Below, piece by piece: positions 1 to 59,857 of a stretch of 59,857 nt of DNA. Origin of the DNA: Aquiluna sp. (GTDB taxonomy: Bacteria > Actinomycetota > Actinomycetes > Actinomycetales > Microbacteriaceae); NCBI GenBank assembly GCA_028822985.1, contig JAPKCK010000009.1, positions 1 to 59,857 on the forward strand. The letters run 5' to 3'. Position numbers and translations under genes: made by a program. Numbering within the stretch: position 1 is the stretch's first letter; the number at the start of each line of letters is the position of its first letter. Below the pieces are notes generated by a model that saw only the letters and a program-made list of their open reading frames with translations, was not told where the DNA came from and searched no databases.

Positions 1-1
1 T

Positions 2-1281
2 GGCGCATTCGCAAACGTATATGGCACCCGCGACGTTGGCGTCGTGGCAGCGCAGTACGACGAGTTCTTCTTCCGCAGCTACAGCGCAGAGGGTGCAGCC
101 CTGACCCCGCCGCGCGAGTACATCGGCACGCCCAACGCACAGTCGTTCCTAAACTTTGGTACCGACCCAGCGATGGCTGAAGAGCGCAGCGCAGGTGAGT
201 TTTACACCGAAGGCGGCGCAACGCGCATCGTCTACACTCCTGCCGAAACGCATCCGTGGGGCACTATCTCGATGACGACCATCGGTAGCCAGATCGAGTT
301 CTGGGAAGAGGTCTTCTCGGCCCCTGCCCCGATAGCCGCTGGCTCTCAGGTATGGCAAGTCAAGGAAGTCTTCACCGCTCTCGGTTTGATCGCTTACGGT
401 ATCTTCCTGCTCACTTTCGCTCGTGCGCTTCTCGGTACTCGCGCGTTTGCTGGGCTCAAGAAGGAAGCCCCCGCTGCGATTGCTATGGCAGGCAGCAAGG
501 GGCTCGCATGGCTCTGGGGCGGCCTTACTGTCTCAGCACTATTCTCCGGATATAGCTACGTATGGCTCAGCCAGCAGCCTATGATCCAGGGAATTGCATT
601 CAACTACCTTCCTACGGTCTTTACTCAGGGCGCGGTTTTCTTCATCGCATCGTGGGCAGCAATGAACGGCCTCTTCGCCATCCTCGTAATGACCGTGTCG
701 TACTTCGCCTTCGGCAAGAAGAACGGCATGAACCTTCGCGAGTCTGGCGTACTACCGGGCTGGAAGAAGTTCTTCCATGGAATCGGCCTGGGCGCCGTTG
801 TAGTTATAGCGGCATTCAGCATCGTCTTCGTGCTCGACTACTTCTTCAAGACCGACTTCCGATTCTGGACGATGGCGGTCAAGGCCTTTGAAGCAGACAA
901 GCTCTGGATTGCACTGCTTTACGTGCCGTTCTTCTTGGTGTACTTCATCGCTAACTCCGTCGCGATCAACGCATTCAACAGGTTCACTTTGGTTGGAAAA
1001 GAATGGGCAAACACGCTCGTTCTTACCATCGGAAACTCGTTGGCAGTTCTCGTGCTCGTTGTTGCGCAGTACACCAACTTCGCATCCACGGGCTACACGA
1101 TTGATGGCTTCAGTGGCATCTTCAGCATCTGGCTTTTCCGGTCATCGTGATTCTTGCGGTGGCGGCTGTTGTTTCGCGCAAGCTTTACCGCGCGACCAGC
1201 AACCCTTACATCGCTGGCTTCATAGTGGCTACCTTGGTGACAATCATGTCAGTGTCCAACACTCTGACCGTCACTTACTAA
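2..1281 (+). CDS. Alpha/beta-hydrolase-like membrane protein, 5'-partial, apparent 3' frameshift
   Basis: The reading frame is open to the left edge, so the gene begins outside the window. The visible part starts with the end of a soluble domain (residues GTRDVGVVAAQYDEFFF), like bacterial hydrolase-fold proteins with a C-terminal membrane region. At least seven hydrophobic segments follow from about base 360. The frame stops at 1148-1150 in the middle of a hydrophobic helix. The -1 frame continues without a gap from 1138 (PVIVILAVAAVVSRKLY) to a TAA at 1279-1281, giving a natural helix, loop, helix end. I therefore read the gene as reaching 1281 with a one-base deletion near 1133-1140. This could be a sequencing error, a real mutation or recoding. 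A strong terminator follows. The hydrolase assignment is from family resemblance; the catalytic residues lie outside the window. Confidence 0.6.
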
Positions 1282-1314
1282 ACCCCCCAGTCGGCAGAAA
1301 TAGCCGATCGGCGA

Positions 1315-1358
1315 AAACTCACGGCCCCAGCGTTTGCGTTGGGGCCGTGAGTTTTTTT
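1315..1358 (+). terminator. Rho-independent terminator
   Basis: ACTCACGGCCCCAGCG and its near-perfect complement close a TTTG loop, followed by seven T. It lies 35 bases after the frame-restored stop of the hydrolase-like gene, which supports 1281 as the true gene end. Confidence 0.9.
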
Positions 1359-1509
1359 ATCTGCCTTGCAGTGCTCGTTTATCGCGCCAAGGAAAACAAG
1401 ATCCCATGGAGCCCGTTTGTCGTCCCAGGTTACGTTTCGCGGGCAACTTCACTTTGGGGTTGGTGTGATTACAAAGTCCAATGTCGCCCAGAGGATCGTT
1501 GCTAAAGGC

Positions 1510-3009
1510 TTAGACCCAATTCAAGGTTCTGGAAACCGCCTTCTTCCAGAGTGACAGGTGTCGTTCACGTTCTGGAGCGGCCATCTTTGGTTCCCACCTG
1601 GCGCCCTCTTGCCAGCGATCTCTTAGTTGATCTAAGTCCTTCCAAAAACCAACAGCGAGACCCGCCGCATAGGCGGCACCGAGGGCTGTGGTTTCAGCGA
1701 CTACTGGACGTATCACCGGCACCCCGAGGATGTCGGCCTGGAACTGCATGAGAGTGTTGTTATTGATCATGCCACCGTCGACCTTTAGCTCGGTCAGGTC
1801 GTGACCAAAGTCGGCATTCAGGGCATCTAGAACTTCGCGAGTCTGAAAGGCAGTTGCCTCGAGCGCGGCTCTGGCGATGTGTCCCTTGTTTATAAAGCGA
1901 GTCAGCCCAACCAAGACACCGCGTGCATCTGGTCTCCAGTGCGGTGCGAATAGGCCGCTAAAGGCTGGGACGAAGTAGGCGCCACCGTTGTCTTCAACGG
2001 TGTTAGCCAATGCCTCTACATCTGGAGCCGAATCTATAATTCCTAGGTTGTCCCTCAGCCACTGGATCAGAGATCCGGTTACTGCGATTGAGCCCTCAAG
2101 GGCGTATACCGGAGCCGCGTCGCCGAGCTTATAGGCCACGGTGGTTAGTAGACCGTTCTTGGAAAGCACTATATCCTCACCGGTATTAAAGATTAGAAAG
2201 TTGCCGGTTCCATAGGTATTTTTAGATTGGCCCTTGGAGAAAGCGGCTTGACCGAAGGTTGCTGCCTGCTGGTCTCCGAGGATTCCGGCAATCGGGACAT
2301 CTCTGAGCAGGCTTTGGCCGCTTACTGTTCCAAACACTTCCGAGGAGGAGCGGATTTCTGGAAGCATGGACAGCGGAATATCGAACTCCTGGGCAATGGC
2401 TTCGTCCCACTCAAGAGTCTTGAGGTTCATCAACAAGGTCCTGCTGGCATTTGAGACATCAGTTTTGTGAACGCCGCCTTCGACGCCACCGGTGAGATTC
2501 CAGAGCAGCCAGGTGTCTGGAGTTCCGAAAAGAAGTTCGCCCTTGTTTGCAAGCTCCCGCGCGCCAGATACGTTCTCTAGAATCCAGCTAATTTTCGTGC
2601 CAGAAAAGAAGGTGGCAAGCGGAAGGCCCGTAGTTTCTCGCAGTCGATCGACGCCTTCTGGACCAGCGAGACGGTCGACTATGTCTTGGGTCCTGGTGTC
2701 TTGCCAGACAATGGCGTTATGGACGGGCTCGCCGGTTGTCTTATTCCAGACAATCGTGGTTTCCCGCTGATTGGTGATGCCAACGGCGGCAATGTCGTGC
2801 CTAGTAATGTTTGCCCTGGAAAGCGCAGTTCCAACCACTTCGCGGGCATTGCCCCAAATTTCCATCGGGTCGTGTTCGACCCAGCCTGGTTTGGTCATTA
2901 TTTGCTTATGTTCTAGTTGTCCGGTGGATATAACCGAGCCCGACTCGTCGAAGACAATCGCTCGAGTGCTGGTCGTGCCCTGATCGATTGAAAGGACGTA
3001 TTTTTCCAT
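1510..3009 (-). CDS. glpK: Glycerol kinase GlpK
   Basis: ATP-dependent phosphorylation of glycerol to sn-glycerol 3-phosphate in the cytoplasm, feeding lipid synthesis and glycolysis. The 499 residues match the usual GlpK length. The FGGY N-terminal phosphate-binding motif [11 protein letters not shown] lies near residue 6. The glycerol-binding NQRETT and GDQQAA motifs and the C-terminal KVDGGM nucleotide-binding segment are visible. The frame is open upstream to 3111, but the ATG at 3009 ([11 protein letters not shown]) matches the family start; the extra 34 residues look like untranslated leader. No glpF or glpD is adjacent, so the gene stands alone. Confidence 0.95.
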
Positions 3010-3228
3010 GAGAATAATCCCTAGCTCCGTTGATAGTTTTCCCTTACTACCCCCTAGGGTACCGCTGGGAGCATGTCCAGAGGCTGGAGCGAGGCAACAA
3101 TTCAGCTGCACGAATGTTCATATTTTAGAGCCGATCTAGCTCAGTTTTTGGAGTCGAATTCCTGGCCGCAGGGGCTTATTCACATAGTCTCGGGCTTTGG
3201 AGTGCGCCGGAACCGCTCTAAAAGGTAA

Positions 3229-3258
3229 AAGAACCCCATCTTGAAGGATGGGGTTCTA
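3229..3258 (-). terminator. Terminator after tRNA-Lys copy 1
   Basis: AGAACCCCATC and GATGGGGTTCT form an 11-bp stem around a six-base loop. On the minus strand it is followed by TTTTACCTTTT, directly downstream of the tRNA-Lys gene. Confidence 0.8.
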
Positions 3259-3259
3259 G

Positions 3260-3333
3260 TAGGCCCCGTCGGGATCGAACCGACGACCCACGGATTAAAA
3301 GTCCGTTGCTCTAACCAACTGAGCTAGAGGCCC
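3260..3333 (-). tRNA. tRNA-Lys (TTT), copy 1
   Basis: Full cloverleaf read on the minus strand: seven-base acceptor arm, D arm with TAGCTCAGTTGG, anticodon stem CGGA/TCCG with loop CTTTTAA giving anticodon TTT, and T arm GTCGG-TTCGATC-CCGAC. CCA is not encoded. A second copy, almost identical in sequence, lies at 4546-4619. Confidence 0.95.
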
Positions 3334-3650
3334 CTAACCGCCTTTAATTCTAACAGCGAGCTAGCTCCGAACAACATCGTTTTCGCATGCGACAAAGGCA
3401 ATAGCACCGAAGATCGCGACTTAGCCAAGCTGCAGCACCTGCCGTCTTTATATTCACATTCTTCGTCACCATCATTCAGCGCGTCGAGGGTTTCGGCGCA
3501 TTTGGGATAGACAGGGACCAGGAGCGACTAGCGTAGCTGTTTGGCCAGTGCCGGCAATCTGGTCTGTGTGGCCCTCCTCTGTAACTCGCCATCTAGAGGG
3601 TGTGTAGAAGCTTGGGGAATTTCGGTCTGAGCCCCAAAGTTATTCTTCAA
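3334..3650. other. Intergenic stretch without recognisable gene
   Basis: No coding frame with a plausible ribosome binding site, no RNA gene and no repeat was recognised here. It must hold the promoter of tRNA-Lys copy 1 on the minus strand and that of the lipoprotein gene on the plus strand. I could not pick convincing -10/-35 boxes. Confidence 0.5.
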
Positions 3651-4175
3651 ATGAAATGCGCTCGGCAGCTGTTATACGCGATTCCCGTCCTTCTCCTGCT
3701 CGTCGGGTGCGCACAACCCCAACCTAATATCGTGTCAGAGTCTCAAACACCCACGGAGGAAGCCCAACCCGAACCAACTCAGAGTGAAGCCCCTATGACG
3801 GAGGGTGGCCCCATTGCTTGCGATGCCAATGTCCAGGGCGGCATCGAGTCAACGGTAAACGCTCAGACCTCGGCCTTTGCACGAGATGACTTTGAGCTCG
3901 CGTACTCGTTCGCGTCACCATCATTTCGGTCCAACGTGACACTAGAGGGCTTCGTGGGAATTATCGCCGGGAGTTATGGCCCGCTAATCGAGTCTTCCAA
4001 GCTGATTTTCAATGACTGTTTGGTTGATTCTGAATCCGGACTAGCGCTGATTGATGTTCGGTTTCTACAAGCCGGAAATGACGTTTATGCCCTCAGATAT
4101 TTGATGATTGAAGCCATGGATGGTTGGCGAGTCCAGGGCGCAAGTAACCTTCAAGTGGTTGGAGAGGGCGCCTAG
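3651..4175 (+). CDS. DUF4864-like lipoprotein
   Basis: A 174-residue secreted lipoprotein of unknown function. The ATG at 3651 starts a signal peptide (MKCARQLLYAIPVLLLLVGC) whose lipobox LVGC predicts acylation and anchoring on the outer face of the membrane. A Pro/Gln/Glu-rich linker follows. The C-terminal ~105 residues (TVNAQTSAFARDDFELAYSF onward) resemble DUF4864, a small alpha+beta domain of unknown role. A GTG at 3600 is in frame but would put 17 residues before the signal peptide. It lies between two tRNA-Lys genes and is probably its own transcription unit. Confidence 0.75.
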   Translation: MKCARQLLYAIPVLLLLVGCAQPQPNIVSESQTPTEEAQPEPTQSEAPMTEGGPIACDANVQGGIESTVNAQTSAFARDDFELAYSFASPSFRSNVTLEGFVGIIAGSYGPLIESSKLIFNDCLVDSESGLALIDVRFLQAGNDVYALRYLMIEAMDGWRVQGASNLQVVGEGA

Positions 4176-4365
4176 GAAGGTCAGCTCATGGCTGCACCGG
4201 CAGCTACTTCGCGCAGCCGCCTGCACAAGTCCTCAAGGACTTAATGCGAATCAGCTGACTGAGAGGCTAATTCGAGTTTTCAAAGCTAAGTTTGTTCAGG
4301 AAGGTGGTCATCGATAGGACGATAACCCCCGTGAATAAAAGATCAATTATTAAAGGAGAATGACA

Positions 4366-4482
4366 ATGGCACAAAAAGAGCAAAAGCCTCAAAAAAACAC
4401 CAAAAAGGCCCCTGCAAAAAACTTGAAGGAAAAAAGACTGGCAAAGCAGTCCAAATCAGAAGGCAAAAAGCGCTCCGAATAG
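4366..4482 (+). CDS. Small Lys-rich basic protein (38 aa)
   Basis: Thirty-eight codons starting MAQKEQKPQKNTKKAPAKNL, with nearly half of the residues Lys or Arg. A good ribosome binding site (AAAGGAGAATGACA) lies just upstream of the ATG. Similar short basic proteins with an 'APAK-LKEKR-AKK' core occur in actinobacteria without known function. Nucleic-acid or ribosome binding is only a guess from the charge. The run of AAA and AAG codons sits right before the second tRNA-Lys(TTT), which decodes them. Confidence 0.75.
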   Translation: MAQKEQKPQKNTKKAPAKNLKEKRLAKQSKSEGKKRSE

Positions 4483-4495
4483 ATCCGCTCTTAGC

Positions 4496-4524
4496 CTCTT
4501 AGTGCCCATGTCGGGCATAAGGAG
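4496..4524. terminator. Possible hairpin terminator
   Basis: CTCTTAGTGCCC and GGGCATAAGGAG pair with one mismatch around ATGTC, between the small basic gene and tRNA-Lys copy 2. There is no clear T run on either side, so termination is uncertain. Confidence 0.35.
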
Positions 4525-4545
4525 CTGAGAAGTTACCAATTCCGG

Positions 4546-4619
4546 TAGGCCCCGTCGGATTCGAACCGACGACCCACGGATTAAAAGTCCGTTGCTCTAA
4601 CCAACTGAGCTAGAGGCCC
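4546..4619 (-). tRNA. tRNA-Lys (TTT), copy 2
   Basis: Same cloverleaf and anticodon TTT as the copy at 3260-3333. The copies differ only in the T-arm loop region (TTCGAATCC here against TTCGATCCC). CCA is not encoded. Confidence 0.95.
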
Positions 4620-4645
4620 CTGCAGCTTGAAAGTGTATCAGCCGA

Positions 4646-5482
4646 TTAGCTCAAGATGTCTTTAGTGGTGAACCTTGAATAGGCCAAAGCTCCAAAGACA
4701 GCAATGTATCCCAGTTGCAGCAGAGAATTGCTGGCAAATGAACCAAGCTCAATCGGTTGTCTCAGTAGATCCGCGAAGCTCAGCCAGTAGTGGGTAAAGA
4801 GCCATTCGTGGAGCCAAGAAAGCTGTGGCAAGTTATCAAGAATCTGACTTACGCCAGCTAGGACAACTGTCGCAGCCATTGCGCCAACGGGGACCGTGGT
4901 CAGAGTCGAAACAAATAATCCAATTGCCAATAACCCACTCATTGAGATCGCTGTGTATACGGCGACGAGTGCCATTCGACCTATTGATTCTGCCAGGGAA
5001 ATTTGATCGCCTGACAATAAAGTGACTGGGCCAATTGGGAACAGAATCGCTCCAATAATCCCGCCGGCTAGCATCAGCGTGAAGGTTCCAGCAAGTGCGA
5101 AGACTATTGTCCCTAGGTACTTGACTACAAGGAGTCTCAAACGACCCACCGGAGCAATCAGCAGGTATCTGAGTGTCCCCAGGCTGGCTTCTCCGGCAAT
5201 GGTGTCTCCGGCAACAACGGCCATGGTGAGTGGCAAAAATAGCGGAAGGGCCAAAAGGGTCGCGGTGAAGCCAGTGAATAGACCGTTTTGGGTTACTCGA
5301 TCAAGAAAAGGCGGGCCTTCACCAGGAGCGAGCTGATCACTGGTTAGTGCAACCGCTACGGCCAACAGGATCGGTATCAGTGCAATTGCGGCAAGCATCG
5401 CCCAAGTGCGACGTCGGGTGAACATGACTCTTAGCTCTGAGAGCATTAGAGAAAGACTCAGGGATTTAGCGAACAACTTCAA
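4646..5482 (-). CDS. ABC-2 type transporter permease
   Basis: A 278-residue integral membrane protein with six hydrophobic segments in the ABC-2 exporter pattern: a cytoplasmic N-terminus, a long first extracytoplasmic loop, and a conserved region around GDTIAGEASLGTLRYLL ahead of the third helix. It is the membrane half of the exporter whose ATPase ends 17 bases inside this gene (translational coupling). Upstream in the same operon is a LolA-like secreted protein. The substrate cannot be told from the sequence. Confidence 0.85.
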   Translation of the reverse strand: MKLFAKSLSLSLMLSELRVMFTRRRTWAMLAAIALIPILLAVAVALTSDQLAPGEGPPFLDRVTQNGLFTGFTATLLALPLFLPLTMAVVAGDTIAGEASLGTLRYLLIAPVGRLRLLVVKYLGTIVFALAGTFTLMLAGGIIGAILFPIGPVTLLSGDQISLAESIGRMALVAVYTAISMSGLLAIGLFVSTLTTVPVGAMAATVVLAGVSQILDNLPQLSWLHEWLFTHYWLSFADLLRQPIELGSFASNSLLQLGYIAVFGALAYSRFTTKDILS

Positions 5483-6410
5483 ACCCCTCTCCAGTCAGGT
5501 TGACAAAGTATTCTTCCAAACTTGGTTGCTCGAGACGGATTTCACTCACCATAAATTTCTTCTTGACTAGTAACTGGTTCAGACTTGCCACGTCGAAGTC
5601 ACTTGGCACTGGAACCACCACTCGGTCTGGTTTTAGGGAGAGCTTTGTTAGCCCTTGAGTTTTTAGAAGGTCAACCAGCTCATCAATACGGTCGGCTTTT
5701 AGGACCAGTCTGGTTTGGGACTCATTTCTGAGTTCCGCCAAGCTGCCCTGCGCAACAATCTTGCCAGCGGTCATAACGGCTAAATGACTACAAAGTTGTT
5801 CGATTTCACTCAACAAATGGCTCGAGACAAATATGGTGATGCCCTCAGCGGCGAGCGAGCGAATAAGGTTTCTGACCTCTCTGGTTCCTTGAGGGTCTAG
5901 GCCATTTGTCGGCTCATCAAGAATCAAAATCTCTCGTGGCTTCAAAAGTGCATTGGCCAAGCCTAGGCGCTGCTTCATGCCTAGGGAATAAGCATGGACC
6001 TTTTTCTTAGCGGCGTTGGTGAGACCAACACGCTCTAAAGCACCATCGACACGCTGGTTACGCGTGGAAGCAGTTGAATTACGGTCGGCCGAATCAATTC
6101 TTATCAGGTTGTTTCGACCGGACATGTAGGGGTAGAAGGCCGGGCCTTCGACTAGGGCGCCAACCTTGGGCAGGGCGTGCTCTAGTTCTTTTGGAATCGG
6201 GTGACCCAAGAGTTCTATCTCGCCTTTGGACGCTGCGGCTAGACCCAGAATCATGCGGATCGTTGTTGTCTTTCCGGAGCCGTTGGGACCCAAGAAGCCG
6301 AACACCGATCCCTTTGGGACACTTAGGTCGATGCTTGATACTGCTTTTTGGGAGCCAAACTGCTTAGTGAGAGAGCTGGTTTTTATTGCCAGCTCAAGAC
6401 TCTGGGGCAT
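5466..6410 (-). CDS. ABC transporter ATP-binding protein (ABC-2 type exporter)
   Basis: A 314-residue cytoplasmic ATPase. Walker A GPNGSGKTT lies near residue 41, the signature YSLGMKQRLG near 143 and Walker B LILDEPTNGLD after it, followed by the switch region SSHLLSEIEQL. The last ~90 residues form an extra C-terminal domain typical of bacitracin/antibiotic-type exporters. It is paired with the permease gene it overlaps. Family members export peptides, antibiotics or lipids; which applies here is unknown. Confidence 0.9.
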   Translation of the reverse strand: MPQSLELAIKTSSLTKQFGSQKAVSSIDLSVPKGSVFGFLGPNGSGKTTTIRMILGLAAASKGEIELLGHPIPKELEHALPKVGALVEGPAFYPYMSGRNNLIRIDSADRNSTASTRNQRVDGALERVGLTNAAKKKVHAYSLGMKQRLGLANALLKPREILILDEPTNGLDPQGTREVRNLIRSLAAEGITIFVSSHLLSEIEQLCSHLAVMTAGKIVAQGSLAELRNESQTRLVLKADRIDELVDLLKTQGLTKLSLKPDRVVVPVPSDFDVASLNQLLVKKKFMVSEIRLEQPSLEEYFVNLTGEGFEVVR

Positions 6411-6415
6411 GTCCT

Positions 6416-7609
6416 CTATTTCGAGACGCTGAGCAAGAACTCAATTGTGACCGCACCCATGTAGACCTCGCCGGAATCAGTCAGAAATACATTCACAAGT
6501 GCGCCTGAGAATACTTTGCCTCCTGGAACCTCGGTCAGCATGTCTGCGAAGAGTTCAGTTGCCATTAGCTCTGCTGGAATGACTGCCGGAAGAGCTGGCA
6601 AATAAACAACGCTCTGCCAGTCCTTGCCAATAACCTCGGGCTTCGCTGAGTCGCCGAATGCTGCCTCAAGCTCGGCTTCTAGTTCGCCACTGTCCTTGTC
6701 TGCGTAGCCTTCTAGGTCACTGGAATCTAAGGTTGTTACCACTGTGCCAGCTGGTGGAGTGAACTCGAATAGTGCCGTGTCAATCGGCCCGAAGCTGATT
6801 GATTCAAAACCTACAGAAAATGCAGCTGAGGTCTGCTGGGTGGAGAAAATCTCAACCTTCAGCGGAAGTCCGGTTTCAGAATCAACCGAAATCTCAGCTC
6901 GCTCAATTAGGGAAGCATCTGCGTCCGGGCTGATGAGTAGCTGGTAGGCCGAGCGGCCCGCAACACTGTGATCCTTGCCGACCTCAACTGTGCTGGTCTC
7001 GTCGATCATGCCGACTAGATAGTCTGCAATGGCCTCTGGACTGCTTAGGTCCAGAGCGATTGATTCTGCGTAGTCAAGAACTTCCTGCTCGGCAGTTGCC
7101 TGCTTTGCAGGGTCGCTCTCCATGTTTATGGTGCCAGTTGTAGCGGTGGCGGTCTTGGCGTCATAGACCCAAAACTCATCTCCGTTAACAATCAAGTCTC
7201 GCTGGGACATTGGATCTAAGATCTGCGCTCGCATCTTGTCTTGACCGGACACATAAACTCTCACATTGTGAGTGCCGGAGACTATTTCCATGGCCTGGGT
7301 CAAGGCGCTTGATTCAATAACCGCTGGCACAAAATCAGCGAATTCGGCCGGCATCTTCTCTGCCATCTCGTCTGCCATGTCTTCACTCACCATGGAGCTG
7401 AACTCCAAGGAGGGAATACCCATGTCGCTGACCTTCACGATTGTTCCGGAAAACTCCAGAACCTCGCTCTTTTGCATCAGCACCATAACTTCGGATGCGC
7501 TTAGGTCCGGAAGGTCGACGGCGTTAGCCTGCAGTGGAACCGCGACAGCACCCAGTGCAATTACAGCCGGAACCGCTACGGATGGAATCCATCGCTTTGA
7601 AATGCGCAT
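6416..7609 (-). CDS. LolA-like secreted protein, first gene of ABC operon
   Basis: A 397-residue exported protein. The N-terminus carries a signal peptide ending near LQANA-VDLP, and the mature part resembles the LolA/LppX-type half-barrel found in actinobacterial 'outer membrane lipoprotein-sorting' homologues (motifs VYVSGQDKMRAQ and DGDEFWVYD-like NGDEFWVYD). In monoderm relatives such proteins probably bind lipid or hydrophobic ligand outside the membrane. It starts the operon with the ATPase five bases downstream, suggesting that the exporter and this protein handle one ligand. A GGGAG ribosome binding site precedes the ATG. Confidence 0.7.
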   Translation of the reverse strand: MRISKRWIPSVAVPAVIALGAVAVPLQANAVDLPDLSASEVMVLMQKSEVLEFSGTIVKVSDMGIPSLEFSSMVSEDMADEMAEKMPAEFADFVPAVIESSALTQAMEIVSGTHNVRVYVSGQDKMRAQILDPMSQRDLIVNGDEFWVYDAKTATATTGTINMESDPAKQATAEQEVLDYAESIALDLSSPEAIADYLVGMIDETSTVEVGKDHSVAGRSAYQLLISPDADASLIERAEISVDSETGLPLKVEIFSTQQTSAAFSVGFESISFGPIDTALFEFTPPAGTVVTTLDSSDLEGYADKDSGELEAELEAAFGDSAKPEVIGKDWQSVVYLPALPAVIPAELMATELFADMLTEVPGGKVFSGALVNVFLTDSGEVYMGAVTIEFLLSVSK

Positions 7610-7738
7610 CTTTAATCTCCCTGAAGGTTGGTAGTTATAACTCTAAAATTTATAACTTCAAGTTAGCTGAGAGTGTTCCCAAATAAGGCAGTTACTTGCA
7701 GAGTGGATTAAATGTCGTAACTCCAGAAACGGATTAAT

Positions 7739-9028
7739 CTATTGCCAGTTGGCGTCAATTACACTCGGGTTTTCTGGGTTACGGTCTTGCGAACCCCATG
7801 GCTGCTTGTATTCAGTGGACATGAGGTCCAAGAACAGCTTGGCGTCGAATTCTTCAGGACCACGAACTCCAGTGGCCTTCCAGTCACCGCGCGATAGTAG
7901 CTCTAGTGCCACTACCGGAACTAAGGCGGTTTGCCAGACCACGGCTTGAGCGTTGTAGTTTTCGCCAGTCCAGCTAGTGTCTGCCACGTGGTAGAGATAG
8001 GTAGCTCTTGGCTTGCCATCGAGGCCCTTGCCTGTAACCAAGGTTCCTGCACAGGTCATACCGGTCATCGAATCAACCAGGGAAGCTGGGTCTGGGAGAA
8101 CTGCAGCGACTAGATCTCTTGGGGCAACTTCGACTCGACCGGATTTGGATCTGACCGAAACCGGCTCAGTCTTGTCGAGACCTAAAGCATGCAGGGTCTG
8201 CAAGACGCCGATGAACTCAGTGCCAAGGCCGTACTTAAAGCGAACCTTTTGTGCATCCATGGTGCGGGGCAACATGTTCACTTCTTCGTGCTCGACGTTC
8301 ACGCACTCGATTGGTCCGATTCCTCCTGGGAACTCGAACATTGCTGGCTCGCTAAATGGTTCGGTTGTGTACCAGCCGCGATCTTTTTCCCAGATCAGGG
8401 GCGGGTTCAAGCACTCTTCGATGACGGTCCAGATTGAGAACGAAGGAGCGAAGATTTCCTCACCTTGTTCATTTCTGACAACTAAGTTCCCACCATCAAG
8501 GATGCAGATTTCATCAACTTCACTGAAAAGGTGATCGGCTGCGTAGCGAGCAAATATGTTAGAAATACCGGGCTCAGCTCCGGTTCCAATGAGAGCCAGT
8601 AGGCCAGCTTTTTCAAACTCAGCGTGCTTGTCGTATTGCCAATCGCCTAGTTTTTCGGCTGGGGTGTTGAACGGGTCTGTCTTGTGGACGTGGCTCAAAC
8701 TCATCGCCATGTCCATGTAATTCACGCCTGCCTTCAGTGCACCATCAAAGATGCTCTGGACAAACTTGGGCTCGACCGCGTTCATGATGTGAGTGGCCCC
8801 GACCTCCTTGGCCAAGGCGGCCACCTGGTCTGAGTCACTGGCATCAATCTGTGCAGTTTGGAACTTGTCTGCGGCTTTCGGGGAGTGCTCTTTTACCCAA
8901 TCAACGCTTTTTTCAGCACGTTGAATGTCGTAGTCAGAGACGATTAATTTTTCGAAGAAATTACGATCGGCAGAGATCTTAACGATTGCATCGCCAACAC
9001 CACCTGCCCCTATGAGCAAGATACGCAC
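7739..9028 (-). CDS. Saccharopine dehydrogenase family protein
   Basis: A 429-residue oxidoreductase. The N-terminal Rossmann motif GAGGVGDAIV is at residues 7-16, and the arrangement of the central substrate domain and C-terminal NAD-domain return helix fits the family (NAVEPKF and GTGAEPGISN motifs). Members act on saccharopine, carboxynorspermidine or related amino-acid adducts; the real substrate here is unknown and no lysine or polyamine gene is adjacent. The start is GTG. The 175 bases upstream hold no other gene. Confidence 0.8.
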   Translation of the reverse strand: MRILLIGAGGVGDAIVKISADRNFFEKLIVSDYDIQRAEKSVDWVKEHSPKAADKFQTAQIDASDSDQVAALAKEVGATHIMNAVEPKFVQSIFDGALKAGVNYMDMAMSLSHVHKTDPFNTPAEKLGDWQYDKHAEFEKAGLLALIGTGAEPGISNIFARYAADHLFSEVDEICILDGGNLVVRNEQGEEIFAPSFSIWTVIEECLNPPLIWEKDRGWYTTEPFSEPAMFEFPGGIGPIECVNVEHEEVNMLPRTMDAQKVRFKYGLGTEFIGVLQTLHALGLDKTEPVSVRSKSGRVEVAPRDLVAAVLPDPASLVDSMTGMTCAGTLVTGKGLDGKPRATYLYHVADTSWTGENYNAQAVVWQTALVPVVALELLSRGDWKATGVRGPEEFDAKLFLDLMSTEYKQPWGSQDRNPENPSVIDANWQ

Positions 9029-9203
9029 GGATTTTCACAACCAAACATGACCGATTCGAAGATTCGGGCCCAGTCCTTGCCCTCATTCACTGGTAGGCGC
9101 AAGCCTCTGTGGCGTCACTGCTAGTAACTGCGCCTTCACCTAATGAACTACATCCCTAATTATGGTGCTTGCTAGAGAAATAAGCGACCTTGTCTTGAAG
9201 TTT

Positions 9204-9998
9204 CTAAGCAAGCTGGCGAATTGGGATGACCAGTGGGGTCTTACCAACCGGATCATCGATCACGCGAGCCAAAATCCTAAAGGCGTCAGCCAGGTTGTTT
9301 GGGGTTATGACTTCGTGTGGGGTGCCCTGTGCCACTATTGAGCCGTCTTTGAGGATAACGATGTGATCTGCAAATCGGGCCGCAAGATTTAGGTCGTGAA
9401 TCACCGCGACGATTGTCATCCCGCGTTCGCGCTTCAGGGAAGACAAGAGGTTCATAACTTGCAGCTGGTGACTGTAGTCAAGAGAGTTAGTGGGTTCATC
9501 TAGCAACAGCACCGCAGGGTTTTTCACCAGCGCCGCAGCTATCACGGCGCATTGACGGTAACCCGAGGAAAGCTCGCCCACTTTTTTATCTCCGACTCCA
9601 GAAAGCGACGTACGCTCCAGTAGGGTTTCGATTTCTTCCTTGAGCCTGGGGGATACTCTGGAAATTTGGCGGGCTGCCATTGCCGATCTGGCCACCAGAT
9701 CAAAAACGGATTCCTGGTTTCTGGCTGCTGGGATTGCGGCAAGAAACCCAATGCTTTGGTTTATCTCGGCTTTGGTGAGTGAAGTGATTGAGATGCCGTC
9801 CAATAGCACGGCTCCGCTCGCCGCCGGGATTTTTCGCGCTAAAGCCTTCAGCAGCGAGGTCTTACCGGCACCATTTGGCCCAATAATCGCCGTGACAGAA
9901 CCCTGACTGATTTCTAGGTCGAGGTTTCGAATTACCTGGTCGGCGGAGTATCCAGCGCTAAGTGCCTGCGCGGCCAACTTGGACTCTGGTTGATACAT
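9204..9998 (-). CDS. FecE/BtuD-type ABC transporter ATP-binding protein
   Basis: A 264-residue ATPase of the iron-siderophore/heme/cobalamin importer class. Walker A GPNGAGKTS, signature LSSGYRQ, Walker B LLLDEPTNSLD and the H-loop VIHDLNLAARFADH are all intact. The class normally sits with FecCD-type permeases and a binding protein, but none is present on either side, so this copy is an orphan that must partner with proteins encoded elsewhere or is a remnant. Iron is a reasonable guess from the class only. Confidence 0.85.
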   Translation of the reverse strand: MYQPESKLAAQALSAGYSADQVIRNLDLEISQGSVTAIIGPNGAGKTSLLKALARKIPAASGAVLLDGISITSLTKAEINQSIGFLAAIPAARNQESVFDLVARSAMAARQISRVSPRLKEEIETLLERTSLSGVGDKKVGELSSGYRQCAVIAAALVKNPAVLLLDEPTNSLDYSHQLQVMNLLSSLKRERGMTIVAVIHDLNLAARFADHIVILKDGSIVAQGTPHEVITPNNLADAFRILARVIDDPVGKTPLVIPIRQLA

Positions 9999-10126
9999 CT
10001 CTAAAGCTTAGTTTTTGTGGAACCATTCGGTCGCACCTGGTGGCTTCACCGCGTCACAATTTTCCTATGAAGTTCAACTTCAGCTGCAATAAAAGAGTGC
10101 CTCCCGCAAATAAGAAGCTAGAAAAT

Positions 10127-11017
10127 CTACTCGTGGAGCTTGGGCTCTAAGGGTATGACCGGTTCAGTCTTTGTTGGCCACTCAACAATAAGCATTGCGG
10201 CTAGCATCACCGATCCACCGAGGACCATCGCAGCCGTCAGTGGTTCTTGACCAAGCCCAACCGCCAATATGGCCGTGAAAATAACTTCGCTGGTAATCAG
10301 CAATGCCACTCGAGCGGGGTCGATCAGGGTCTGGGCCCAGGTCTGAACCCAAAACGCGATCACAGTGGACAGGAGAGCTGTGAAAAGGACCGCGAACCAA
10401 ACTTCCCAATTGGGTGGAGGCTGGTAGCCGTCGACAAGCGCAAAGCCCCAACAGACAATTGCTGCGAAGCTGATTTGAATCATGGCGATTCGGTATGAGT
10501 TTCTTCCATGCCCGAATTTGCCAAGCAGCAAAATGTGAATAGCGAAAAAGACTGCGCAAATCACCAGCCAGATTTGCCCAAGCTGAAATTCGATGTTGGT
10601 GGCCGCACCTGAGAAGACAGCGAGTCCCACTACTGCCAGCAGGATTCCGACAATCACTCGGATCGGGAAGCGCTTGCGCGTGAAAACCCAGGCAATGATC
10701 GGCGTGAATACGACATACAGCCCGGTGAGAAAACCGCTTGTGGCGGCAGTTGTGAGGCTTAGGCCAATGGTCTGAGTTATAAAACCAAGGGCTAGGACGA
10801 TCCCAATAAGCGAGCCAAACTTCAGGTCACCAGGCTTCATGCTGAGTGAAAGTCTTGGTCTTAGGACAATCATTGCAAGAGCGGCAATCGAAAATCTTGT
10901 TGCCAGAAAATCCATGTATGGCTGTTGCTCGATGGCGTCCTTCATTAGAACAAAGGCCGCGCCCCAGACAAAACCAACGCCCAGCAGGGCTATAACGGCG
11001 AGGCGAGTTTTAGGCAC
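10127..11017 (-). CDS. EamA/DMT-family transporter
   Basis: A 296-residue membrane protein with about ten helices in two repeated EamA halves (first half begins VGFVWGAAFVLMKDA, second near ICAVFFAIHILLLG). Members of the drug/metabolite transporter superfamily usually export amino acids or metabolites; the substrate is unknown. The GTG start lies nine bases after the stop of the SDR/DUF2867 gene, so the two are probably cotranscribed. Confidence 0.85.
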   Translation of the reverse strand: MPKTRLAVIALLGVGFVWGAAFVLMKDAIEQQPYMDFLATRFSIAALAMIVLRPRLSLSMKPGDLKFGSLIGIVLALGFITQTIGLSLTTAATSGFLTGLYVVFTPIIAWVFTRKRFPIRVIVGILLAVVGLAVFSGAATNIEFQLGQIWLVICAVFFAIHILLLGKFGHGRNSYRIAMIQISFAAIVCWGFALVDGYQPPPNWEVWFAVLFTALLSTVIAFWVQTWAQTLIDPARVALLITSEVIFTAILAVGLGQEPLTAAMVLGGSVMLAAMLIVEWPTKTEPVIPLEPKLHE

Positions 11018-11026
11018 CCGTGAATC

Positions 11027-12553
11027 CTAGCTGCTGACGGGCTTTCTGCTCCTGCCACCACTTAGCTTCTTCGCCATGGAGGGGAACACAATTCCGTGCA
11101 TAAACGAAACTAGCCACCAGTAGGCGTGTCCGGCAAGACCGTGCGGGTGATAGTAGGCCTTTTGAACGAGCAGGGTTGTGCCGTCTTCGAGAGCGGAGAC
11201 TTCAAATTCCAACCATGCAAGTCCCGGCATCTTCATTTCCGCTCGAAGCCGAAGCAGGTGTTGTCTATCGATTCTTTCAACTCTCCAGAAATCAAGAGCT
11301 TCGCCCTCCATAAGAGTTTTTGGGTCGCGACGGCCCCGACGAAGACCAACTCCGCCAACCACCAGATCCATTAGCCCACGTAGCTCCCAGGCCCAGGTGG
11401 CAGTTGAATATCCGTTCTTCCCGCCGATTGATTCGACACGACTCCAAACTTTGCTTACCGAATCAGTGGATACAAATTCGCGATGATCGACGTACAGTGA
11501 CCCGCCCGCCCAGCTTGGGTCGGTCGAAAGCGGTTCTGAGGGGGTGCCCGGAAAAGACGCATTGCTCCATCTGGTTTCCACCTCAAGATCTTTTACTCGA
11601 GTTAGCGCTAGGCCAACAGCGCTTTTGAAGTCAGTCATGCCTCCCACGGCCTCGGGGATCAATTCCCTGATGCTGTTGTCTCTGGCAACCACATCGTGCT
11701 TTAGGGATGCCACCAAGCGCTTGGCAAGGGTTACTGGAACCGGGGTGACAAGCCCGACCCAACCCGATGCAAGCCTTGGGGTTAGAACCGGAAGCGGAAT
11801 GATTATTCTCCTGCGTAATCCAGCCACTTGGGCGTAGAGCTGCATCATCTCCAGGTAGGTGAAAATTTCTGGACCACCGATGTCGAAGTCCTTGTTCATT
11901 TTTTTATCGAGGGTCGCGGAGCCCACCAGATATCTCAGGACATCCCGGATAGCTATCGGCTGGATTTTATTTAGGAGCCATTTCGGAGTGACCATGAACG
12001 GCAAGCGCTCGGTTAGGTGCCTAAGCATTTCAAAAGAGGCGGACCCGGAACCTATGACCACTCCGGCTCGAAGCTCGATTGTAGGGACTCCAGACCCGCG
12101 GAGGATTTCACCGGTTTCCTCCCGGGCGGACATGTGCGGTGAAAGCTCGAAGTCATTTGAAATCATTCCACCCAGGTAAATAATTCTGGAGACATTTTTT
12201 TCTTTGGCCACCCTGCCAAAAACCTCAGCTAGCTGTCGCTCCATGAGTTCGAAGTCTTTGTCGACCATGAGCGCGTGCAGCAAGTAATAGGCAAGATCGA
12301 CACCATCTAGAGCCTGAGCCAGCACCGCTGGGTCGGTGGCATCGCCTACTACAACCTCGACATTTTTTTGCCAGGGGTAATCAGTGATGCGTTGGGGGTC
12401 GCGGACTAGTACGCGAATTTTATAATCGTGGCTCAGTAGCTCACGAATCAAGCGGCCGCCGATATAGCCTGTGGCACCGGTAACAAGTACCTTGGCCGGC
12501 TTCCCATTTTTATTCTTGAGGGTTGCAAGATCTGAGGTTACGGTTTCTATCAT
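11027..12553 (-). CDS. SDR-family NAD(P)-binding protein with DUF2867 domain
   Basis: A 508-residue two-domain protein. Residues ~18-300 form an atypical SDR/NmrA-like Rossmann domain (GATGYIGGRL near residue 25, YLLHALM, IYLGGM). Residues ~350-500 are a DUF2867 region, a START/polyketide-cyclase-like fold with RLRAEMKMPGLAWLEFEV. The fusion is widespread in actinobacteria and some proteobacteria; the reaction is not established. The ATG is at 12553. It follows pstB in the same direction with a 34-base gap. Confidence 0.85.
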   Translation of the reverse strand: MIETVTSDLATLKNKNGKPAKVLVTGATGYIGGRLIRELLSHDYKIRVLVRDPQRITDYPWQKNVEVVVGDATDPAVLAQALDGVDLAYYLLHALMVDKDFELMERQLAEVFGRVAKEKNVSRIIYLGGMISNDFELSPHMSAREETGEILRGSGVPTIELRAGVVIGSGSASFEMLRHLTERLPFMVTPKWLLNKIQPIAIRDVLRYLVGSATLDKKMNKDFDIGGPEIFTYLEMMQLYAQVAGLRRRIIIPLPVLTPRLASGWVGLVTPVPVTLAKRLVASLKHDVVARDNSIRELIPEAVGGMTDFKSAVGLALTRVKDLEVETRWSNASFPGTPSEPLSTDPSWAGGSLYVDHREFVSTDSVSKVWSRVESIGGKNGYSTATWAWELRGLMDLVVGGVGLRRGRRDPKTLMEGEALDFWRVERIDRQHLLRLRAEMKMPGLAWLEFEVSALEDGTTLLVQKAYYHPHGLAGHAYWWLVSFMHGIVFPSMAKKLSGGRSRKPVSS

Positions 12554-12587
12554 TAAAACAACAACCTACTACCGACCGGTTTTGTTT

Positions 12588-13367
12588 CTAACCGAAGCGA
12601 CCAGAAACGTAATCTTCGGTTTGCTGTTCGGTCGGGTTGGAGAAAACCTTTTCGGTTTTGTCGTATTCGATTAGCTTGCCGGGCAAGCCGCTCCCCGCAA
12701 TGTTGAAAAACGCGGTCATGTCGGAAATTCTTGAGGCCTGCTGCATATTGTGAGTAACAATTACAACGGTGAAGTGTTCTTTTAGTTCTACCGCAAGGTC
12801 TTCAATCGCCGCTGTTGAAATTGGGTCAAGTGCGGAGGTCGGCTCGTCCATCAAAATAACGTCAGGTTCCACCGCGATTGCCCTCGCGATGCAAAGACGC
12901 TGCTGCTGACCACCAGAAAGCCCAGAGCCTGGTTTTTCTAAGCGGTCCTTGACCTCATTCCAAAGGTTTGCGCCCACAAGCGCTTTTTCGGTAATTTCCT
13001 CTGCTTCGGCTTTTGACATCCTGGAATTATTTAGCTTGTACCCGGAAAGTACATTGTCTTTGATCGACATGGTTGGGAATGGGTTTGGTCGCTGGAAAAC
13101 CATTCCGACTTGCCTGCGCACTCGAACTGGATCAACATCTGGTCCGTAGACATCTTCGCCATCCATTAGTAGTTGGCCTTCAACCCTTGCGCCGGGGATA
13201 ACCTCGTGCATGCGGTTCAGGGTTCTAATAAGCGTTGACTTCCCGCAACCGGAAGGACCGATAAAGGCGGTGATCGCCTTGGGCTCAATCACCATGCTCA
13301 CGTCCTCAACAGCCAAGAAGGCTTTGTAATAGACATCCAGCGACTTCAGTTCAATGCGTTTTGACAT
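12588..13367 (-). CDS. pstB: Phosphate ABC transporter ATP-binding protein PstB
   Basis: The ATPase subunit of the high-affinity Pst phosphate importer, 259 residues. Walker [10 protein letters not shown], the family-specific [18 protein letters not shown]-loop region, signature [14 protein letters not shown], Walker [14 protein letters not shown] and H-loop VTHNMQQA are present. It is the last gene of the pstS-pstC-pstA-pstB order, three bases after pstA. Expression probably follows RegX3 through the box before pstS. Confidence 0.97.
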
Positions 13368-13370
13368 TTT

Positions 13371-14435
13371 TTATCCCTTCGGAGAAAAGTACTTACTTAT
13401 TAGACGGGCAACGAGATTTAGGACCATGACAATGAGCATCAATGTGAGAGCACCAGCCCATGCCCTATCCAAATAGGCCTGCATATCCACACCTTGGTTT
13501 GCGTAAGAGGTGTAGACAAACACAGGAAGCGTCATCATGCGCTCATCTAGTGGGTTGTAATTCATGGAAGCTGTAAATCCCGCGATCAGCAATAGCGGAG
13601 CGGTCTCTCCGATTACTCGCGCGATAGCTATCATGATGCCGGTTGCAATACCGGCTAGCGATGTTGGTAGCACAACTTTAAGCACCGTTAGCCACTTTGG
13701 AACTCCGAGCGCATAGGCTGCCTCGCGAAGCTCGTTCGGAACGATCTTTAGCATTTCCTCGGTAGCTCTTATGACAACCGGAATCATCAGGAGGCTGAGA
13801 GCGATCGCGCCGCCGAGTCCCATTCTGACTCCAGGTCCAAAGAAGATTACAAAAAGCGCATAAGCAAAAAGCCCAGCCACAATCGAAGGAACTCCGGTCA
13901 TGACATCTACGAAGAAGGTCACCAATCGAGCGACTGTCCCGCGGCCATATTCCACCAGGTAGATAGCGGCCATGATTCCAATGGGGACTGAGATAAGGGT
14001 TGCTATTCCGGTGATCTCGACTGTCCCGATGATTGCGTGCAGTGCCCCGCCGCCTTCACCGACAACATTTCGCATTGAGAAGGTAAAGAATTCAGCGTCA
14101 AACCTAGCCACTCCCTTGGTCACAACCGTGTAGGCGAGCGATAAAAGTGGGATCAGTGCAAGCGAGAAAGCAGTGGAAACCATGATTGTCACCAGACGAT
14201 CGGTTGCCTTTCTGACCCCCTCGATAACCCGCGAAATTACATAGAGAGCAAGCGTGAAGCTAAGAAGTCCAAAAACTGCGACTGGGATAAAATTAATTTC
14301 GGCACTGTCGCTGTCCGAGGCAAGCAGTACCTGTAGTCCAAATGAAGCCAAGAAAAAGCTGACCAGCAATGTCGGGGACAGCCACTTCGGCAAGTCTTGC
14401 GTTCCTCGGAAACTTGAATTTAGCTGGGTTGTCAT
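13371..14435 (-). CDS. pstA: Phosphate ABC transporter permease PstA
   Basis: An integral membrane permease of 354 residues. An N-terminal extension with three hydrophobic segments precedes the MetI-type permease domain, whose EAA-like loop (EAAYALGVPKWLTVLKVVLP) contacts PstB. It pairs with PstC to form the channel. Its ATG overlaps the stop codon of pstC (TAATG), indicating coupled translation. It is longer than the ~280-300 residues of many PstA proteins because of the N-terminal helices, as in other actinobacteria. Confidence 0.95.
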   Translation of the reverse strand: MTTQLNSSFRGTQDLPKWLSPTLLVSFFLASFGLQVLLASDSDSAEINFIPVAVFGLLSFTLALYVISRVIEGVRKATDRLVTIMVSTAFSLALIPLLSLAYTVVTKGVARFDAEFFTFSMRNVVGEGGGALHAIIGTVEITGIATLISVPIGIMAAIYLVEYGRGTVARLVTFFVDVMTGVPSIVAGLFAYALFVIFFGPGVRMGLGGAIALSLLMIPVVIRATEEMLKIVPNELREAAYALGVPKWLTVLKVVLPTSLAGIATGIMIAIARVIGETAPLLLIAGFTASMNYNPLDERMMTLPVFVYTSYANQGVDMQAYLDRAWAGALTLMLIVMVLNLVARLISKYFSPKG

Positions 14436-15361
14436 TAGTTGGCCCCCGAGAATTCTGCTCTACGGCTTATGACCCAGCGGGCAATCATGTTGACAACCAT
14501 GGTGATCGCGAACAGAACCAGCCCGGTGGCAATCAAAAGGTTCGTGTAGTTGCCGCCGGCTTCTGGAAACTGTAGGGCTATGTTTGCGGCGATCGTGTTG
14601 GAGTTTGTTGAGGTCAAAACTGCGAAGGAGACAACGGCCGCAGGCGAGAGAACCATAGCCACAGCCATGGTTTCACCAAGTGCCCGGCCTAGGCCGAGCA
14701 TGGCGGCTGAGATGATTCCGGGTCGACCAAATGGCAGCACTGCCATTTTGATCATTTCCCATCTGGTTGCTCCAAGAGCAAGAGCAGCTTCCTCGTGGAG
14801 CCTGGGGGTCTGCAAGAAGATTTCGCGAATAAGCGCCGCCATGATCGGCAGCACCATGATTGCCAAGACGATACCCACCGTCAGCATCGTTCTTCCAGTG
14901 GCGGAGACTTGCCCAGCAAATATCGGGATCCAGCCCAAGTTTTCATTTAGCCAATTGAAAGTGGGGCTTAGAAATGGCGCCAGCACCAAGATTCCCCAAA
15001 GGCCATAAACCACCGAGGGAATCGCCGCCAAGAGGTCTACTGCATAACCGAGCACCTGAGCAAATTTGCGGTTAGCGAAGTGTGAAATATAAAGTGCGAT
15101 GCCAATCGCCAAGGGAGTAGCGATCGCCAACCCAATAACTGAGGCATAGACCGTTCCAAAAACAAACGGTAGAACGTAGCTGAAGAAACCCTCGGAGGCT
15201 GCATCGATCGGCGGTCCGGTAAAAGCTGGAACTGACTGCGCGAACAGGAATGCTGCGACAGTGGCAAGGGTTGCAAGGATGCTGACACCTGCGAAAAAAG
15301 CTAGGTTCGCAAACACGACATCGCCGAGGCGTCGAACTGCCTTCGGCTTAGTGTCGGTCAT
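14435..15361 (-). CDS. pstC: Phosphate ABC transporter permease PstC
   Basis: A 308-residue membrane permease with six helices and the MetI fold. The EAA loop EAALALGATRWEMIKMAVLP and the PSVVYGLWGI segment identify PstC. It lies 91 bases after pstS, separated from it by a strong hairpin, so it is probably made at a lower level than PstS through partial readthrough. The stop codon overlaps the start of pstA. Confidence 0.96.
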   Translation of the reverse strand: MTDTKPKAVRRLGDVVFANLAFFAGVSILATLATVAAFLFAQSVPAFTGPPIDAASEGFFSYVLPFVFGTVYASVIGLAIATPLAIGIALYISHFANRKFAQVLGYAVDLLAAIPSVVYGLWGILVLAPFLSPTFNWLNENLGWIPIFAGQVSATGRTMLTVGIVLAIMVLPIMAALIREIFLQTPRLHEEAALALGATRWEMIKMAVLPFGRPGIISAAMLGLGRALGETMAVAMVLSPAAVVSFAVLTSTNSNTIAANIALQFPEAGGNYTNLLIATGLVLFAITMVVNMIARWVISRRAEFSGAN

Positions 15362-15389
15362 TATTTCCTTTACTTATTTGTATGAGTAC

Positions 15390-15433
15390 CAAGTTAGTAA
15401 ATAAAACCCGGCCTAGGAGACCTAGGCCGGGTT
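15390..15433 (-). terminator. Terminator/attenuator between pstS and pstC
   Basis: A perfect 13-bp stem (AACCCGGCCTAGG with its complement) around a three-base AGA loop, followed on the minus strand by TTTTATTTACTAACTT. It sits just after the pstS stop and before pstC, a position that lets abundant pstS mRNA end while some transcripts continue. Confidence 0.85.
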
Positions 15434-15452
15434 CTATTAACCTAATGTTCAG

Positions 15453-16562
15453 TTACTTGATTGCGTCAATGATGGCCTGTGCCTTTGCACGGAGACCAGC
15501 AGAGATTGGTGCATTCCCAGCTGACGCTGCAGCTGCATTCTGTCCATCTTCTGAAACTAGGAATGATGCCCAGGCGCGAACCAGCTCTGCCTGTGCGTCA
15601 TCCGCGTAGTCGTTGCAACCCATTAGGTAGCTAACCAACACGATTGGGTAAGCACCTGATGCTGTGGTGTTGCGGTCAATCTTGGTTGCCAAGTCGTATG
15701 ACTCGCGTCCATCGACGAGTGGAGATGCGTCAACCACTGCAGCAGCGGCTTCGGCTGAGTATGAAACATAGTCAGTTCCTACCTTTACGGCTACGGTTCC
15801 AAGGTCACCGGCGCGTGATGCGTCTGCATAACCGATTGTTCCGTTACCACCGGTAACAGCGGAAACAACTCCCGAGGTACCCTGTGCGCCCTCGCCACCG
15901 TACTCAACTGGCCATGCTTCAATTGCGCCCACGGTCCAGACGTTCTCCGCAACCTTTGCTAGGTAGTCAGTGAAGTTCTTCGAGGTACCTGACTCGTCAG
16001 AGCGGTGAACCGCTGTGATCTGTAGTTCAGGGAGAGCTACACCTGGGTTTGCAGCGGCGATTGCTGAATCGTTCCACATTGTAATTTCGCCAGCGAAAAT
16101 TCCAGCGACAGTTGCGCCTTCCATGTTCAGGCTGGAGATGCCATCAAGGTTGAAGATAACTGCGATTGGAGAAATCCAGATTGGGAACTCCCAGGGCATT
16201 GTTCCGGCCTCACAGCTTGGGAAAGCCTCAAGTAGTTCTTCGTCTTTCCAGTACGAGTCAGAACCGGTGAAGGAGGTTGCACCCTCCATGAACTGAGCGC
16301 GACCGGTACCAGAACCGGTTGGGTCATAGTTCACGGTCACACCTGGGTTTGCAATCTGGAAAGCGGCAATCCACGCTTCTTGACCAGCGGCCATTGAAGA
16401 GGCGCCAGAACCGTTTAGGGTTCCGGTTAGCTCCACAACTGTTTCGGTTGATCCGGCCGCAGCGCTCGTTGGGGTCTCTACGACCGCTTCGTTAGCTGCA
16501 CAGCCCGCTAGCACCAGGGTGCTGGCAGCAGCCAGGGCACCAAGCTTGAGAATGTTGTTCAT
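15453..16562 (-). CDS. pstS: Phosphate-binding lipoprotein PstS
   Basis: The extracellular phosphate receptor of the Pst system, 369 residues. A signal peptide with lipobox LAGC (near residue 21) predicts membrane anchoring. The mature protein has the type 2 binding-protein motifs GSGASSMAAGQ, DPTGSGTGR and HRSDESGTSKNF that ligate phosphate. A PHO-type direct repeat lies 65 bases upstream of the ATG. It is first in the pstSCAB order. Confidence 0.97.
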   Translation of the reverse strand: MNNILKLGALAAASTLVLAGCAANEAVVETPTSAAAGSTETVVELTGTLNGSGASSMAAGQEAWIAAFQIANPGVTVNYDPTGSGTGRAQFMEGATSFTGSDSYWKDEELLEAFPSCEAGTMPWEFPIWISPIAVIFNLDGISSLNMEGATVAGIFAGEITMWNDSAIAAANPGVALPELQITAVHRSDESGTSKNFTDYLAKVAENVWTVGAIEAWPVEYGGEGAQGTSGVVSAVTGGNGTIGYADASRAGDLGTVAVKVGTDYVSYSAEAAAAVVDASPLVDGRESYDLATKIDRNTTASGAYPIVLVSYLMGCNDYADDAQAELVRAWASFLVSEDGQNAAAASAGNAPISAGLRAKAQAIIDAIK

Positions 16563-16626
16563 GTATTACCTCTCCTTATGGGTTTTGTTAGGCGAGAGCC
16601 AAGTTAGAAAGGCAATGCAAACTTGG

Positions 16627-16644
16627 CTTGTAAACCAAGTAAAC
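16627..16644 (-). promoter_or_regulatory. PHO box (RegX3/PhoP-type direct repeat) before pstS
   Basis: On the minus strand GTTTACTTG-GTTTACAAG forms a nine-base direct repeat of the GTT(T/C)AC type bound by actinobacterial PhoP/RegX3 regulators. It lies 65 bases upstream of pstS. The same half-site, GTTTACTTG, is found upstream of senX3 at 25033-25047. Confidence 0.75.
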
Positions 16645-16654
16645 AGCTGATGAA

Positions 16655-17608
16655 TTACGCGCTAAGTTTTGCCGCTGACAATACGGATTCCAGGTAGATG
16701 CGCTCGTAGGCGATGATTTTTGGCCTAGTACCCGTGGTGACGCGCAGCACGAAAAACTCCCCCGGCGACAAGGTTTTTTCGGCGGCCAGCGTCGGTGCGA
16801 CATCTTCGATTGCATATTTGGAAAAAGTCTCGATGATTGTCGGAAGTGCTGGACGATGAGAGCAGATCAGGGCATTTTTGGTCTGACCAAAGGTGTCATC
16901 GATGACGTTCTTGGTTTTTCTCGGACCGCGCTCGTTCGCAAGCTCAGTTAGTTGGGACCGCTCAATCAGGGTTCGCTTTGTTTTTTTGGAATACGGGGAA
17001 ACGGTCTGCTGGCATCTAGTCCAGGGGCTTGTGACCAATCGCTTTGGGCCGTATGCATCCAGCAGGTTTACCAACCGTTTTGCCTGCTGACGTCCCTCTG
17101 GCAGTAACGGCCTCTTTGCCTCCTCGCCGGCCCATGAAGCCCTCGGCGTTGCTGAGGTGTGGCGAAGAATTATCAGACCTCTAGTTTCAAGCTCACCCTG
17201 ATCGTAAAATTTAAGGGCTCTTGTCAGTAGCTCCCGGTCGTGGTCGTAGGTGAGTTGCTCCATGGCTTTTTTTGCTGTGACCCACTCGACTTTTTCTATT
17301 TCCTCGTTTGGTGCGAACTTCGATTTTGCAATTGCGCTGTCTTTGACCTTGGAAACCCAGTAGTGAACTTCTTTGGTTTCGCCCGAGGCCAGTTCGTAAT
17401 CGATAACTGCAAGTTTTCGACCGAGCCTGATCCTGATTCCAGCCTCTTCCTCAACTTCTCTGACGGCGGTTTCTGGGAGGAGCTCTCCAGGGTCAACCTT
17501 TCCCTTGGGGAAAGTCCAATCCTTATGCTTGGTTCGGTAAACCATGGCCAGTTCCATCTCGCCCTTTGACATCCTCCAGCACACCGCACCGGCTGCATAG
17601 ATGGTCAT
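16655..17608 (-). CDS. Nudix hydrolase/histidine phosphatase fusion (MutT1-like)
   Basis: A 317-residue two-domain protein. The N-terminal Nudix domain has the box GKVDPGELLPETAVREVEEE (residues ~36-60) with REVEEEAG intact. The C-terminal domain is a histidine phosphatase starting LIILRHTSA, with a second conserved His in ICSHRPALP. The layout matches mycobacterial MutT1, which hydrolyses 8-oxo-dGTP and diadenosine polyphosphates. In mycobacteria mutT1 also lies beside ppk. Its ATG overlaps the ppk stop (TAATG). Confidence 0.88.
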   Translation of the reverse strand: MTIYAAGAVCWRMSKGEMELAMVYRTKHKDWTFPKGKVDPGELLPETAVREVEEEAGIRIRLGRKLAVIDYELASGETKEVHYWVSKVKDSAIAKSKFAPNEEIEKVEWVTAKKAMEQLTYDHDRELLTRALKFYDQGELETRGLIILRHTSATPRASWAGEEAKRPLLPEGRQQAKRLVNLLDAYGPKRLVTSPWTRCQQTVSPYSKKTKRTLIERSQLTELANERGPRKTKNVIDDTFGQTKNALICSHRPALPTIIETFSKYAIEDVAPTLAAEKTLSPGEFFVLRVTTGTRPKIIAYERIYLESVLSAAKLSA

Positions 17609-19719
17609 TACCTGGCCCCTTTTTTCAAAAGTGTTCGTGCCATTACTTCGTCTTGCATATCAATAAGCGCTGCGCCTTCTTGATTCTTTGAATCCCGTCG
17701 CCAAATACCACTGGACTCCAGCTCCCAGATTGCGACCGTGCCTCCGACGGCAAGCTCCAAAAGATTGTTGAGCTCTTTTATTTGATCAGATTGAGTTATT
17801 TTCACCAATGACTCGACTCGCCGATCGAGGTTGCGATGCATCATGTCGGCACTGCCAATAAAGACATCGGGGTCACCTGCGTTTTCGAAGAAAAACACAC
17901 GGCTGTGCTCGAGGTAGCGACCGAGCACGGACACGACCTTTATGTTTTCGCTTAGTCCCTGAATGCCGGGTTTTAGTGCACACATACCTCGAACCAAGAT
18001 TTCGATGGGGACTCCGGCCATCGATGCGAAGTAGAGCTGGTCGATAATTTGCTCGTCTACCAGAGAGTTCAATTTCATTCGAATTTTGGCTGGCTTGCCA
18101 TCTTCCTTATTGGTGATTTCGCGCTGGATTCTTTCGACAAGCCCTTCTCTGACTCCAACTGGAGAGGTCAAAATCGACGTGTAACCGGGCTCAGTTGAGA
18201 ATCCTGAAAGCTGGTTAAAAAGCTGAGTCAAGTCAGCGCCAACTGATTCCCTGGCGGTCAAAAGCCCCAGGTCCTCGTAATACCGAGCAGTTTTGGGGTT
18301 GTAATTTCCGGTTCCTATGTGGCAGTAGCGCCGCAGTTTGTCGCCCTCTTGTCGTATCACGAGTGAGAGCTTGCAGTGAGTCTTGAGTCCAACAATCCCG
18401 TAGACAACGTGGACTCCTGCCGCTTCTAGTTTTCTTGCCCAGGCGATGTTGTTTTTTTCATCAAATCGAGCCTTGATTTCAACCAGCGCCAAAACCTGCT
18501 TGCCAGCCTCCGCGGCATCTATCAAGGCGTCCACTATCGGAGAGTCTCCAGAAGTGCGGTAAAGAGTTTGTTTTATTGCCAACACTTGCGGGTCCTCAGC
18601 GGCTTGCTCCAAAAACGCCTGAGTGCTGGTAGCAAAGCTCTCGTAGGGGTGGTGCACCAAAACTTCTCGCTCCCGAAGAGCAGCGAAAATATCCGCGGCC
18701 TCGTCCTCGTCGGCCTCTAAGTAAGGGCTGGTAGTAATCGAGTGTGGCTCAAAACGTAGCTCCGGCCTTTTCAGGAATGCGATTGCGGTAAGGCCCTTAA
18801 GGTCCAAGGGCTCCGGCAGGTGATAGACATCGGTGCTGGAAATATCTAATTCCCGTTGCAGCAGGCTGAGTACCTGGGAGTCGATGTCCTCTGCTACCTC
18901 GAGGCGAACCGGGGGGCCAAATCTTCTTCGAAGTAGTTCTTTTTCTAGCTGAACCAATAGGTTCTCGCCTTCGTCCTCATCGACCTCAAGGTCTTCGTTT
19001 CTGGTCACTCGGAAAATGTGGTGCTGAGTGACTTCCATTCCTGGGAAAAGCTCGCCTAGATATTGCCCCATTATCTCTTCCAGCGGCACATAACTGGATT
19101 CCGAACCTGGGACCAGCACGAAGCGTGGCAATAGCGAGGGAACTTTTACTCGGGCGAAGTGTTCTGAGTCAGTCTTCGGGTTCCGAAGCGAGACCGCGAG
19201 GTTTAGAGAAAGGCCAGATATGTAGGGAAAAGGATGAGCTGGGTCAACAGCGAGCGGCGTCAAAACCGGGAACACTTGATTAGTGAAATATTCGTGAAGC
19301 TCGTCATGCTGCGGTTCGGACAGGGTCGACCACTGCACAACATCGATGCCGTTGACTCGGAGCTCTTGAGAAATTTCTGTTGCAAACAATTCCGCATGGC
19401 GTGACTGCAGGTCTCTGGTTCTGTCAGAAATACGCTGCAAAACCTCCTGAGGGCTGAGGCCTGAAGCCGATTGAACTGCGATGCCGGTCGCGATTCTTCT
19501 TTTGAGTGATGCAACCCTAACCATGAAGAACTCATCGAGATTGGAGGCAAAAATGCTGAGGAAATGGACACGTTCCAAAAGTGGCAATGATTTGTCTTCA
19601 GCGAGCTCCAGGACACGCTGGTTGAACTCCAGCCAGCTCAGTTCGCGATCCAGAAAACGACCCTGAGGTAAACCTGGTTGCGAATCCGGCTGAAAAATTA
19701 TTTGTGTTTCTTCTGACAT
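17608..19719 (-). CDS. ppk: Polyphosphate kinase Ppk1
   Basis: Makes polyphosphate from ATP reversibly, 703 residues as expected for PPK1. The N-domain motif [13 protein letters not shown], the head-domain [16 protein letters not shown], the autophosphorylated catalytic His in [16 protein letters not shown] and the second conserved segment [16 protein letters not shown] are all visible. It is cotranscribed with the Nudix/phosphatase downstream and lies 11 bases from the atypical regulator upstream, placing phosphate storage next to phosphate import. Confidence 0.97.
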
Positions 19720-19730
19720 GGACCTAATCC

Positions 19731-20423
19731 TTACAGCTGCGGGTTATCAGTAGGTGAACTTATCTCGGCTTCTTGTCGCTCAGGGTCCAATCGGTAGCCG
19801 ACATTTCTAACTGTGCCAATCAAGGACTCGTGCTCCCCGAGCTTGGAACGGAGGCGCCTTATGTGGACATCGACGGTCCTGGTGCCCCCGAAGTAGTCAT
19901 AACCCCAAACTTCGCTGAGGAGCTGCTCTCGGGTAAATACCCGTCCCGGATTTTCGTTCAAGTGACGAAGCAATTCGAATTCTTTGAATGTTAGGTCTAG
20001 CGTCTGACCCGCCATCTTCGCGACATAGCTATCAAGGTTGATCACCAACCCCGTCTCTTGGTCTAGGGCCGGTGTTGTCGCTTGCTTTGCATCGAGTAAA
20101 ATTCGCAATCTCGCATCAACTTCTGCCAGGCTTGCACCTTCCAAAACAAAGTCGTGCAGTCCCCACTCGGCGCTCACTGCCGCAAGTACGCTCTCATTCG
20201 CAACGAGCATTAGGGGCTTGGTCCAGCCAGCGGCGCTCAAAATTCTCGCCACAGATTTTGCACCCATAAGGTCGTGTCTGCAATCCAGCAAAACCACGTC
20301 GTGTCTAGGCGATTCTGCGAGGCTTTGCGGGTCAAATGTGACTTGAATTAACTGATGCCCGAGAGCGTCAAGGGCACCGAGAGGGCTGGTGCCCGCAGGC
20401 GAAATGCACAGGACAATAGCCAT
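19731..20423 (-). CDS. Atypical OmpR/PhoB-family transcriptional regulator (GlnR-like)
   Basis: A 230-residue regulator. The N-terminal receiver-like domain keeps Asp47 (VVLLDCRHD) but lacks the acidic pair after strand 1 (VLCISPAG) and the conserved Lys (DFVLEGAS), as in orphan GlnR-type regulators that work without phosphorylation. The C-terminal winged helix is intact: [44 protein letters not shown]. No kinase is adjacent. In Mycobacterium tuberculosis glnR lies next to mshD and phosphate genes; mshD is absent here. Control of nitrogen or phosphate genes is plausible but not shown. Confidence 0.8.
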
Positions 20424-20488
20424 GTCAGCACCCTTCGTTTAGCCAAATGATAGCCCGAATTTACGCTGTTTTGGGTAGAGTTTGAGTC

Positions 20489-20743
20489 GTGAGTAGGCAG
20501 TGGTTGCAGATTGCAGCGATTTGGGCGGGTGTCCTGATCGCAGGCATTGTCGCCCTGTTTGGTTATCCGGATGATCGGCTCTACACGGCATTTGCCGCAA
20601 TAGCCGGATCCGCTATTGCCCTTGTGAGCCTCGAGCACTTGTTTTCAAGAAAAGCCAAGGACACCGTTAGGCAGCAAATCTATGTCTCAACCGGAACCGT
20701 CTCAATCCTCGGTCTCCTGACGCTGATTGCAATGGTCAGGTAG
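20489..20743 (+). CDS. Small membrane protein
   Basis: Eighty-four residues with a GTG start and about three hydrophobic segments (WAGVLIAGIVALFG, FAAIAGSAIALVSL, VSILGLLTLIAMV). It is divergent from the GlnR-like regulator and heads a run of four plus-strand genes ending in ygfZ. No function recognised. Confidence 0.6.
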   Translation: MSRQWLQIAAIWAGVLIAGIVALFGYPDDRLYTAFAAIAGSAIALVSLEHLFSRKAKDTVRQQIYVSTGTVSILGLLTLIAMVR

Positions 20744-20752
20744 ACTTTTGAC

Positions 20753-20863
20753 ATGTTGTTGGCAATCGAAATATTTTTCACGGGCCTATTAGTGTTGGCC
20801 ACAATCGCTATTGCCGGTGTATCCGCGTTAGTGGTCTTCAAGTTGTTCAAGGGCCAGAGCTAA
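20753..20863 (+). CDS. Very small membrane protein (36 aa)
   Basis: Thirty-six residues, MLLAIEIFFTGLLVLATIAI then AGVSALVVFKLFKGQS: one long hydrophobic helix and a basic tail. It sits nine bases after the previous gene and ends two bases before the nitrobindin-like gene. Short proteins ending in a similar KLFKGQ tail seem to occur in related Microbacteriaceae. The ribosome binding site is weak (AGG about 14 bases upstream). Confidence 0.5.
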   Translation: MLLAIEIFFTGLLVLATIAIAGVSALVVFKLFKGQS

Positions 20864-20864
20864 T

Positions 20865-21461
20865 TTGTTCGTTCTCCCCGACGACTTACCAATAGCGCTC
20901 ACTCCTTTTACCTTTTTACTGGGGACCTGGAGCGGCTCTGGAGTAGTCAGCTATCCAGTCGAAGGAACCACCGCGACTGAGATCGAATTTTTCCAAAGAA
21001 TTGAATTCACGCCGTTGTCCACCGGGAAGCTTGAATACCGCTCAATTGTGTCGGACGCCAAGGGCGGCCTAATTATCCAGGAGCAGGGTTACTGGATGCT
21101 TGCGCAAATAAGCACCGCGGACCAACCCGGACCAGGACTCTTGCCTGGAACCGGGAAGCCCATAATTGAAACTCGTGACGATTTGGAATTACTAAGAAAC
21201 GTAAACGATGGCTTTGAAATCGAAGCAATCATAACGAATTCAGACTCGGTTTCTGAGCTCTACTTCGGCCAAATAAAGGGTGCGAGAGTCGACATCGCAA
21301 CTGACGCAGTTCTACGGTCGCCTAATTCTAAGGAATACACGGCAGGCCAACGCATGTTTGGCCTAGTAGAAGGTGCCCTACTTTGGGCATGGGACATGGC
21401 GGCCATCGGCAGCCCCTTGAGGTCCCACGCATCGGCGAGATTGGAGAAGCAGGTTGACTGA
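20865..21461 (+). CDS. Nitrobindin-like heme-binding FABP-family protein
   Basis: A 198-residue cytoplasmic beta-barrel of the nitrobindin/THAP4-like family. The hallmark GTWSGSG (GTWxGxG) lies near residue 21 and the C-terminal WDMAAIGSPLRSHASARLEK carries the proximal heme His. Family members bind ferric heme and react with NO or peroxynitrite. The start is TTG. The stop overlaps the TTG start of ygfZ by eight bases, so the two are translationally coupled. Confidence 0.85.
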   Translation: MFVLPDDLPIALTPFTFLLGTWSGSGVVSYPVEGTTATEIEFFQRIEFTPLSTGKLEYRSIVSDAKGGLIIQEQGYWMLAQISTADQPGPGLLPGTGKPIIETRDDLELLRNVNDGFEIEAIITNSDSVSELYFGQIKGARVDIATDAVLRSPNSKEYTAGQRMFGLVEGALLWAWDMAAIGSPLRSHASARLEKQVD

Positions 21462-22422
21462 CCACTACGGCAACCCTCTTCTTGAGCAGCGCAAGCTTTT
21501 GTCGCATGACGCATTCGTTGAGCGAACTGATCAGCGGGTTTTTGAAGTAAATGGGCCGGATGCGAAAAGCTGGCTGCACTCACTACTATCGCAGAACATC
21601 ATGAACCTAAAAGAGGGGCAAAGCGCCGAGGCTCTCTTGCTGACACCCCAGGGAAGAATCGAGCACCAGCTAAAAATAATTGCCACTGAAGCTGGCGTCT
21701 CAATAATCACCGCCGCAGACCACTTGGAGTCCCTGATCGCCTGGCTTCGTAAAATGGTGTTCCGGGCAAAGGTTGAGATAATTGAGCGTGCGGACCTTCG
21801 GGTAATCGGCGGGTTCTTTATCCGGGAGGGCTTGTGCTGGATTGACAAGTTCGACGGTGAGCCAGTCGGTTCGGTACGTTATGCCGCGGACCGGGCCGAG
21901 TTTTCCTACCGCGAGTATTTGCTGGAAGACACCCCGACTGACCTTGTGCCATCCGGGCTATTGGCTTATGAGGCTCTCCGCATTAGCGTCGGTAGACCGG
22001 AAATAAAAGATGTTGACGACCGCTCTCTGCCTCACGAGTTTGACTGGCTCTCGTCGGCTGTCCACCTAAGTAAAGGTTGCTACCGGGGCCAAGAGGCCGT
22101 TGCAAAGGTACATAATCTAGGTCATCCTCCAAGAAGGCTAATTATCTTGAACCTAGAGCAGGGCGATGTTTTGGCAAGCAAAGATGACAAAGTTTTCTAT
22201 CAAGAAAAAGAAGTCGGCAAAGTTGTCGCGGGTGCTCTCCACTACGAAACTGGGTCGTTAGCGCTGGCGCTAGTGAATCGAAATACCCCATACCTAGATC
22301 TGTTCATCGAATCTGGTAGCTTCCGGGTCTCTGCTATGCAAGAAGTCTTAGTGCCTCACGACGCTGGAAAGGCAGCGGATCTTCCACGTCCCGCAGCCTT
22401 CAAGCTCACCGGCCGGAAATGA
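21454..22422 (+). CDS. ygfZ: Folate-binding protein YgfZ
   Basis: A 322-residue tetrahydrofolate-dependent protein related to the glycine-cleavage T-protein, needed for maintenance or assembly of some Fe-S enzymes. The YgfZ signature K-G-C-Y-x-G-Q-E is present as SKGCYRGQEAVAK near residue 207. The TTG start follows GGAGAAGCAGG. It is coupled to the nitrobindin-like gene and overlaps the FUSC-like gene by four bases. Confidence 0.92.
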   Translation: MTDHYGNPLLEQRKLLSHDAFVERTDQRVFEVNGPDAKSWLHSLLSQNIMNLKEGQSAEALLLTPQGRIEHQLKIIATEAGVSIITAADHLESLIAWLRKMVFRAKVEIIERADLRVIGGFFIREGLCWIDKFDGEPVGSVRYAADRAEFSYREYLLEDTPTDLVPSGLLAYEALRISVGRPEIKDVDDRSLPHEFDWLSSAVHLSKGCYRGQEAVAKVHNLGHPPRRLIILNLEQGDVLASKDDKVFYQEKEVGKVVAGALHYETGSLALALVNRNTPYLDLFIESGSFRVSAMQEVLVPHDAGKAADLPRPAAFKLTGRK

Positions 22423-23486
22423 ACCGATTTGTAATTAGGTTTTCCTTCGCCAGGGTTAGAGATTCATTATGGACAATCGGGCAAATCGTTCTTGCTGCGC
22501 TGTCTTCGTATCTTTTTGCCCGCTATGTGCTCGGTCATCAAGTACCTTTACTTGCGGTCACGGTGGCCATTTCTTCACTGGGTTTCAGCCGAGACACCAA
22601 GCCCAAGCAGGTTTTGCTCACGGCCATAGCTATGTTCTCGGGGGTTGTTCTAAGCGAAACCCTCCTGCAAACTTTCGGCAGCGGGGCTGTGCAATTGGCA
22701 GTTGCAATACTGCTTGCTCTGATAATCGCGAGGCTCTTTACCTCCAACCCCGCCTTCACAATAACCGTTGCGATTCAGGCCGTTTTGGTTCAATTGATGC
22801 AGACTCCTGTCACCGGTATCTACTCTCGGGCGCTTGATGGCTTGATCGGTGGAGCCATTGCTCTGATCTTCGTGTCACTTATGCCACGCAATCCAATCAA
22901 GTTGGCCAGACAAGACTCAAAGGCTTTGTTTCTGGTGTTTAGAAACACGCTTTCGACCGTTGCGACAGTGCTGAGATCCCCAAACGCTGATTTAGCCGAT
23001 CAGGCCCTCACCGACATTCGCAAAACTCAGCCCTTGGTCGACAACTGGCAAAGCTCACTAGAAAGCGCGCTTGCGATCAGCAAAATTTCTCCTTTTTATC
23101 GTTGGACCACAAAAGAAATCAGTCAGCAGTGGCAGGTTGCCGCGGGCATGGATTTGGCCACCAGAAACCTTAGGGTTCTGACCAGGCGCGTTCATTTTTT
23201 AGTCAAGGACCAAAAACCACGGCCTCAACTTGCTGATTTAGTGGGAAAAATAATAATTGCCACCGAGTTACTGGAGCAAACTTCCGATGATTTTTCAGTA
23301 ACGCAAAAGGCTAAGAAATATCTGAGAAAGATTCCGGCCAGCTTGAGCCCAACGGTTTTTGACCCGCCGCTGACAATCTCTGAGAGCGCTCTGTTGCTAG
23401 AAATTAGGCCACTGTTCGTGGACCTTGCTGTCGCAGCTGGCATAGGTGCAGAGCAGGCCAGGTCGCTGCTGCCCAAGGTTGACTAA
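22419..23486 (+). CDS. FUSC-family membrane protein
   Basis: A 355-residue protein. The N-terminal half has five or six hydrophobic segments (first near residue 16, with ARYVLGHQVPLLAVTVAISS) like the FUSC/aromatic-acid exporter family, and the C-terminal half is a soluble helical domain. The ATG overlaps the ygfZ stop (ATGA). Homologues are annotated as fusaric-acid-resistance or aromatic acid exporters, but function is not established in actinobacteria. Confidence 0.75.
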   Translation: MNRFVIRFSFARVRDSLWTIGQIVLAALSSYLFARYVLGHQVPLLAVTVAISSLGFSRDTKPKQVLLTAIAMFSGVVLSETLLQTFGSGAVQLAVAILLALIIARLFTSNPAFTITVAIQAVLVQLMQTPVTGIYSRALDGLIGGAIALIFVSLMPRNPIKLARQDSKALFLVFRNTLSTVATVLRSPNADLADQALTDIRKTQPLVDNWQSSLESALAISKISPFYRWTTKEISQQWQVAAGMDLATRNLRVLTRRVHFLVKDQKPRPQLADLVGKIIIATELLEQTSDDFSVTQKAKKYLRKIPASLSPTVFDPPLTISESALLLEIRPLFVDLAVAAGIGAEQARSLLPKVD

Positions 23487-23495
23487 GATTTTGGT

Positions 23496-24242
23496 ATGAC
23501 TTACGACCTAATCCTCCTGCGCCACGGCAATTCGACATGGAACCAGAAAAACCTCTTCACCGGATGGGTGGATGTTGACTTGACTGACCAGGGGAGACAG
23601 GAAGCCAAGAGGGCCGGAGAGCTCATCGAGGCTTCTGGACTCAAGCCGGACATTCTTTACACTTCGGTTCTAAAGCGAGCCATAAACACCGCCCACGTTG
23701 CCCTGGATCAAATGGACCGCAATTGGATAGAGACTCTGCGCTCTTGGCGGTTGAACGAGCGGCACTACGGCGCCTTGCAGGGTCTAGATAAAGCGGAAAC
23801 CCTCGAAAAGTACGGCCCCGAGCAATTTCAGATTTGGCGAAGAGGCTTTGATTCTCCTCCTCCAGCGATTGCAGAGGATTCTCAATATTCCCAGGCCCAC
23901 GATGAGCGTTATAAAGACCTCGGACAAGATCTACCCAACACCGAGTGCCTCAAGGATGTGTTAGTCCGCATGCTCCCTTACTGGGAAAGTGATATCGCTA
24001 AATCTCTTAGAGAAAACAAGACGGTTTTGGTCACTGCTCACGGCAACTCTCTTCGGGCGCTGGTGAAGCATTTAGACGGAATTGGCGATGATGAAATTAC
24101 CGATTTGAACATTCCAACCGGAGTTCCGCTTTACTACAAGCTCGATGCAGAGCTTCAGCCAGTTGAGCATGGTGGTCGTTACCTAGATCCAGAAGCGGCT
24201 AAAGCTGGAGCTGATGCAGTCGCATCGCAGGGAAAGCACTAA
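23496..24242 (+). CDS. gpmA: 2,3-bisphosphoglycerate-dependent phosphoglycerate mutase GpmA
   Basis: Glycolytic enzyme converting 3- and 2-phosphoglycerate, 248 residues. The catalytic RHGNSTWN (RHGxSxWN) is at residues ~9-16, followed by [28 protein letters not shown] and the second catalytic His in [14 protein letters not shown]. It is nine bases after the FUSC-like gene and converges with phoU, overlapping its end by four bases. Confidence 0.96.
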
Positions 24243-24889
24243 CTAAGTTCTTGCCAGTCTCCAGTTTGCAGAAAGCTCACCTTGGATGAAATATCCACAA
24301 CGTGGTCGGCAAATCTCTCGAAGTAACGCGAGGCCAGAGTCACATCAACCGTGAACATAGCATTTTCGGACCAGTCTGGCCCCAGCACGATGTCGAAGAC
24401 TTTTCTGTGAAGTAGATCCACTGCCTCGTCCTCGGCCTGTATTTCACGGGCCAAGTCAACATCAGTATCTTTTAGCAAAATAATTACCTTGTCGGCAAGC
24501 TTGAGATTCAGCCGTGCCATTTCTTCAAAGGTGCCACGAAGAGAATCGGGGACCGCGGAGCCGGGGTAACGGTAGCGGGCAATGGCGGCGATGTGTGAAG
24601 CAAGTGAGCCCATGCGCTCTATGGAAGCACTCATTCGAAGTGCTGAAACCAAAATTCTCAGGTCTCTTGCAACCGGCGATTGTGTCGCCAAAATCTTTAT
24701 TACAAGCTCATCGAGGTCCAAAGCGCGTTCCTCGTTGGCGTCGGTCAAAGCAAGAGCCTCATCGGCCAGCGAAACATCGCTAGTTAGAAATGCCGCTGAG
24801 GCTTTGTGCATGATTGTGCGGGCATCTTTTGCCAGGTCGACCAGACGGGTCTGGACTTCAATTAGTTCCTGCTGGAATACTGCGCGCAT
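24239..24889 (-). CDS. phoU: Phosphate-transport regulator PhoU
   Basis: A 216-residue helical protein that couples the Pst transporter to the SenX3/PhoR kinase, keeping the phosphate response off when phosphate is plentiful. Two repeated three-helix PhoU bundles carry the metal-binding type motifs ([15 protein letters not shown] and [16 protein letters not shown]). It is divergent from senX3-regX3 across a 177-base region containing a PHO box. Confidence 0.96.
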
Positions 24890-25032
24890 TTTTTCCTAAC
24901 TGCTTCATAATTTCTTTAAAGATGCTCGAGTGTCCCACCGCCATTCAAATTTAAGATTAACTTCGAACTAACCGGCGGAAAACTAGGGCTAATAAATAGA
25001 AATTTACACCTAGTCTTGTCATAAAGGCAGTT

Positions 25033-25047
25033 GTTTACTTGGTAAAC
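25033..25047. promoter_or_regulatory. PHO-box-like palindrome before senX3-regX3
   Basis: GTTTAC-TTG-GTAAAC is a perfect inverted repeat that shares the GTTTACTTG half-site with the pstS box. It lies 19 bases upstream of the senX3 TTG and in the shared region with divergent phoU, so it could autoregulate both. Confidence 0.6.
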
Positions 25048-25066
25048 ACAACATTAGGAAGAACTC

Positions 25067-26128
25067 TTGGGCATTCTTGGCAACAGAAAAGGAGATCAGG
25101 CTGACGCGCGTCAGGTTGACGCTTTCGAGATTGTTGCGGCTCAGGTCGTCGATGTCCTGGCAACCGCAGGAGTGGTGTTAGACGAGCGCAACTTGGTTTT
25201 GCGCGCATCTCCCGGTGCTATTCAATTTGGCTTGGTTCAAAATAGACACTTGATTCATTCGGCCCTGGTGGGTCTAGTCGAGGATGCCAGGGCGACCTCG
25301 GGAGCCGCTGAACAAGAGCTTCAGATCGAAGCGGGTCTCCAGCGAGAACAGCTCTGGGTGCATGCGCGCGCTGCCAAGTTCGGCGACCGCTATGTCATGT
25401 TGCTTGTCGACGACCGAACCGAGGCGAAGCGACTAGAAGTAACCAGAAGAGATTTCGTAGCCAACGTGTCTCATGAGCTTAAAACCCCAATTGGAGCAAT
25501 AAGCCTGCTAACCGAGGCGATTGCTGGTGCTCAGGATGACCCGGATACCATCAGAAAGTTCTCGGCTTCCCTTCAAAAGGAGGCAGCCCGACTTGGCAGC
25601 TTGGTTCAAGAGCTGATGCAGCTTTCCAGAGTGCAGGGCGCAAATCTTTCTGAGACCGCAGTCGAGCTTGATTTGGCTCTGGTAATCAACGATGCGGTTG
25701 ATCGTAATCAGGTACTTGCCGAGCAGCGCGGAGTGAAGCTAGTAACCAATGCCATGAAGGGCTCTCGAATGGTTGGAGACTACGAAATGCTCACTACTGC
25801 GGTTCGAAACTTGGTCGAAAACGCCATCGCCTATTCGGACAAAGGGTCTCAAGTCGGAATCGGATTAAAGGAAGTCGGTGGAGTGGCGGAAATCGCGGTC
25901 ACTGACTCTGGTATCGGAATCTCAGAGGACGATCAAGAGCGCATTTTCGAGCGCTTCTACCGCGTCGACCCATCGCGGTCTAGAGAGACCGGTGGCTCGG
26001 GCCTCGGACTATCAATCGTTAAGCATGCGGCGTCCAACCATAAGGGCGATGTCAGATTGTTTTCAAAAGAGGGCGTCGGAAGCACTTTCACGCTTAGGTT
26101 ACCCATTCAAAACAGGGAGACAAATTGA
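25067..26128 (+). CDS. senX3: SenX3/PhoR-type phosphate sensor histidine kinase lacking transmembrane segments
   Basis: A 353-residue kinase. A PAS-like region (residues ~18-120, VVDVLATAGVVLDERNLVLR) precedes the HisKA motif NVSHELKTPIGA with His136, the N box LVENAIAYSD, G1 DSGIGIS, F box FERFYRVD and G2 GGSGLGLSIVKH. Mycobacterial SenX3 and Streptomyces PhoR have N-terminal membrane helices; here none exists and an in-frame TAG at 25055-25057 rules out a longer N-terminus. The TTG start has AGGAAG at good spacing. It overlaps regX3 by four bases. Kinase activity is expected; how it reaches PhoU/Pst is open. Confidence 0.92.
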   Translation: MGILGNRKGDQADARQVDAFEIVAAQVVDVLATAGVVLDERNLVLRASPGAIQFGLVQNRHLIHSALVGLVEDARATSGAAEQELQIEAGLQREQLWVHARAAKFGDRYVMLLVDDRTEAKRLEVTRRDFVANVSHELKTPIGAISLLTEAIAGAQDDPDTIRKFSASLQKEAARLGSLVQELMQLSRVQGANLSETAVELDLALVINDAVDRNQVLAEQRGVKLVTNAMKGSRMVGDYEMLTTAVRNLVENAIAYSDKGSQVGIGLKEVGGVAEIAVTDSGIGISEDDQERIFERFYRVDPSRSRETGGSGLGLSIVKHAASNHKGDVRLFSKEGVGSTFTLRLPIQNRETN

Positions 26129-26805
26129 CCAGGGTTTTAGTCGTTGAGGATGAGCAAAACCTTCGGGAGCCTCTTGTTTATCTTTTGCAAAAGGAGGGGT
26201 ATGACGTCATTGAAGCCGAGGACGGCCAAAGTGCCATTGACATCTTCTTCAGCTTGGGCGCCGACTTGGTGCTTTTGGATCTCATGTTGCCGGGGGTAAA
26301 CGGCAACGAGGTCTGCAGGGCAATCCGGGCCGAGAGTCAGGTCCCAATAATAATGATTACCGCTAAGGATTCGGAAATAGACAAGGTTGTGGGGCTCGAA
26401 ATTGGAGCCGATGACTACGTTACGAAACCTTATTCATCCAGAGAACTGCTCGCGAGAATGAAGGCAGTTCTTAGAAGAGGAATCGAAACCGCCACCGTTT
26501 CTAAGAGTCTAATAAAAGCGGGTCCGGTCGAAATGGATCTTGAGCGTCACACGGTTACAGTCAATGGCGAACGAATTCAGATGCCTCTCAAGGAATTCGA
26601 GCTCCTTGAGTTGCTCATGGAAAACGTGAACCGGGTGCTAACCCGAGGTCAAATTATTGACCGAGTTTGGGGCTCAAATTACTTTGGTGACACAAAGACC
26701 CTAGATGTTCACGTGAAGCGAATTAGATCAAAGATCGAAGACGATCCTGCCAGGCCCGTCCACCTGACAACCGTCAGAGGTCTGGGATACAAGTTCGAAG
26801 CGTAG
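26125..26805 (+). CDS. regX3: RegX3/PhoP-type phosphate response regulator
   Basis: A 226-residue OmpR/PhoB-family regulator. The receiver has E8-D9 after strand 1, phosphorylatable Asp52 in LLDLMLPG, and Lys in YVTKPYSSREL. The winged helix is intact (LKEFELLELLMENVNRVLTR, TLDVHVKRIRSKIE). It starts with TTG inside the senX3 stop (TTGA). Its targets should include the GTTTAC repeats before pstS and senX3. Confidence 0.95.
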   Translation: MTRVLVVEDEQNLREPLVYLLQKEGYDVIEAEDGQSAIDIFFSLGADLVLLDLMLPGVNGNEVCRAIRAESQVPIIMITAKDSEIDKVVGLEIGADDYVTKPYSSRELLARMKAVLRRGIETATVSKSLIKAGPVEMDLERHTVTVNGERIQMPLKEFELLELLMENVNRVLTRGQIIDRVWGSNYFGDTKTLDVHVKRIRSKIEDDPARPVHLTTVRGLGYKFEA

Positions 26806-26810
26806 GTGTT

Positions 26811-27284
26811 TTAGTCCAAAAGCTCAAGGAATGGGCGGTACTCCTCTAGGGAACCGTCGAGCACTGGAACAGCTAGCTGTATCGGGCTCATTCCGTCACT
26901 CACAAAAATAGTGTGCATCGAGCCTGGCCCTTCGGCAATTTCCAATAGAATTCCGAGATTTCCCCCGTAACCAAGGTCGTACTTGGCTTTGGGTCCTACT
27001 TCGAATTCGTAGACGGTTCGATTGTTATCTTGATCAACAGTCTGAATATTTGCGCTGATAGCGGTATCTGAACTGTTAACAAAGGAGCCAATGAGAACTG
27101 CCTGGGACCCTTCGGATTTGATGAAGATGAGGTTTCTTGCCTTCAAGCTCCCAATGTCACTAACAACTCCATCGCTGGGCGAGTAGGGGTCTAGCGAGGA
27201 CACGTTTCTGCTCAACGAGCAACCGGAGAGTGCAACAACGGTTAGAACTGTGGCCAAAAGGGCAGTTAATTTCTTGATTTGCAA
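26811..27284 (-). CDS. Conserved actinobacterial lipoprotein
   Basis: A 157-residue lipoprotein with signal peptide and lipobox LSGC near residue 22, then SLSRNVSSLDPYSPSDGV, a beginning common to a family of lipoproteins found next to regX3/carD in Microbacteriaceae. The mature part looks like an all-beta domain, somewhat like copper-chaperone PCuAC-type folds but without the His/Met copper ligands. It converges with regX3 and is divergent from carD. Confidence 0.7.
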   Translation of the reverse strand: MQIKKLTALLATVLTVVALSGCSLSRNVSSLDPYSPSDGVVSDIGSLKARNLIFIKSEGSQAVLIGSFVNSSDTAISANIQTVDQDNNRTVYEFEVGPKAKYDLGYGGNLGILLEIAEGPGSMHTIFVSDGMSPIQLAVPVLDGSLEEYRPFLELLD

Positions 27285-27375
27285 GGGTCCTCCGCATTAG
27301 CTAACCCCTAAAGTCTAGCTTAGGTAATTGGCGGGAACTATGGTAAAATAAGGGCTTTGAAGCCGAGAGAAGTGT

Positions 27376-27858
27376 ATGAAGTTTGAAGTTGGCGAAACAG
27401 TTGTTTATCCTCACCACGGTGCGGCAGAGATTATCGAAGTTTCGAAAAAAACCGTGCGCGGTGAATCCCAAACTTATCTGAAGCTTCGAGTTGCTCAAGG
27501 CGATCTTATTATCCAGGTGCCGGCCGCAAACGTCGAAATGGTCGGCGTAAGAGACGTGATTGATAAAAAGGGTGTCAAGCAGGTCTTTGACGTGCTGAGA
27601 GCCGAGTTCGTCGAAGAGCCAACTAACTGGTCTAGGCGCTATAAGGCGAACTTGGAAAAGCTAGCTTCTGGCGATGTAGTAAAGGTCTCTGAGGTAGTTC
27701 GGGACCTGTGGCGTCGTGACCAGGACCGAGGCTTGAGTGCTGGCGAGAAGCGAATGTTGGCTAAGGCAAGACAGATTCTTATCTCGGAGCTTGCCCTGGC
27801 ACGCAAGGTCGATGAAGAAAAGGCGTCTGCGGAGCTTGACAAGGTATTGGCAAGCTAA
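27376..27858 (+). CDS. carD: CarD-family RNA polymerase-binding regulator
   Basis: A 160-residue global transcription factor that binds the RNAP beta subunit and stabilises open promoter complexes, notably at rRNA promoters. The N-terminal RNAP-interaction domain begins [18 protein letters not shown]; the C-terminal helical DNA-binding part includes [13 protein letters not shown] and the Trp-containing [10 protein letters not shown]. It precedes ispDF with a three-base gap, the usual actinobacterial arrangement. Confidence 0.96.
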
Positions 27859-27861
27859 CAA

Positions 27862-28980
27862 ATGACCGTAGCGGTGGTGTTGGTCTCTGCCGGTAAGGGC
27901 GCAAGGCTTGGGGCGTCAGTTCCGAAGGCCGTGGTGTCGGTAGCCGGCAAGACTTTATTAGAGCTCTCCTTGATGCACATTTCGGAATTCAAGCCAGACC
28001 AGCTGATTGTGGTTGCGCCCGAGGGCCTGACCGAGGAATTCGAAAGGCTAACCGCCAAATTCTTCCTAGATTTTAAGGTTGTGACCGGCGGTAGTTCGAG
28101 ACAAAAGTCCGTGGCCGCTGGTATGGAAGAAGTGACATCCGATTTTGTTTTGGTGCACGACGCTGCTCGGGCGTTCACCCCAAAAGAGGTATTTGACCGT
28201 GTAAAAGGGGCGCTTGAGTGGGCCGATTGCGTTGTCCCAACAATTAGGCTTTCAGACACTGTCAAGCAGGTGAATGATCGCTGGGTCGATAAGACCGTGG
28301 ACCGTAACCAGCTCAGGCTTGCGCAAACCCCTCAGGGGTTTCGGGTTTCGACTCTAAGAGACGGCTTAGCTAGGGCGGCCGAAGACTTCACGGATGAAGC
28401 CGGGCTTCTAGAGTCCATAGGGGTGCCCACCGCGATAGTTGATGGCCACGAGCACGGCTTCAAGGTGACTACTCCTTCAGACCTTGAGCGCGCCCGCGCA
28501 ATTTTTGCAGATGTTCGCTCCGGAATTGGGGTTGATGCCCACCAGTTCAGTGATGCGGGGACGCTGATGTTGGGATGCTTGGAATGGCCCGAATATCGAT
28601 TGCTTTCTGGGCACAGCGATGGAGATGCAGTTGCCCACGCGATCGTCGATGCGCTTCTTGCTGCCGCCAGCCTGGGCGACATCGGCTCTAATTTTGGAAC
28701 TGACAGACCTGAATATCAAGGAGCAAGCGGCGAGCTTTTCTTGAGAGAAACTCTTAGGTTGCTTTCTGATGCCGGTTTCGAACCGGCCAACGTTTCAGTG
28801 CAGGTGGTTGCGGATGAGCCAAAAATAGGCCCGAGGCGATTGGAAATTGAGCAACACCTGAGCCTAATAATTGGGGCTCCTGTCTCTGTATTGGCTACCA
28901 CGACTGACGGACTTGGTTTCTTGGCTGACTCAAGAGGAATAGCCGCTGTGGCAACCTCTCTCGTGAGAATGCGTGGCTAG
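27862..28980 (+). CDS. ispDF: Bifunctional IspD/IspF (MEP pathway)
   Basis: A 372-residue fusion of two MEP-pathway enzymes. Residues 1-~215 are 2-C-methyl-D-erythritol 4-phosphate cytidylyltransferase (VSAGKGARLGASVPKA, HDAARAF, LAQTPQGFR). Residues ~216-372 are 2-C-methyl-D-erythritol 2,4-cyclodiphosphate synthase (GVDAHQF metal ligands, SGHSDGDAVAHAIVDALL, ATTTDGLGF). The fused form is known in several bacterial groups; the reactions are two steps apart, with IspE between them. It overlaps cysS by eight bases. Confidence 0.96.
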   Translation: MTVAVVLVSAGKGARLGASVPKAVVSVAGKTLLELSLMHISEFKPDQLIVVAPEGLTEEFERLTAKFFLDFKVVTGGSSRQKSVAAGMEEVTSDFVLVHDAARAFTPKEVFDRVKGALEWADCVVPTIRLSDTVKQVNDRWVDKTVDRNQLRLAQTPQGFRVSTLRDGLARAAEDFTDEAGLLESIGVPTAIVDGHEHGFKVTTPSDLERARAIFADVRSGIGVDAHQFSDAGTLMLGCLEWPEYRLLSGHSDGDAVAHAIVDALLAAASLGDIGSNFGTDRPEYQGASGELFLRETLRLLSDAGFEPANVSVQVVADEPKIGPRRLEIEQHLSLIIGAPVSVLATTTDGLGFLADSRGIAAVATSLVRMRG

Positions 28981-30382
28981 GCTTTTGAACATGAAGCTCT
29001 ACGACACGAAAGCCGGCGAACTAAGGGATTTCGAGCCCTTAGTAGCGGGGCGGGTTTCTATGTATGTTTGCGGCCCAACCGTTCAGTCCGCGCCTCACAT
29101 TGGGCACCTACGGTCCGCGCTTGTTTATGACCTAATGGCAAGGTGGTTTACACACCTAGGACTCGAAGTTCAACTAGTTAGAAATGTCACGGACATTGAT
29201 GACAAGGTTTTGGAAAAAGCCGTTGAGCAGTCAGTCGAGTGGTGGGAGTTGGCCTACAAAAACGAGCAATTGTTCGCTACTGATTATCGTCGGCTCGCCA
29301 TCGGGCTTCCAGCGCATGAGCCAAGAGCAACCGGCCACATCTCACAGATGATTACCCTCATCGAAAAGCTTGCTGAGCTTGGTTACGCCTACGAGAGCCT
29401 CGATGGCTCAGGGGGCATTTATTTCGACACGGCGAAATGGTCAAATTACGGCGAACTTACCAACCAGAAACTAGATGACATGGAGGGTGAACGCTCACAT
29501 CCGGCGAAGATAAATCCTCAGGATTTTGCCCTGTGGAAAGCAGCCAAGTCCACCGAACCAGAATCTGCTAACTGGCCTTCTCCCTTTGGTAGCGGCCGCC
29601 CGGGTTGGCACATTGAGTGTTCAGCTATGGCTGCCCATTATCTAGGGGAGAGTTTTGACATTCACGGGGGTGGCCTAGACCTTCGGTTCCCTCACCATGA
29701 AAATGAGCTTGCGCAATCCACTGCAGCTGGCCACGGCTTTGCGAACTACTGGGTTCACAATGGGCTGGTGAGTATTCAGGGTCAAAAGATGTCCAAGTCA
29801 CTAGGGAATTCGATATTGTCAGAGGACCTATTTGACAAAGTCAGTGACAAAGCTGCTCGTTACTATTTGGCCAGCGCTCACTACCGCTCAGTCCTTGACT
29901 ACCACCCAGAGGCAACAGTCGAAGCTTCCGCTGCACTTTCAAGGCTTCACGGTTTCGTTGTTCGGGCGGCAAGGGAATTGAAGGAAACTAGGTTTAGTAA
30001 TTTTGCAGTCGTTGAGTTACCCGATGATTTCACTACGCAAATGAACGATGACTTGAATATTCCTGGAGCACTTGCTGTTATTCACGAAAGTGCAACTGCG
30101 GGTAACACCGATCTAGACGAGCAGCGATTAAGCCAAGCGCATCAGCGCTGGAGCGAGGTAGTCGGTATGCTCGAGGTTCTAGGTCTTTCTTTGGACACAT
30201 CGAACAGGACCAATCAAGAGCATCGAGCGCTGGATCAATTGATCCAAACTTTGATTGCCGAGAGAAATAAAGCTAGAGAAGACAAGAACTATCAACGCGC
30301 TGATCAGATACGCGACCAGCTAATAGAAATTGGTATCGAGCTATCTGACTCGACATCTGGAACACATTGGAGTTTGAAATAA
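28973..30382 (+). CDS. cysS: Cysteinyl-tRNA synthetase
   Basis: Class I aminoacyl-tRNA synthetase charging tRNA-Cys, 469 residues. The zinc-binding CGPTVQ, the HIGH motif (APHIGHLRSALVYD), HIECSAMA, GGGLDLRFPHHENE and the KMSKS loop (QKMSKSLGNS) are all present, with the C-terminal DALR helix. The GTG at 28973 overlaps ispDF; an ATG at 28991 is an equally good start. The stop overlaps the rlmB ATG (TAATG). Confidence 0.96.
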   Translation: MARLLNMKLYDTKAGELRDFEPLVAGRVSMYVCGPTVQSAPHIGHLRSALVYDLMARWFTHLGLEVQLVRNVTDIDDKVLEKAVEQSVEWWELAYKNEQLFATDYRRLAIGLPAHEPRATGHISQMITLIEKLAELGYAYESLDGSGGIYFDTAKWSNYGELTNQKLDDMEGERSHPAKINPQDFALWKAAKSTEPESANWPSPFGSGRPGWHIECSAMAAHYLGESFDIHGGGLDLRFPHHENELAQSTAAGHGFANYWVHNGLVSIQGQKMSKSLGNSILSEDLFDKVSDKAARYYLASAHYRSVLDYHPEATVEASAALSRLHGFVVRAARELKETRFSNFAVVELPDDFTTQMNDDLNIPGALAVIHESATAGNTDLDEQRLSQAHQRWSEVVGMLEVLGLSLDTSNRTNQEHRALDQLIQTLIAERNKAREDKNYQRADQIRDQLIEIGIELSDSTSGTHWSLK

Positions 30383-31350
30383 TGGCAAAAATTGGAAGAC
30401 CCGGAGCTAGCAAGTCTAAAAAGGGCCCGCTCAAGGGAACTGGTGGGCACGGACGAAAGTCCTTAGAGGGCAAAGGCCCAACGCCTAAGGCTGAGGATCG
30501 CAAATATCACAAGACTTATCGTTCCCCAAAGGATGTGACCGAAGTTCGTCAAACACCTAAAAAAGGTCAGTTTGTGGCTTCAAAGACGGGCAAGGCATCG
30601 AAGGCTAATGCCACCGAAGTGCTATCCGGTAGAAACTCCGTGGTTGAAGCGCTGAAGGCTAGCGTCCCAGCCACCGCTCTTTTCATTGCACAGCGCATCG
30701 AGGTTGACGACCGAGTGCGGGAATCAATGACCATCGCCAATAAGCGCGGGATTATCATCAACGAAGTCACTCGAGTCGAGATTGATCGGATGACCGGTGG
30801 AGACAGCGTCCACCAAGGAATTGCACTTCAGGTTCCGCCATACAATTACAAAGACCCGAATGAACTCTTGGACCGAGCCTTGTCTCAATCGGTTTTGCCG
30901 CTCCTGGTCGCACTAGATGGGATAACCGACCCTCGAAACCTTGGTGCGATAATCCGATCGGTTGCCGCATTCGGCGGTGACGGAATCATCTTGCCCCAGC
31001 GTAGAAGCGTCGGTGTCACTGCAGCGGCTTGGAAAACAAGCGCTGGAGCAGCAGCCAGAATGCCGGTTGCCTTGGCAGCAAACTTGAACCAGACAATTAA
31101 GGAATACAAGCGTCGAGGCGTCTTTGTGGTCGGTCTTGATGGTGACGGAGACGTATCGCTACCTAATTTTCAGCTCTTCGACAAGCCACTTCTGGTTGTT
31201 GTCGGGTCTGAAGGTAAAGGGCTGTCGCGGTTGGTGCAGGAAAACTGTGACCAGGTTATTTCGATACCAATTTCCGAGGTTACGGAATCGCTGAATGCTG
31301 GAATTGCTGCGAGCGTAGCTCTTTATCAAATTGCAGCGTTGAGGGCCTAG
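30382..31350 (+). CDS. rlmB: 23S rRNA (guanosine-2'-O-)methyltransferase RlmB
   Basis: SPOUT methyltransferase, 322 residues from the ATG at 30382. A basic, low-complexity N-terminal extension (~75 residues, typical of actinobacterial RlmB) precedes the substrate-binding domain (GRNSVVEAL). The SPOUT knot carries DGITDPRNLGAIIRS, VVVGSEGKGLS and SLNAGIAASVAL, which bind S-adenosylmethionine and G2251. Its ATG overlaps the cysS stop and its end overlaps the converging DUF4032 gene by four bases. Confidence 0.93.
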   Translation: MAKIGRPGASKSKKGPLKGTGGHGRKSLEGKGPTPKAEDRKYHKTYRSPKDVTEVRQTPKKGQFVASKTGKASKANATEVLSGRNSVVEALKASVPATALFIAQRIEVDDRVRESMTIANKRGIIINEVTRVEIDRMTGGDSVHQGIALQVPPYNYKDPNELLDRALSQSVLPLLVALDGITDPRNLGAIIRSVAAFGGDGIILPQRRSVGVTAAAWKTSAGAAARMPVALAANLNQTIKEYKRRGVFVVGLDGDGDVSLPNFQLFDKPLLVVVGSEGKGLSRLVQENCDQVISIPISEVTESLNAGIAASVALYQIAALRA

Positions 31351-32660
31351 ACCTTATCTCGCCAGTCCCCAGTTTCATCATCATCGCTCACTACAATTAG
31401 CCCGGTTGGGATCGATTCGGCAAGCATTATCGTGTCAGTCATTGGGCTTCCGGATAGCAACGAGGACTCATCACGGCGTTCGGCCAAGACGTCTGAGATG
31501 TAGCTTCGAACTGCATCAACAAGGGCGATGTCACTACCTTGAACTTCGGACTGTTTTAGTCTGTGCCTTAGGACCTCGTGGAACAACTCGGCCGGTTCAA
31601 GCTTGCCGAGCAGCTCTGGTGGTATCGCCCCAACCACCGGCTCGAAGACTTCGCTAAGCCACTTGTGCGCCAAAACTTCCTCATCGAAGCCGAGGTGAGC
31701 ATTGGCCAGCGAGTACTGGTCAATGTCATTCAGCAGACGCCTTGCTTGATTTTCTTCAACGTCAAGACCGGTGACTAGCAAGAGTCTCCTAGCGTGATGA
31801 CCCGCGTCCACGACCTTCGGCTGAATCCTTACTGTTCTTTTATCTTGATCTTTGGCCATCGATAGCTCTTGAATATCAAACCCAAGGTCGTTGAGGCGTT
31901 GAATTCTTCTAGCAATCTTCCACCGCTCGCTGTCATCGAAGGTTTCGGTTGCGGTGAGTTCTTTCCAAAGTTCCCGGTACTTATCTACGATCCGCTGACT
32001 GACGGTTCCAGGGTCTAAGTCAGTGGCTTTTCCAGATGCAATTAGATCCATCAACTCACCGGCAATGTTTACGCGCCCGATCTCCAGATCGTTTTCACGC
32101 TGACCATTTGAGAGCTTGGAGTCATAGAGATGTCCGGTTTCGGCATCCACTAGATACGCGGCGAATTGCCCGGCGTCCCTTCTGAACAAGGTGTTTGAGA
32201 GTGAGACGTCACCCCAGAAAAATCCAGCCAGGTGAAGTCGCACCAGGAGTAGCGCTAGAGCGTCGACCAACCGGTTGGCAGTTTGTTCCCTTAGTCCTTG
32301 AGACCACATCGCGCGGTAGGGGAGTGAGAATTTTAGGTGCCTGGTTATCAATACCGCCGGCAGCGGGTTCCCATCCAGATCCTCGCGCTCTTGGATTATT
32401 GCAAAGGCTTCAACGCAGGGAATGTCGAGTTTTTCCAGTTTGCGAAGCATCTCGTATTCGCGTTTTGCCAGATCAAACAGGGTTTCCTTGATGGCTATGA
32501 CGTGATCGTTTAGGTGGGCAAATCTAACCGTGTGTCGGGACAGCCCCTTGGGTAAGGCAGCAATGTTTTCCTTAGGCCAATCTTCCAACGGCAAATGCCA
32601 CGGCAGATCCAGTAACTCTGGTTCTGCCGCGGCAGCCGTAATGCTTATTGAAGATGGCAT
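31347..32660 (-). CDS. DUF4032 protein with kinase-like fold
   Basis: A 437-residue protein. Residues ~20-230 resemble a lipopolysaccharide-kinase/RIO-like fold, with VIAIKETL (possible ATP-binding Lys), LVRLHLAGFFWGDVSLSNTL (catalytic-loop-like HxG..D..N) and YLVDAETG (DFG-like DAE). The rest is the DUF4032 region conserved in actinobacteria. Its target is unknown. It follows the sugar ATPase gene with a six-base gap, so they are probably cotranscribed. Confidence 0.8.
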   Translation of the reverse strand: MPSSISITAAAAEPELLDLPWHLPLEDWPKENIAALPKGLSRHTVRFAHLNDHVIAIKETLFDLAKREYEMLRKLEKLDIPCVEAFAIIQEREDLDGNPLPAVLITRHLKFSLPYRAMWSQGLREQTANRLVDALALLLVRLHLAGFFWGDVSLSNTLFRRDAGQFAAYLVDAETGHLYDSKLSNGQRENDLEIGRVNIAGELMDLIASGKATDLDPGTVSQRIVDKYRELWKELTATETFDDSERWKIARRIQRLNDLGFDIQELSMAKDQDKRTVRIQPKVVDAGHHARRLLLVTGLDVEENQARRLLNDIDQYSLANAHLGFDEEVLAHKWLSEVFEPVVGAIPPELLGKLEPAELFHEVLRHRLKQSEVQGSDIALVDAVRSYISDVLAERRDESSLLSGSPMTDTIMLAESIPTGLIVVSDDDETGDWRDKV

Positions 32661-32666
32661 TGAAGC

Positions 32667-33740
32667 CTAGTTAAGGCGTTCGCCCGACTCGGTGTCGAAG
32701 ACGTGCACTGCCTCTGGATCAGCCTGAAGGTGGATCTTATCTCCGGCCATTGGGTGATCGATTGGGTGCACTCGAACAACAATGTTCTGCTCTGTGCCGT
32801 CTAGCTGAACGCGACCATAGAGGTAGCCATCGCTTCCAAGTTCTTCGATCACGTCAACATCAACTATTAGGCCCTTTGGCGCAACGGTCAGTTTTTCAGG
32901 CCGGACACCTACGGTCACTCGTTTGCCAGTTGCTTTCGCCAGGATTTCGCGAGCAATGGGTAGTACTGCATCTCCGAACTGAACACCGCCGTCAATTATT
33001 GGAAGCTGAACAAGGTTCATTGCGGGTGAGCCGATGAAGCCGGCTACGAAAACATTCTGTGGTCGATCGTAAAGGTTTCTCGGGGTGTCAACCTGCTGTA
33101 GTAGGCCGTCTTTCAAAACTGCAACTCGGTCTCCCATGGTCATGGCTTCCACCTGATCGTGTGTCACATAAACCGTGGTTACTCCAAGACGTCTCTGAAG
33201 TGAAGCAATCTGAGTTCTGGTCTGGACCCGAAGTTTGGCGTCCAGGTTGGAAAGTGGCTCATCCATTAGGAAAACCTGCGGCTGTCGAACAATGGCTCGA
33301 CCCATCGCAACTCTCTGACGCTGACCACCGGAAAGAGCCTTTGGCTTGCGGTTTAGATATGGCTCCAAATCCAATAGCTTGGCAGCCTCTAAAACTCGCT
33401 CTGCACGTTCGTCCTTGTTTACACCGGCGATTTTCAAGGCAAAGCCCATGTTCTCCGCGACGGTCATGTGTGGGTAGAGGGCATAGTTCTGAAAGACCAT
33501 CGCAATATCTCGGTCTTTTGGCGGCACATCGGTGACTTCTCTGTCTCCGATGTAGATGCCACCCTCGTTAACTTCTTCAAGCCCGGCAAGCATTCTCAAT
33601 GAAGTTGACTTGCCACAACCCGAAGGTCCAACGAGAACTAAAAGCTCGCCGTCTTTTACTTCAAGGTTTAGTTTGTCCACCGCTGGCTTAGTTCCGCCTG
33701 GGTAGATTCTGGTTGCATTTTTAAATGACACTGTTGCCAT
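32667..33740 (-). CDS. Multiple-sugar ABC transporter ATP-binding protein (MsiK/UgpC type)
   Basis: A 357-residue CUT1-class ATPase. Walker [10 protein letters not shown], signature LSGGQRQRVAMGRAIV, Walker B VFLMDEPLSNLDA and the H-loop YVTHDQVEAMTM are followed by a C-terminal OB/TOBE regulatory domain with GVRPEKL. No sugar permease or binding protein is adjacent, as for MsiK in Streptomyces, a shared ATPase that serves several sugar importers. A candidate msiK leader RNA sits just upstream. Confidence 0.93.
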   Translation of the reverse strand: MATVSFKNATRIYPGGTKPAVDKLNLEVKDGELLVLVGPSGCGKSTSLRMLAGLEEVNEGGIYIGDREVTDVPPKDRDIAMVFQNYALYPHMTVAENMGFALKIAGVNKDERAERVLEAAKLLDLEPYLNRKPKALSGGQRQRVAMGRAIVRQPQVFLMDEPLSNLDAKLRVQTRTQIASLQRRLGVTTVYVTHDQVEAMTMGDRVAVLKDGLLQQVDTPRNLYDRPQNVFVAGFIGSPAMNLVQLPIIDGGVQFGDAVLPIAREILAKATGKRVTVGVRPEKLTVAPKGLIVDVDVIEELGSDGYLYGRVQLDGTEQNIVVRVHPIDHPMAGDKIHLQADPEAVHVFDTESGERLN

Positions 33741-33744
33741 GATT

Positions 33745-33795
33745 TACTCCTTCACCGGCAGGTACGTGCCGGACGATCCGTAGTGATGGATGTTT
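33745..33795 (-). promoter_or_regulatory. Candidate msiK-type leader RNA
   Basis: On the minus strand two hairpins precede the gene: ATCC/GGAT around an eight-base loop (33776-33791) and CCGGCA-CGTACC-TGCCGG (33755-33772), the second directly before the ribosome binding site AAGGAG (33747-33752). Actinobacteria carry an Rfam motif named msiK, two hairpins with the second near the ribosome binding site, upstream of such sugar ATPase genes. The match is from memory of its architecture. Confidence 0.5.
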
Positions 33796-33874
33796 GCCTA
33801 AGCGAACAACATAAGTATGTCACTGGAATTAGACTTGACCGGCATCGAAATAAAGTTGACGACAAAGGACAAAG

Positions 33875-34723
33875 ATGACCCCCAACGAAAAGCCAACCCG
33901 TTCAGAGCAACGTGAAGCAGCAAGAGACAAAGCGCGCGATCTTCGGAAGCTGAGCGCCAAGAAGGAAAAGCGCAATCGTCTGCTCATACAGGTCTCCGTT
34001 GTTCTTGTAGCTCTTGGGATTATCGGAGGCATCGCGGCTGTAGTTCTGGTTGACGCGGCCAACCGCGCAGACGCACCCATTGTTGGGGAAACACCAAACA
34101 ACTTGACCGATCTTGGTGGGCTAAAAATCGGTGTTGGGCTCCAGGCCTTTACTCTGAGCAACACACCAACCCCTGATGCAGCTGAAGAGACTCCTAAAAT
34201 TGAGATCTATGTCGATTACCAATGCCCAATTTGTCAGGCTTTTGATGTGCCCAACTCTTCTCAGGTTCGCTCTTGGGCCGACGTGGGTGCCGCAACGGTT
34301 GAAATCAGGCCCATTTCGTTTCTTGATAGAGCCTCGCTGAATGCTTACTCTTCGAGAGCCGCTAATACTGCTTTTTGCGTTGCTAATTTCGAGCCAGATT
34401 CCTTCTACGACCTACACGAGCTCTTGATGGCTAATCAGCCGGAGGAGGGCACCCAGGGACATGATGATGATCAGCTATTTGAATACGCGAAAGAGGCTGG
34501 TGCTGGTACTGAAGACGTGAAGGGCTGCATCCAAGCCAAGAGCTTCGGGGACTACATTGAACAGCACACGCAGGCAGTGCTCTCGTCTCCTCAGAACGGA
34601 GTCAGTGTTACCGGTACTCCAACGATATTGGTAAACGACAGGCAGTACACCTGGGCGACCGGAGAAGAACTGGTGTCCGCTGAGCGATTCGCTCAGTTCG
34701 TCCAATTGGCAACTGCTGAGTAG
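33875..34723 (+). CDS. Membrane-anchored DsbA-family thioredoxin-like protein
   Basis: A 282-residue extracytoplasmic thiol-disulfide protein. A charged N-terminus and one membrane helix (residues ~44-66, VSVVLVALGIIGGIAAVVLV) precede the thioredoxin fold with active site CPIC (DYQCPICQAF) and the cis-Pro loop TGTPTILVNDRQY. It probably helps oxidative folding of exported proteins. Divergent from the sugar ATPase operon. Confidence 0.88.
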   Translation: MTPNEKPTRSEQREAARDKARDLRKLSAKKEKRNRLLIQVSVVLVALGIIGGIAAVVLVDAANRADAPIVGETPNNLTDLGGLKIGVGLQAFTLSNTPTPDAAEETPKIEIYVDYQCPICQAFDVPNSSQVRSWADVGAATVEIRPISFLDRASLNAYSSRAANTAFCVANFEPDSFYDLHELLMANQPEEGTQGHDDDQLFEYAKEAGAGTEDVKGCIQAKSFGDYIEQHTQAVLSSPQNGVSVTGTPTILVNDRQYTWATGEELVSAERFAQFVQLATAE

Positions 34724-34779
34724 TTGGTCAGGTTAGTTCCAGGCAGCTCTGCCGTTATGAGTAATTGAGGTAGCTGACT

Positions 34780-35382
34780 CTAATTGTCTACTTCAGGAGG
34801 GAAAGTCTCTGATCTGTAGACGACCTGGCTGTCAGCATCCAAGTAGTCTATTTTCGCAAGATAGTCCTGAGCAGCAACCCCGTCATACATTTGATAGAAG
34901 GTTGCGGAAAGCGCCACGTCCACACCAATCAGCGCTGCCGAATCAGTTGCTTCAAAAGCCTCTTGGTTGACTTCAATGGTGATTGATCTGAAGTCGTCAC
35001 TGTGAGTTATCGCAAGAATCGAAGGCTCGGAGGAGGCCATTGCCGCAAAGGCTCCTTCCACGCTCATTGCTGCTGACTGCAAAGTTTCGTCTCGCTTAGC
35101 CAAAGACATTCTGTAGGTCACCGAACCATCAGGGTTGCGCGCATAACCCACATAACCTTGGTCCGCGACCATCTGGTAGAGCTCATCATCAGTAAGGTCA
35201 CCTAGCAAGCTTGCTGGAATTGTTATGTCAACCGTTTCGATGGTTTCATCGACTGGGTTCGAGGTGGGCGCAATCGCCTCCGCTGTACTTGGTGAAACCG
35301 AAGACTCTAAAGTGTTGGCTGCGCAGCCAGTTAGTAGCAGTAGGCTAGCGCCAAGGACGGCTGTTCTAAACAAGAGTGTCAT
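34780..35382 (-). CDS. Hypothetical lipoprotein
   Basis: A 200-residue lipoprotein: signal peptide with lipobox LTGC near residue 20, a Ser/Thr/Pro-rich linker, then a folded domain beginning TVDITIPASLLG. No family recognised. It converges with the DsbA-like gene. Upstream, 35436-35470 holds an 8-bp perfect stem (AGGTCTGG/CCAGACCT) that may lie in its 5' leader. Confidence 0.7.
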   Translation of the reverse strand: MTLLFRTAVLGASLLLLTGCAANTLESSVSPSTAEAIAPTSNPVDETIETVDITIPASLLGDLTDDELYQMVADQGYVGYARNPDGSVTYRMSLAKRDETLQSAAMSVEGAFAAMASSEPSILAITHSDDFRSITIEVNQEAFEATDSAALIGVDVALSATFYQMYDGVAAQDYLAKIDYLDADSQVVYRSETFPPEVDN

Positions 35383-35599
35383 GTGTTCCTAATTTCTTTG
35401 GATCAAGCTCCAAGCACAGGCGACCATTACCAAGTAGGTCTGGGTGCGCAGTAATGTTCAATCCAGACCTTACAAGCCCCCAAATTTAGATACCTGCAGC
35501 TAGCTGAAATGGCTGGCCACCTGTGCTGTTTAACCGAGCACGCTCCAGGTCAAAACGAACTGATTAAATTAGCCGGAGCTCAAAGAAGCTAAATGATTA

Positions 35600-35648
35600 A
35601 TAAAAAAAATAACGGGTCACCCTTGAGTGAACCGCTATTTGTTTTTTA
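35600..35648 (-). terminator. Rho-independent terminator (possibly bidirectional)
   Basis: On the minus strand AATAGCGGTTCAC and GTGACCCGTTATT pair with one mismatch and one wobble, followed by eight T. The plus strand also shows GTTTTTT after the stem. It closes the 42-codon gene at 35652-35780. Confidence 0.85.
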
Positions 35649-35651
35649 GAG

Positions 35652-35780
35652 CTACTTGATAACCGTTATGCGGCCATCAAGGGTCATAGTTGTGACTTTT
35701 CCTGCGGCCAGGTCGGCCTTCAGAGCATCAGCCAACACTATGGCGTCAATGTCCCTTTGTAGGTCAAAATCTTCTAACAT
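35652..35780 (-). CDS. Small protein of unknown function (42 aa)
   Basis: Forty-three codons: MLEDFDLQRDIDAIVLADAL, then KADLAAGKVTTMTLDGRITV, ending IK. The ATG has an unusually strong Shine-Dalgarno (GGAGGAGG) six bases upstream, and a strong terminator follows the stop within four bases. It therefore has the marks of a complete, expressed unit. The first half suggests an acidic helix and the second a beta hairpin. No family recognised. Confidence 0.65.
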   Translation of the reverse strand: MLEDFDLQRDIDAIVLADALKADLAAGKVTTMTLDGRITVIK

Positions 35781-35949
35781 CTTTGACCTCCTCCGCGCTT
35801 TTCAGGCTACCCCTAGAACGCCCCCGCATCCAAGTTGTCCCTTCCCCAAAAAGTGGTAGCAGGATTTGTCCCAAGGGACTGATTGATGTATTTACTATTA
35901 GCTAAGCCCACAAGCCCTGCACGCGGCGCTCGCTGCGACGTAAGAGGGG

Positions 35950-36047
35950 GTCATAGGGGGAGAATCCCCCTAAATCCAAGGGAAATGCTTACAACTAGAT
36001 GCCAATAAGCGATTATCCATTAGGCTATGGCGGGGCTAAAACCCCAA
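35950..36047. repeat. Cluster of G/C-run inverted repeats before tRNA-Thr
   Basis: AGGGGGAGAATCCCCCT forms a 6-bp stem with a tetra/pentaloop, preceded by another GGGGG run, and GGGGCTAAAACCCC forms a second hairpin just before the tRNA. The role is unknown; it might be a terminator or processing signal. Confidence 0.4.
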
Positions 36048-36120
36048 GCCGACCTGGCGCAATTGGTAGCGCACCACTCTTGTAAAGTGGGGGTTACGGG
36101 TTCGAGTCCCGTGGTCGGCT
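36048..36120 (+). tRNA. tRNA-Thr (TGT)
   Basis: Complete cloverleaf: acceptor GCCGACC/GGTCGGC, D arm GCGC/GCGC, anticodon stem CCACT/AGTGG with loop CTTGTAA giving TGT, T arm ACGGG-TTCGAGT-CCCGT, discriminator T. CCA is not encoded. Confidence 0.96.
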
Positions 36121-36132
36121 CTGTGTTTTTGA

Positions 36133-37221
36133 CTAGTTTCTAGGGCGAAGTTCGGCAACCATTGGGCAGTTGAATGGATTAACATTATTGCTGAGGCCGA
36201 CCTTGTTCAAGTGCTTCATAATCACCAGGTAGCTTGCAAACAAGTTCATCTCCACCATTGTGACGTCATTCTTGCGGCAAAATTCAGACACCATCTGGTG
36301 GGTCCTGCGAAGGTAGGGCCTGGCCATTGATGGGAACAGGTGATGCTCAACTTGGTAGTTCAAACCACCCATTAGGTTGTCCTTCAACCAGCTTCCGCGA
36401 ATGTTTCTAGAAGTGAGAACTTGCCTGGAGAAGAAATCCAGCTTGCTGTCTTTTTCAATAAGGGGCATTCCCTTGTGGTTGGGGGCAAACGCTGCTCCCA
36501 TGAAGAAACCGAAAGTCATCATCATGGCAAACCACAGTGCGATAGCCCAAAGCCATCCGAACATCCAGGCCATCACGAAGTACGGAGCTATCTGGCGGAC
36601 CATCATCAGGCTGAATTCCAAAATCTTTATTCCGACGGACCTGTCCTTGCGGCCAAGCCCTGCAAAGGAGTCAACTAGCAAATCAAAGCCAGTGAAAAGT
36701 AGAAGGAATGGAAAGAGGTAGCCTTGGCGATCTGAGAGCCAGCGCTCCGGTCCTTTTTTGGACTCCTTGGACTCCGTGGTGAAGCTTAGAACGCGAATGG
36801 CAATGTCTGGATCTTCACCAATTTGGTTTGGTCGCTGGTGGTGCTTGTTGTGCTTTTTTAGCCAGAAGCCGTAGCTCAGGCCAGCAAACAGGTTGGCGAG
36901 TACCAAACCCAGCCAGTCGTTGGCTTTGTTGTTTTTGAAGACTTGTCGGTGAGACGCTTCGTGAGCAATAAATCCATATTGCGCACTCATGATTCCGAGG
37001 AGCCCGGCTAGGACGAAACCGGCAACTATCCACCACTGGCTCTGCTGCAGCGCGTAGCCGGTAAAACCAGCACCGACCCATAGGGCTGATGCGATCAAGC
37101 TGATAACGACAAGACGAATTATGTAGAAGCTTGGACGCTTAGTAAGTAGACCCGCCTCTCTAACCTGCTCAAGAATTAGGCTGAAGTTAGTGGGTGTTCT
37201 GATTTCGGAGGCAATACTCAT
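36133..37221 (-). CDS. Membrane fatty acid desaturase
   Basis: A 362-residue integral membrane di-iron desaturase introducing a cis double bond into acyl chains. The three histidine boxes are present: HEASH (residue ~90), HNKHH (~128) and QVEHH (~310), with four to five membrane helices between them. The QVEHH form matches acyl-lipid/linoleoyl-type front-end desaturases. It probably adjusts membrane fluidity; the electron donor is not nearby. Confidence 0.9.
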   Translation of the reverse strand: MSIASEIRTPTNFSLILEQVREAGLLTKRPSFYIIRLVVISLIASALWVGAGFTGYALQQSQWWIVAGFVLAGLLGIMSAQYGFIAHEASHRQVFKNNKANDWLGLVLANLFAGLSYGFWLKKHNKHHQRPNQIGEDPDIAIRVLSFTTESKESKKGPERWLSDRQGYLFPFLLLFTGFDLLVDSFAGLGRKDRSVGIKILEFSLMMVRQIAPYFVMAWMFGWLWAIALWFAMMMTFGFFMGAAFAPNHKGMPLIEKDSKLDFFSRQVLTSRNIRGSWLKDNLMGGLNYQVEHHLFPSMARPYLRRTHQMVSEFCRKNDVTMVEMNLFASYLVIMKHLNKVGLSNNVNPFNCPMVAELRPRN

Positions 37222-37292
37222 TGACCAAGTCTACGTGTCTTAGTTCATGCCGTGCCGTGAAACGCGATAACAATAAGTGCCATACTGATGAA

Positions 37293-38690
37293 GTGAAAGC
37301 GACGAGGCTTGAAAGCGACCTTCTTGGCGGTAGAGATATCCCAAATGAGGCCTACTGGGGTGTCCATACCCTCAGAGCAGTAGAGAATTTTCCAATCAGC
37401 GGAGTCCCTATCGGTCACTATCGGTCTCTAGTACGAGGCCTTGGTTTTATAAAAGAAGCTTCGGCATCGGCAAACTTAAAACTCGGAGTCCTAACTGCTG
37501 AAATCGCGGAACCCATAATTAAGGCTTGCATCGAGGTTCGAGACGGCAAGTTTGATGATCAGTTTGTAGTTGATGCGATTCAGGGCGGCGCCGGAACATC
37601 GACGAACATGAATGCGAACGAAGTCATCTGTAACCGAGCTCTGGAAATAGCCGGCTTTGACAAGGGCGAGTTTCAGCACATTCACCCGCTGAACCACGTA
37701 AACGCTTCGCAATCAACCAACGATGTTTATCCGACTGCCATCAGGGTTTCGATGATCATTGAGATAAGAGCCTTGCTGGAGGAGCTTGCATACCTGCGTT
37801 CGACAATTGACGCCAAGGCAGAGGAGTTCTCCGAGGTTCTAAAGATGGGAAGAACGCAATTGCAGGATGCGGTTCCTATGACCTTGGGTCAGGAATTCGC
37901 GGCTTGGTCTCAGACGCTTAGTGAGGACGAGGGCCGACTTCAGGAGATGATTCCTCTGTTGAGTGAAATAAATCTCGGCGGCACAGCTATTGGCACAAAG
38001 CTAAACACCCCTGCCGGTTACTCGCAATTGGTGACCGACGTCCTCAGTGACATTTGCGAACACCCGTTCTTTCCTGCTGTGAATTTGATCGAGGCAACCA
38101 GTGACACGGGGGTTTTTGTGTCGGTTTCGAGCACCTTTAAGCGCTTAGCTACCAAGATTTCCAAGATCTCAAATGACCTCAGATTGCTCTCATCTGGCCC
38201 AAGGGCCGGCATCAACGAGATAAACCTCCCCGCAAGGCAGGCCGGATCCTCGATTATGCCCGGCAAGGTAAATCCGGTAATTCCAGAGGCGGTAAACGAG
38301 ATTGCCTTCACGGTAATAGGCAATGATCTAACAGTCACGATGGCGGCCGAAGCCGGTCAGCTGCAGCTCAACGCATTCGAACCAATTATTGCTAGGTCGC
38401 TGATGATGAGTGTTGTGTACCTAAGACAGGGCTGTCATATTCTTGCCAAATTCTGCATGAGTGGAATTACTGCAAATGTCGAGCACCTCAGGCTTACCGT
38501 TGAAAACTCAATTGGGCTTGCCACTGCACTCGCTCCAAAGCTTGGGTATGAAAAGACATCTTTGATTGCCAAGCACGCAGCCGACATGAGCATGTCAGTT
38601 AGAGAAGCAGTGATGGACCTAGGTCTAATGACCGAGGATGAATTCAATGCTCTTCTGGGTGACGCTCGAAAGCTAACCGGGCAGGACTAA
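37293..38690 (+). CDS. aspA: Aspartate ammonia-lyase
   Basis: Aspartase/fumarase superfamily enzyme converting aspartate to fumarate and ammonia, 465 residues from the GTG at 37293. The superfamily signature GSSIMPGKVNP is followed by VIPEAVNEIAF, as in aspartases rather than class II fumarases. GRTQLQDAVPMTLGQE and the TSTNMNANEVI segment are also present. The frame is open to 37221, but that start would overlap the desaturase start and adds 24 residues not seen in the family. Fumarase activity cannot be fully excluded. Confidence 0.9.
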   Translation: MKATRLESDLLGGRDIPNEAYWGVHTLRAVENFPISGVPIGHYRSLVRGLGFIKEASASANLKLGVLTAEIAEPIIKACIEVRDGKFDDQFVVDAIQGGAGTSTNMNANEVICNRALEIAGFDKGEFQHIHPLNHVNASQSTNDVYPTAIRVSMIIEIRALLEELAYLRSTIDAKAEEFSEVLKMGRTQLQDAVPMTLGQEFAAWSQTLSEDEGRLQEMIPLLSEINLGGTAIGTKLNTPAGYSQLVTDVLSDICEHPFFPAVNLIEATSDTGVFVSVSSTFKRLATKISKISNDLRLLSSGPRAGINEINLPARQAGSSIMPGKVNPVIPEAVNEIAFTVIGNDLTVTMAAEAGQLQLNAFEPIIARSLMMSVVYLRQGCHILAKFCMSGITANVEHLRLTVENSIGLATALAPKLGYEKTSLIAKHAADMSMSVREAVMDLGLMTEDEFNALLGDARKLTGQD

Positions 38691-38702
38691 TTTGGCTTTT
38701 GG

Positions 38703-39434
38703 CTAGATAAAGCTGGCCACTCCCCAAGTAATTAGAGGCGCCAGAATTAGGGCGGGCAGCATGTCGGCAACCGAGACCATTCTGATCTGCAAGACCCTCA
38801 GTCCGGTCCCGAGCAGCAGAACTCCGCCGGTTGCTGTGATTGATGCCACGAGGGCGTCACTCATGAGAGTGCCGGCGCTCGCGGCTAGAAGGGTCAATAG
38901 CCCCTGCCAGATGCCGACGGGAATTGCCGCAAATGCGACTCCCCAACCAAGCGCGGCTGCGAAGGCAACAGACGTCAATCCGTCCAGCGTGGATTTCAGA
39001 GCTAGAACATCAAATCCTTGCCCTAAGCCGTCTTGAAGCGCTCCGAGCACGGCCATGGGTCCAATTGTGAAAAGCAAAGACGCGTTTACAAAGCCTTCTA
39101 TGAACTTTTCTTTGTCTCCACCGCGAGAGGCTTTTAGTTGAAGCCAGGTGCCGAAGTGTGAAAGGCGTTGCTCAATTTTGAGCATTGAGCCGAGAACGCT
39201 TCCCACCACCAAGGAGGCCAAAACTACTAATAAGGTTCCTGCCGAACCGACCGCAGCTACGAAAGAGGAATCCGTGAGAGCTATAAGGTTTAGGCCACCG
39301 ATAACCAGTACTACCAGGCCCAACGCGTCGGTTAGAGTTCGTGAAATGTTTTCAGGGAGCCTGTGACCCAGAGCTACGCCGATACCTGCACCGATCAAGA
39401 TGGAAAAGACATTAATGATTGTTCCCAAGGACAC
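38703..39434 (-). CDS. DUF554 family membrane protein
   Basis: A 243-residue membrane protein with about seven helices and the DUF554 beginning GTIINVFSILIGAGIGVALG; GVASFI ends the protein. Function unknown; sometimes annotated as a putative transporter. It converges with aspA across 12 bases. Confidence 0.88.
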   Translation of the reverse strand: MSLGTIINVFSILIGAGIGVALGHRLPENISRTLTDALGLVVLVIGGLNLIALTDSSFVAAVGSAGTLLVVLASLVVGSVLGSMLKIEQRLSHFGTWLQLKASRGGDKEKFIEGFVNASLLFTIGPMAVLGALQDGLGQGFDVLALKSTLDGLTSVAFAAALGWGVAFAAIPVGIWQGLLTLLAASAGTLMSDALVASITATGGVLLLGTGLRVLQIRMVSVADMLPALILAPLITWGVASFI

Positions 39435-39481
39435 CTTTTCTAATGATTCTGGTAAGAATCAAAAGACTACTTAATACTTAG

Positions 39482-39886
39482 CTAGTCTTTTTGCTCCTGG
39501 AAGCTAATCGAAACAGAGTTGATGCAATAGCGGTTCCCAGTTGGAGTTTGCGGAGCATCATCAAAAAGATGACCGAGATGGCTGCCGCACTTGGCACATC
39601 TGACTTCGGTCCGAACCATGCCGTGAGCACGATCTTCTAGGTACTCAATCGCCTCGCTCTTGAGAGACTTGTAAAAAGAAGGCCAGCCGCAGTGCGAATC
39701 AAATTTCGCCTCGGCTTCGAAGAGCTCAGCGCCGCATCCTCGGCAACTGTAGGTCCCAACTCGCTTCTCATCGAGGAGCTCCCCGGTGTACGCGCGCTCG
39801 GTTCCTGCCAGGCGCAACACCTGATATTCAGAATCGGAAAGCTCATCGCGCCACTGCTGGTCGGTCTTAAAAATTTCGTATTTCAC
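39482..39886 (-). CDS. msrB: Peptide-methionine (R)-S-oxide reductase MsrB
   Basis: Repairs methionine-R-sulfoxide in proteins, 134 residues. The zinc site has two CxxC pairs (CRGCG and CAKCG), and the catalytic Cys lies in GNRYCINS near the C-terminus; the SHCGWPSF motif is intact. No msrA nearby. Confidence 0.95.
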   Translation of the reverse strand: MKYEIFKTDQQWRDELSDSEYQVLRLAGTERAYTGELLDEKRVGTYSCRGCGAELFEAEAKFDSHCGWPSFYKSLKSEAIEYLEDRAHGMVRTEVRCAKCGSHLGHLFDDAPQTPTGNRYCINSVSISFQEQKD

Positions 39887-40060
39887 TCAAATCACCTCTT
39901 CAATACTTTATAACCGTTAGATAACACATTTCATACCGACAGATATGACTGTCTTTTTTAGGCAAAACCCCCTAGAGTTGGTCAGGTCGAGCTGTGACCG
40001 AGGTTAAGCTTGATGCATTTGTGAGTTACGCAAATGGAACAAGTAACAGGAGCAGCAAAA

Positions 40061-40264
40061 ATGGCACAAGGAACCGTAAAGTGGTTTAACTCTGAAAAGG
40101 GATTTGGATTCATCACTCAGGATGGCGGACCGGACGTATTCGTTCACTTCTCCGCAATCGAGTCAGATGGATACCGCGAACTTCGTGAGAACCAGCGAGT
40201 TGAGTTCAACGTTAAGGATGGGGACAAGGGTCCTCAGGCAGAAAACGTAGTTCCAGTCGCGTAA
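40061..40264 (+). CDS. cspA: Cold-shock protein CspA-type
   Basis: A 67-residue OB-fold RNA/DNA chaperone. RNP1 is KGFGFIT and RNP2 VFVHFSAI. The ATG at 40061 gives the standard beginning [10 protein letters not shown] and has AGGAGCAGCAAAA upstream; an in-frame upstream ATG at 40034 would add nine residues. A terminator follows 14 bases after the stop. Confidence 0.95.
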
Positions 40265-40278
40265 GTAGTAAAAACATC

Positions 40279-40315
40279 GAACACCGGTAGCTTTTGCTGC
40301 CGGTGTTCTTTTTAA
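40279..40315 (+). terminator. Rho-independent terminator after cspA
   Basis: GAACACCGGTAGC-TTTT-GCTGCCGGTGTTC stem-loop (one mismatch) followed by TTTTT. Confidence 0.92.
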
Positions 40316-40342
40316 CCTGAGGTAACTGTTTTCCTCAATTTA

Positions 40343-40403
40343 TTTGCACTCAGAGCATTAGAGTGCTAAAACTTTATTAGCACTCTCGAACCGGGAGTGC
40401 TAA
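40343..40403 (+). promoter_or_regulatory. groEL promoter with two CIRCE operators (HrcA)
   Basis: A perfect CIRCE element TTAGCACTC-N9-GAGTGCTAA spans 40377-40403. A second, with one mismatch (TTTGCACTC-N9-GAGTGCTAA), spans 40343-40369. The upstream one covers a likely promoter: -35 TTGCAC at 40344-40349, 17-base spacer, -10 TAAAAC at 40367-40372. HrcA binding would repress groEL until heat stress. Confidence 0.93.
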
Positions 40404-40415
40404 TCCCAGTTTTGA

Positions 40416-42056
<1,641 letters not shown>

Positions 42057-42073
42057 AGTCAAGTAGCATCAAA

Positions 42074-42113
42074 AAAAGAACGAGATGGCAGAAGCCATCT
42101 CGTTCTTTTTTTA
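42074..42113 (+). terminator. Rho-independent terminator after groEL
   Basis: AAAGAACGAGATGGC-AGAA-GCCATCTCGTTCTTT perfect stem followed by a T run; A runs on the other side make it usable by the converging kinase gene too. Confidence 0.94.
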
Positions 42114-42119
42114 GTTTGA

Positions 42120-43574
42120 TTAGCTACTCGGGTGAGTCCTCGGAAGCTCAAGTGCGAAAGTAGAGCCTCCCCCCAGGGTCTCTAATGCCCTGATTTCCCC
42201 GTGGTGCGCCGTAATAATTGATTTTGCGATTGCCAGGCCGAGTCCAGACCCCCCGGTGCTTCGGTTTCTAGAGCTATCTGCTCGATAAAAGCGCTCGAAC
42301 ACTTTGGTCCTGAGCGGCTCCGGGATGCCTTCGCCGTGATCAATTACCTTAATGTTTAAGTTCTGCACGGCTGCTTCGATCTCGATGCTGACCTCTGATC
42401 CGGTGGGGGCAAAACGAGAGGCGTTGGCAACAAGGTTTGTTAGCACTTGCTTTACGCGGTCAGAATCCACCTCGGCCACAAAGTCCTTACCTTGTCTGTC
42501 AACTCGGAATTTCACTTCCTGGTTTGCAACCGAAGCATCTTTGATTACTAAATCCGCAAGCTTGGCTAGGTCAGTCTCCACGAGATCCAGGTTTCCGCTC
42601 TCGTCCATTCGCGTGAGTGTAAGCAGGCTCTCGACGAGACCCGTCATCCGAACCGCTTCACTCTCGATGCGCTGCATGGCTTCGGCGACGTCCTGTTTCT
42701 TGGTAATTGCCCCCATGCGATACAGCTCCGCATAGCCTCGAACTGTTACCAGCGGTGTGCGAAGCTCATGGCTCGCGTCCGAAACGAACCTACGCATTTG
42801 CTGAAGCGTTTTGTCTCGACCGGATACCGCGCCCTCGATGCTGTCAAGCATGCTGTTGAGGGCGTTATTCAGCCTTCCGATCTCAGTTTTTCCGTGTTTG
42901 GAGAGTAGGCGAGACGAAAACTTTCCTGCCTGAACGGCCTCAGCCGTTCGCTCAACTTCTTTCAGCGGCCGCAGCGCTGAAGTAATTGTCAGCCAGATAC
43001 TGAAGCCCGAAAGCACAACTAGGAATATTCCGAACCTGCCACCGATCACCGCGTACTCCGCCAAAATCTGTCGGTTCGAATTTGTCGGCAATGCAATAAC
43101 GACTGAGCCCCTTGCAAGCTGGAGAGGGACAGCAACCATTCTCCACTCGGCTCCCATGCGTCTTGAGCTTTCGACGTCAATGTCAAACGGGGTGCCTTGG
43201 GTTGCCATGACGGTTTCAAGTGTCAGGTTTGAAAAGTTTGGTATTGCTCGACCACCGCCGGTTGATGAGATCAGCCCAAGAAACTGATTGCCGTCAGCAT
43301 CCAAAATGGCGATGTAGTAGTCGCTGGGTAGCGACGGAAGAGCAAGCTTTCCAGATGAGACCATCGACTCGAGTTTGAGGGGGTCCTGAGTTCGCAGCTC
43401 GTTGGCCGTTGTGATCAAAAGAGTGTCAGTACTTTGTTGCAGGTAGGTGCCTAAAAGCGCGATTGTCCCTGCACTCGAGACTGCCAAGAGCATGCCTATT
43501 AGACCAACCGATAAGGATGTCAGTTTGGCGCGAAGGGAGATTCGCGCCCAGCCTGCAAGAAACTTCTGCTTCAC
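42120..43574 (-). CDS. Membrane sensor histidine kinase (PhoR/TcrY-like)
   Basis: A 484-residue two-component sensor. Two membrane helices (residues ~17-42 and ~178-200) flank an extracytoplasmic sensor domain; then HAMP (ALRPLKEVERTAEAVQAGKF), HisKA (SDASHELRTPLVTVRGY), N box LVANASRFAP, G1 DHGEGIP and G2 GGSGLGLAIAKS. It lies three bases after its response regulator. The signal is unknown. Confidence 0.93.
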   Translation of the reverse strand: MKQKFLAGWARISLRAKLTSLSVGLIGMLLAVSSAGTIALLGTYLQQSTDTLLITTANELRTQDPLKLESMVSSGKLALPSLPSDYYIAILDADGNQFLGLISSTGGGRAIPNFSNLTLETVMATQGTPFDIDVESSRRMGAEWRMVAVPLQLARGSVVIALPTNSNRQILAEYAVIGGRFGIFLVVLSGFSIWLTITSALRPLKEVERTAEAVQAGKFSSRLLSKHGKTEIGRLNNALNSMLDSIEGAVSGRDKTLQQMRRFVSDASHELRTPLVTVRGYAELYRMGAITKKQDVAEAMQRIESEAVRMTGLVESLLTLTRMDESGNLDLVETDLAKLADLVIKDASVANQEVKFRVDRQGKDFVAEVDSDRVKQVLTNLVANASRFAPTGSEVSIEIEAAVQNLNIKVIDHGEGIPEPLRTKVFERFYRADSSRNRSTGGSGLGLAIAKSIITAHHGEIRALETLGGGSTFALELPRTHPSS

Positions 43575-43577
43575 GAA

Positions 43578-44270
43578 TTAGCCCTTTGGCCCCTTGAGCA
43601 TGTAGCCAACACCACGCTTGGTGATGATTAAAGGCTCCTGGCTAAGAGGATCTAGCTTCTTGCGAAGGTATGAAACGTAGCTTTCGACGATTCCCATCTC
43701 CCCATTGAAGTCGTATTCCCAGACGTGGTCAAGAATTTGCGCCTTAGTGAGAACTCGATTTGGGTTCGTGGCTAGATATCGAAGCAATTGGTACTCGGTG
43801 GGAGATAGGTCTACCACCTGCGCTCCAACGGTAACCTCGTGGGCATCTTCGTTGATTGAAAGCTCTCCGACCGTAATCGTCGAACCATCCTGCCCGTCCT
43901 TGCTGGTTCTTCGTATAATCGCCGAAATACGAGCCATGATTTCATCCAGGCTAAATGGTTTTGTCACGTAATCGTCCCCGCCTACGGTCAGCCCGGTGAT
44001 TTTATCCTCGGTGTCATCGCGCGCGGTGAGAAATAGAATTGGCACTTCAATGCCCATCCCTCTAATTTTTTTGGTAACGCCGAAGCCAGAGATGTCTGGA
44101 AGCATCACGTCGAGTAGCACGATGTCGGGCTTGGTTTCGGTGATCATGTTAATCGCGTCGGTTCCATTTGCGGCAGTGGCAACCTGGTGCCCGGCGAAAC
44201 GGAGACTTGCTGAGAGCAAGTCACGAATGTTTGGCTCATCATCTACGACTAAGACTTTTAATATTTCCAT
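43578..44270 (-). CDS. OmpR-family response regulator (PhoP-like)
   Basis: A 230-residue regulator. The receiver has D10-D11, Asp54 (IVLLDVMLPD), and the Lys in GGDDYVTKPFSLDE; the winged helix includes LSPTEYQLLRYL and VESYVSYLRKKLD. Among actinobacterial families it looks closest to mycobacterial PhoP (Rv0757)-type regulators, which are not the phosphate regulator despite the name. First gene of the pair with the kinase. Confidence 0.92.
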   Translation of the reverse strand: MEILKVLVVDDEPNIRDLLSASLRFAGHQVATAANGTDAINMITETKPDIVLLDVMLPDISGFGVTKKIRGMGIEVPILFLTARDDTEDKITGLTVGGDDYVTKPFSLDEIMARISAIIRRTSKDGQDGSTITVGELSINEDAHEVTVGAQVVDLSPTEYQLLRYLATNPNRVLTKAQILDHVWEYDFNGEMGIVESYVSYLRKKLDPLSQEPLIITKRGVGYMLKGPKG

Positions 44271-44318
44271 GTCGCCAAGTGTGTGACAGTTTGCTGGAAG
44301 TTGTCTGGGAGTTTCCTC

Positions 44319-45947
44319 TTACAGGTTTTCAGCATCAATAATCTCGTAGGAGTAGCCCTGCTCAGCCAAAAAGCGCTGGCGGTTCTGCGCGAAGTCTTGC
44401 TCGACCGTATCGGCCGCAACAATCGTGTAAAACGCGGCAGACCTACCATCTTGTTTCGGGCGAAGCAGTCTGCCAAGTCTTTGAGCCTCTTCTTGCCTAG
44501 AACCGAATGCTCCCGATATCTGGATGGCAACGGATGCCTCCGGGAGGTCTACTGAGAAATTTGCAACCTTGGAAACAACCAGCGTGCTAATTTCGCCGCT
44601 CCTGAAGCTACGGAAAAGATCTTCTCGGACGTCAACTGGTGTTTCACCGGTGAGTTTTGGAACACCCAAGCCTTCTGCGACTTCGGCTATCTGGCTCAAA
44701 TATTGTCCGATTATGAGAGTTGGCTCACCCTTGTGCTTGCTAAGAATCTTGCGCATAATGGCGAGCTTGGCAGTAGCTGTCGAGGCTATGCGGAAGCGGC
44801 TTTCCTGGTCGGAGATTGCATACTCCATGCGTGCTTCATCCGGTAATGCAACCCGAACTTCAAAGCAGTTTGCCGGTGCGATGTAGCCCTGCGCTTCGAT
44901 GTCTTTCCAAGGTGCGTCGAAACGCTTCGGGCCAATTAGAGAAAATACATCAGACTCTCGACCATCCTCTCTAACCAGAGTTGCCGTAAGTCCAAGCCTT
45001 CTTCTTGCCTGAAGATCAGCGGTCATTTTGAAAATTGGCGCGGGCAACAGATGCACCTCGTCGTAAATAATCAGACCCCAATCGCGAGCGTTTAAAAGCG
45101 CCAGGTGGGTGAACTCATTTTTGCGCTTAGTCGTCAATATTTGGTAGGTGGCTATTGTTACCGGGCCCAGATTCTTGCTACTGCCTGAATACTCCGCAAT
45201 GTCTTCGTCGATGAGGCTGGTTTTTTCTAGTAGCTCATCGCGCCACTGTCTGGCTGCAACGGTGTTGGTTACCAAAATCAGAGTGTTGGCCTTCACATCG
45301 GCCATAATCGCTGCGCCGACCATGGTCTTGCCGGCGCCGCAGGGAAGCACTACAACCCCCGAACCTCCAATTTCGAACTTGTCCGCTGCCTCTCGCTGAT
45401 ATCCGCGTAGTGACCAGTTTTGTTGATTAAGTTCTATTGGATAAGGGGCACCCTTGGTATATCCGGCATTATCGTTAGCGGGCCAGCCGAGCTTAAGAAG
45501 CTGCTGCTTCAGTGCTCCTCTAGCCCAATCTCTGACTCGGTAGCCATTTTCGATTTCGCCTTCTAGGAGTTCAGCGACCTTCGAATTGGAACTTACTTCT
45601 GCCAGAACTGCCCTTGAATCCGAGGTGAGGATAAGGCCGTGGTCGTCTCTCGCAATTTCGAGTTTCCCAAAACGCGCAATAGTGTTCTCAATTTCCGATG
45701 ACACCAGCTGAGGTATGTCGAACTTCGACCATTTTTTCAACGAGCTGAGAATGTACTCGGCGGTGTGTCCGGCCGCCCTAGCGTTCCAGAGACCTAGTTT
45801 GGTTATCCGATATGTGTGAATGTGCTCTGGAGCGCGCTCTAGTTCGGCAAAAATTGCCAGTTCGTGGCGAGCCGTTGTGGCGTCAGCGTGATCCGTTTCC
45901 AGAAGCACGGTTCGGTCGCTCTGAACAATCAGGGGTCCTTGAGACAT
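44319..45947 (-). CDS. XPB/Ssl2-type DEAD/DEAH-box DNA helicase
   Basis: A 542-residue SF2 helicase related to eukaryotic XPB and mycobacterial Ercc3 (3'-5' unwinding, DNA repair). An N-terminal helicase-associated domain precedes motif Ia RGYQREAADKF, Walker A LPCGAGKTMVGA near residue 205, DEVH (IYDEVHLLPAP), motif III TATLVRE, and the C-terminal motif VI AQRLGRLLRPK. A helicase-associated partner lies nine bases upstream in the same operon. Confidence 0.93.
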   Translation of the reverse strand: MSQGPLIVQSDRTVLLETDHADATTARHELAIFAELERAPEHIHTYRITKLGLWNARAAGHTAEYILSSLKKWSKFDIPQLVSSEIENTIARFGKLEIARDDHGLILTSDSRAVLAEVSSNSKVAELLEGEIENGYRVRDWARGALKQQLLKLGWPANDNAGYTKGAPYPIELNQQNWSLRGYQREAADKFEIGGSGVVVLPCGAGKTMVGAAIMADVKANTLILVTNTVAARQWRDELLEKTSLIDEDIAEYSGSSKNLGPVTIATYQILTTKRKNEFTHLALLNARDWGLIIYDEVHLLPAPIFKMTADLQARRRLGLTATLVREDGRESDVFSLIGPKRFDAPWKDIEAQGYIAPANCFEVRVALPDEARMEYAISDQESRFRIASTATAKLAIMRKILSKHKGEPTLIIGQYLSQIAEVAEGLGVPKLTGETPVDVREDLFRSFRSGEISTLVVSKVANFSVDLPEASVAIQISGAFGSRQEEAQRLGRLLRPKQDGRSAAFYTIVAADTVEQDFAQNRQRFLAEQGYSYEIIDAENL

Positions 45948-45956
45948 CCTTAAACC

Positions 45957-47561
45957 TTAAACCAGAAGTACTGACTGGATGCGCGATATCGGAAGGGTTC
46001 GCTCAGCATCTTTGAGCTGGTCCTTGCCTCTGAGTCGACCAGCTGCCACGCCCAAGACTGAAAGGGTGAACTGTTTCGCGTCGCCATCCTGCATCTCGAC
46101 CGAAATCTGAACCATGATTTTGTTCTTTTGGGCAAACAAGAGTTGACGCATCACGTCATCACCGCCCATTTGGTTTTTCTCCCCGGAAATCAGAGCAGCA
46201 ACCCTCGAGGCAATTTCGTCTTCCATGGGGATTTCTGGAGTGGCAGAAACCGGCACTCTAGGCGATTGAACCTTGCCTTTGTCGTCAAACATCACCGCAG
46301 CATATCCGGCATCCCGAAGGTTAAAGTAGACAAGGTCCGCGCCAAGCCTGCTCCCAAGTTGCCCACTGGCAATCGGCTGAAGCATGAGCCCTCGAAGCGA
46401 TTGCTCGTTGGATATCTGTGTGAGCAGAATGGTGTCCGCTGCCTGGACAATAGTCCCCTCTTTTTGAGAGAGGATCTTGAGCTGTCCAAACCGATCACCG
46501 GTCTGCTGAAGAACGTATTCGACCGGCTGAGGCAGCCCCTTACCTCCAGACTGAAGCAAGACTTCTGTAATTTCGGCAATACTCATTCCGGTTTCCATGG
46601 CATGCGAAATGCTAAGGCTTGAAATACGGAATCTAGAGGCTAGGCCAAGGTCCTCAGAGTCAGCGAAGGTGTCCAGCTTTCGATGAAGGCTTGTTGAAAT
46701 CGGACCGGGAGAAACAATGCTGAGGTCCGCTTGAACCAACAATTTGTCTTGAATTCCCGGCAGGTTTTTTGCTATGTCCTTGGCTGCCTTCTCGGCAGAC
46801 CCGAGAGTTAGAGGGTGGAGGGCGTTGTCGAAATCAGTCAAACCCAGGTCAGCTCCGTACTCGAGCAATTTGATGTTTGCAAGATTTACTAGCGGGTACG
46901 CTGCCGAAATTTGCTCTGTGATTGGCCCTTCACTCACCTTGAGTGCAGGCAGGTCCCAGCAAGCTTTTGCGAGCATCAGCCAGGCCTGACTTCTCTCCAG
47001 CTCAAGCCACTCCATTCCAAGAGTTGTTGCAACCCAGCGTGACTCGTTCTGACCGATTAGACCCGCTTCGAGGGCTAGCTGAAAGATACGCTGAACATCC
47101 TTTGGCGCGATCTTAATCTTTAGTGCGATCTCTTTTGCGTCTTGAGAGCGAATGCCTGCTCTAATAACATCCAGCCAGTGGCGCTCACACGCGAACAACA
47201 ACTCTGTAATGCAGATGAGGCTCTCGTAGGCCGTTAGGTAAGAACCGTGACGGTTTGCCGGCTTGTACTTCGCGGTCTCAAGTTCCCTACCCAAGCTTGC
47301 GGCCTCAGGCAGTGAAGATTTGGTCGCTAAATTTTGCTCTCTCAAATGAGCGGTGGTTTTTTCATTTCTCAGTGCCTCAAGCTCGGAAGCCGGCAGTGCG
47401 CGAATCTTCGGTTCCAACTCTCTTCTTGAGAGCAAGACTCGGCTCAAATCAAAGTAGTCATCGCATCCATGGCCATGACCGAGTGAGTTTTCAAGCGTGT
47501 GGCTGAGTTCAGCAACGTTCTTGGCTCTTAGCTGCGATGCAAGTTCGAGTATCGAAGACAC
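45957..47561 (-). CDS. XPB-associated helicase-domain protein
   Basis: A 534-residue protein of the actinobacterial 'helicase-associated domain' family encoded next to XPB (Rv0862c-like). The C-terminal part (from about EYVLQQTGDRFGQLKI) resembles the N-terminal damage-recognition region of XPB helicases; the N-terminal part is helical and winged-helix-like. It lacks Walker motifs. It probably acts with the downstream helicase. The ATG overlaps the end of the next upstream gene by one base. Confidence 0.82.
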   Translation of the reverse strand: MSSILELASQLRAKNVAELSHTLENSLGHGHGCDDYFDLSRVLLSRRELEPKIRALPASELEALRNEKTTAHLREQNLATKSSLPEAASLGRELETAKYKPANRHGSYLTAYESLICITELLFACERHWLDVIRAGIRSQDAKEIALKIKIAPKDVQRIFQLALEAGLIGQNESRWVATTLGMEWLELERSQAWLMLAKACWDLPALKVSEGPITEQISAAYPLVNLANIKLLEYGADLGLTDFDNALHPLTLGSAEKAAKDIAKNLPGIQDKLLVQADLSIVSPGPISTSLHRKLDTFADSEDLGLASRFRISSLSISHAMETGMSIAEITEVLLQSGGKGLPQPVEYVLQQTGDRFGQLKILSQKEGTIVQAADTILLTQISNEQSLRGLMLQPIASGQLGSRLGADLVYFNLRDAGYAAVMFDDKGKVQSPRVPVSATPEIPMEDEIASRVAALISGEKNQMGGDDVMRQLLFAQKNKIMVQISVEMQDGDAKQFTLSVLGVAAGRLRGKDQLKDAERTLPISRIQSVLLV

Positions 47562-47800
47562 TAATCCCTATTTTCTTTCGTACGTCGAATGATTGACACA
47601 ATCAGCATGCTGATGATTATCAGAAAACCGACGGGCAGTCCGATGAGTGGCAATTGGGCGAAAAACACTGGGAAACTGTTGAAGCCAAGGGCGCTTAGAC
47701 CCAGAGTGAGTAGCATGAAAAGAATCGAGACACCGATCACGCCGACGGCCATGTAGGCCAAGGTTGTTTCGATTTGGGGTCGGTTTTCATTTTTAGCCAT
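47561..47800 (-). CDS. Small two-helix membrane protein
   Basis: Seventy-nine residues with two hydrophobic segments (AVGVIGVSILFMLLTLGLSA and LIGLPVGFLIIISMLIVSII) and a charged C-terminal tail. Start of the operon with the two helicase genes. No family recognised. Confidence 0.7.
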   Translation of the reverse strand: MAKNENRPQIETTLAYMAVGVIGVSILFMLLTLGLSALGFNSFPVFFAQLPLIGLPVGFLIIISMLIVSIIRRTKENRD

Positions 47801-47856
47801 CAGATAACTCTAACCTTTCAGATACACTAAACGCCGACCAGTTGAAAGTAGGAAGC

Positions 47857-48237
47857 ATGCCGACCGGCAAAGTAAAATTTTTTGATGATGAAAAAGGATT
47901 CGGCTTTATCGCGGGCGATGATGGCACCGAAGTCTTTTTGCATGCCAGCGCCCTTCCTGCGGGGACTGACACAATTAAGCCCGGGAGTCGCGTCGAGTTC
48001 GGTATAGCCGACGGTCGCAAGGGGGCTCAGGCCTTATCTGTCAGAGTGCTAGAGGTCCCGACGCTAACATCACCGAATCGCAAGCCAGCCGAGGATCTGG
48101 CAATCATTACCGAGGACCTAATTGGTCTTTTGGATCAAGTCGGCGGGAACCTCAAGCGAGGCAAATATCCGGAGGCCGCGCACGGCAAAAAAGTAGCGCA
48201 ATTATTGCGCAGGGTGGCGGAAGAGCTTGAAGGCTAA
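47857..48237 (+). CDS. Cold-shock-domain protein with C-terminal extension
   Basis: A 126-residue protein from the ATG at 47857 (GGAAG upstream). The cold-shock domain has KGFGFIAGD and VFLHASALP; a ~55-residue helical C-terminal extension follows, as in actinobacterial CspA paralogues of ~127 residues. It is translationally linked to the DUF3027 gene, overlapping it by 11 bases. Confidence 0.9.
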   Translation: MPTGKVKFFDDEKGFGFIAGDDGTEVFLHASALPAGTDTIKPGSRVEFGIADGRKGAQALSVRVLEVPTLTSPNRKPAEDLAIITEDLIGLLDQVGGNLKRGKYPEAAHGKKVAQLLRRVAEELEG

Positions 48238-48703
48238 AAACCAGGAGATGGCCATTGAGCTTTTGAAGGCCGAGCTGCCAGAAGCGAGCTACGGAGAGCT
48301 CATTAGTGAGACCGAGCCATCAAAGGGCGTTATTGAACTTCGCTACCTCTGCAGCATGCGCGGTTACAGCGGCTGGCACTGGCTTCTCACTCTTACTCAA
48401 ACCGATAAGCGCAAGGCCGCAACGTTCTCAGAACTTAACTTAGTGGCGTCGGAGGACGCCCTTTTGGCACCAGAGTGGGTGCCCTGGTCAGATCGCCTCA
48501 GCGAGTTTAGAAAGCAACTTCGTGCAGAGGGTAAAGCTAAAACCGACGCCGAGGCTGACGAGCTAATTAAGGCCCTAGTCGTTACGGATGATGTAAAGTC
48601 CTATGATTCCGAGGGAAATTCCGACCACGGAAGTATGCAGCCACCACTGAAGACCCGCGTCCGACAGCGCCGGATAAAACACAGCGAACCCGACGAAGAT
48701 TAA
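48227..48703 (+). CDS. DUF3027 family protein
   Basis: A 158-residue protein of unknown function. The DUF3027 core includes CSMRGYSGWHWLLTLTQT and WVPWSDRL. It starts at a TTG inside the end of the cold-shock gene. It is short for the family (often 200-300 residues), and its last ~43 codons overlap the converging DUF2530 gene on the other strand. Confidence 0.85.
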   Translation: MKAKNQEMAIELLKAELPEASYGELISETEPSKGVIELRYLCSMRGYSGWHWLLTLTQTDKRKAATFSELNLVASEDALLAPEWVPWSDRLSEFRKQLRAEGKAKTDAEADELIKALVVTDDVKSYDSEGNSDHGSMQPPLKTRVRQRRIKHSEPDED

Positions 48704-48802
48704 GAGCCAAGCTACTAAGCCCGCCCTGATAATCGGTTTTGAATCTAGAGCCTTAGGGGTTGGCTCCGCTTCGCGCTCACTAAGTTTCAGGTAGAAACGC
48801 AT
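48575..48802 (-). CDS. DUF2530 family membrane protein
   Basis: Seventy-five residues with two membrane helices (IRAGLVAWLLIFVGFAVFYP and VVGISLGIIGLYII). The family is found beside DUF3027 and serC in actinobacteria. It starts one base upstream of the end of serC (probable operon serC-DUF2530). Its 3' 129 bases overlap DUF3027 in antisense. Confidence 0.8.
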   Translation of the reverse strand: MRFYLKLSEREAEPTPKALDSKPIIRAGLVAWLLIFVGFAVFYPALSDAGLQWWLHTSVVGISLGIIGLYIIRND

Positions 48803-49918
48803 TTAGAATCTCTCCAAAACGTATTCAATTGAGGCGATTAGTCGCTCGACTTCCGACGGCTCCGTTGAAACAAAAGTTGCTACCCGAAGCTGATTCTTTC
48901 CAAGCTTTCGATACGGTTCGGTGTCGACAATGCCATTTTCTCGGAGTATCTGGGCGACCCCAAGAGCATCAATCGAATCATCAAAGTTTATGGTTGCCAC
49001 AACCTGTGAGCGATGTTTGGGGTTTTCAACAAACGGCTTTGTCACCTTGGTTTTTTCGGCCCAGTGATAGAGAAGGTCGGAGCTTTCTCTAGTTCTGCTG
49101 TCAGCCCAAGCCAAACCGCCGTTGTCGTTTATCCACTGAACTTGATTATTGGCAAAAAATATAGTTGCCAGCGATGGGGTATTGAGTGTGAAGTTTTGCC
49201 TCGAGTTATCGAGCGCTAATTGCAGGCTCAAGATGTTTGGAATGTAACGTCCGGATGAAGAAACCGCTTCGATGCGACCAATTGCTTTTGGTGAAACTAG
49301 AGCAATCCATAGACCTCCGTCGGAAGCTAGGTTTTTCTGCGGAGAAAAGTAGTACACATCGGTTTGCTTCGGGTCAAAATCTATGCCGCCCGCAGCGCTT
49401 GTCGCATCGGTGAGCATTAAGGCATTTTCGTCAGCACCCTTGACGCGCTGGACATCTGTTACAACACCCGACGAAGTTTCGTTGTGAGGGTAGGCGTAGA
49501 CATCGACGCCCTCTTCGGCGACGAGGTCGCCGCGAGATCCCGGGTCGACGGAAATGACGGTTGGGGCTTCCAACCATGGGGTGTCGAGAATATTCGCAAA
49601 TTTATTGCCGAACTCACCATGAACGAGGGCCTGACCCTTTTGTTCAACAAGCGAGAAGGTCGCGGCATCCCAGAATGCTGAAGCGCCACCATTGCCCATA
49701 ATTATTTCGTAACCCGCCGGAGCGTGGAACATATCCAGTAAGCCTTGCTTGAAATCACCTACCAAGTTTTTTATTGGCTCTTGGCGGTGACTGGTACCCA
49801 TGTAGCGCTTGCCAAAATCCTCAAAAGCACTGAGCTGCTCGGGCCGCATCCGCGATGGGCCGCAGCCGAATTTTCCGTCTAGAGGTTTGATTGAGACTGG
49901 GATTACGATGTCTGACAT
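48803..49918 (-). CDS. serC: Phosphoserine aminotransferase SerC
   Basis: PLP-dependent transaminase of serine biosynthesis, 371 residues, actinobacterial-type (class V). MGNGGASAFWDAATF, DATSAAGG and the PLP-lysine segment FSPQKNLASDGGLW (Lys in SPQKN) are visible; CGPSRM near the N-terminus binds substrate phosphate. Confidence 0.95.
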   Translation of the reverse strand: MSDIVIPVSIKPLDGKFGCGPSRMRPEQLSAFEDFGKRYMGTSHRQEPIKNLVGDFKQGLLDMFHAPAGYEIIMGNGGASAFWDAATFSLVEQKGQALVHGEFGNKFANILDTPWLEAPTVISVDPGSRGDLVAEEGVDVYAYPHNETSSGVVTDVQRVKGADENALMLTDATSAAGGIDFDPKQTDVYYFSPQKNLASDGGLWIALVSPKAIGRIEAVSSSGRYIPNILSLQLALDNSRQNFTLNTPSLATIFFANNQVQWINDNGGLAWADSRTRESSDLLYHWAEKTKVTKPFVENPKHRSQVVATINFDDSIDALGVAQILRENGIVDTEPYRKLGKNQLRVATFVSTEPSEVERLIASIEYVLERF

Positions 49919-49974
49919 AGTCTCAAGTTTAGTATTGCAATTAACAGACCTGGTCTAGCGACGAAGAGGGATTG

Positions 49975-50658
49975 ATGACTGACCTCATTGACACAACCGA
50001 AATGTACCTCAAGGCAATTTACGAGCTTGAGGAAGAGCACATTCCGCCAATGCGAGCGAGGATTGCCGAACGCCTTGACCACTCCGGCCCGACTGTTTCG
50101 CAGACCGTCGCCAGGATGGAGAGGGACGGGCTTCTTCGCTTACTGGACGACCGCCAGCTTCAGTTCACTGATGTTGGGCGTCTCACCGCCGTCGAAGTTA
50201 TGCGCAAGCATCGTCTAGCTGAGCAGCTTTTGCTGGAGGTAATTGGACTCGAATGGTCAGACATCCACGATGAGGCTTGTCGTTGGGAGCACGTCATGAG
50301 TGAGTCAGTAGAGCGAAAACTTATCGGCCTTCTAAAAAACCCAAGTGTCTCGCCCTTCGGCATGCCGGTTCCAGGCCTTGAACTTCTGGGACTGACCCCC
50401 GCTGACGTCCGGGAGTGCTGGGCACTAGCTTCCTTGGAACCGGGCGAGTACGAGATTGTGAGGATCGGAGAACCCCTGCAGCTGGATGGATCGTTTTTGA
50501 ATCAGCTGGCAGAGTTATCACTTTTACCGGGGGCCAAGGCCACTCTGTCCACTCAAGAGCAGGGATGGCTTTTGATCTCAACTGGTCTGAGCGAAGGACT
50601 GCTAGTCGACACAGGAATTGCACAGCATCTGTTTTTAGGTGTTTCCAAAGTTTTGTAG
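49975..50658 (+). CDS. ideR: DtxR/IdeR-type iron-dependent repressor
   Basis: A 227-residue metalloregulator. The N-terminal winged helix (TEMYLKAIYELEEE, HSGPTVSQTVARMERDGLL) is followed by the metal/dimer domain DEACRWEHVMSESVERKL, whose Cys-Glu-His is the DtxR iron-site pattern rather than the MntR one, and a C-terminal SH3-like domain. It controls iron-uptake and storage genes, perhaps including the orphan FecE-type ATPase elsewhere in the window. A TTG three bases earlier is a possible alternative start. Confidence 0.92.
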   Translation: MTDLIDTTEMYLKAIYELEEEHIPPMRARIAERLDHSGPTVSQTVARMERDGLLRLLDDRQLQFTDVGRLTAVEVMRKHRLAEQLLLEVIGLEWSDIHDEACRWEHVMSESVERKLIGLLKNPSVSPFGMPVPGLELLGLTPADVRECWALASLEPGEYEIVRIGEPLQLDGSFLNQLAELSLLPGAKATLSTQEQGWLLISTGLSEGLLVDTGIAQHLFLGVSKVL

Positions 50659-50706
50659 TTAGAATTTGGCGAGTAGAACCAAAGAAAGTTTTTCAGAGGA
50701 CCCCTA

Positions 50707-51453
50707 TTGATTTCAGCTAAAGCTGACGATTTGCTAAGAAGTCGCCGAACCCTGCGATCTAGCGAACGAAAAACATCTGCGAAGGTGCAGAGGCACTCGC
50801 TTCGCACGTTCATGACAATGCTCGCCTCCACAGGCCTCATGGCTACAGCAGCTCTTCCTTCCTACGGTTTTGCACCGGATGTTACGGCGGCTTCTGGACT
50901 CGCGCGGGACTCCGAGATGGTCCAGATCTCAGCTCCGAGCCAAGGACTGTCGGTCGCGACGGTCAGGGCTGTTGAATTCACTCGAGGCGACTACGCTCCG
51001 GCAGAGGCCTCCGAATTCCAAGTGGCATCAAAATCGAGAATTTATTACTACGAAGGCCCTAGGGCCGCAGACTACCTAGCTAATCCAAGATTTACAGATG
51101 TCTCCAGCGCAAACCTAATGAAGTCTTCGGCTGAACTAGTTGGTACCCCGTATGTATTTGGCGGTCAGACCCCAGGCGGTATTGACTGTTCCGGTTACGT
51201 GCTTTTTGTTTACTCTCAATTCGGTGTCGACCTACCGCACAGCGTTTACCAGCAGGCAAAATTGGGAACCAAAATTTCCGCCGAGGAAGCTCTTCCCGGC
51301 GATTTAGTTATTTTCAACGACTTCTCTCACAACGGCATCTACGCCGGCAATGGCAACTTCTACCATGCCCCCCAACCGGGAGACCGTGTGAAGCTGGCGC
51401 CAATTTTTACTGATCGCTACCACTTCATACGTGTCGCCGAAATTCAGAACTAG
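50707..51453 (+). CDS. NlpC/P60 (C40) cell-wall peptidase
   Basis: A 248-residue exported peptidoglycan hydrolase cutting between D-Glu and diaminopimelate/lysine-type residues. A TTG start and long basic N-region precede a signal segment (MTMLASTGLMATAALPSYGF). The catalytic domain carries Cys in GGIDCSGYVLFVYS and His in FSHNGIYAGNG. Some actinobacterial homologues have a c-di-AMP riboswitch upstream; the 48 bases here are too short for one. Confidence 0.9.
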   Translation: MISAKADDLLRSRRTLRSSERKTSAKVQRHSLRTFMTMLASTGLMATAALPSYGFAPDVTAASGLARDSEMVQISAPSQGLSVATVRAVEFTRGDYAPAEASEFQVASKSRIYYYEGPRAADYLANPRFTDVSSANLMKSSAELVGTPYVFGGQTPGGIDCSGYVLFVYSQFGVDLPHSVYQQAKLGTKISAEEALPGDLVIFNDFSHNGIYAGNGNFYHAPQPGDRVKLAPIFTDRYHFIRVAEIQN

Positions 51454-51517
51454 AAAATTAACTCTTTCCCACTTTCTCCCTTTAGCGTTTCTTACCAAAA
51501 AATCCTCATATCCCGCA

Positions 51518-51674
51518 TACTATTTTTACAAGTATTGATTCTTGATCTTCGGGGAAGGAGTGCAGATGCCAGCAAGCATGCCAGCCATGTATGGCAACTG
51601 GATACATCTGTGCCAGTACCCCTGCATATCTATTTGGGAGAACCTACGCGTCGCATTATTGCGGCGCGTTTTTT
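51518..51674 (+). ncRNA. Structured leader RNA/attenuator before HNH gene (candidate)
   Basis: A possible -10 (TACTAT, 51518-51523) precedes a nested fold: GGGG/CCCC (51551-51554 with 51619-51622), GCAGATG/CATCTGT (51562-51568 with 51605-51611), CCAG/CTGG, and hairpin GCCAT-GT-ATGGC (51584-51595). About 24 bases later an intrinsic terminator (51646-51674) follows. It matches no riboswitch I know. The same stretch has an AGGAG-ATG leader frame from 51566. Confidence 0.55.
51646..51674 (+). terminator. Intrinsic terminator inside HNH leader
   Basis: ACGCGTCGC-ATTATT-GCGGCGCGT stem (one G-T pair) followed by TTTTTT. It lies 64 bases before the HNH start, so readthrough or an alternative fold is needed to express the gene from an upstream promoter. 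Confidence 0.85.
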
Positions 51675-51737
51675 ATTACCCAGGGTCAATTCGGATGCCA
51701 GCAGGCCGTGCTGGCGATTTCGATAGGAGATAACTAC

Positions 51738-52244
51738 ATGCGCACCCTTGTCCTAAATGCAGGCTACGAGCCGCTCGCCGTCGTGTCTTTTAAGCGAGCC
51801 TTAGTTCTAGTACTCAATGAGAAAGCCACAATCTTGGCGCGGATCGACCATGAAGTGGTTCGAAGTGCAAGCCAAGAATTCGAAATGCCTTCCGTCATTT
51901 TACTTTCGAGGTATGTCAGAATTCCCAACTCCAGAAGAGTCCCAGTTTCTAGAAGGGGAGTGCTCAGGCGGGATTCTCAGCGTTGCGGTTACTGCGCCGG
52001 TCCCGCGAACACCATCGATCACATCATGCCAAAATCGAGGGGAGGCAAGGACACCTGGGAGAACTTGGTGGCTTGTTGTCTAGAGTGCAATAACTCCAAG
52101 GGGAACCGCACCCCGGCAGAAATTGGCTGGAACTTGAAGGTGTTACCTAAGATGCCAACTGGAACAGTCTGGAGTGTCAGGGGATCTGACAGGCCACTTC
52201 CACAGTGGAGTGAGTTCTTGGCTCTGCAAAAGCAAGCTGCCTAA
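51738..52244 (+). CDS. HNH endonuclease
   Basis: A 168-residue protein beginning MRTLVLNAGYEPLAVVSF, the actinobacterial HNH family. The HNH finger has CGYC and CLEC zinc pairs with catalytic IDHIMPKSRGG and the final ECNNSKGNRTP. The ATG at 51738 has AGGAG eight bases upstream; the frame upstream lacks similarity. The leader carries a terminator and hairpin GCCAGCA/TGCTGGC (51697-51715) just before the ribosome binding site. Not an intron or intein homing gene from context; cellular role unknown. Confidence 0.9.
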   Translation: MRTLVLNAGYEPLAVVSFKRALVLVLNEKATILARIDHEVVRSASQEFEMPSVILLSRYVRIPNSRRVPVSRRGVLRRDSQRCGYCAGPANTIDHIMPKSRGGKDTWENLVACCLECNNSKGNRTPAEIGWNLKVLPKMPTGTVWSVRGSDRPLPQWSEFLALQKQAA

Positions 52245-52250
52245 CTAAAT

Positions 52251-52297
52251 TTGACAATGTCAAAAATCTTTTACATAATGTAAGAAATTCTTTACAT
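52251..52297 (+). promoter_or_regulatory. Promoter with operator palindromes of the XRE operon
   Basis: -35 TTGACA (52251-52256), 17-base spacer and -10 CATAAT (52274-52279). Two palindromes overlap these boxes: TTGACA-A-TGTCAA (52251-52263) and TTACAT-A-ATGTAA (52271-52283), centres 20 bases apart, plus a half-site TTTACAT at 52291. A repressor dimer pair on one DNA face would block transcription. Confidence 0.8.
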
Positions 52298-52306
52298 TGG
52301 AGCGAA

Positions 52307-52822
52307 ATGAATCATCAAGAAAAAACCGTCTGGGCGGAACTGTTTGCAAACTTCGCAGTGCTTATTGGCTACTCGGCTTGGCTTTTGGGTCAGCTGGCAC
52401 AAAAAGATGTAAGTGAGATTGCGTACGGCTGGGTGCTGGTCTCAGTTTTCTTGCTGAACATTTTGTTTTCTATCGTGACCCAAATTGTTCTAGTTGTTTC
52501 GGCACACGTCGCCCCGGTGATCGCCGCTCACGTCGGTCCGGTCATCGCAGAAAGGACCGGCAGGCCGATGCCCCTTGAGGTTCCCGCGGTTCAGAACGAC
52601 ACTCGAAGTCCTGGCCTAGTGGATGTGCGGGACAAGGACATAAGAAGCCGCTCTAATTCCACGGGCATGAACATAATGAGCGTGGTTGCCCTAGCAGCTC
52701 TAGCCTTGGCCGCTTTTGAAATTGGCTTTTTTGAGATTGCACACGTCTTGTTTTTTGGTGGCCTAATGGCAAGCATTGCGATGAACAGCGCAAAAATTTG
52801 GTTTTACCGCAAGGGTGTCTAG
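52307..52822 (+). CDS. Membrane protein, first gene of XRE operon
   Basis: A 171-residue protein with four membrane helices in two pairs (NFAVLIGYSAWLLGQL, WVLVSVFLLNILFSIVTQIV, then SVVALAALALAAFEIGFF and VLFFGGLMASIAMNSAKI) around a hydrophilic central region. Similar proteins paired with short XRE regulators are common in Gram-positive bacteria, without clear function. It is directly followed by the regulator. Confidence 0.8.
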   Translation: MNHQEKTVWAELFANFAVLIGYSAWLLGQLAQKDVSEIAYGWVLVSVFLLNILFSIVTQIVLVVSAHVAPVIAAHVGPVIAERTGRPMPLEVPAVQNDTRSPGLVDVRDKDIRSRSNSTGMNIMSVVALAALALAAFEIGFFEIAHVLFFGGLMASIAMNSAKIWFYRKGV

Positions 52823-53035
52823 GTGACTCGTCCCACGAAAATAACCAATCAGGTGCGCCTGCACCGCGTGGCCAAAGACCTGACTCAGGAGCAACTTGCA
52901 AGTCAGCTTGGAGTATCCAGGCAAACCCTGATAGCCATAGAGAACGGAAAGTATTCGCCGTCATTAGAGTTCGCATTTGCGCTTGCAAAGGCGCTTGAGG
53001 TTCAGATCGGTGAGCTTTTCAACTATCCGGAGTAA
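52823..53035 (+). CDS. Short XRE-family transcriptional regulator
   Basis: A 70-residue single-domain Cro/CI helix-turn-helix (DLTQEQLASQLGVSRQTLIA), with the family end IGELFNY. GTG start immediately after the upstream stop codon. It probably binds the palindromes before the membrane-protein gene and autoregulates. Confidence 0.9.
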   Translation: MTRPTKITNQVRLHRVAKDLTQEQLASQLGVSRQTLIAIENGKYSPSLEFAFALAKALEVQIGELFNYPE

Positions 53036-53175
53036 TTGTTGCGCTATTTACTGAGCACTGGTGACAGCCAACTGGGGTTCGCCCAAACCCATTAATGCGT
53101 CTCGCAAAGAGCTAGACTTTTTTGAGGCGAGACACGCAGCACTCAAAGTCAAGCTCCCAAACAAAGGAAGTCAAA

Positions 53176-53541
53176 ATGGATTCATCTGCACTTGTAGGAA
53201 CCTGGAACACCTTGAGAAAAAGCATCATCAACTCGCAAATGTCATCGGTTATCATGCTGGCGGTCGCTCTTTATTTGGTAGCAACCGGAGCATTTGTTGG
53301 AGCAAGCACTGAAGTAAAGCTGTTCGCAGTAACAGTCTTGGTTACCACCGGCGCACTGTCTTTGATAAATCAGTTCGCGGCTATTCGAGAGGGATCAGCG
53401 TTGATCAAGGATATGAAGGCTTCGGGTTCCGCACTCGAAACCGCCATTGCCTCTTCAGCCCGCTTCGTGAGCTTGACTCAAGCAGCCATGGCAGTTTTCG
53501 CTGCAGCAACAATCGTTTTATTTGTAGTGGCTATTTACTAA
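53176..53541 (+). CDS. Hypothetical membrane protein
   Basis: A 121-residue protein with three hydrophobic segments (VIMLAVALYLVATGAFVGA, VTVLVTTGALSLI, and AMAVFAAATIVLFVVAI). ATG with GGAAG upstream. It may belong with the XRE operon (140-base gap) or stand alone. A terminator follows. Confidence 0.75.
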   Translation: MDSSALVGTWNTLRKSIINSQMSSVIMLAVALYLVATGAFVGASTEVKLFAVTVLVTTGALSLINQFAAIREGSALIKDMKASGSALETAIASSARFVSLTQAAMAVFAAATIVLFVVAIY

Positions 53542-53560
53542 CCATTAGGCAAAAAGCTTT

Positions 53561-53597
53561 AGGGCGTGATGACCTTGCGGTTGTCACGCCCTTTTGC
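53561..53597 (+). terminator. Rho-independent terminator
   Basis: GGGCGTGATGACC-TTGC-GGTTGTCACGCCC stem followed by TTTT, downstream of the 121-residue membrane protein gene. Confidence 0.88.
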
Positions 53598-53622
53598 ATG
53601 GTCAGCATTTTCTTAAAAAAAG

Positions 53623-53695
53623 TGGCCCCGAGGTGAATCGAACACCCGACACACGGTTTAGGAAACCGTTGCTCTATCCACTGAGCTACGGGGCC
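53623..53695 (-). tRNA. tRNA-Arg (CCT)
   Basis: Complete cloverleaf on the minus strand: GGCCCCG/CGGGGCC acceptor, D arm GCTC/GAGC, anticodon loop TTCCTAA giving CCT, T arm GTCGGGTGTTCGATTCACC-type, discriminator A, then a T7 run. CCA not encoded. Confidence 0.95.
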
Positions 53696-53795
53696 AGCAG
53701 CCGTTATAGGTTACTAGCTATTGGGCCTGACCAAATTCCTTGGAACTGAGGCGCGAGGGGCCGGCAACCTAAAAGCTTGACGGAATTAAAGGACT

Positions 53796-56700
53796 TTGGT
53801 TGTCCGATTTCCAAATTACTTGGCCAGCAGGCAGTTACTGGTTAGCGGGCAGGGCAACCCTGTGTTTCTTGGGTTCGCTTCTATTATTTTCCACGTGGAA
53901 CGCAATGAGTTACTAGAGCTTTGGCATAAGCAGCGGCTGAGTATTGGCGGCACTAACCCGCTGGTACAGTTTGAATTATCTAGCTTCGGTCAGGTAGATC
54001 TGAGTAGGTCTCACCCGGGCGGATTGGCTCAATTGGCCTCAGCCCGAAGTTCTACTATCTCCAATCTGGTGAGGGACGGGGTTGCCCAGTCCAGGGCCCT
54101 GAATACGTCTCGCAGAATTCTAAAAAAAGCCCATCGGATCGAGCGCAATTTTGGCATTGATGCTCTGTTTATCGCCGGAGGCCTGGTTTCTATGGGCAAC
54201 GCCAAAATGCCAATTTTATTGTGGCGCAGCCACCTGCTTCCAAAGGGCGAAGACTTTGAATTGCGAGTGGACTCGATACCGAGGGTAAATCCAGCCTTAG
54301 TAAGCGTGATCAAAACCTATAGAAGTGATTTTCGCGTCTCAGACTTGATAGCTGTTAGCCAAGGTCAAACTGACCTCATTCCAACCGGTGTGCTTTCTTT
54401 AGTTTCCGAATTGATTCAGGATCCAGATGTTGAAATTGAAAAACTCTTGGTGATGGGAAACTTTGTCCCAGACCTAACTCTGAATCAGCAGTCCGAATTA
54501 GAGGCCTCATCTTCTTTGATTATGCAGCTGACTGGCAAAGTCCCTGCACCTGGCGTTGAAAGTCCCACAGAGCCCTGCACGTTGGTCCTGAACGCGGACG
54601 CGGACCAGCAAAAGGTGCTGGACAGAGCACTAGCCGGCAACAGCTTTGCGGTCGAGACACTTCCTGGCTGCGGCTACTTGCAGACCGTAGTCAACTTGAT
54701 TGCGAACCTGTCTGTATCTCAAAAACGCGCCCTAATTATTGCCCCCCGCCAGCAGACTCTCGATGAACTGGCGGAACGACTAAGTGCCTCGAAGCTTCCG
54801 GGCTTAGCGGTTAGGCAAAGTGATAGCTGGGGCGACGCTGTTGCGGCGATTTCCAGAAACGAGAAAGCCACTCTTGGAAAGCTTGAGTCCGCGAGGGACC
54901 TGGTTGCTAGGAGACAGGTTGATGTCGAGCAATACTTTTCAGTGGTGCAGTCTAGGGAAAACAACCTTGGCGTGAGCGTTATCGAGGCTCTTGGGAATTT
55001 GGCGAGTCTGGCTTCGCTGCCTTCGGCTCCGGTCAACAACGCCAGAATTGGGCCCGAAATTTTGCCGACAATTCGAGCGGATGCCTCGGATCTTCTAAAC
55101 CGCGCACACGAGGCTGGACTCTTTGCGACCTCTCCGATAGATGGTCCGTGGTTTCAGGCCAAGTTCGATTCCGAAGTTCAAATTAGTGAGGCACTCGTCG
55201 CAGTCAGGTCACTTGCAGGTGAAGAATTTCGAATGCTCAAGTATCAAATTAATCTCTACCTGTCGGACCTGAACCTTTCACCGAGCAAAAAAGTTGAGGA
55301 CTGGTCTCACCGGCTGAATCTACTAATTGGAATTCGGGAAACTCTGGACAAATTTAAGCCAGAAATATTTGATCGTTCTCTCCAAGAAATGATAAGTGCA
55401 ACTGCCCCAAGAGGAGACCGGGGTGCGCTCTCCGGCGCCCAGCGAAGGAGATTCAGGAAGCTGGCAAAGGGCTACCTTCGACCGGGAGCCGCAGTCGCGA
55501 ATCTGTATCAGGCTCTTGTGGAGGCCGAAAGGCAACGAGCTTCCTGGTCAGACTTCAACCTAACTCAGGCTCCGCCGACTGTCCCACTAGGACTAAGCGA
55601 CGTTCAGTCTAAGTTTCAGCAAATCTATGGAGTACTTGAGATTCTTCAGCGGCACCTCAATCCGGATCCGGACATAGAGCTTCTGACTCGAATGGATCTA
55701 GATCAACTGGCTGTCACTCTTGAAGATTTAGGGAAAAAGACCAACGGCTTAGACCACTACATGCAACGGCTGCCAATTTCTAAAGAGTTGGTGGACATGG
55801 GCTTGGGACAGTTCACAAAGGAAGTTAGTAAGTCCAGACCGGAATTCGAACGACTTCAACGGGAATTCGAGCTCACTTGGTGGCAGTCCGCGCTGGAGGC
55901 AATTATCCAGTCCGACTCGAGAATTCTAGAATATACCGCTGAGGCCATTGCAACTCTGGAGAGCGACTTCGAGCGAGCCAACGAAGACCTGATCGCCCAG
56001 GGTCTTTTGGATGTGAGGCATCAATTGGCCGAGGCTTGGCACGCCGCGATTGCAAAGCAACCTGCGCAAGCCGATGCCCTTAGGGCTCAACTAAGAACCA
56101 AAAAGATAGAACTTAAGGCCGCCTCTCAAGTCGGTGGAGATTTGTACAGGGTGCTTGTTCCGGCTGTTTCGGTGTCTCCCTACCGAATACACGAACTTGA
56201 CCCGGCTGAAAAGTTTGATTTGGTTATAGTTTTGGATGCATCCTCCACGGGCTTGGCTGAGGCTCAGCGGGCGCTGTCAATGGCTGACCAAGTGCTTGCG
56301 TTCGGAGACCCAATCATTGCGACTCCCGAGAACTTTGACACTGTGGCAAGGGCCAACCAAGCGCACGTCGAAACTGACCGCGGATCGGTGTTTGATCTCG
56401 TCGCGGAAGTTTTCGGCTCCTTGGGAATCAGTCGTAATTATCGAGTCGAGGGCCAAGTGCTCGGAAAGTACTTGAACGACAATTTTTATGGTTCGCGTCT
56501 AGTGATAGAGCCCGCAGCTGGGCAACTCTTTGGGTCCCATAATTTTGAGCAGATTGAAATTACCGATGATGCCAACGCCTCAAGCACTATCGAGGGATCG
56601 ACTGAGTCCTTAGATTCTGAGGTTAGTAAGGTTGCCGAGTTGGTGATGAGCCACGCCAGATGGAGCCCTGAAGATTCACTGATGGTCGTGGCAGCATCAA

Positions 56701-57497
56701 GAACACACGCTGAACGCATTGATCAATTAGTTCGCCAAGAGACCTATAAGCAGCCCCAGCTAGCCGAGTTTTTTGACGCTCACGGGAGAGAGAAGTTTGA
56801 GTGCGTCAGCATGAGCGAACTGACTCACAGGCTGGCGGATCGAGTGATCTTTTCGGTCGGGTTTGGCCGGACGCCAGAAGGAAAAATATCCGGAACCCTG
56901 GGGGACTTTAATTTTGCGAATGTCAGTGGCTGGATGGTCAACCAAATTGTCTCGGCCAGAAAACGCATGACAGTCGTTTCTTGCTACAACTTTGAGGACT
57001 TTGCAGCCGGAGGGCTCCCAGAGAATCAGCGTTGGTTGAAAGATCTAATTGCGCCAAGCTTCATGAGTGATGTTTCAGAAGGCCAGGCAGACCCATTGCT
57101 TAGAGATTTGGCTCTTAGGCTCGAGAAGCTAGGCCTGAAGGTTGCTCTAAATTTCGGAGGCCGCATCGGTTTGGCTGTTTCGTTTGGGAAAAAAGCCGCG
57201 GTTGTCGACCCGGACTGGGCGCTTGTTGGCGAGAACTGGGACGAAAAGCTTCGAGTGAGACCTGGACTCTTGAGGGCAATGGGCTGGGACTATCAGCGAA
57301 TTCACGCCCTTGAGATCTTCGCCAAGCCCCAAGATGTAGCAAACCGAATTGCAATGTCATTGGGTGTTGACCTTATTAGTCGCGCTCAACCGCTATTTGA
57401 CGATCGAGCCTTTGAGGACACGAGCGGAGCATGGGGCCACGAAGAGGATTCGAACGATGACAGGCTTCGAGACGATAAGCCTCCGCACTGGGGTTAG
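53796..57497 (+). CDS. SF1 helicase-like protein with degenerate motifs and C-terminal nuclease-like domain
   Basis: A 1233-residue protein of an actinobacterial helicase-like family (conserved HPGGLAQ and SNLVRDGVAQ near the N-terminus). The P-loop position is LPGCGYLQT (residues 289-297), with Tyr294 in place of the Walker A Lys. Motif II is VIVLDASS (810-817) instead of VIVDEAS. The C-terminal ~80 residues (from ~1109) resemble REase_MTES_1575/Vsr-like nucleases, but the catalytic Asp position reads GRIGLAV. Long helical middle region. The TTG at 53796 has GGA upstream; GTG at 53895 is an alternative start. Likely a non-catalytic DNA-binding or scaffold protein, by inference. Confidence 0.75.
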   Translation: MVVRFPNYLASRQLLVSGQGNPVFLGFASIIFHVERNELLELWHKQRLSIGGTNPLVQFELSSFGQVDLSRSHPGGLAQLASARSSTISNLVRDGVAQSRALNTSRRILKKAHRIERNFGIDALFIAGGLVSMGNAKMPILLWRSHLLPKGEDFELRVDSIPRVNPALVSVIKTYRSDFRVSDLIAVSQGQTDLIPTGVLSLVSELIQDPDVEIEKLLVMGNFVPDLTLNQQSELEASSSLIMQLTGKVPAPGVESPTEPCTLVLNADADQQKVLDRALAGNSFAVETLPGCGYLQTVVNLIANLSVSQKRALIIAPRQQTLDELAERLSASKLPGLAVRQSDSWGDAVAAISRNEKATLGKLESARDLVARRQVDVEQYFSVVQSRENNLGVSVIEALGNLASLASLPSAPVNNARIGPEILPTIRADASDLLNRAHEAGLFATSPIDGPWFQAKFDSEVQISEALVAVRSLAGEEFRMLKYQINLYLSDLNLSPSKKVEDWSHRLNLLIGIRETLDKFKPEIFDRSLQEMISATAPRGDRGALSGAQRRRFRKLAKGYLRPGAAVANLYQALVEAERQRASWSDFNLTQAPPTVPLGLSDVQSKFQQIYGVLEILQRHLNPDPDIELLTRMDLDQLAVTLEDLGKKTNGLDHYMQRLPISKELVDMGLGQFTKEVSKSRPEFERLQREFELTWWQSALEAIIQSDSRILEYTAEAIATLESDFERANEDLIAQGLLDVRHQLAEAWHAAIAKQPAQADALRAQLRTKKIELKAASQVGGDLYRVLVPAVSVSPYRIHELDPAEKFDLVIVLDASSTGLAEAQRALSMADQVLAFGDPIIATPENFDTVARANQAHVETDRGSVFDLVAEVFGSLGISRNYRVEGQVLGKYLNDNFYGSRLVIEPAAGQLFGSHNFEQIEITDDANASSTIEGSTESLDSEVSKVAELVMSHARWSPEDSLMVVAASRTHAERIDQLVRQETYKQPQLAEFFDAHGREKFECVSMSELTHRLADRVIFSVGFGRTPEGKISGTLGDFNFANVSGWMVNQIVSARKRMTVVSCYNFEDFAAGGLPENQRWLKDLIAPSFMSDVSEGQADPLLRDLALRLEKLGLKVALNFGGRIGLAVSFGKKAAVVDPDWALVGENWDEKLRVRPGLLRAMGWDYQRIHALEIFAKPQDVANRIAMSLGVDLISRAQPLFDDRAFEDTSGAWGHEEDSNDDRLRDDKPPHWG
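53889..53900. promoter_or_regulatory. parS-like palindrome TTCCACGTGGAA
   Basis: A 12-bp perfect palindrome with the CACGTG core of ParB-binding parS. Against the 16-base parS consensus (TGTTNCACGTGAAACA) the site TTTTCCACGTGGAACG differs at three positions. It lies near the start of the helicase-like gene. Confidence 0.35.
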
Positions 57498-57506
57498 TTC
57501 GACGAC

Positions 57507-57710
57507 TTAGCTATCGGTGGAACTGGGTCTAGCCGGTGCAGAGTCGTTCTTATAAAAGCCCGAGCCCTTGAAGCTGACTCCAAGGTTTCCAAATTGCTTT
57601 CTTAGTTCCCCTGAGCACTTCGGGCAATTCTTTAGTGCTTCCTCAGCAAAAGTCTGGTGCATCTCGAAGGTATGGTCGCATGACTTGCATACGTAGGTGT
57701 AAGTCGGCAT
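57507..57710 (-). CDS. FmdB-family zinc-ribbon protein
   Basis: Sixty-seven residues with the FmdB/CxxC_CxxC ribbon: YVCKSCDH and KNCPKCSG, then GSGFYKND. Putative regulatory or metal-binding protein; function unproven. Adjacent to 5-formyl-THF cyclo-ligase, the usual actinobacterial order. Confidence 0.92.
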   Translation of the reverse strand: MPTYTYVCKSCDHTFEMHQTFAEEALKNCPKCSGELRKQFGNLGVSFKGSGFYKNDSAPARPSSTDS

Positions 57711-57737
57711 TTGTCCTCCGCATAGATTCTAACCAGA

Positions 57738-58259
57738 CTAAATTGCAATCGACCTGGTTGGAGTGACAATGCCGTTTACTTTCCTGTCGTGAGGCTCGCT
57801 TGGCACAAGCTCCAATACTTCCGGGTCGAAAACAACCGCGAAAAGGTTTGTGCTGGCAACCTCCACGAGCCATCGGTCGTAGAAGCCCCTGCCTTTGCCG
57901 AGCCTGTTTCCAAGAACGTCAACCGCCAGGGCTGGAATCAGAATTAGTTCAAGATCGCTAGTCAGTATTGCCGAGCCCGTTGGTTCCATGATGCTGAACT
58001 TGCCCGCCCGCATTGGCCCTTGCGCAAATTCGAGTCTGTCTTGGACCACTCTGGGGAAGTAAAGGTCTAGGTTTTTAGCCGCCCAATTATTGAAATCCCC
58101 AAGGTCAGGCTCGTTTTCAAGAGGGCTGTAGCTGGCAATTTTTGTGGCCTGGGTCTTTTCAGCAAGACTCCGAAGTTGTTCAAATAATCCCAAGGACGAG
58201 TGTGGGCGCTGCAAATTCATGATCTTTCGGAGTTCCGACTTGGCGCTTGCAGTATCCAT
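57738..58259 (-). CDS. 5-formyltetrahydrofolate cyclo-ligase
   Basis: Converts 5-formyl-THF to 5,10-methenyl-THF using ATP; 173 residues from ATG at 58259. SELRKIMNLQRP N-terminal motif, LILIPALAVDVLGNRLGKGR then GFYDRWL, and VFDPEVLELVPSEPHD are family hallmarks. A GTG at 58304 is in frame but would overlap the divergent acetyltransferase start. Confidence 0.92.
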   Translation of the reverse strand: MDTASAKSELRKIMNLQRPHSSLGLFEQLRSLAEKTQATKIASYSPLENEPDLGDFNNWAAKNLDLYFPRVVQDRLEFAQGPMRAGKFSIMEPTGSAILTSDLELILIPALAVDVLGNRLGKGRGFYDRWLVEVASTNLFAVVFDPEVLELVPSEPHDRKVNGIVTPTRSIAI

Positions 58260-58295
58260 AGCGGTAATCTTGCCAGCGTGCAGAGATTTCCTCCA

Positions 58296-58865
58296 TTGAC
58301 TCACGGTGATATCACGCTTCGGGCTCTTGCCAAGCGAGACTTCAGGGTGCTTCGAAAGCTGCTGATAGCTGACAGGGAGTGGCTAATTCCCTGGGAGGCC
58401 ACAACGCCAGGGATTCGTTACCCGCTGGATGTTCGCTGGATGATTCGCTCCCTTATGTTCCAAGCAAAAAAGGGAACTGGCTTGGCGCTAGTTATGGAGT
58501 ACGAAGGCAAGGTTGTAGGGCAATTGAATGTGGCAAACATTCTTTTCGGCTCGGTTTCCTCGGCGAATATTGGCTACTGGATAGCTAAAAACTCTGCAGG
58601 CAAGTCAATCGTTCCGATTTCTGTGGCCATCGCCATCGATCACCTCTTCACCGAAGTTGGTCTGCATCGAGTCGAAATAGATATTCGCCCTGAAAACACA
58701 GCATCGCTTCGGGTGGTGCAGAAGCTGGGCTTACGACAAGAGGGAGTCAAGGAGCGATTTATCCACATCGATGGTCATTGGCGCGACCATGTCGTTTTTG
58801 CCATCACCTCGGAGGAGCTGAAAGGTTCTTTGCTGTCTAGAGTTCAAAACACGGGTGGTCAATAG
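58296..58865 (+). CDS. RimJ/RimL-type GNAT acetyltransferase
   Basis: About 189 residues from TTG at 58296 (frame open to 58200). The GNAT fold shows VGQLNVANIL, NIGYWI (acetyl-CoA loop region), HRVEIDIRPENTASLRVVQKLG and IHIDGHWRDHVVF, as in ribosomal-protein N-terminal acetyltransferases RimJ. Divergent from the cyclo-ligase; substrate not proven. Confidence 0.85.
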   Translation: MTHGDITLRALAKRDFRVLRKLLIADREWLIPWEATTPGIRYPLDVRWMIRSLMFQAKKGTGLALVMEYEGKVVGQLNVANILFGSVSSANIGYWIAKNSAGKSIVPISVAIAIDHLFTEVGLHRVEIDIRPENTASLRVVQKLGLRQEGVKERFIHIDGHWRDHVVFAITSEELKGSLLSRVQNTGGQ

Positions 58866-58900
58866 CCTGATTTTACCAAGCGGGACATATCTTGGTACTC

Positions 58901-59497
58901 ATGGAAAACTCTGCAGGGCTCGGCGGCATAACTCTCGTGCTCGCAGCTGTGGTTTGGCTTTTCATTTTTGTCCCCGGATACACCAAGCGGTCTCAGATTA
59001 AAGAGACGACCAAACTCATTCAGTCGGCTCGGCGAACACAGGAAAAATCCAGAGTGCAGACTGATGACGATCGACTGAGAAGGCTGATCTCAACCCAGCG
59101 GGGTTTTTCGGTCATCTTTATTTTGGCAACACTCGCCGCACTTGCCTCCGTGGTAGCAGCAACTGCTCAAAACTCGTGGTGGTTTGGATTTGCAATTGTT
59201 TTTCCTCTGAGCTTGGGTTCCTTGATTGTCCAGCGAGCCGCTGCCGGCCAAGCCGCAAAGCTGGCGGGAAATATTCACCGAGCTAGACAGCGAGTCCGAG
59301 CTAGCGCATCCAAAAGCCAGGCGCAAATAGTCAAAGACAGGCAGTGGAGCCCTAATCCGCTGCCCACCCCAATGCCGGAGGTCAGGAAGGGCGAACTCGT
59401 CCAGCCCTTGGCTGAAGTCATCGAGATTTCTTCACCCAAAAAATCGTTAGCGGCAAAAGAAATAGACGAGATTCTGGCTCGTCGTCGGGCAATCTAG
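58901..59497 (+). CDS. Conserved membrane protein
   Basis: A 198-residue protein from ATG at 58901. One N-terminal helix (LVLAAVVWLFIFVPG), a basic cytoplasmic stretch, a pair of helices (IFILATLAALASVVAAT and WFGFAIVFPLSLGSLIVQ) and a long charged C-terminal tail. Such proteins follow the rimJ-like gene in related Microbacteriaceae. No function recognised. Confidence 0.75.
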   Translation: MENSAGLGGITLVLAAVVWLFIFVPGYTKRSQIKETTKLIQSARRTQEKSRVQTDDDRLRRLISTQRGFSVIFILATLAALASVVAATAQNSWWFGFAIVFPLSLGSLIVQRAAAGQAAKLAGNIHRARQRVRASASKSQAQIVKDRQWSPNPLPTPMPEVRKGELVQPLAEVIEISSPKKSLAAKEIDEILARRRAI

Positions 59498-59549
59498 TCA
59501 AAGACCTCTAAGCTTTGAATCGTCCATCCCAACCAAAACGGAGACCCTC

Positions 59550-59857
59550 ATGAGCCTGCTTGACTCGATCAAGAACCTTTTTACACGCACCGGCAAAGCT
59601 GCTTCCAGCTCCGCTGCAACCGTCGCACACGAAGCTCGTGACGCCGCCAAGGAAGTCGCTGCAGAAGCTTTGGCTGAGGTTGAAAAAGTAGCCACAAGAG
59701 TCGCAAAGACAGCCGCAACTGCGAAGAAGCCAGTAGCTAAGACCACTGCTGCCAAGAAGCCAGTTGCGAAGAAGCCAGTAGCTAAGACCACTGCTGCCAA
59801 GAAGCCAGTAGCTAAGACCACTGCTGCCAAGAAGCCAGTAGCTAAGACCACTGCTGC
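59550..59857 (+). CDS. Lys/Ala/Pro-repeat (histone H1-like) protein, 3'-partial
   Basis: Starts MSLLDSIKNLFTRTGKAASS with GGAGA upstream of the ATG, then an Ala-rich helix and, from about residue 57, repeats of VAKTTAAKKP. The frame runs off the right edge. The basic repeats resemble bacterial H1-like/PAKKA tails that bind DNA, but the amphipathic N-terminus could equally be a membrane or granule (phasin-like) binding domain. Type is uncertain. Confidence 0.7.
   Translation, partial: MSLLDSIKNLFTRTGKAASSSAATVAHEARDAAKEVAAEALAEVEKVATRVAKTAATAKKPVAKTTAAKKPVAKKPVAKTTAAKKPVAKTTAAKKPVAKTTA
59724..59857 (+). repeat. 30-bp tandem repeats coding VAKTTAAKKP
   Basis: Near-identical units of 30 bases at 59724-59753, 59769-59798, 59799-59828 and 59829-59857 (cut by the edge), with a 15-base half unit at 59754-59768. 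They are in frame within the gene and may vary in copy number between strains or assemblies. Confidence 0.9.

Follow-up and report, generated by a model that had tools for sequence, protein, structure and literature searches.

A predicted translation-coupled attenuator with twin hairpin operators in the leader of an HNH endonuclease gene of Aquiluna

Our analysis suggests, with a probability of about 0.6, that the region preceding the HNH endonuclease gene of this Aquiluna genome is a translation-coupled transcription attenuator of the pyrBI kind combined with two RNA operators, which together control the HNH gene in a way that is likely autoregulatory. The window, i.e. the whole stretch of DNA that was analyzed, is a contig of 59,857 bases from a 1.28-Mb genome, in which the leader is flanked by an NlpC/P60 gene (50707-51453) and the HNH gene (51738-52244). 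An earlier note on this DNA had called the leader "riboswitch- or attenuator-like". The second term fits, given a translated leader ORF, a terminator and a hairpin at the ribosome binding site (RBS) that is conserved family-wide, but the first does not. The upstream ORF (uORF, 51566-51733), the hairpin HP1 (51577-51593) and the strong covariation of the RBS hairpin HP2 were all absent from that earlier reading. The leader comprises the following elements, the −10 box and both Shine-Dalgarno motifs being read from the sequence:

51518..51523, + strand: putative −10 box TACTAT of the leader promoter, with a transcript start at about 51530
51551..51560, + strand: predicted Shine-Dalgarno motif of the uORF (GGGGAAGGAG)
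51566..51733, + strand: uORF encoding a 55-aa leader peptide, spanning the terminator, with its stop 4 nt 5′ of the HNH start codon
51577..51593, + strand: HP1, CAUGC-(C AGCCA U)-GUAUG, in uORF codons 4-10, with an NNCCR pentaloop
51626..51628, + strand: uORF codon 21, AUA (a rare Ile codon); Ile in 16 of 17 Aquiluna peptides, written ATA
51646..51675, + strand: intrinsic terminator and T tract, with a stem at 51646-51669 (10 pairs, loop of 4)
51691..51723, + strand: HP2, 5′ of the HNH RBS, with an inner stem GCCAGCA-(GGCCG)-TGCTGGC, an NNCCR pentaloop and a weaker outer stem
51725..51729, + strand: predicted Shine-Dalgarno motif of the HNH gene (AGGAG)
51738..52244, + strand: HNH endonuclease gene, 168 aa (Pfam HNH_5, 6.7e-14; HNH, 1.4e-13)

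The leader peptide gene and the terminator

A DNA search retrieved the leader from 21 of the 22 genomes of the genus, the single miss (G019) being 77% complete, and from all 13 genus genomes with at least 90% completeness and at most 5% contamination; it retrieved the leader from none of the 37 genomes of other genera in the 59-genome set. The succession of NlpC/P60 gene, leader and HNH gene is kept in the 21 genus loci. The nearest named relatives of the HNH protein come from Aquiluna and other Microbacteriaceae, and the order uORF, terminator, hairpin and HNH gene recurs across this family. A consensus scan found no sigma-70-type promoter at the leader; among the positions listed for the leaders of 64 relatives, TANNNT boxes occur at least 57 times between −48 and −38 of the uORF start. 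On the 5′ side of the promoter box, GCGTTTCT (51485-51492) is conserved in nearly all of the 21 Aquiluna leaders.

Several other elements were noted around HNH genes or elsewhere in the window. A tRNA-Arg (CCT) gene lies near the HNH gene (53622-53695, − strand) and 12 of the 18 HNH loci scanned contain such a gene as well. Positions 52307-53035 hold, as judged by eye, a 171-aa ORF resembling a membrane protein, directly followed by a 70-aa ORF resembling an Xre-type regulator. Of 19 HNH loci scanned in other families, 10 contain the c-di-AMP riboswitch (RF00379), at the expected NlpC/P60-gene side (L110, L111, L112, L113, L115, L121, L122, L123, L126 and L128). An msiK RNA (RF01747) was found at 33740-33798 (− strand), with 65.7 bits for a threshold of 33.

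The pattern of substitutions points to selection on the uORF as a coding sequence. Codons 1-22, compared among 17 distinct leaders, have a pN/pS of 0.46 in frame compared to 0.86 and 0.97 in the other frames, and none of 300 column shuffles gave so low a value (shuffle minimum 0.47). One of these leaders, L011, is not among the 20 leaders printed by the script and was added by hand to the pN/pS set. The alignment of the 17 leaders is gap-free across the first 24 codons, a purine-rich run is found 5′ of the uORF in the 20 printed leaders, and in these the uORF stops from 12 nt before to 19 nt after the HNH start. The peptide, which starts MPASMPAMYGNWIHLCQYPCISIW in the window, reads MPLDMQSRHGNWIHLHQHPCIS in an example relative.

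The architecture was read in 109 leaders, 80 from HNH loci of named genomes and 29 found via HP2, and automatic calling recognized a uORF reaching the terminator in 94 of them. The stop codon lies at −3 to +2 of the first base of the terminator in 45 of these 94 leaders, at +14 to +19 (within the terminator) in 27 and further 3′ in 22; since ORFs were counted only if they reach the terminator, only the two sharp peaks of stop position are informative. The sampled leaders indicate that uORF and terminator also recur in some other Micrococcales families: f15 (uORF in 7/7 leaders, called terminator in five), f16 (uORF in 6/6, terminator in five) and f11 (both in its single sampled leader). Family f7 has a terminator near the HNH gene in 6/7 leaders and ATG-started frames recognized by eye, one of which passes the Shine-Dalgarno filter of the script, and f19 has a terminator in 3/3 leaders and no uORF under this filter. 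The architecture is absent or unclear in families f2, f5, f6, f9, f8 and f17.

The codon content of the uORFs departs from that of the accompanying HNH genes: ATA accounts for 60 of 2809 uORF codons compared to 7 of 14,946, the uORFs are also rich in CAA, CAT, TGT, AGT and CAC, and His and Gln are enriched 3.4-fold and 3-fold. The frame dependence of these codons was evaluated on 83 leaders (the 94 minus six with wrong or doubtful frame picks and minus identical copies). ATA occurs 55 times in frame, compared to 10 and two in the other frames (mean of composition shuffles 20.3, maximum 33), although it is present in only 48 of the 83 leaders, and CAA 108 times, compared to 13 and 37 (mean 34.8, maximum 53). 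CAT and CAC, with 66 and 132 occurrences in frame, also exceed the shuffles, but one other frame contains 108 and 102 of them, so that His alone is not clearly selected. Clades differ from each other, with AUA at codon 21 in Aquiluna, CAA repeats in Rhodoluna relatives and His runs in f15 and in L234 and L235. In f7, the short frames preceding the terminator in the HNH leaders L205, L206, L207, L209 and L131 contain two or three ATA codons. Ribosomes may be slow at these enriched codons (AUA, CAA and His).

The His and Gln enrichment and the His runs would also be expected from a classical his/trp-type attenuator, in which stalling at His (or Gln or Ile) codons during shortage would let an alternative fold block termination, starvation thus inducing the HNH gene. 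This scheme appears rather unlikely. The search for an antiterminator covered the uORF region of 68 of the 94 leaders with uORF and terminator. No complement to the 5′ arm of the terminator fell below z −1.64 (0/68, mean z +0.48), i.e. beyond shuffles, which speaks against a trp-like antiterminator and led us to reject this candidate; complements to the 3′ arm did so in seven of the 68 leaders. Furthermore, the uORF stop is mostly located at or in the terminator, where the ribosome would block the terminator directly, and HNH is not an amino-acid biosynthesis gene.

The terminator itself, already recognized by the earlier note, is borne out by its 10-pair stem and T tract, and eight of these pairs are either invariant among the 17 Aquiluna leaders or altered by no more than a single wobble change. 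The region as a whole folds stably, 51521-51740 being more stable than 200 of 200 shuffles (z −3.38) and 51531-51678 more stable than 199 of 200 (z −2.84). The repeat GATGCCAGCA, present at 51565 and 51694, was also correctly described. Conversely, the nested stems proposed 5′ of the terminator (minimum free energy pairs within 51546-51641) do not covary among the 17 leaders: their score is 0.153 compared to 0.144 for shuffled alignments (equalled by 90 of 500), both-side pair changes number six compared to 9.7 in shuffles, and 66.6% of cells are paired compared to 65.0% (20 of 500 shuffles as high). RNAalifold on the same leaders returned the terminator and one weak helix, with a covariation term of −0.64 kcal/mol. 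The alternative pairing of 51568-51574 with 51709-51715, on which two exclusive folds had been proposed, has 7/7 pairs in only three of the 17 Aquiluna leaders and four to six of seven in the other 14.

A known unrelated RNA in the leader found no support, since no Rfam family reached its threshold at this position, the two weak matches of the scan being mmgR (13.2 bits for 41) and GcvB (12.5 for 42), both far below threshold. The scan of the loci of 34 relatives gave no match at any HNH leader. The HEARO model, which is included in Rfam, matched neither the window nor these 34 loci.

These results leave a riboswitch with two exclusive folds very improbable. The stability of the fold and the presence of the terminator are in its favor, but its stems and its alternative pairing are not conserved, no Rfam model matches it, and the supposed aptamer is filled by the coding uORF, which led to its rejection; the case illustrates how a coding uORF can be taken for a riboswitch aptamer. 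An independent sRNA of about 145 nt, ending at the terminator and acting in trans, would likewise account for the promoter-like box, the terminator and the stable fold. Its prospects are slim, since the stems lack covariation, the substitutions follow codons and the position directly 5′ of HNH is constant in the genus loci.

Two covarying hairpins with a common loop

The alignments and model searches indicate that HP1 and HP2 each covary, that the two hairpins are alike and that HP2 is specific to HNH. The RBS hairpin noticed earlier (arms 51697-51703 and 51709-51715) corresponds to the inner stem of HP2. The covariation analysis that the earlier note had proposed for the leader thus gave opposite answers for its parts, HP2 covarying strongly and the nested stems not at all. 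In an alignment of 62 leaders, from which the nine leaders devoid of HP2 and near-copies were left out, the seven inner pairs all show both-side changes, with 93.1% of inner cells paired compared to 64.8% for the weaker outer stem. The whole-structure covariation of HP2 is 0.406, compared to 0.171 for shuffled alignments (0/500 as high) and at most 0.127 for slid structures.

HP1 was examined in 55 leaders, of which six of seven pairs covary, with a score of 0.431 compared to 0.170 for shuffles (0/500) and at most 0.112 for slid structures; this shuffle control is biased, since the rows comprise only the leaders where a scan rewarding pairing had found HP1. In an unselected check, the best NNCCR hairpin per leader averages 13.5 compared to 7.1 in shuffles, and 61 of 108 leaders reach the 5% level. 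Fixed cut-offs applied to 107 leaders recognized both hairpins in 91, neither in eight, HP2 only in four and HP1 only in four. The loops of both hairpins are NNCCR with an invariant CC.

The resemblance of the two hairpins was also apparent from model searches. The HP1 model matches the window, one of its own training rows, with an E value of 0.00059. On the 28 loci found via HP2, it recovered HP1 from 26 loci, with E values of up to 0.35, and HP2 as well from 10 loci, and only two of its 38 matches lie elsewhere than in HP1 or HP2. Tests of both models are not fully independent, since for some of the loci the species is identical or nearly identical to that of a training row (L168/L042, L177/L048 and L193/L069 being examples).

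The HP2 model gives a single strong match in its own genome (E 1.7e-10; next 1.95). Among 60 genomes of the family, 51 carry HNH, and 34 of these have an HP2 match (E ≤ 0.1) adjoining it. The 65 matches in these 60 genomes include 31 located elsewhere, those starting at E 7e-4, whereas the 31 matches with E ≤ 5e-4 all adjoin HNH. In the 17 HNH-bearing genomes without an HP2 match adjoining HNH, eight leaders show a divergent HP2 by eye (L223, L224, L226, L227, L230, L232, L236 and L237) and the other nine, including that of the distant paralogue L238, are unclear or devoid of it. When applied to the nine Rhodoluna-type loci and to 24 HNH loci from other families or classes, the model gave no strong match; two weak ones were obtained, just 5′ of HNH in L122 (E 0.45) and away from the HNH leader in L035 (E 0.26).

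Nine Rhodoluna-type leaders have neither HP1 nor HP2, yet retain HNH and the terminator. On trees of the HNH protein, explaining their distribution takes three changes on the best tree and more than one on every bootstrap tree, but the well-supported branches force only one change. In the larger tree, the automatic label of hairpin-less leaders also included L028, L053 and L071, in which HP2 is imperfect and not absent. The only HNH residues that track hairpin loss are A14G and R101K, neither of which is found in all three clades.

The strong covariation of both hairpins and the HNH specificity of HP2 could suggest that feedback relies on the hairpins alone, bound by HNH or another RNA-binding protein, the peptide and the terminator being minor, and one leader (L078) indeed has HP2 without HP1 or a recognized terminator. 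We consider this quite unlikely, since most of the nine Rhodoluna-type leaders retain uORF and terminator despite the loss of the hairpins and since both are also found in other families devoid of HP2.

A model for the control of the HNH gene

Under the translation-coupled attenuator with two operators, which is our preferred explanation, a promoter located just 5′ would produce the leader RNA, whose first ORF would encode a short peptide. If a ribosome close behind RNA polymerase reaches the end of the uORF, it would cover the 5′ arm of the terminator, which would then not fold, and transcription would proceed into HNH. In Aquiluna, the ribosome would traverse the terminator up to the HNH start, whereas in most relatives it would end translation at the terminator or within it. 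Slow passage over the enriched AUA, CAA (and His) codons, or a failure to initiate, would instead let the terminator fold and release an RNA of about 145 nt (approximately 51530-51675), the expected product of termination. We infer this direction of control from the position of the stops: a ribosome located there would mask the terminator, so that translation of the uORF most likely allows the HNH gene to be transcribed, and the slow codons may act as the sensor.

Data from E. coli are compatible with such coupling. PMC4824070 reports that the ribosome represses a terminator almost completely when it lies a few bp past a stop codon, and that the terminator is free beyond about 27-30 nt; PMC5021804 reports that, in pyrL, stalling of the ribosome ahead of the terminator increases termination. 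One of these two reports also finds that a terminator located within 100 bp of the start of a coding region is hard to suppress. Since the terminator starts 80 nt past the uORF start, the ribosome would need a polymerase pause to catch up, which counts against the explanation that we prefer.

HP1, located in early uORF codons, and HP2, located against the HNH Shine-Dalgarno motif, would be the sites of one factor lowering the translation of both uORF and HNH. Bound to HP1, this factor would hinder the uORF; bound to HP2, it would hinder HNH initiation. Because HP2 is specific to HNH, the simplest and most economical candidate for this factor would be the HNH protein itself, which would amount to negative feedback.

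The HNH protein is probably a DNA-cutting enzyme. Relatives were found in 83 of the 119 genomes sampled from the phylum, and a literature search found no function for this HNH family. IscB/Cas9-type proteins rank on top of its matches to solved structures, and hhalign aligned its HNH domain with that of IscB over 54 columns covering the HNH part only (98.0%, E 1.7e-13), RuvC being absent. Its first 35 residues or so are co-linear with the N-terminus of IscB (PLMP), with a weak similarity (34 aligned columns, 10.3%, E 0.003) whose score was reached by one of 300 column shuffles. Proteins with PLMP and HNH but no RuvC correspond to the definition of IshB-like proteins. Economy and this weak PLMP resemblance make the HNH protein a lead as the ligand of the hairpins.

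A bolder version of the model, which we hold to be doubtful, goes further: this RuvC-less HNH protein with an IscB-type, PLMP-like N-terminus would bind the twin NNCCR hairpins of its own mRNA, one over the start of the leader ORF and one against its own Shine-Dalgarno motif, and these would be the domesticated or convergent counterpart of the omega-RNA end contacted by the PLMP domain of IsrB, a guide scaffold having become an autoregulatory operator coupled with a slow-codon sensor.

Relation to known systems and biological meaning

The closest likeness is to pyrBI (pyrL) of E. coli, where the terminator lies inside the leader ORF (a 135-bp leader gene) and coupled translation prevents it (PMC4824070, PMC5021804). 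By contrast, the present leader precedes no pyrimidine gene, the uORF of most relatives stops at or in the terminator rather than passing through it, and AUA/CAA-rich codons and two covarying hairpins are found here whereas a UTP-sensing pause is a feature of pyrBI. In pyrBI too, the leader stop is located a few nt before the structural gene. Leaders of the his/trp type likewise place an intrinsic terminator after a leader peptide with enriched codons, but the present ones have no antiterminator partner in the uORF regions searched and precede an HNH endonuclease gene.

The second likeness is to IsrB/IscB and their omega RNA (HEARO), in which a hairpin adjoins the Shine-Dalgarno motif of the gene of an HNH-bearing protein, the HNH domain studied here being profile-related to that of IscB (98% probability). 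In PMC9581776, the PLMP domain of IsrB is described as contacting terminal hairpins of the omega RNA, one of which holds the Shine-Dalgarno motif, and its authors suggest a role in self-expression. Differences are also clear: the protein here has 168 aa and no RuvC, HP2 has 33 nt and not the approximately 300 nt of an omega RNA, no HEARO match was obtained, the gene order is constant in the genus and the PLMP resemblance is weak.

A literature search found no description of this leader, and neither HNH nor any of several genus names searched for was found in PMC2965389. Leader-peptide attenuators are already known; the HNH gene family, the family-wide design with a stop in the terminator and the twin pentaloop hairpins are unmatched in Rfam for the loci scanned and in the literature search.

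Overall, a conserved attenuator with paired operators would mean that the amount of HNH is under tight control linked to translation, and would provide a direct handle on when this enzyme is used. Should the HNH protein prove to bind HP1 and HP2, it would represent a member of the wider IscB kinship that lacks RuvC and binds RNA at its own start, and part of the origin of RNA guidance would then become testable in a chromosomal gene.
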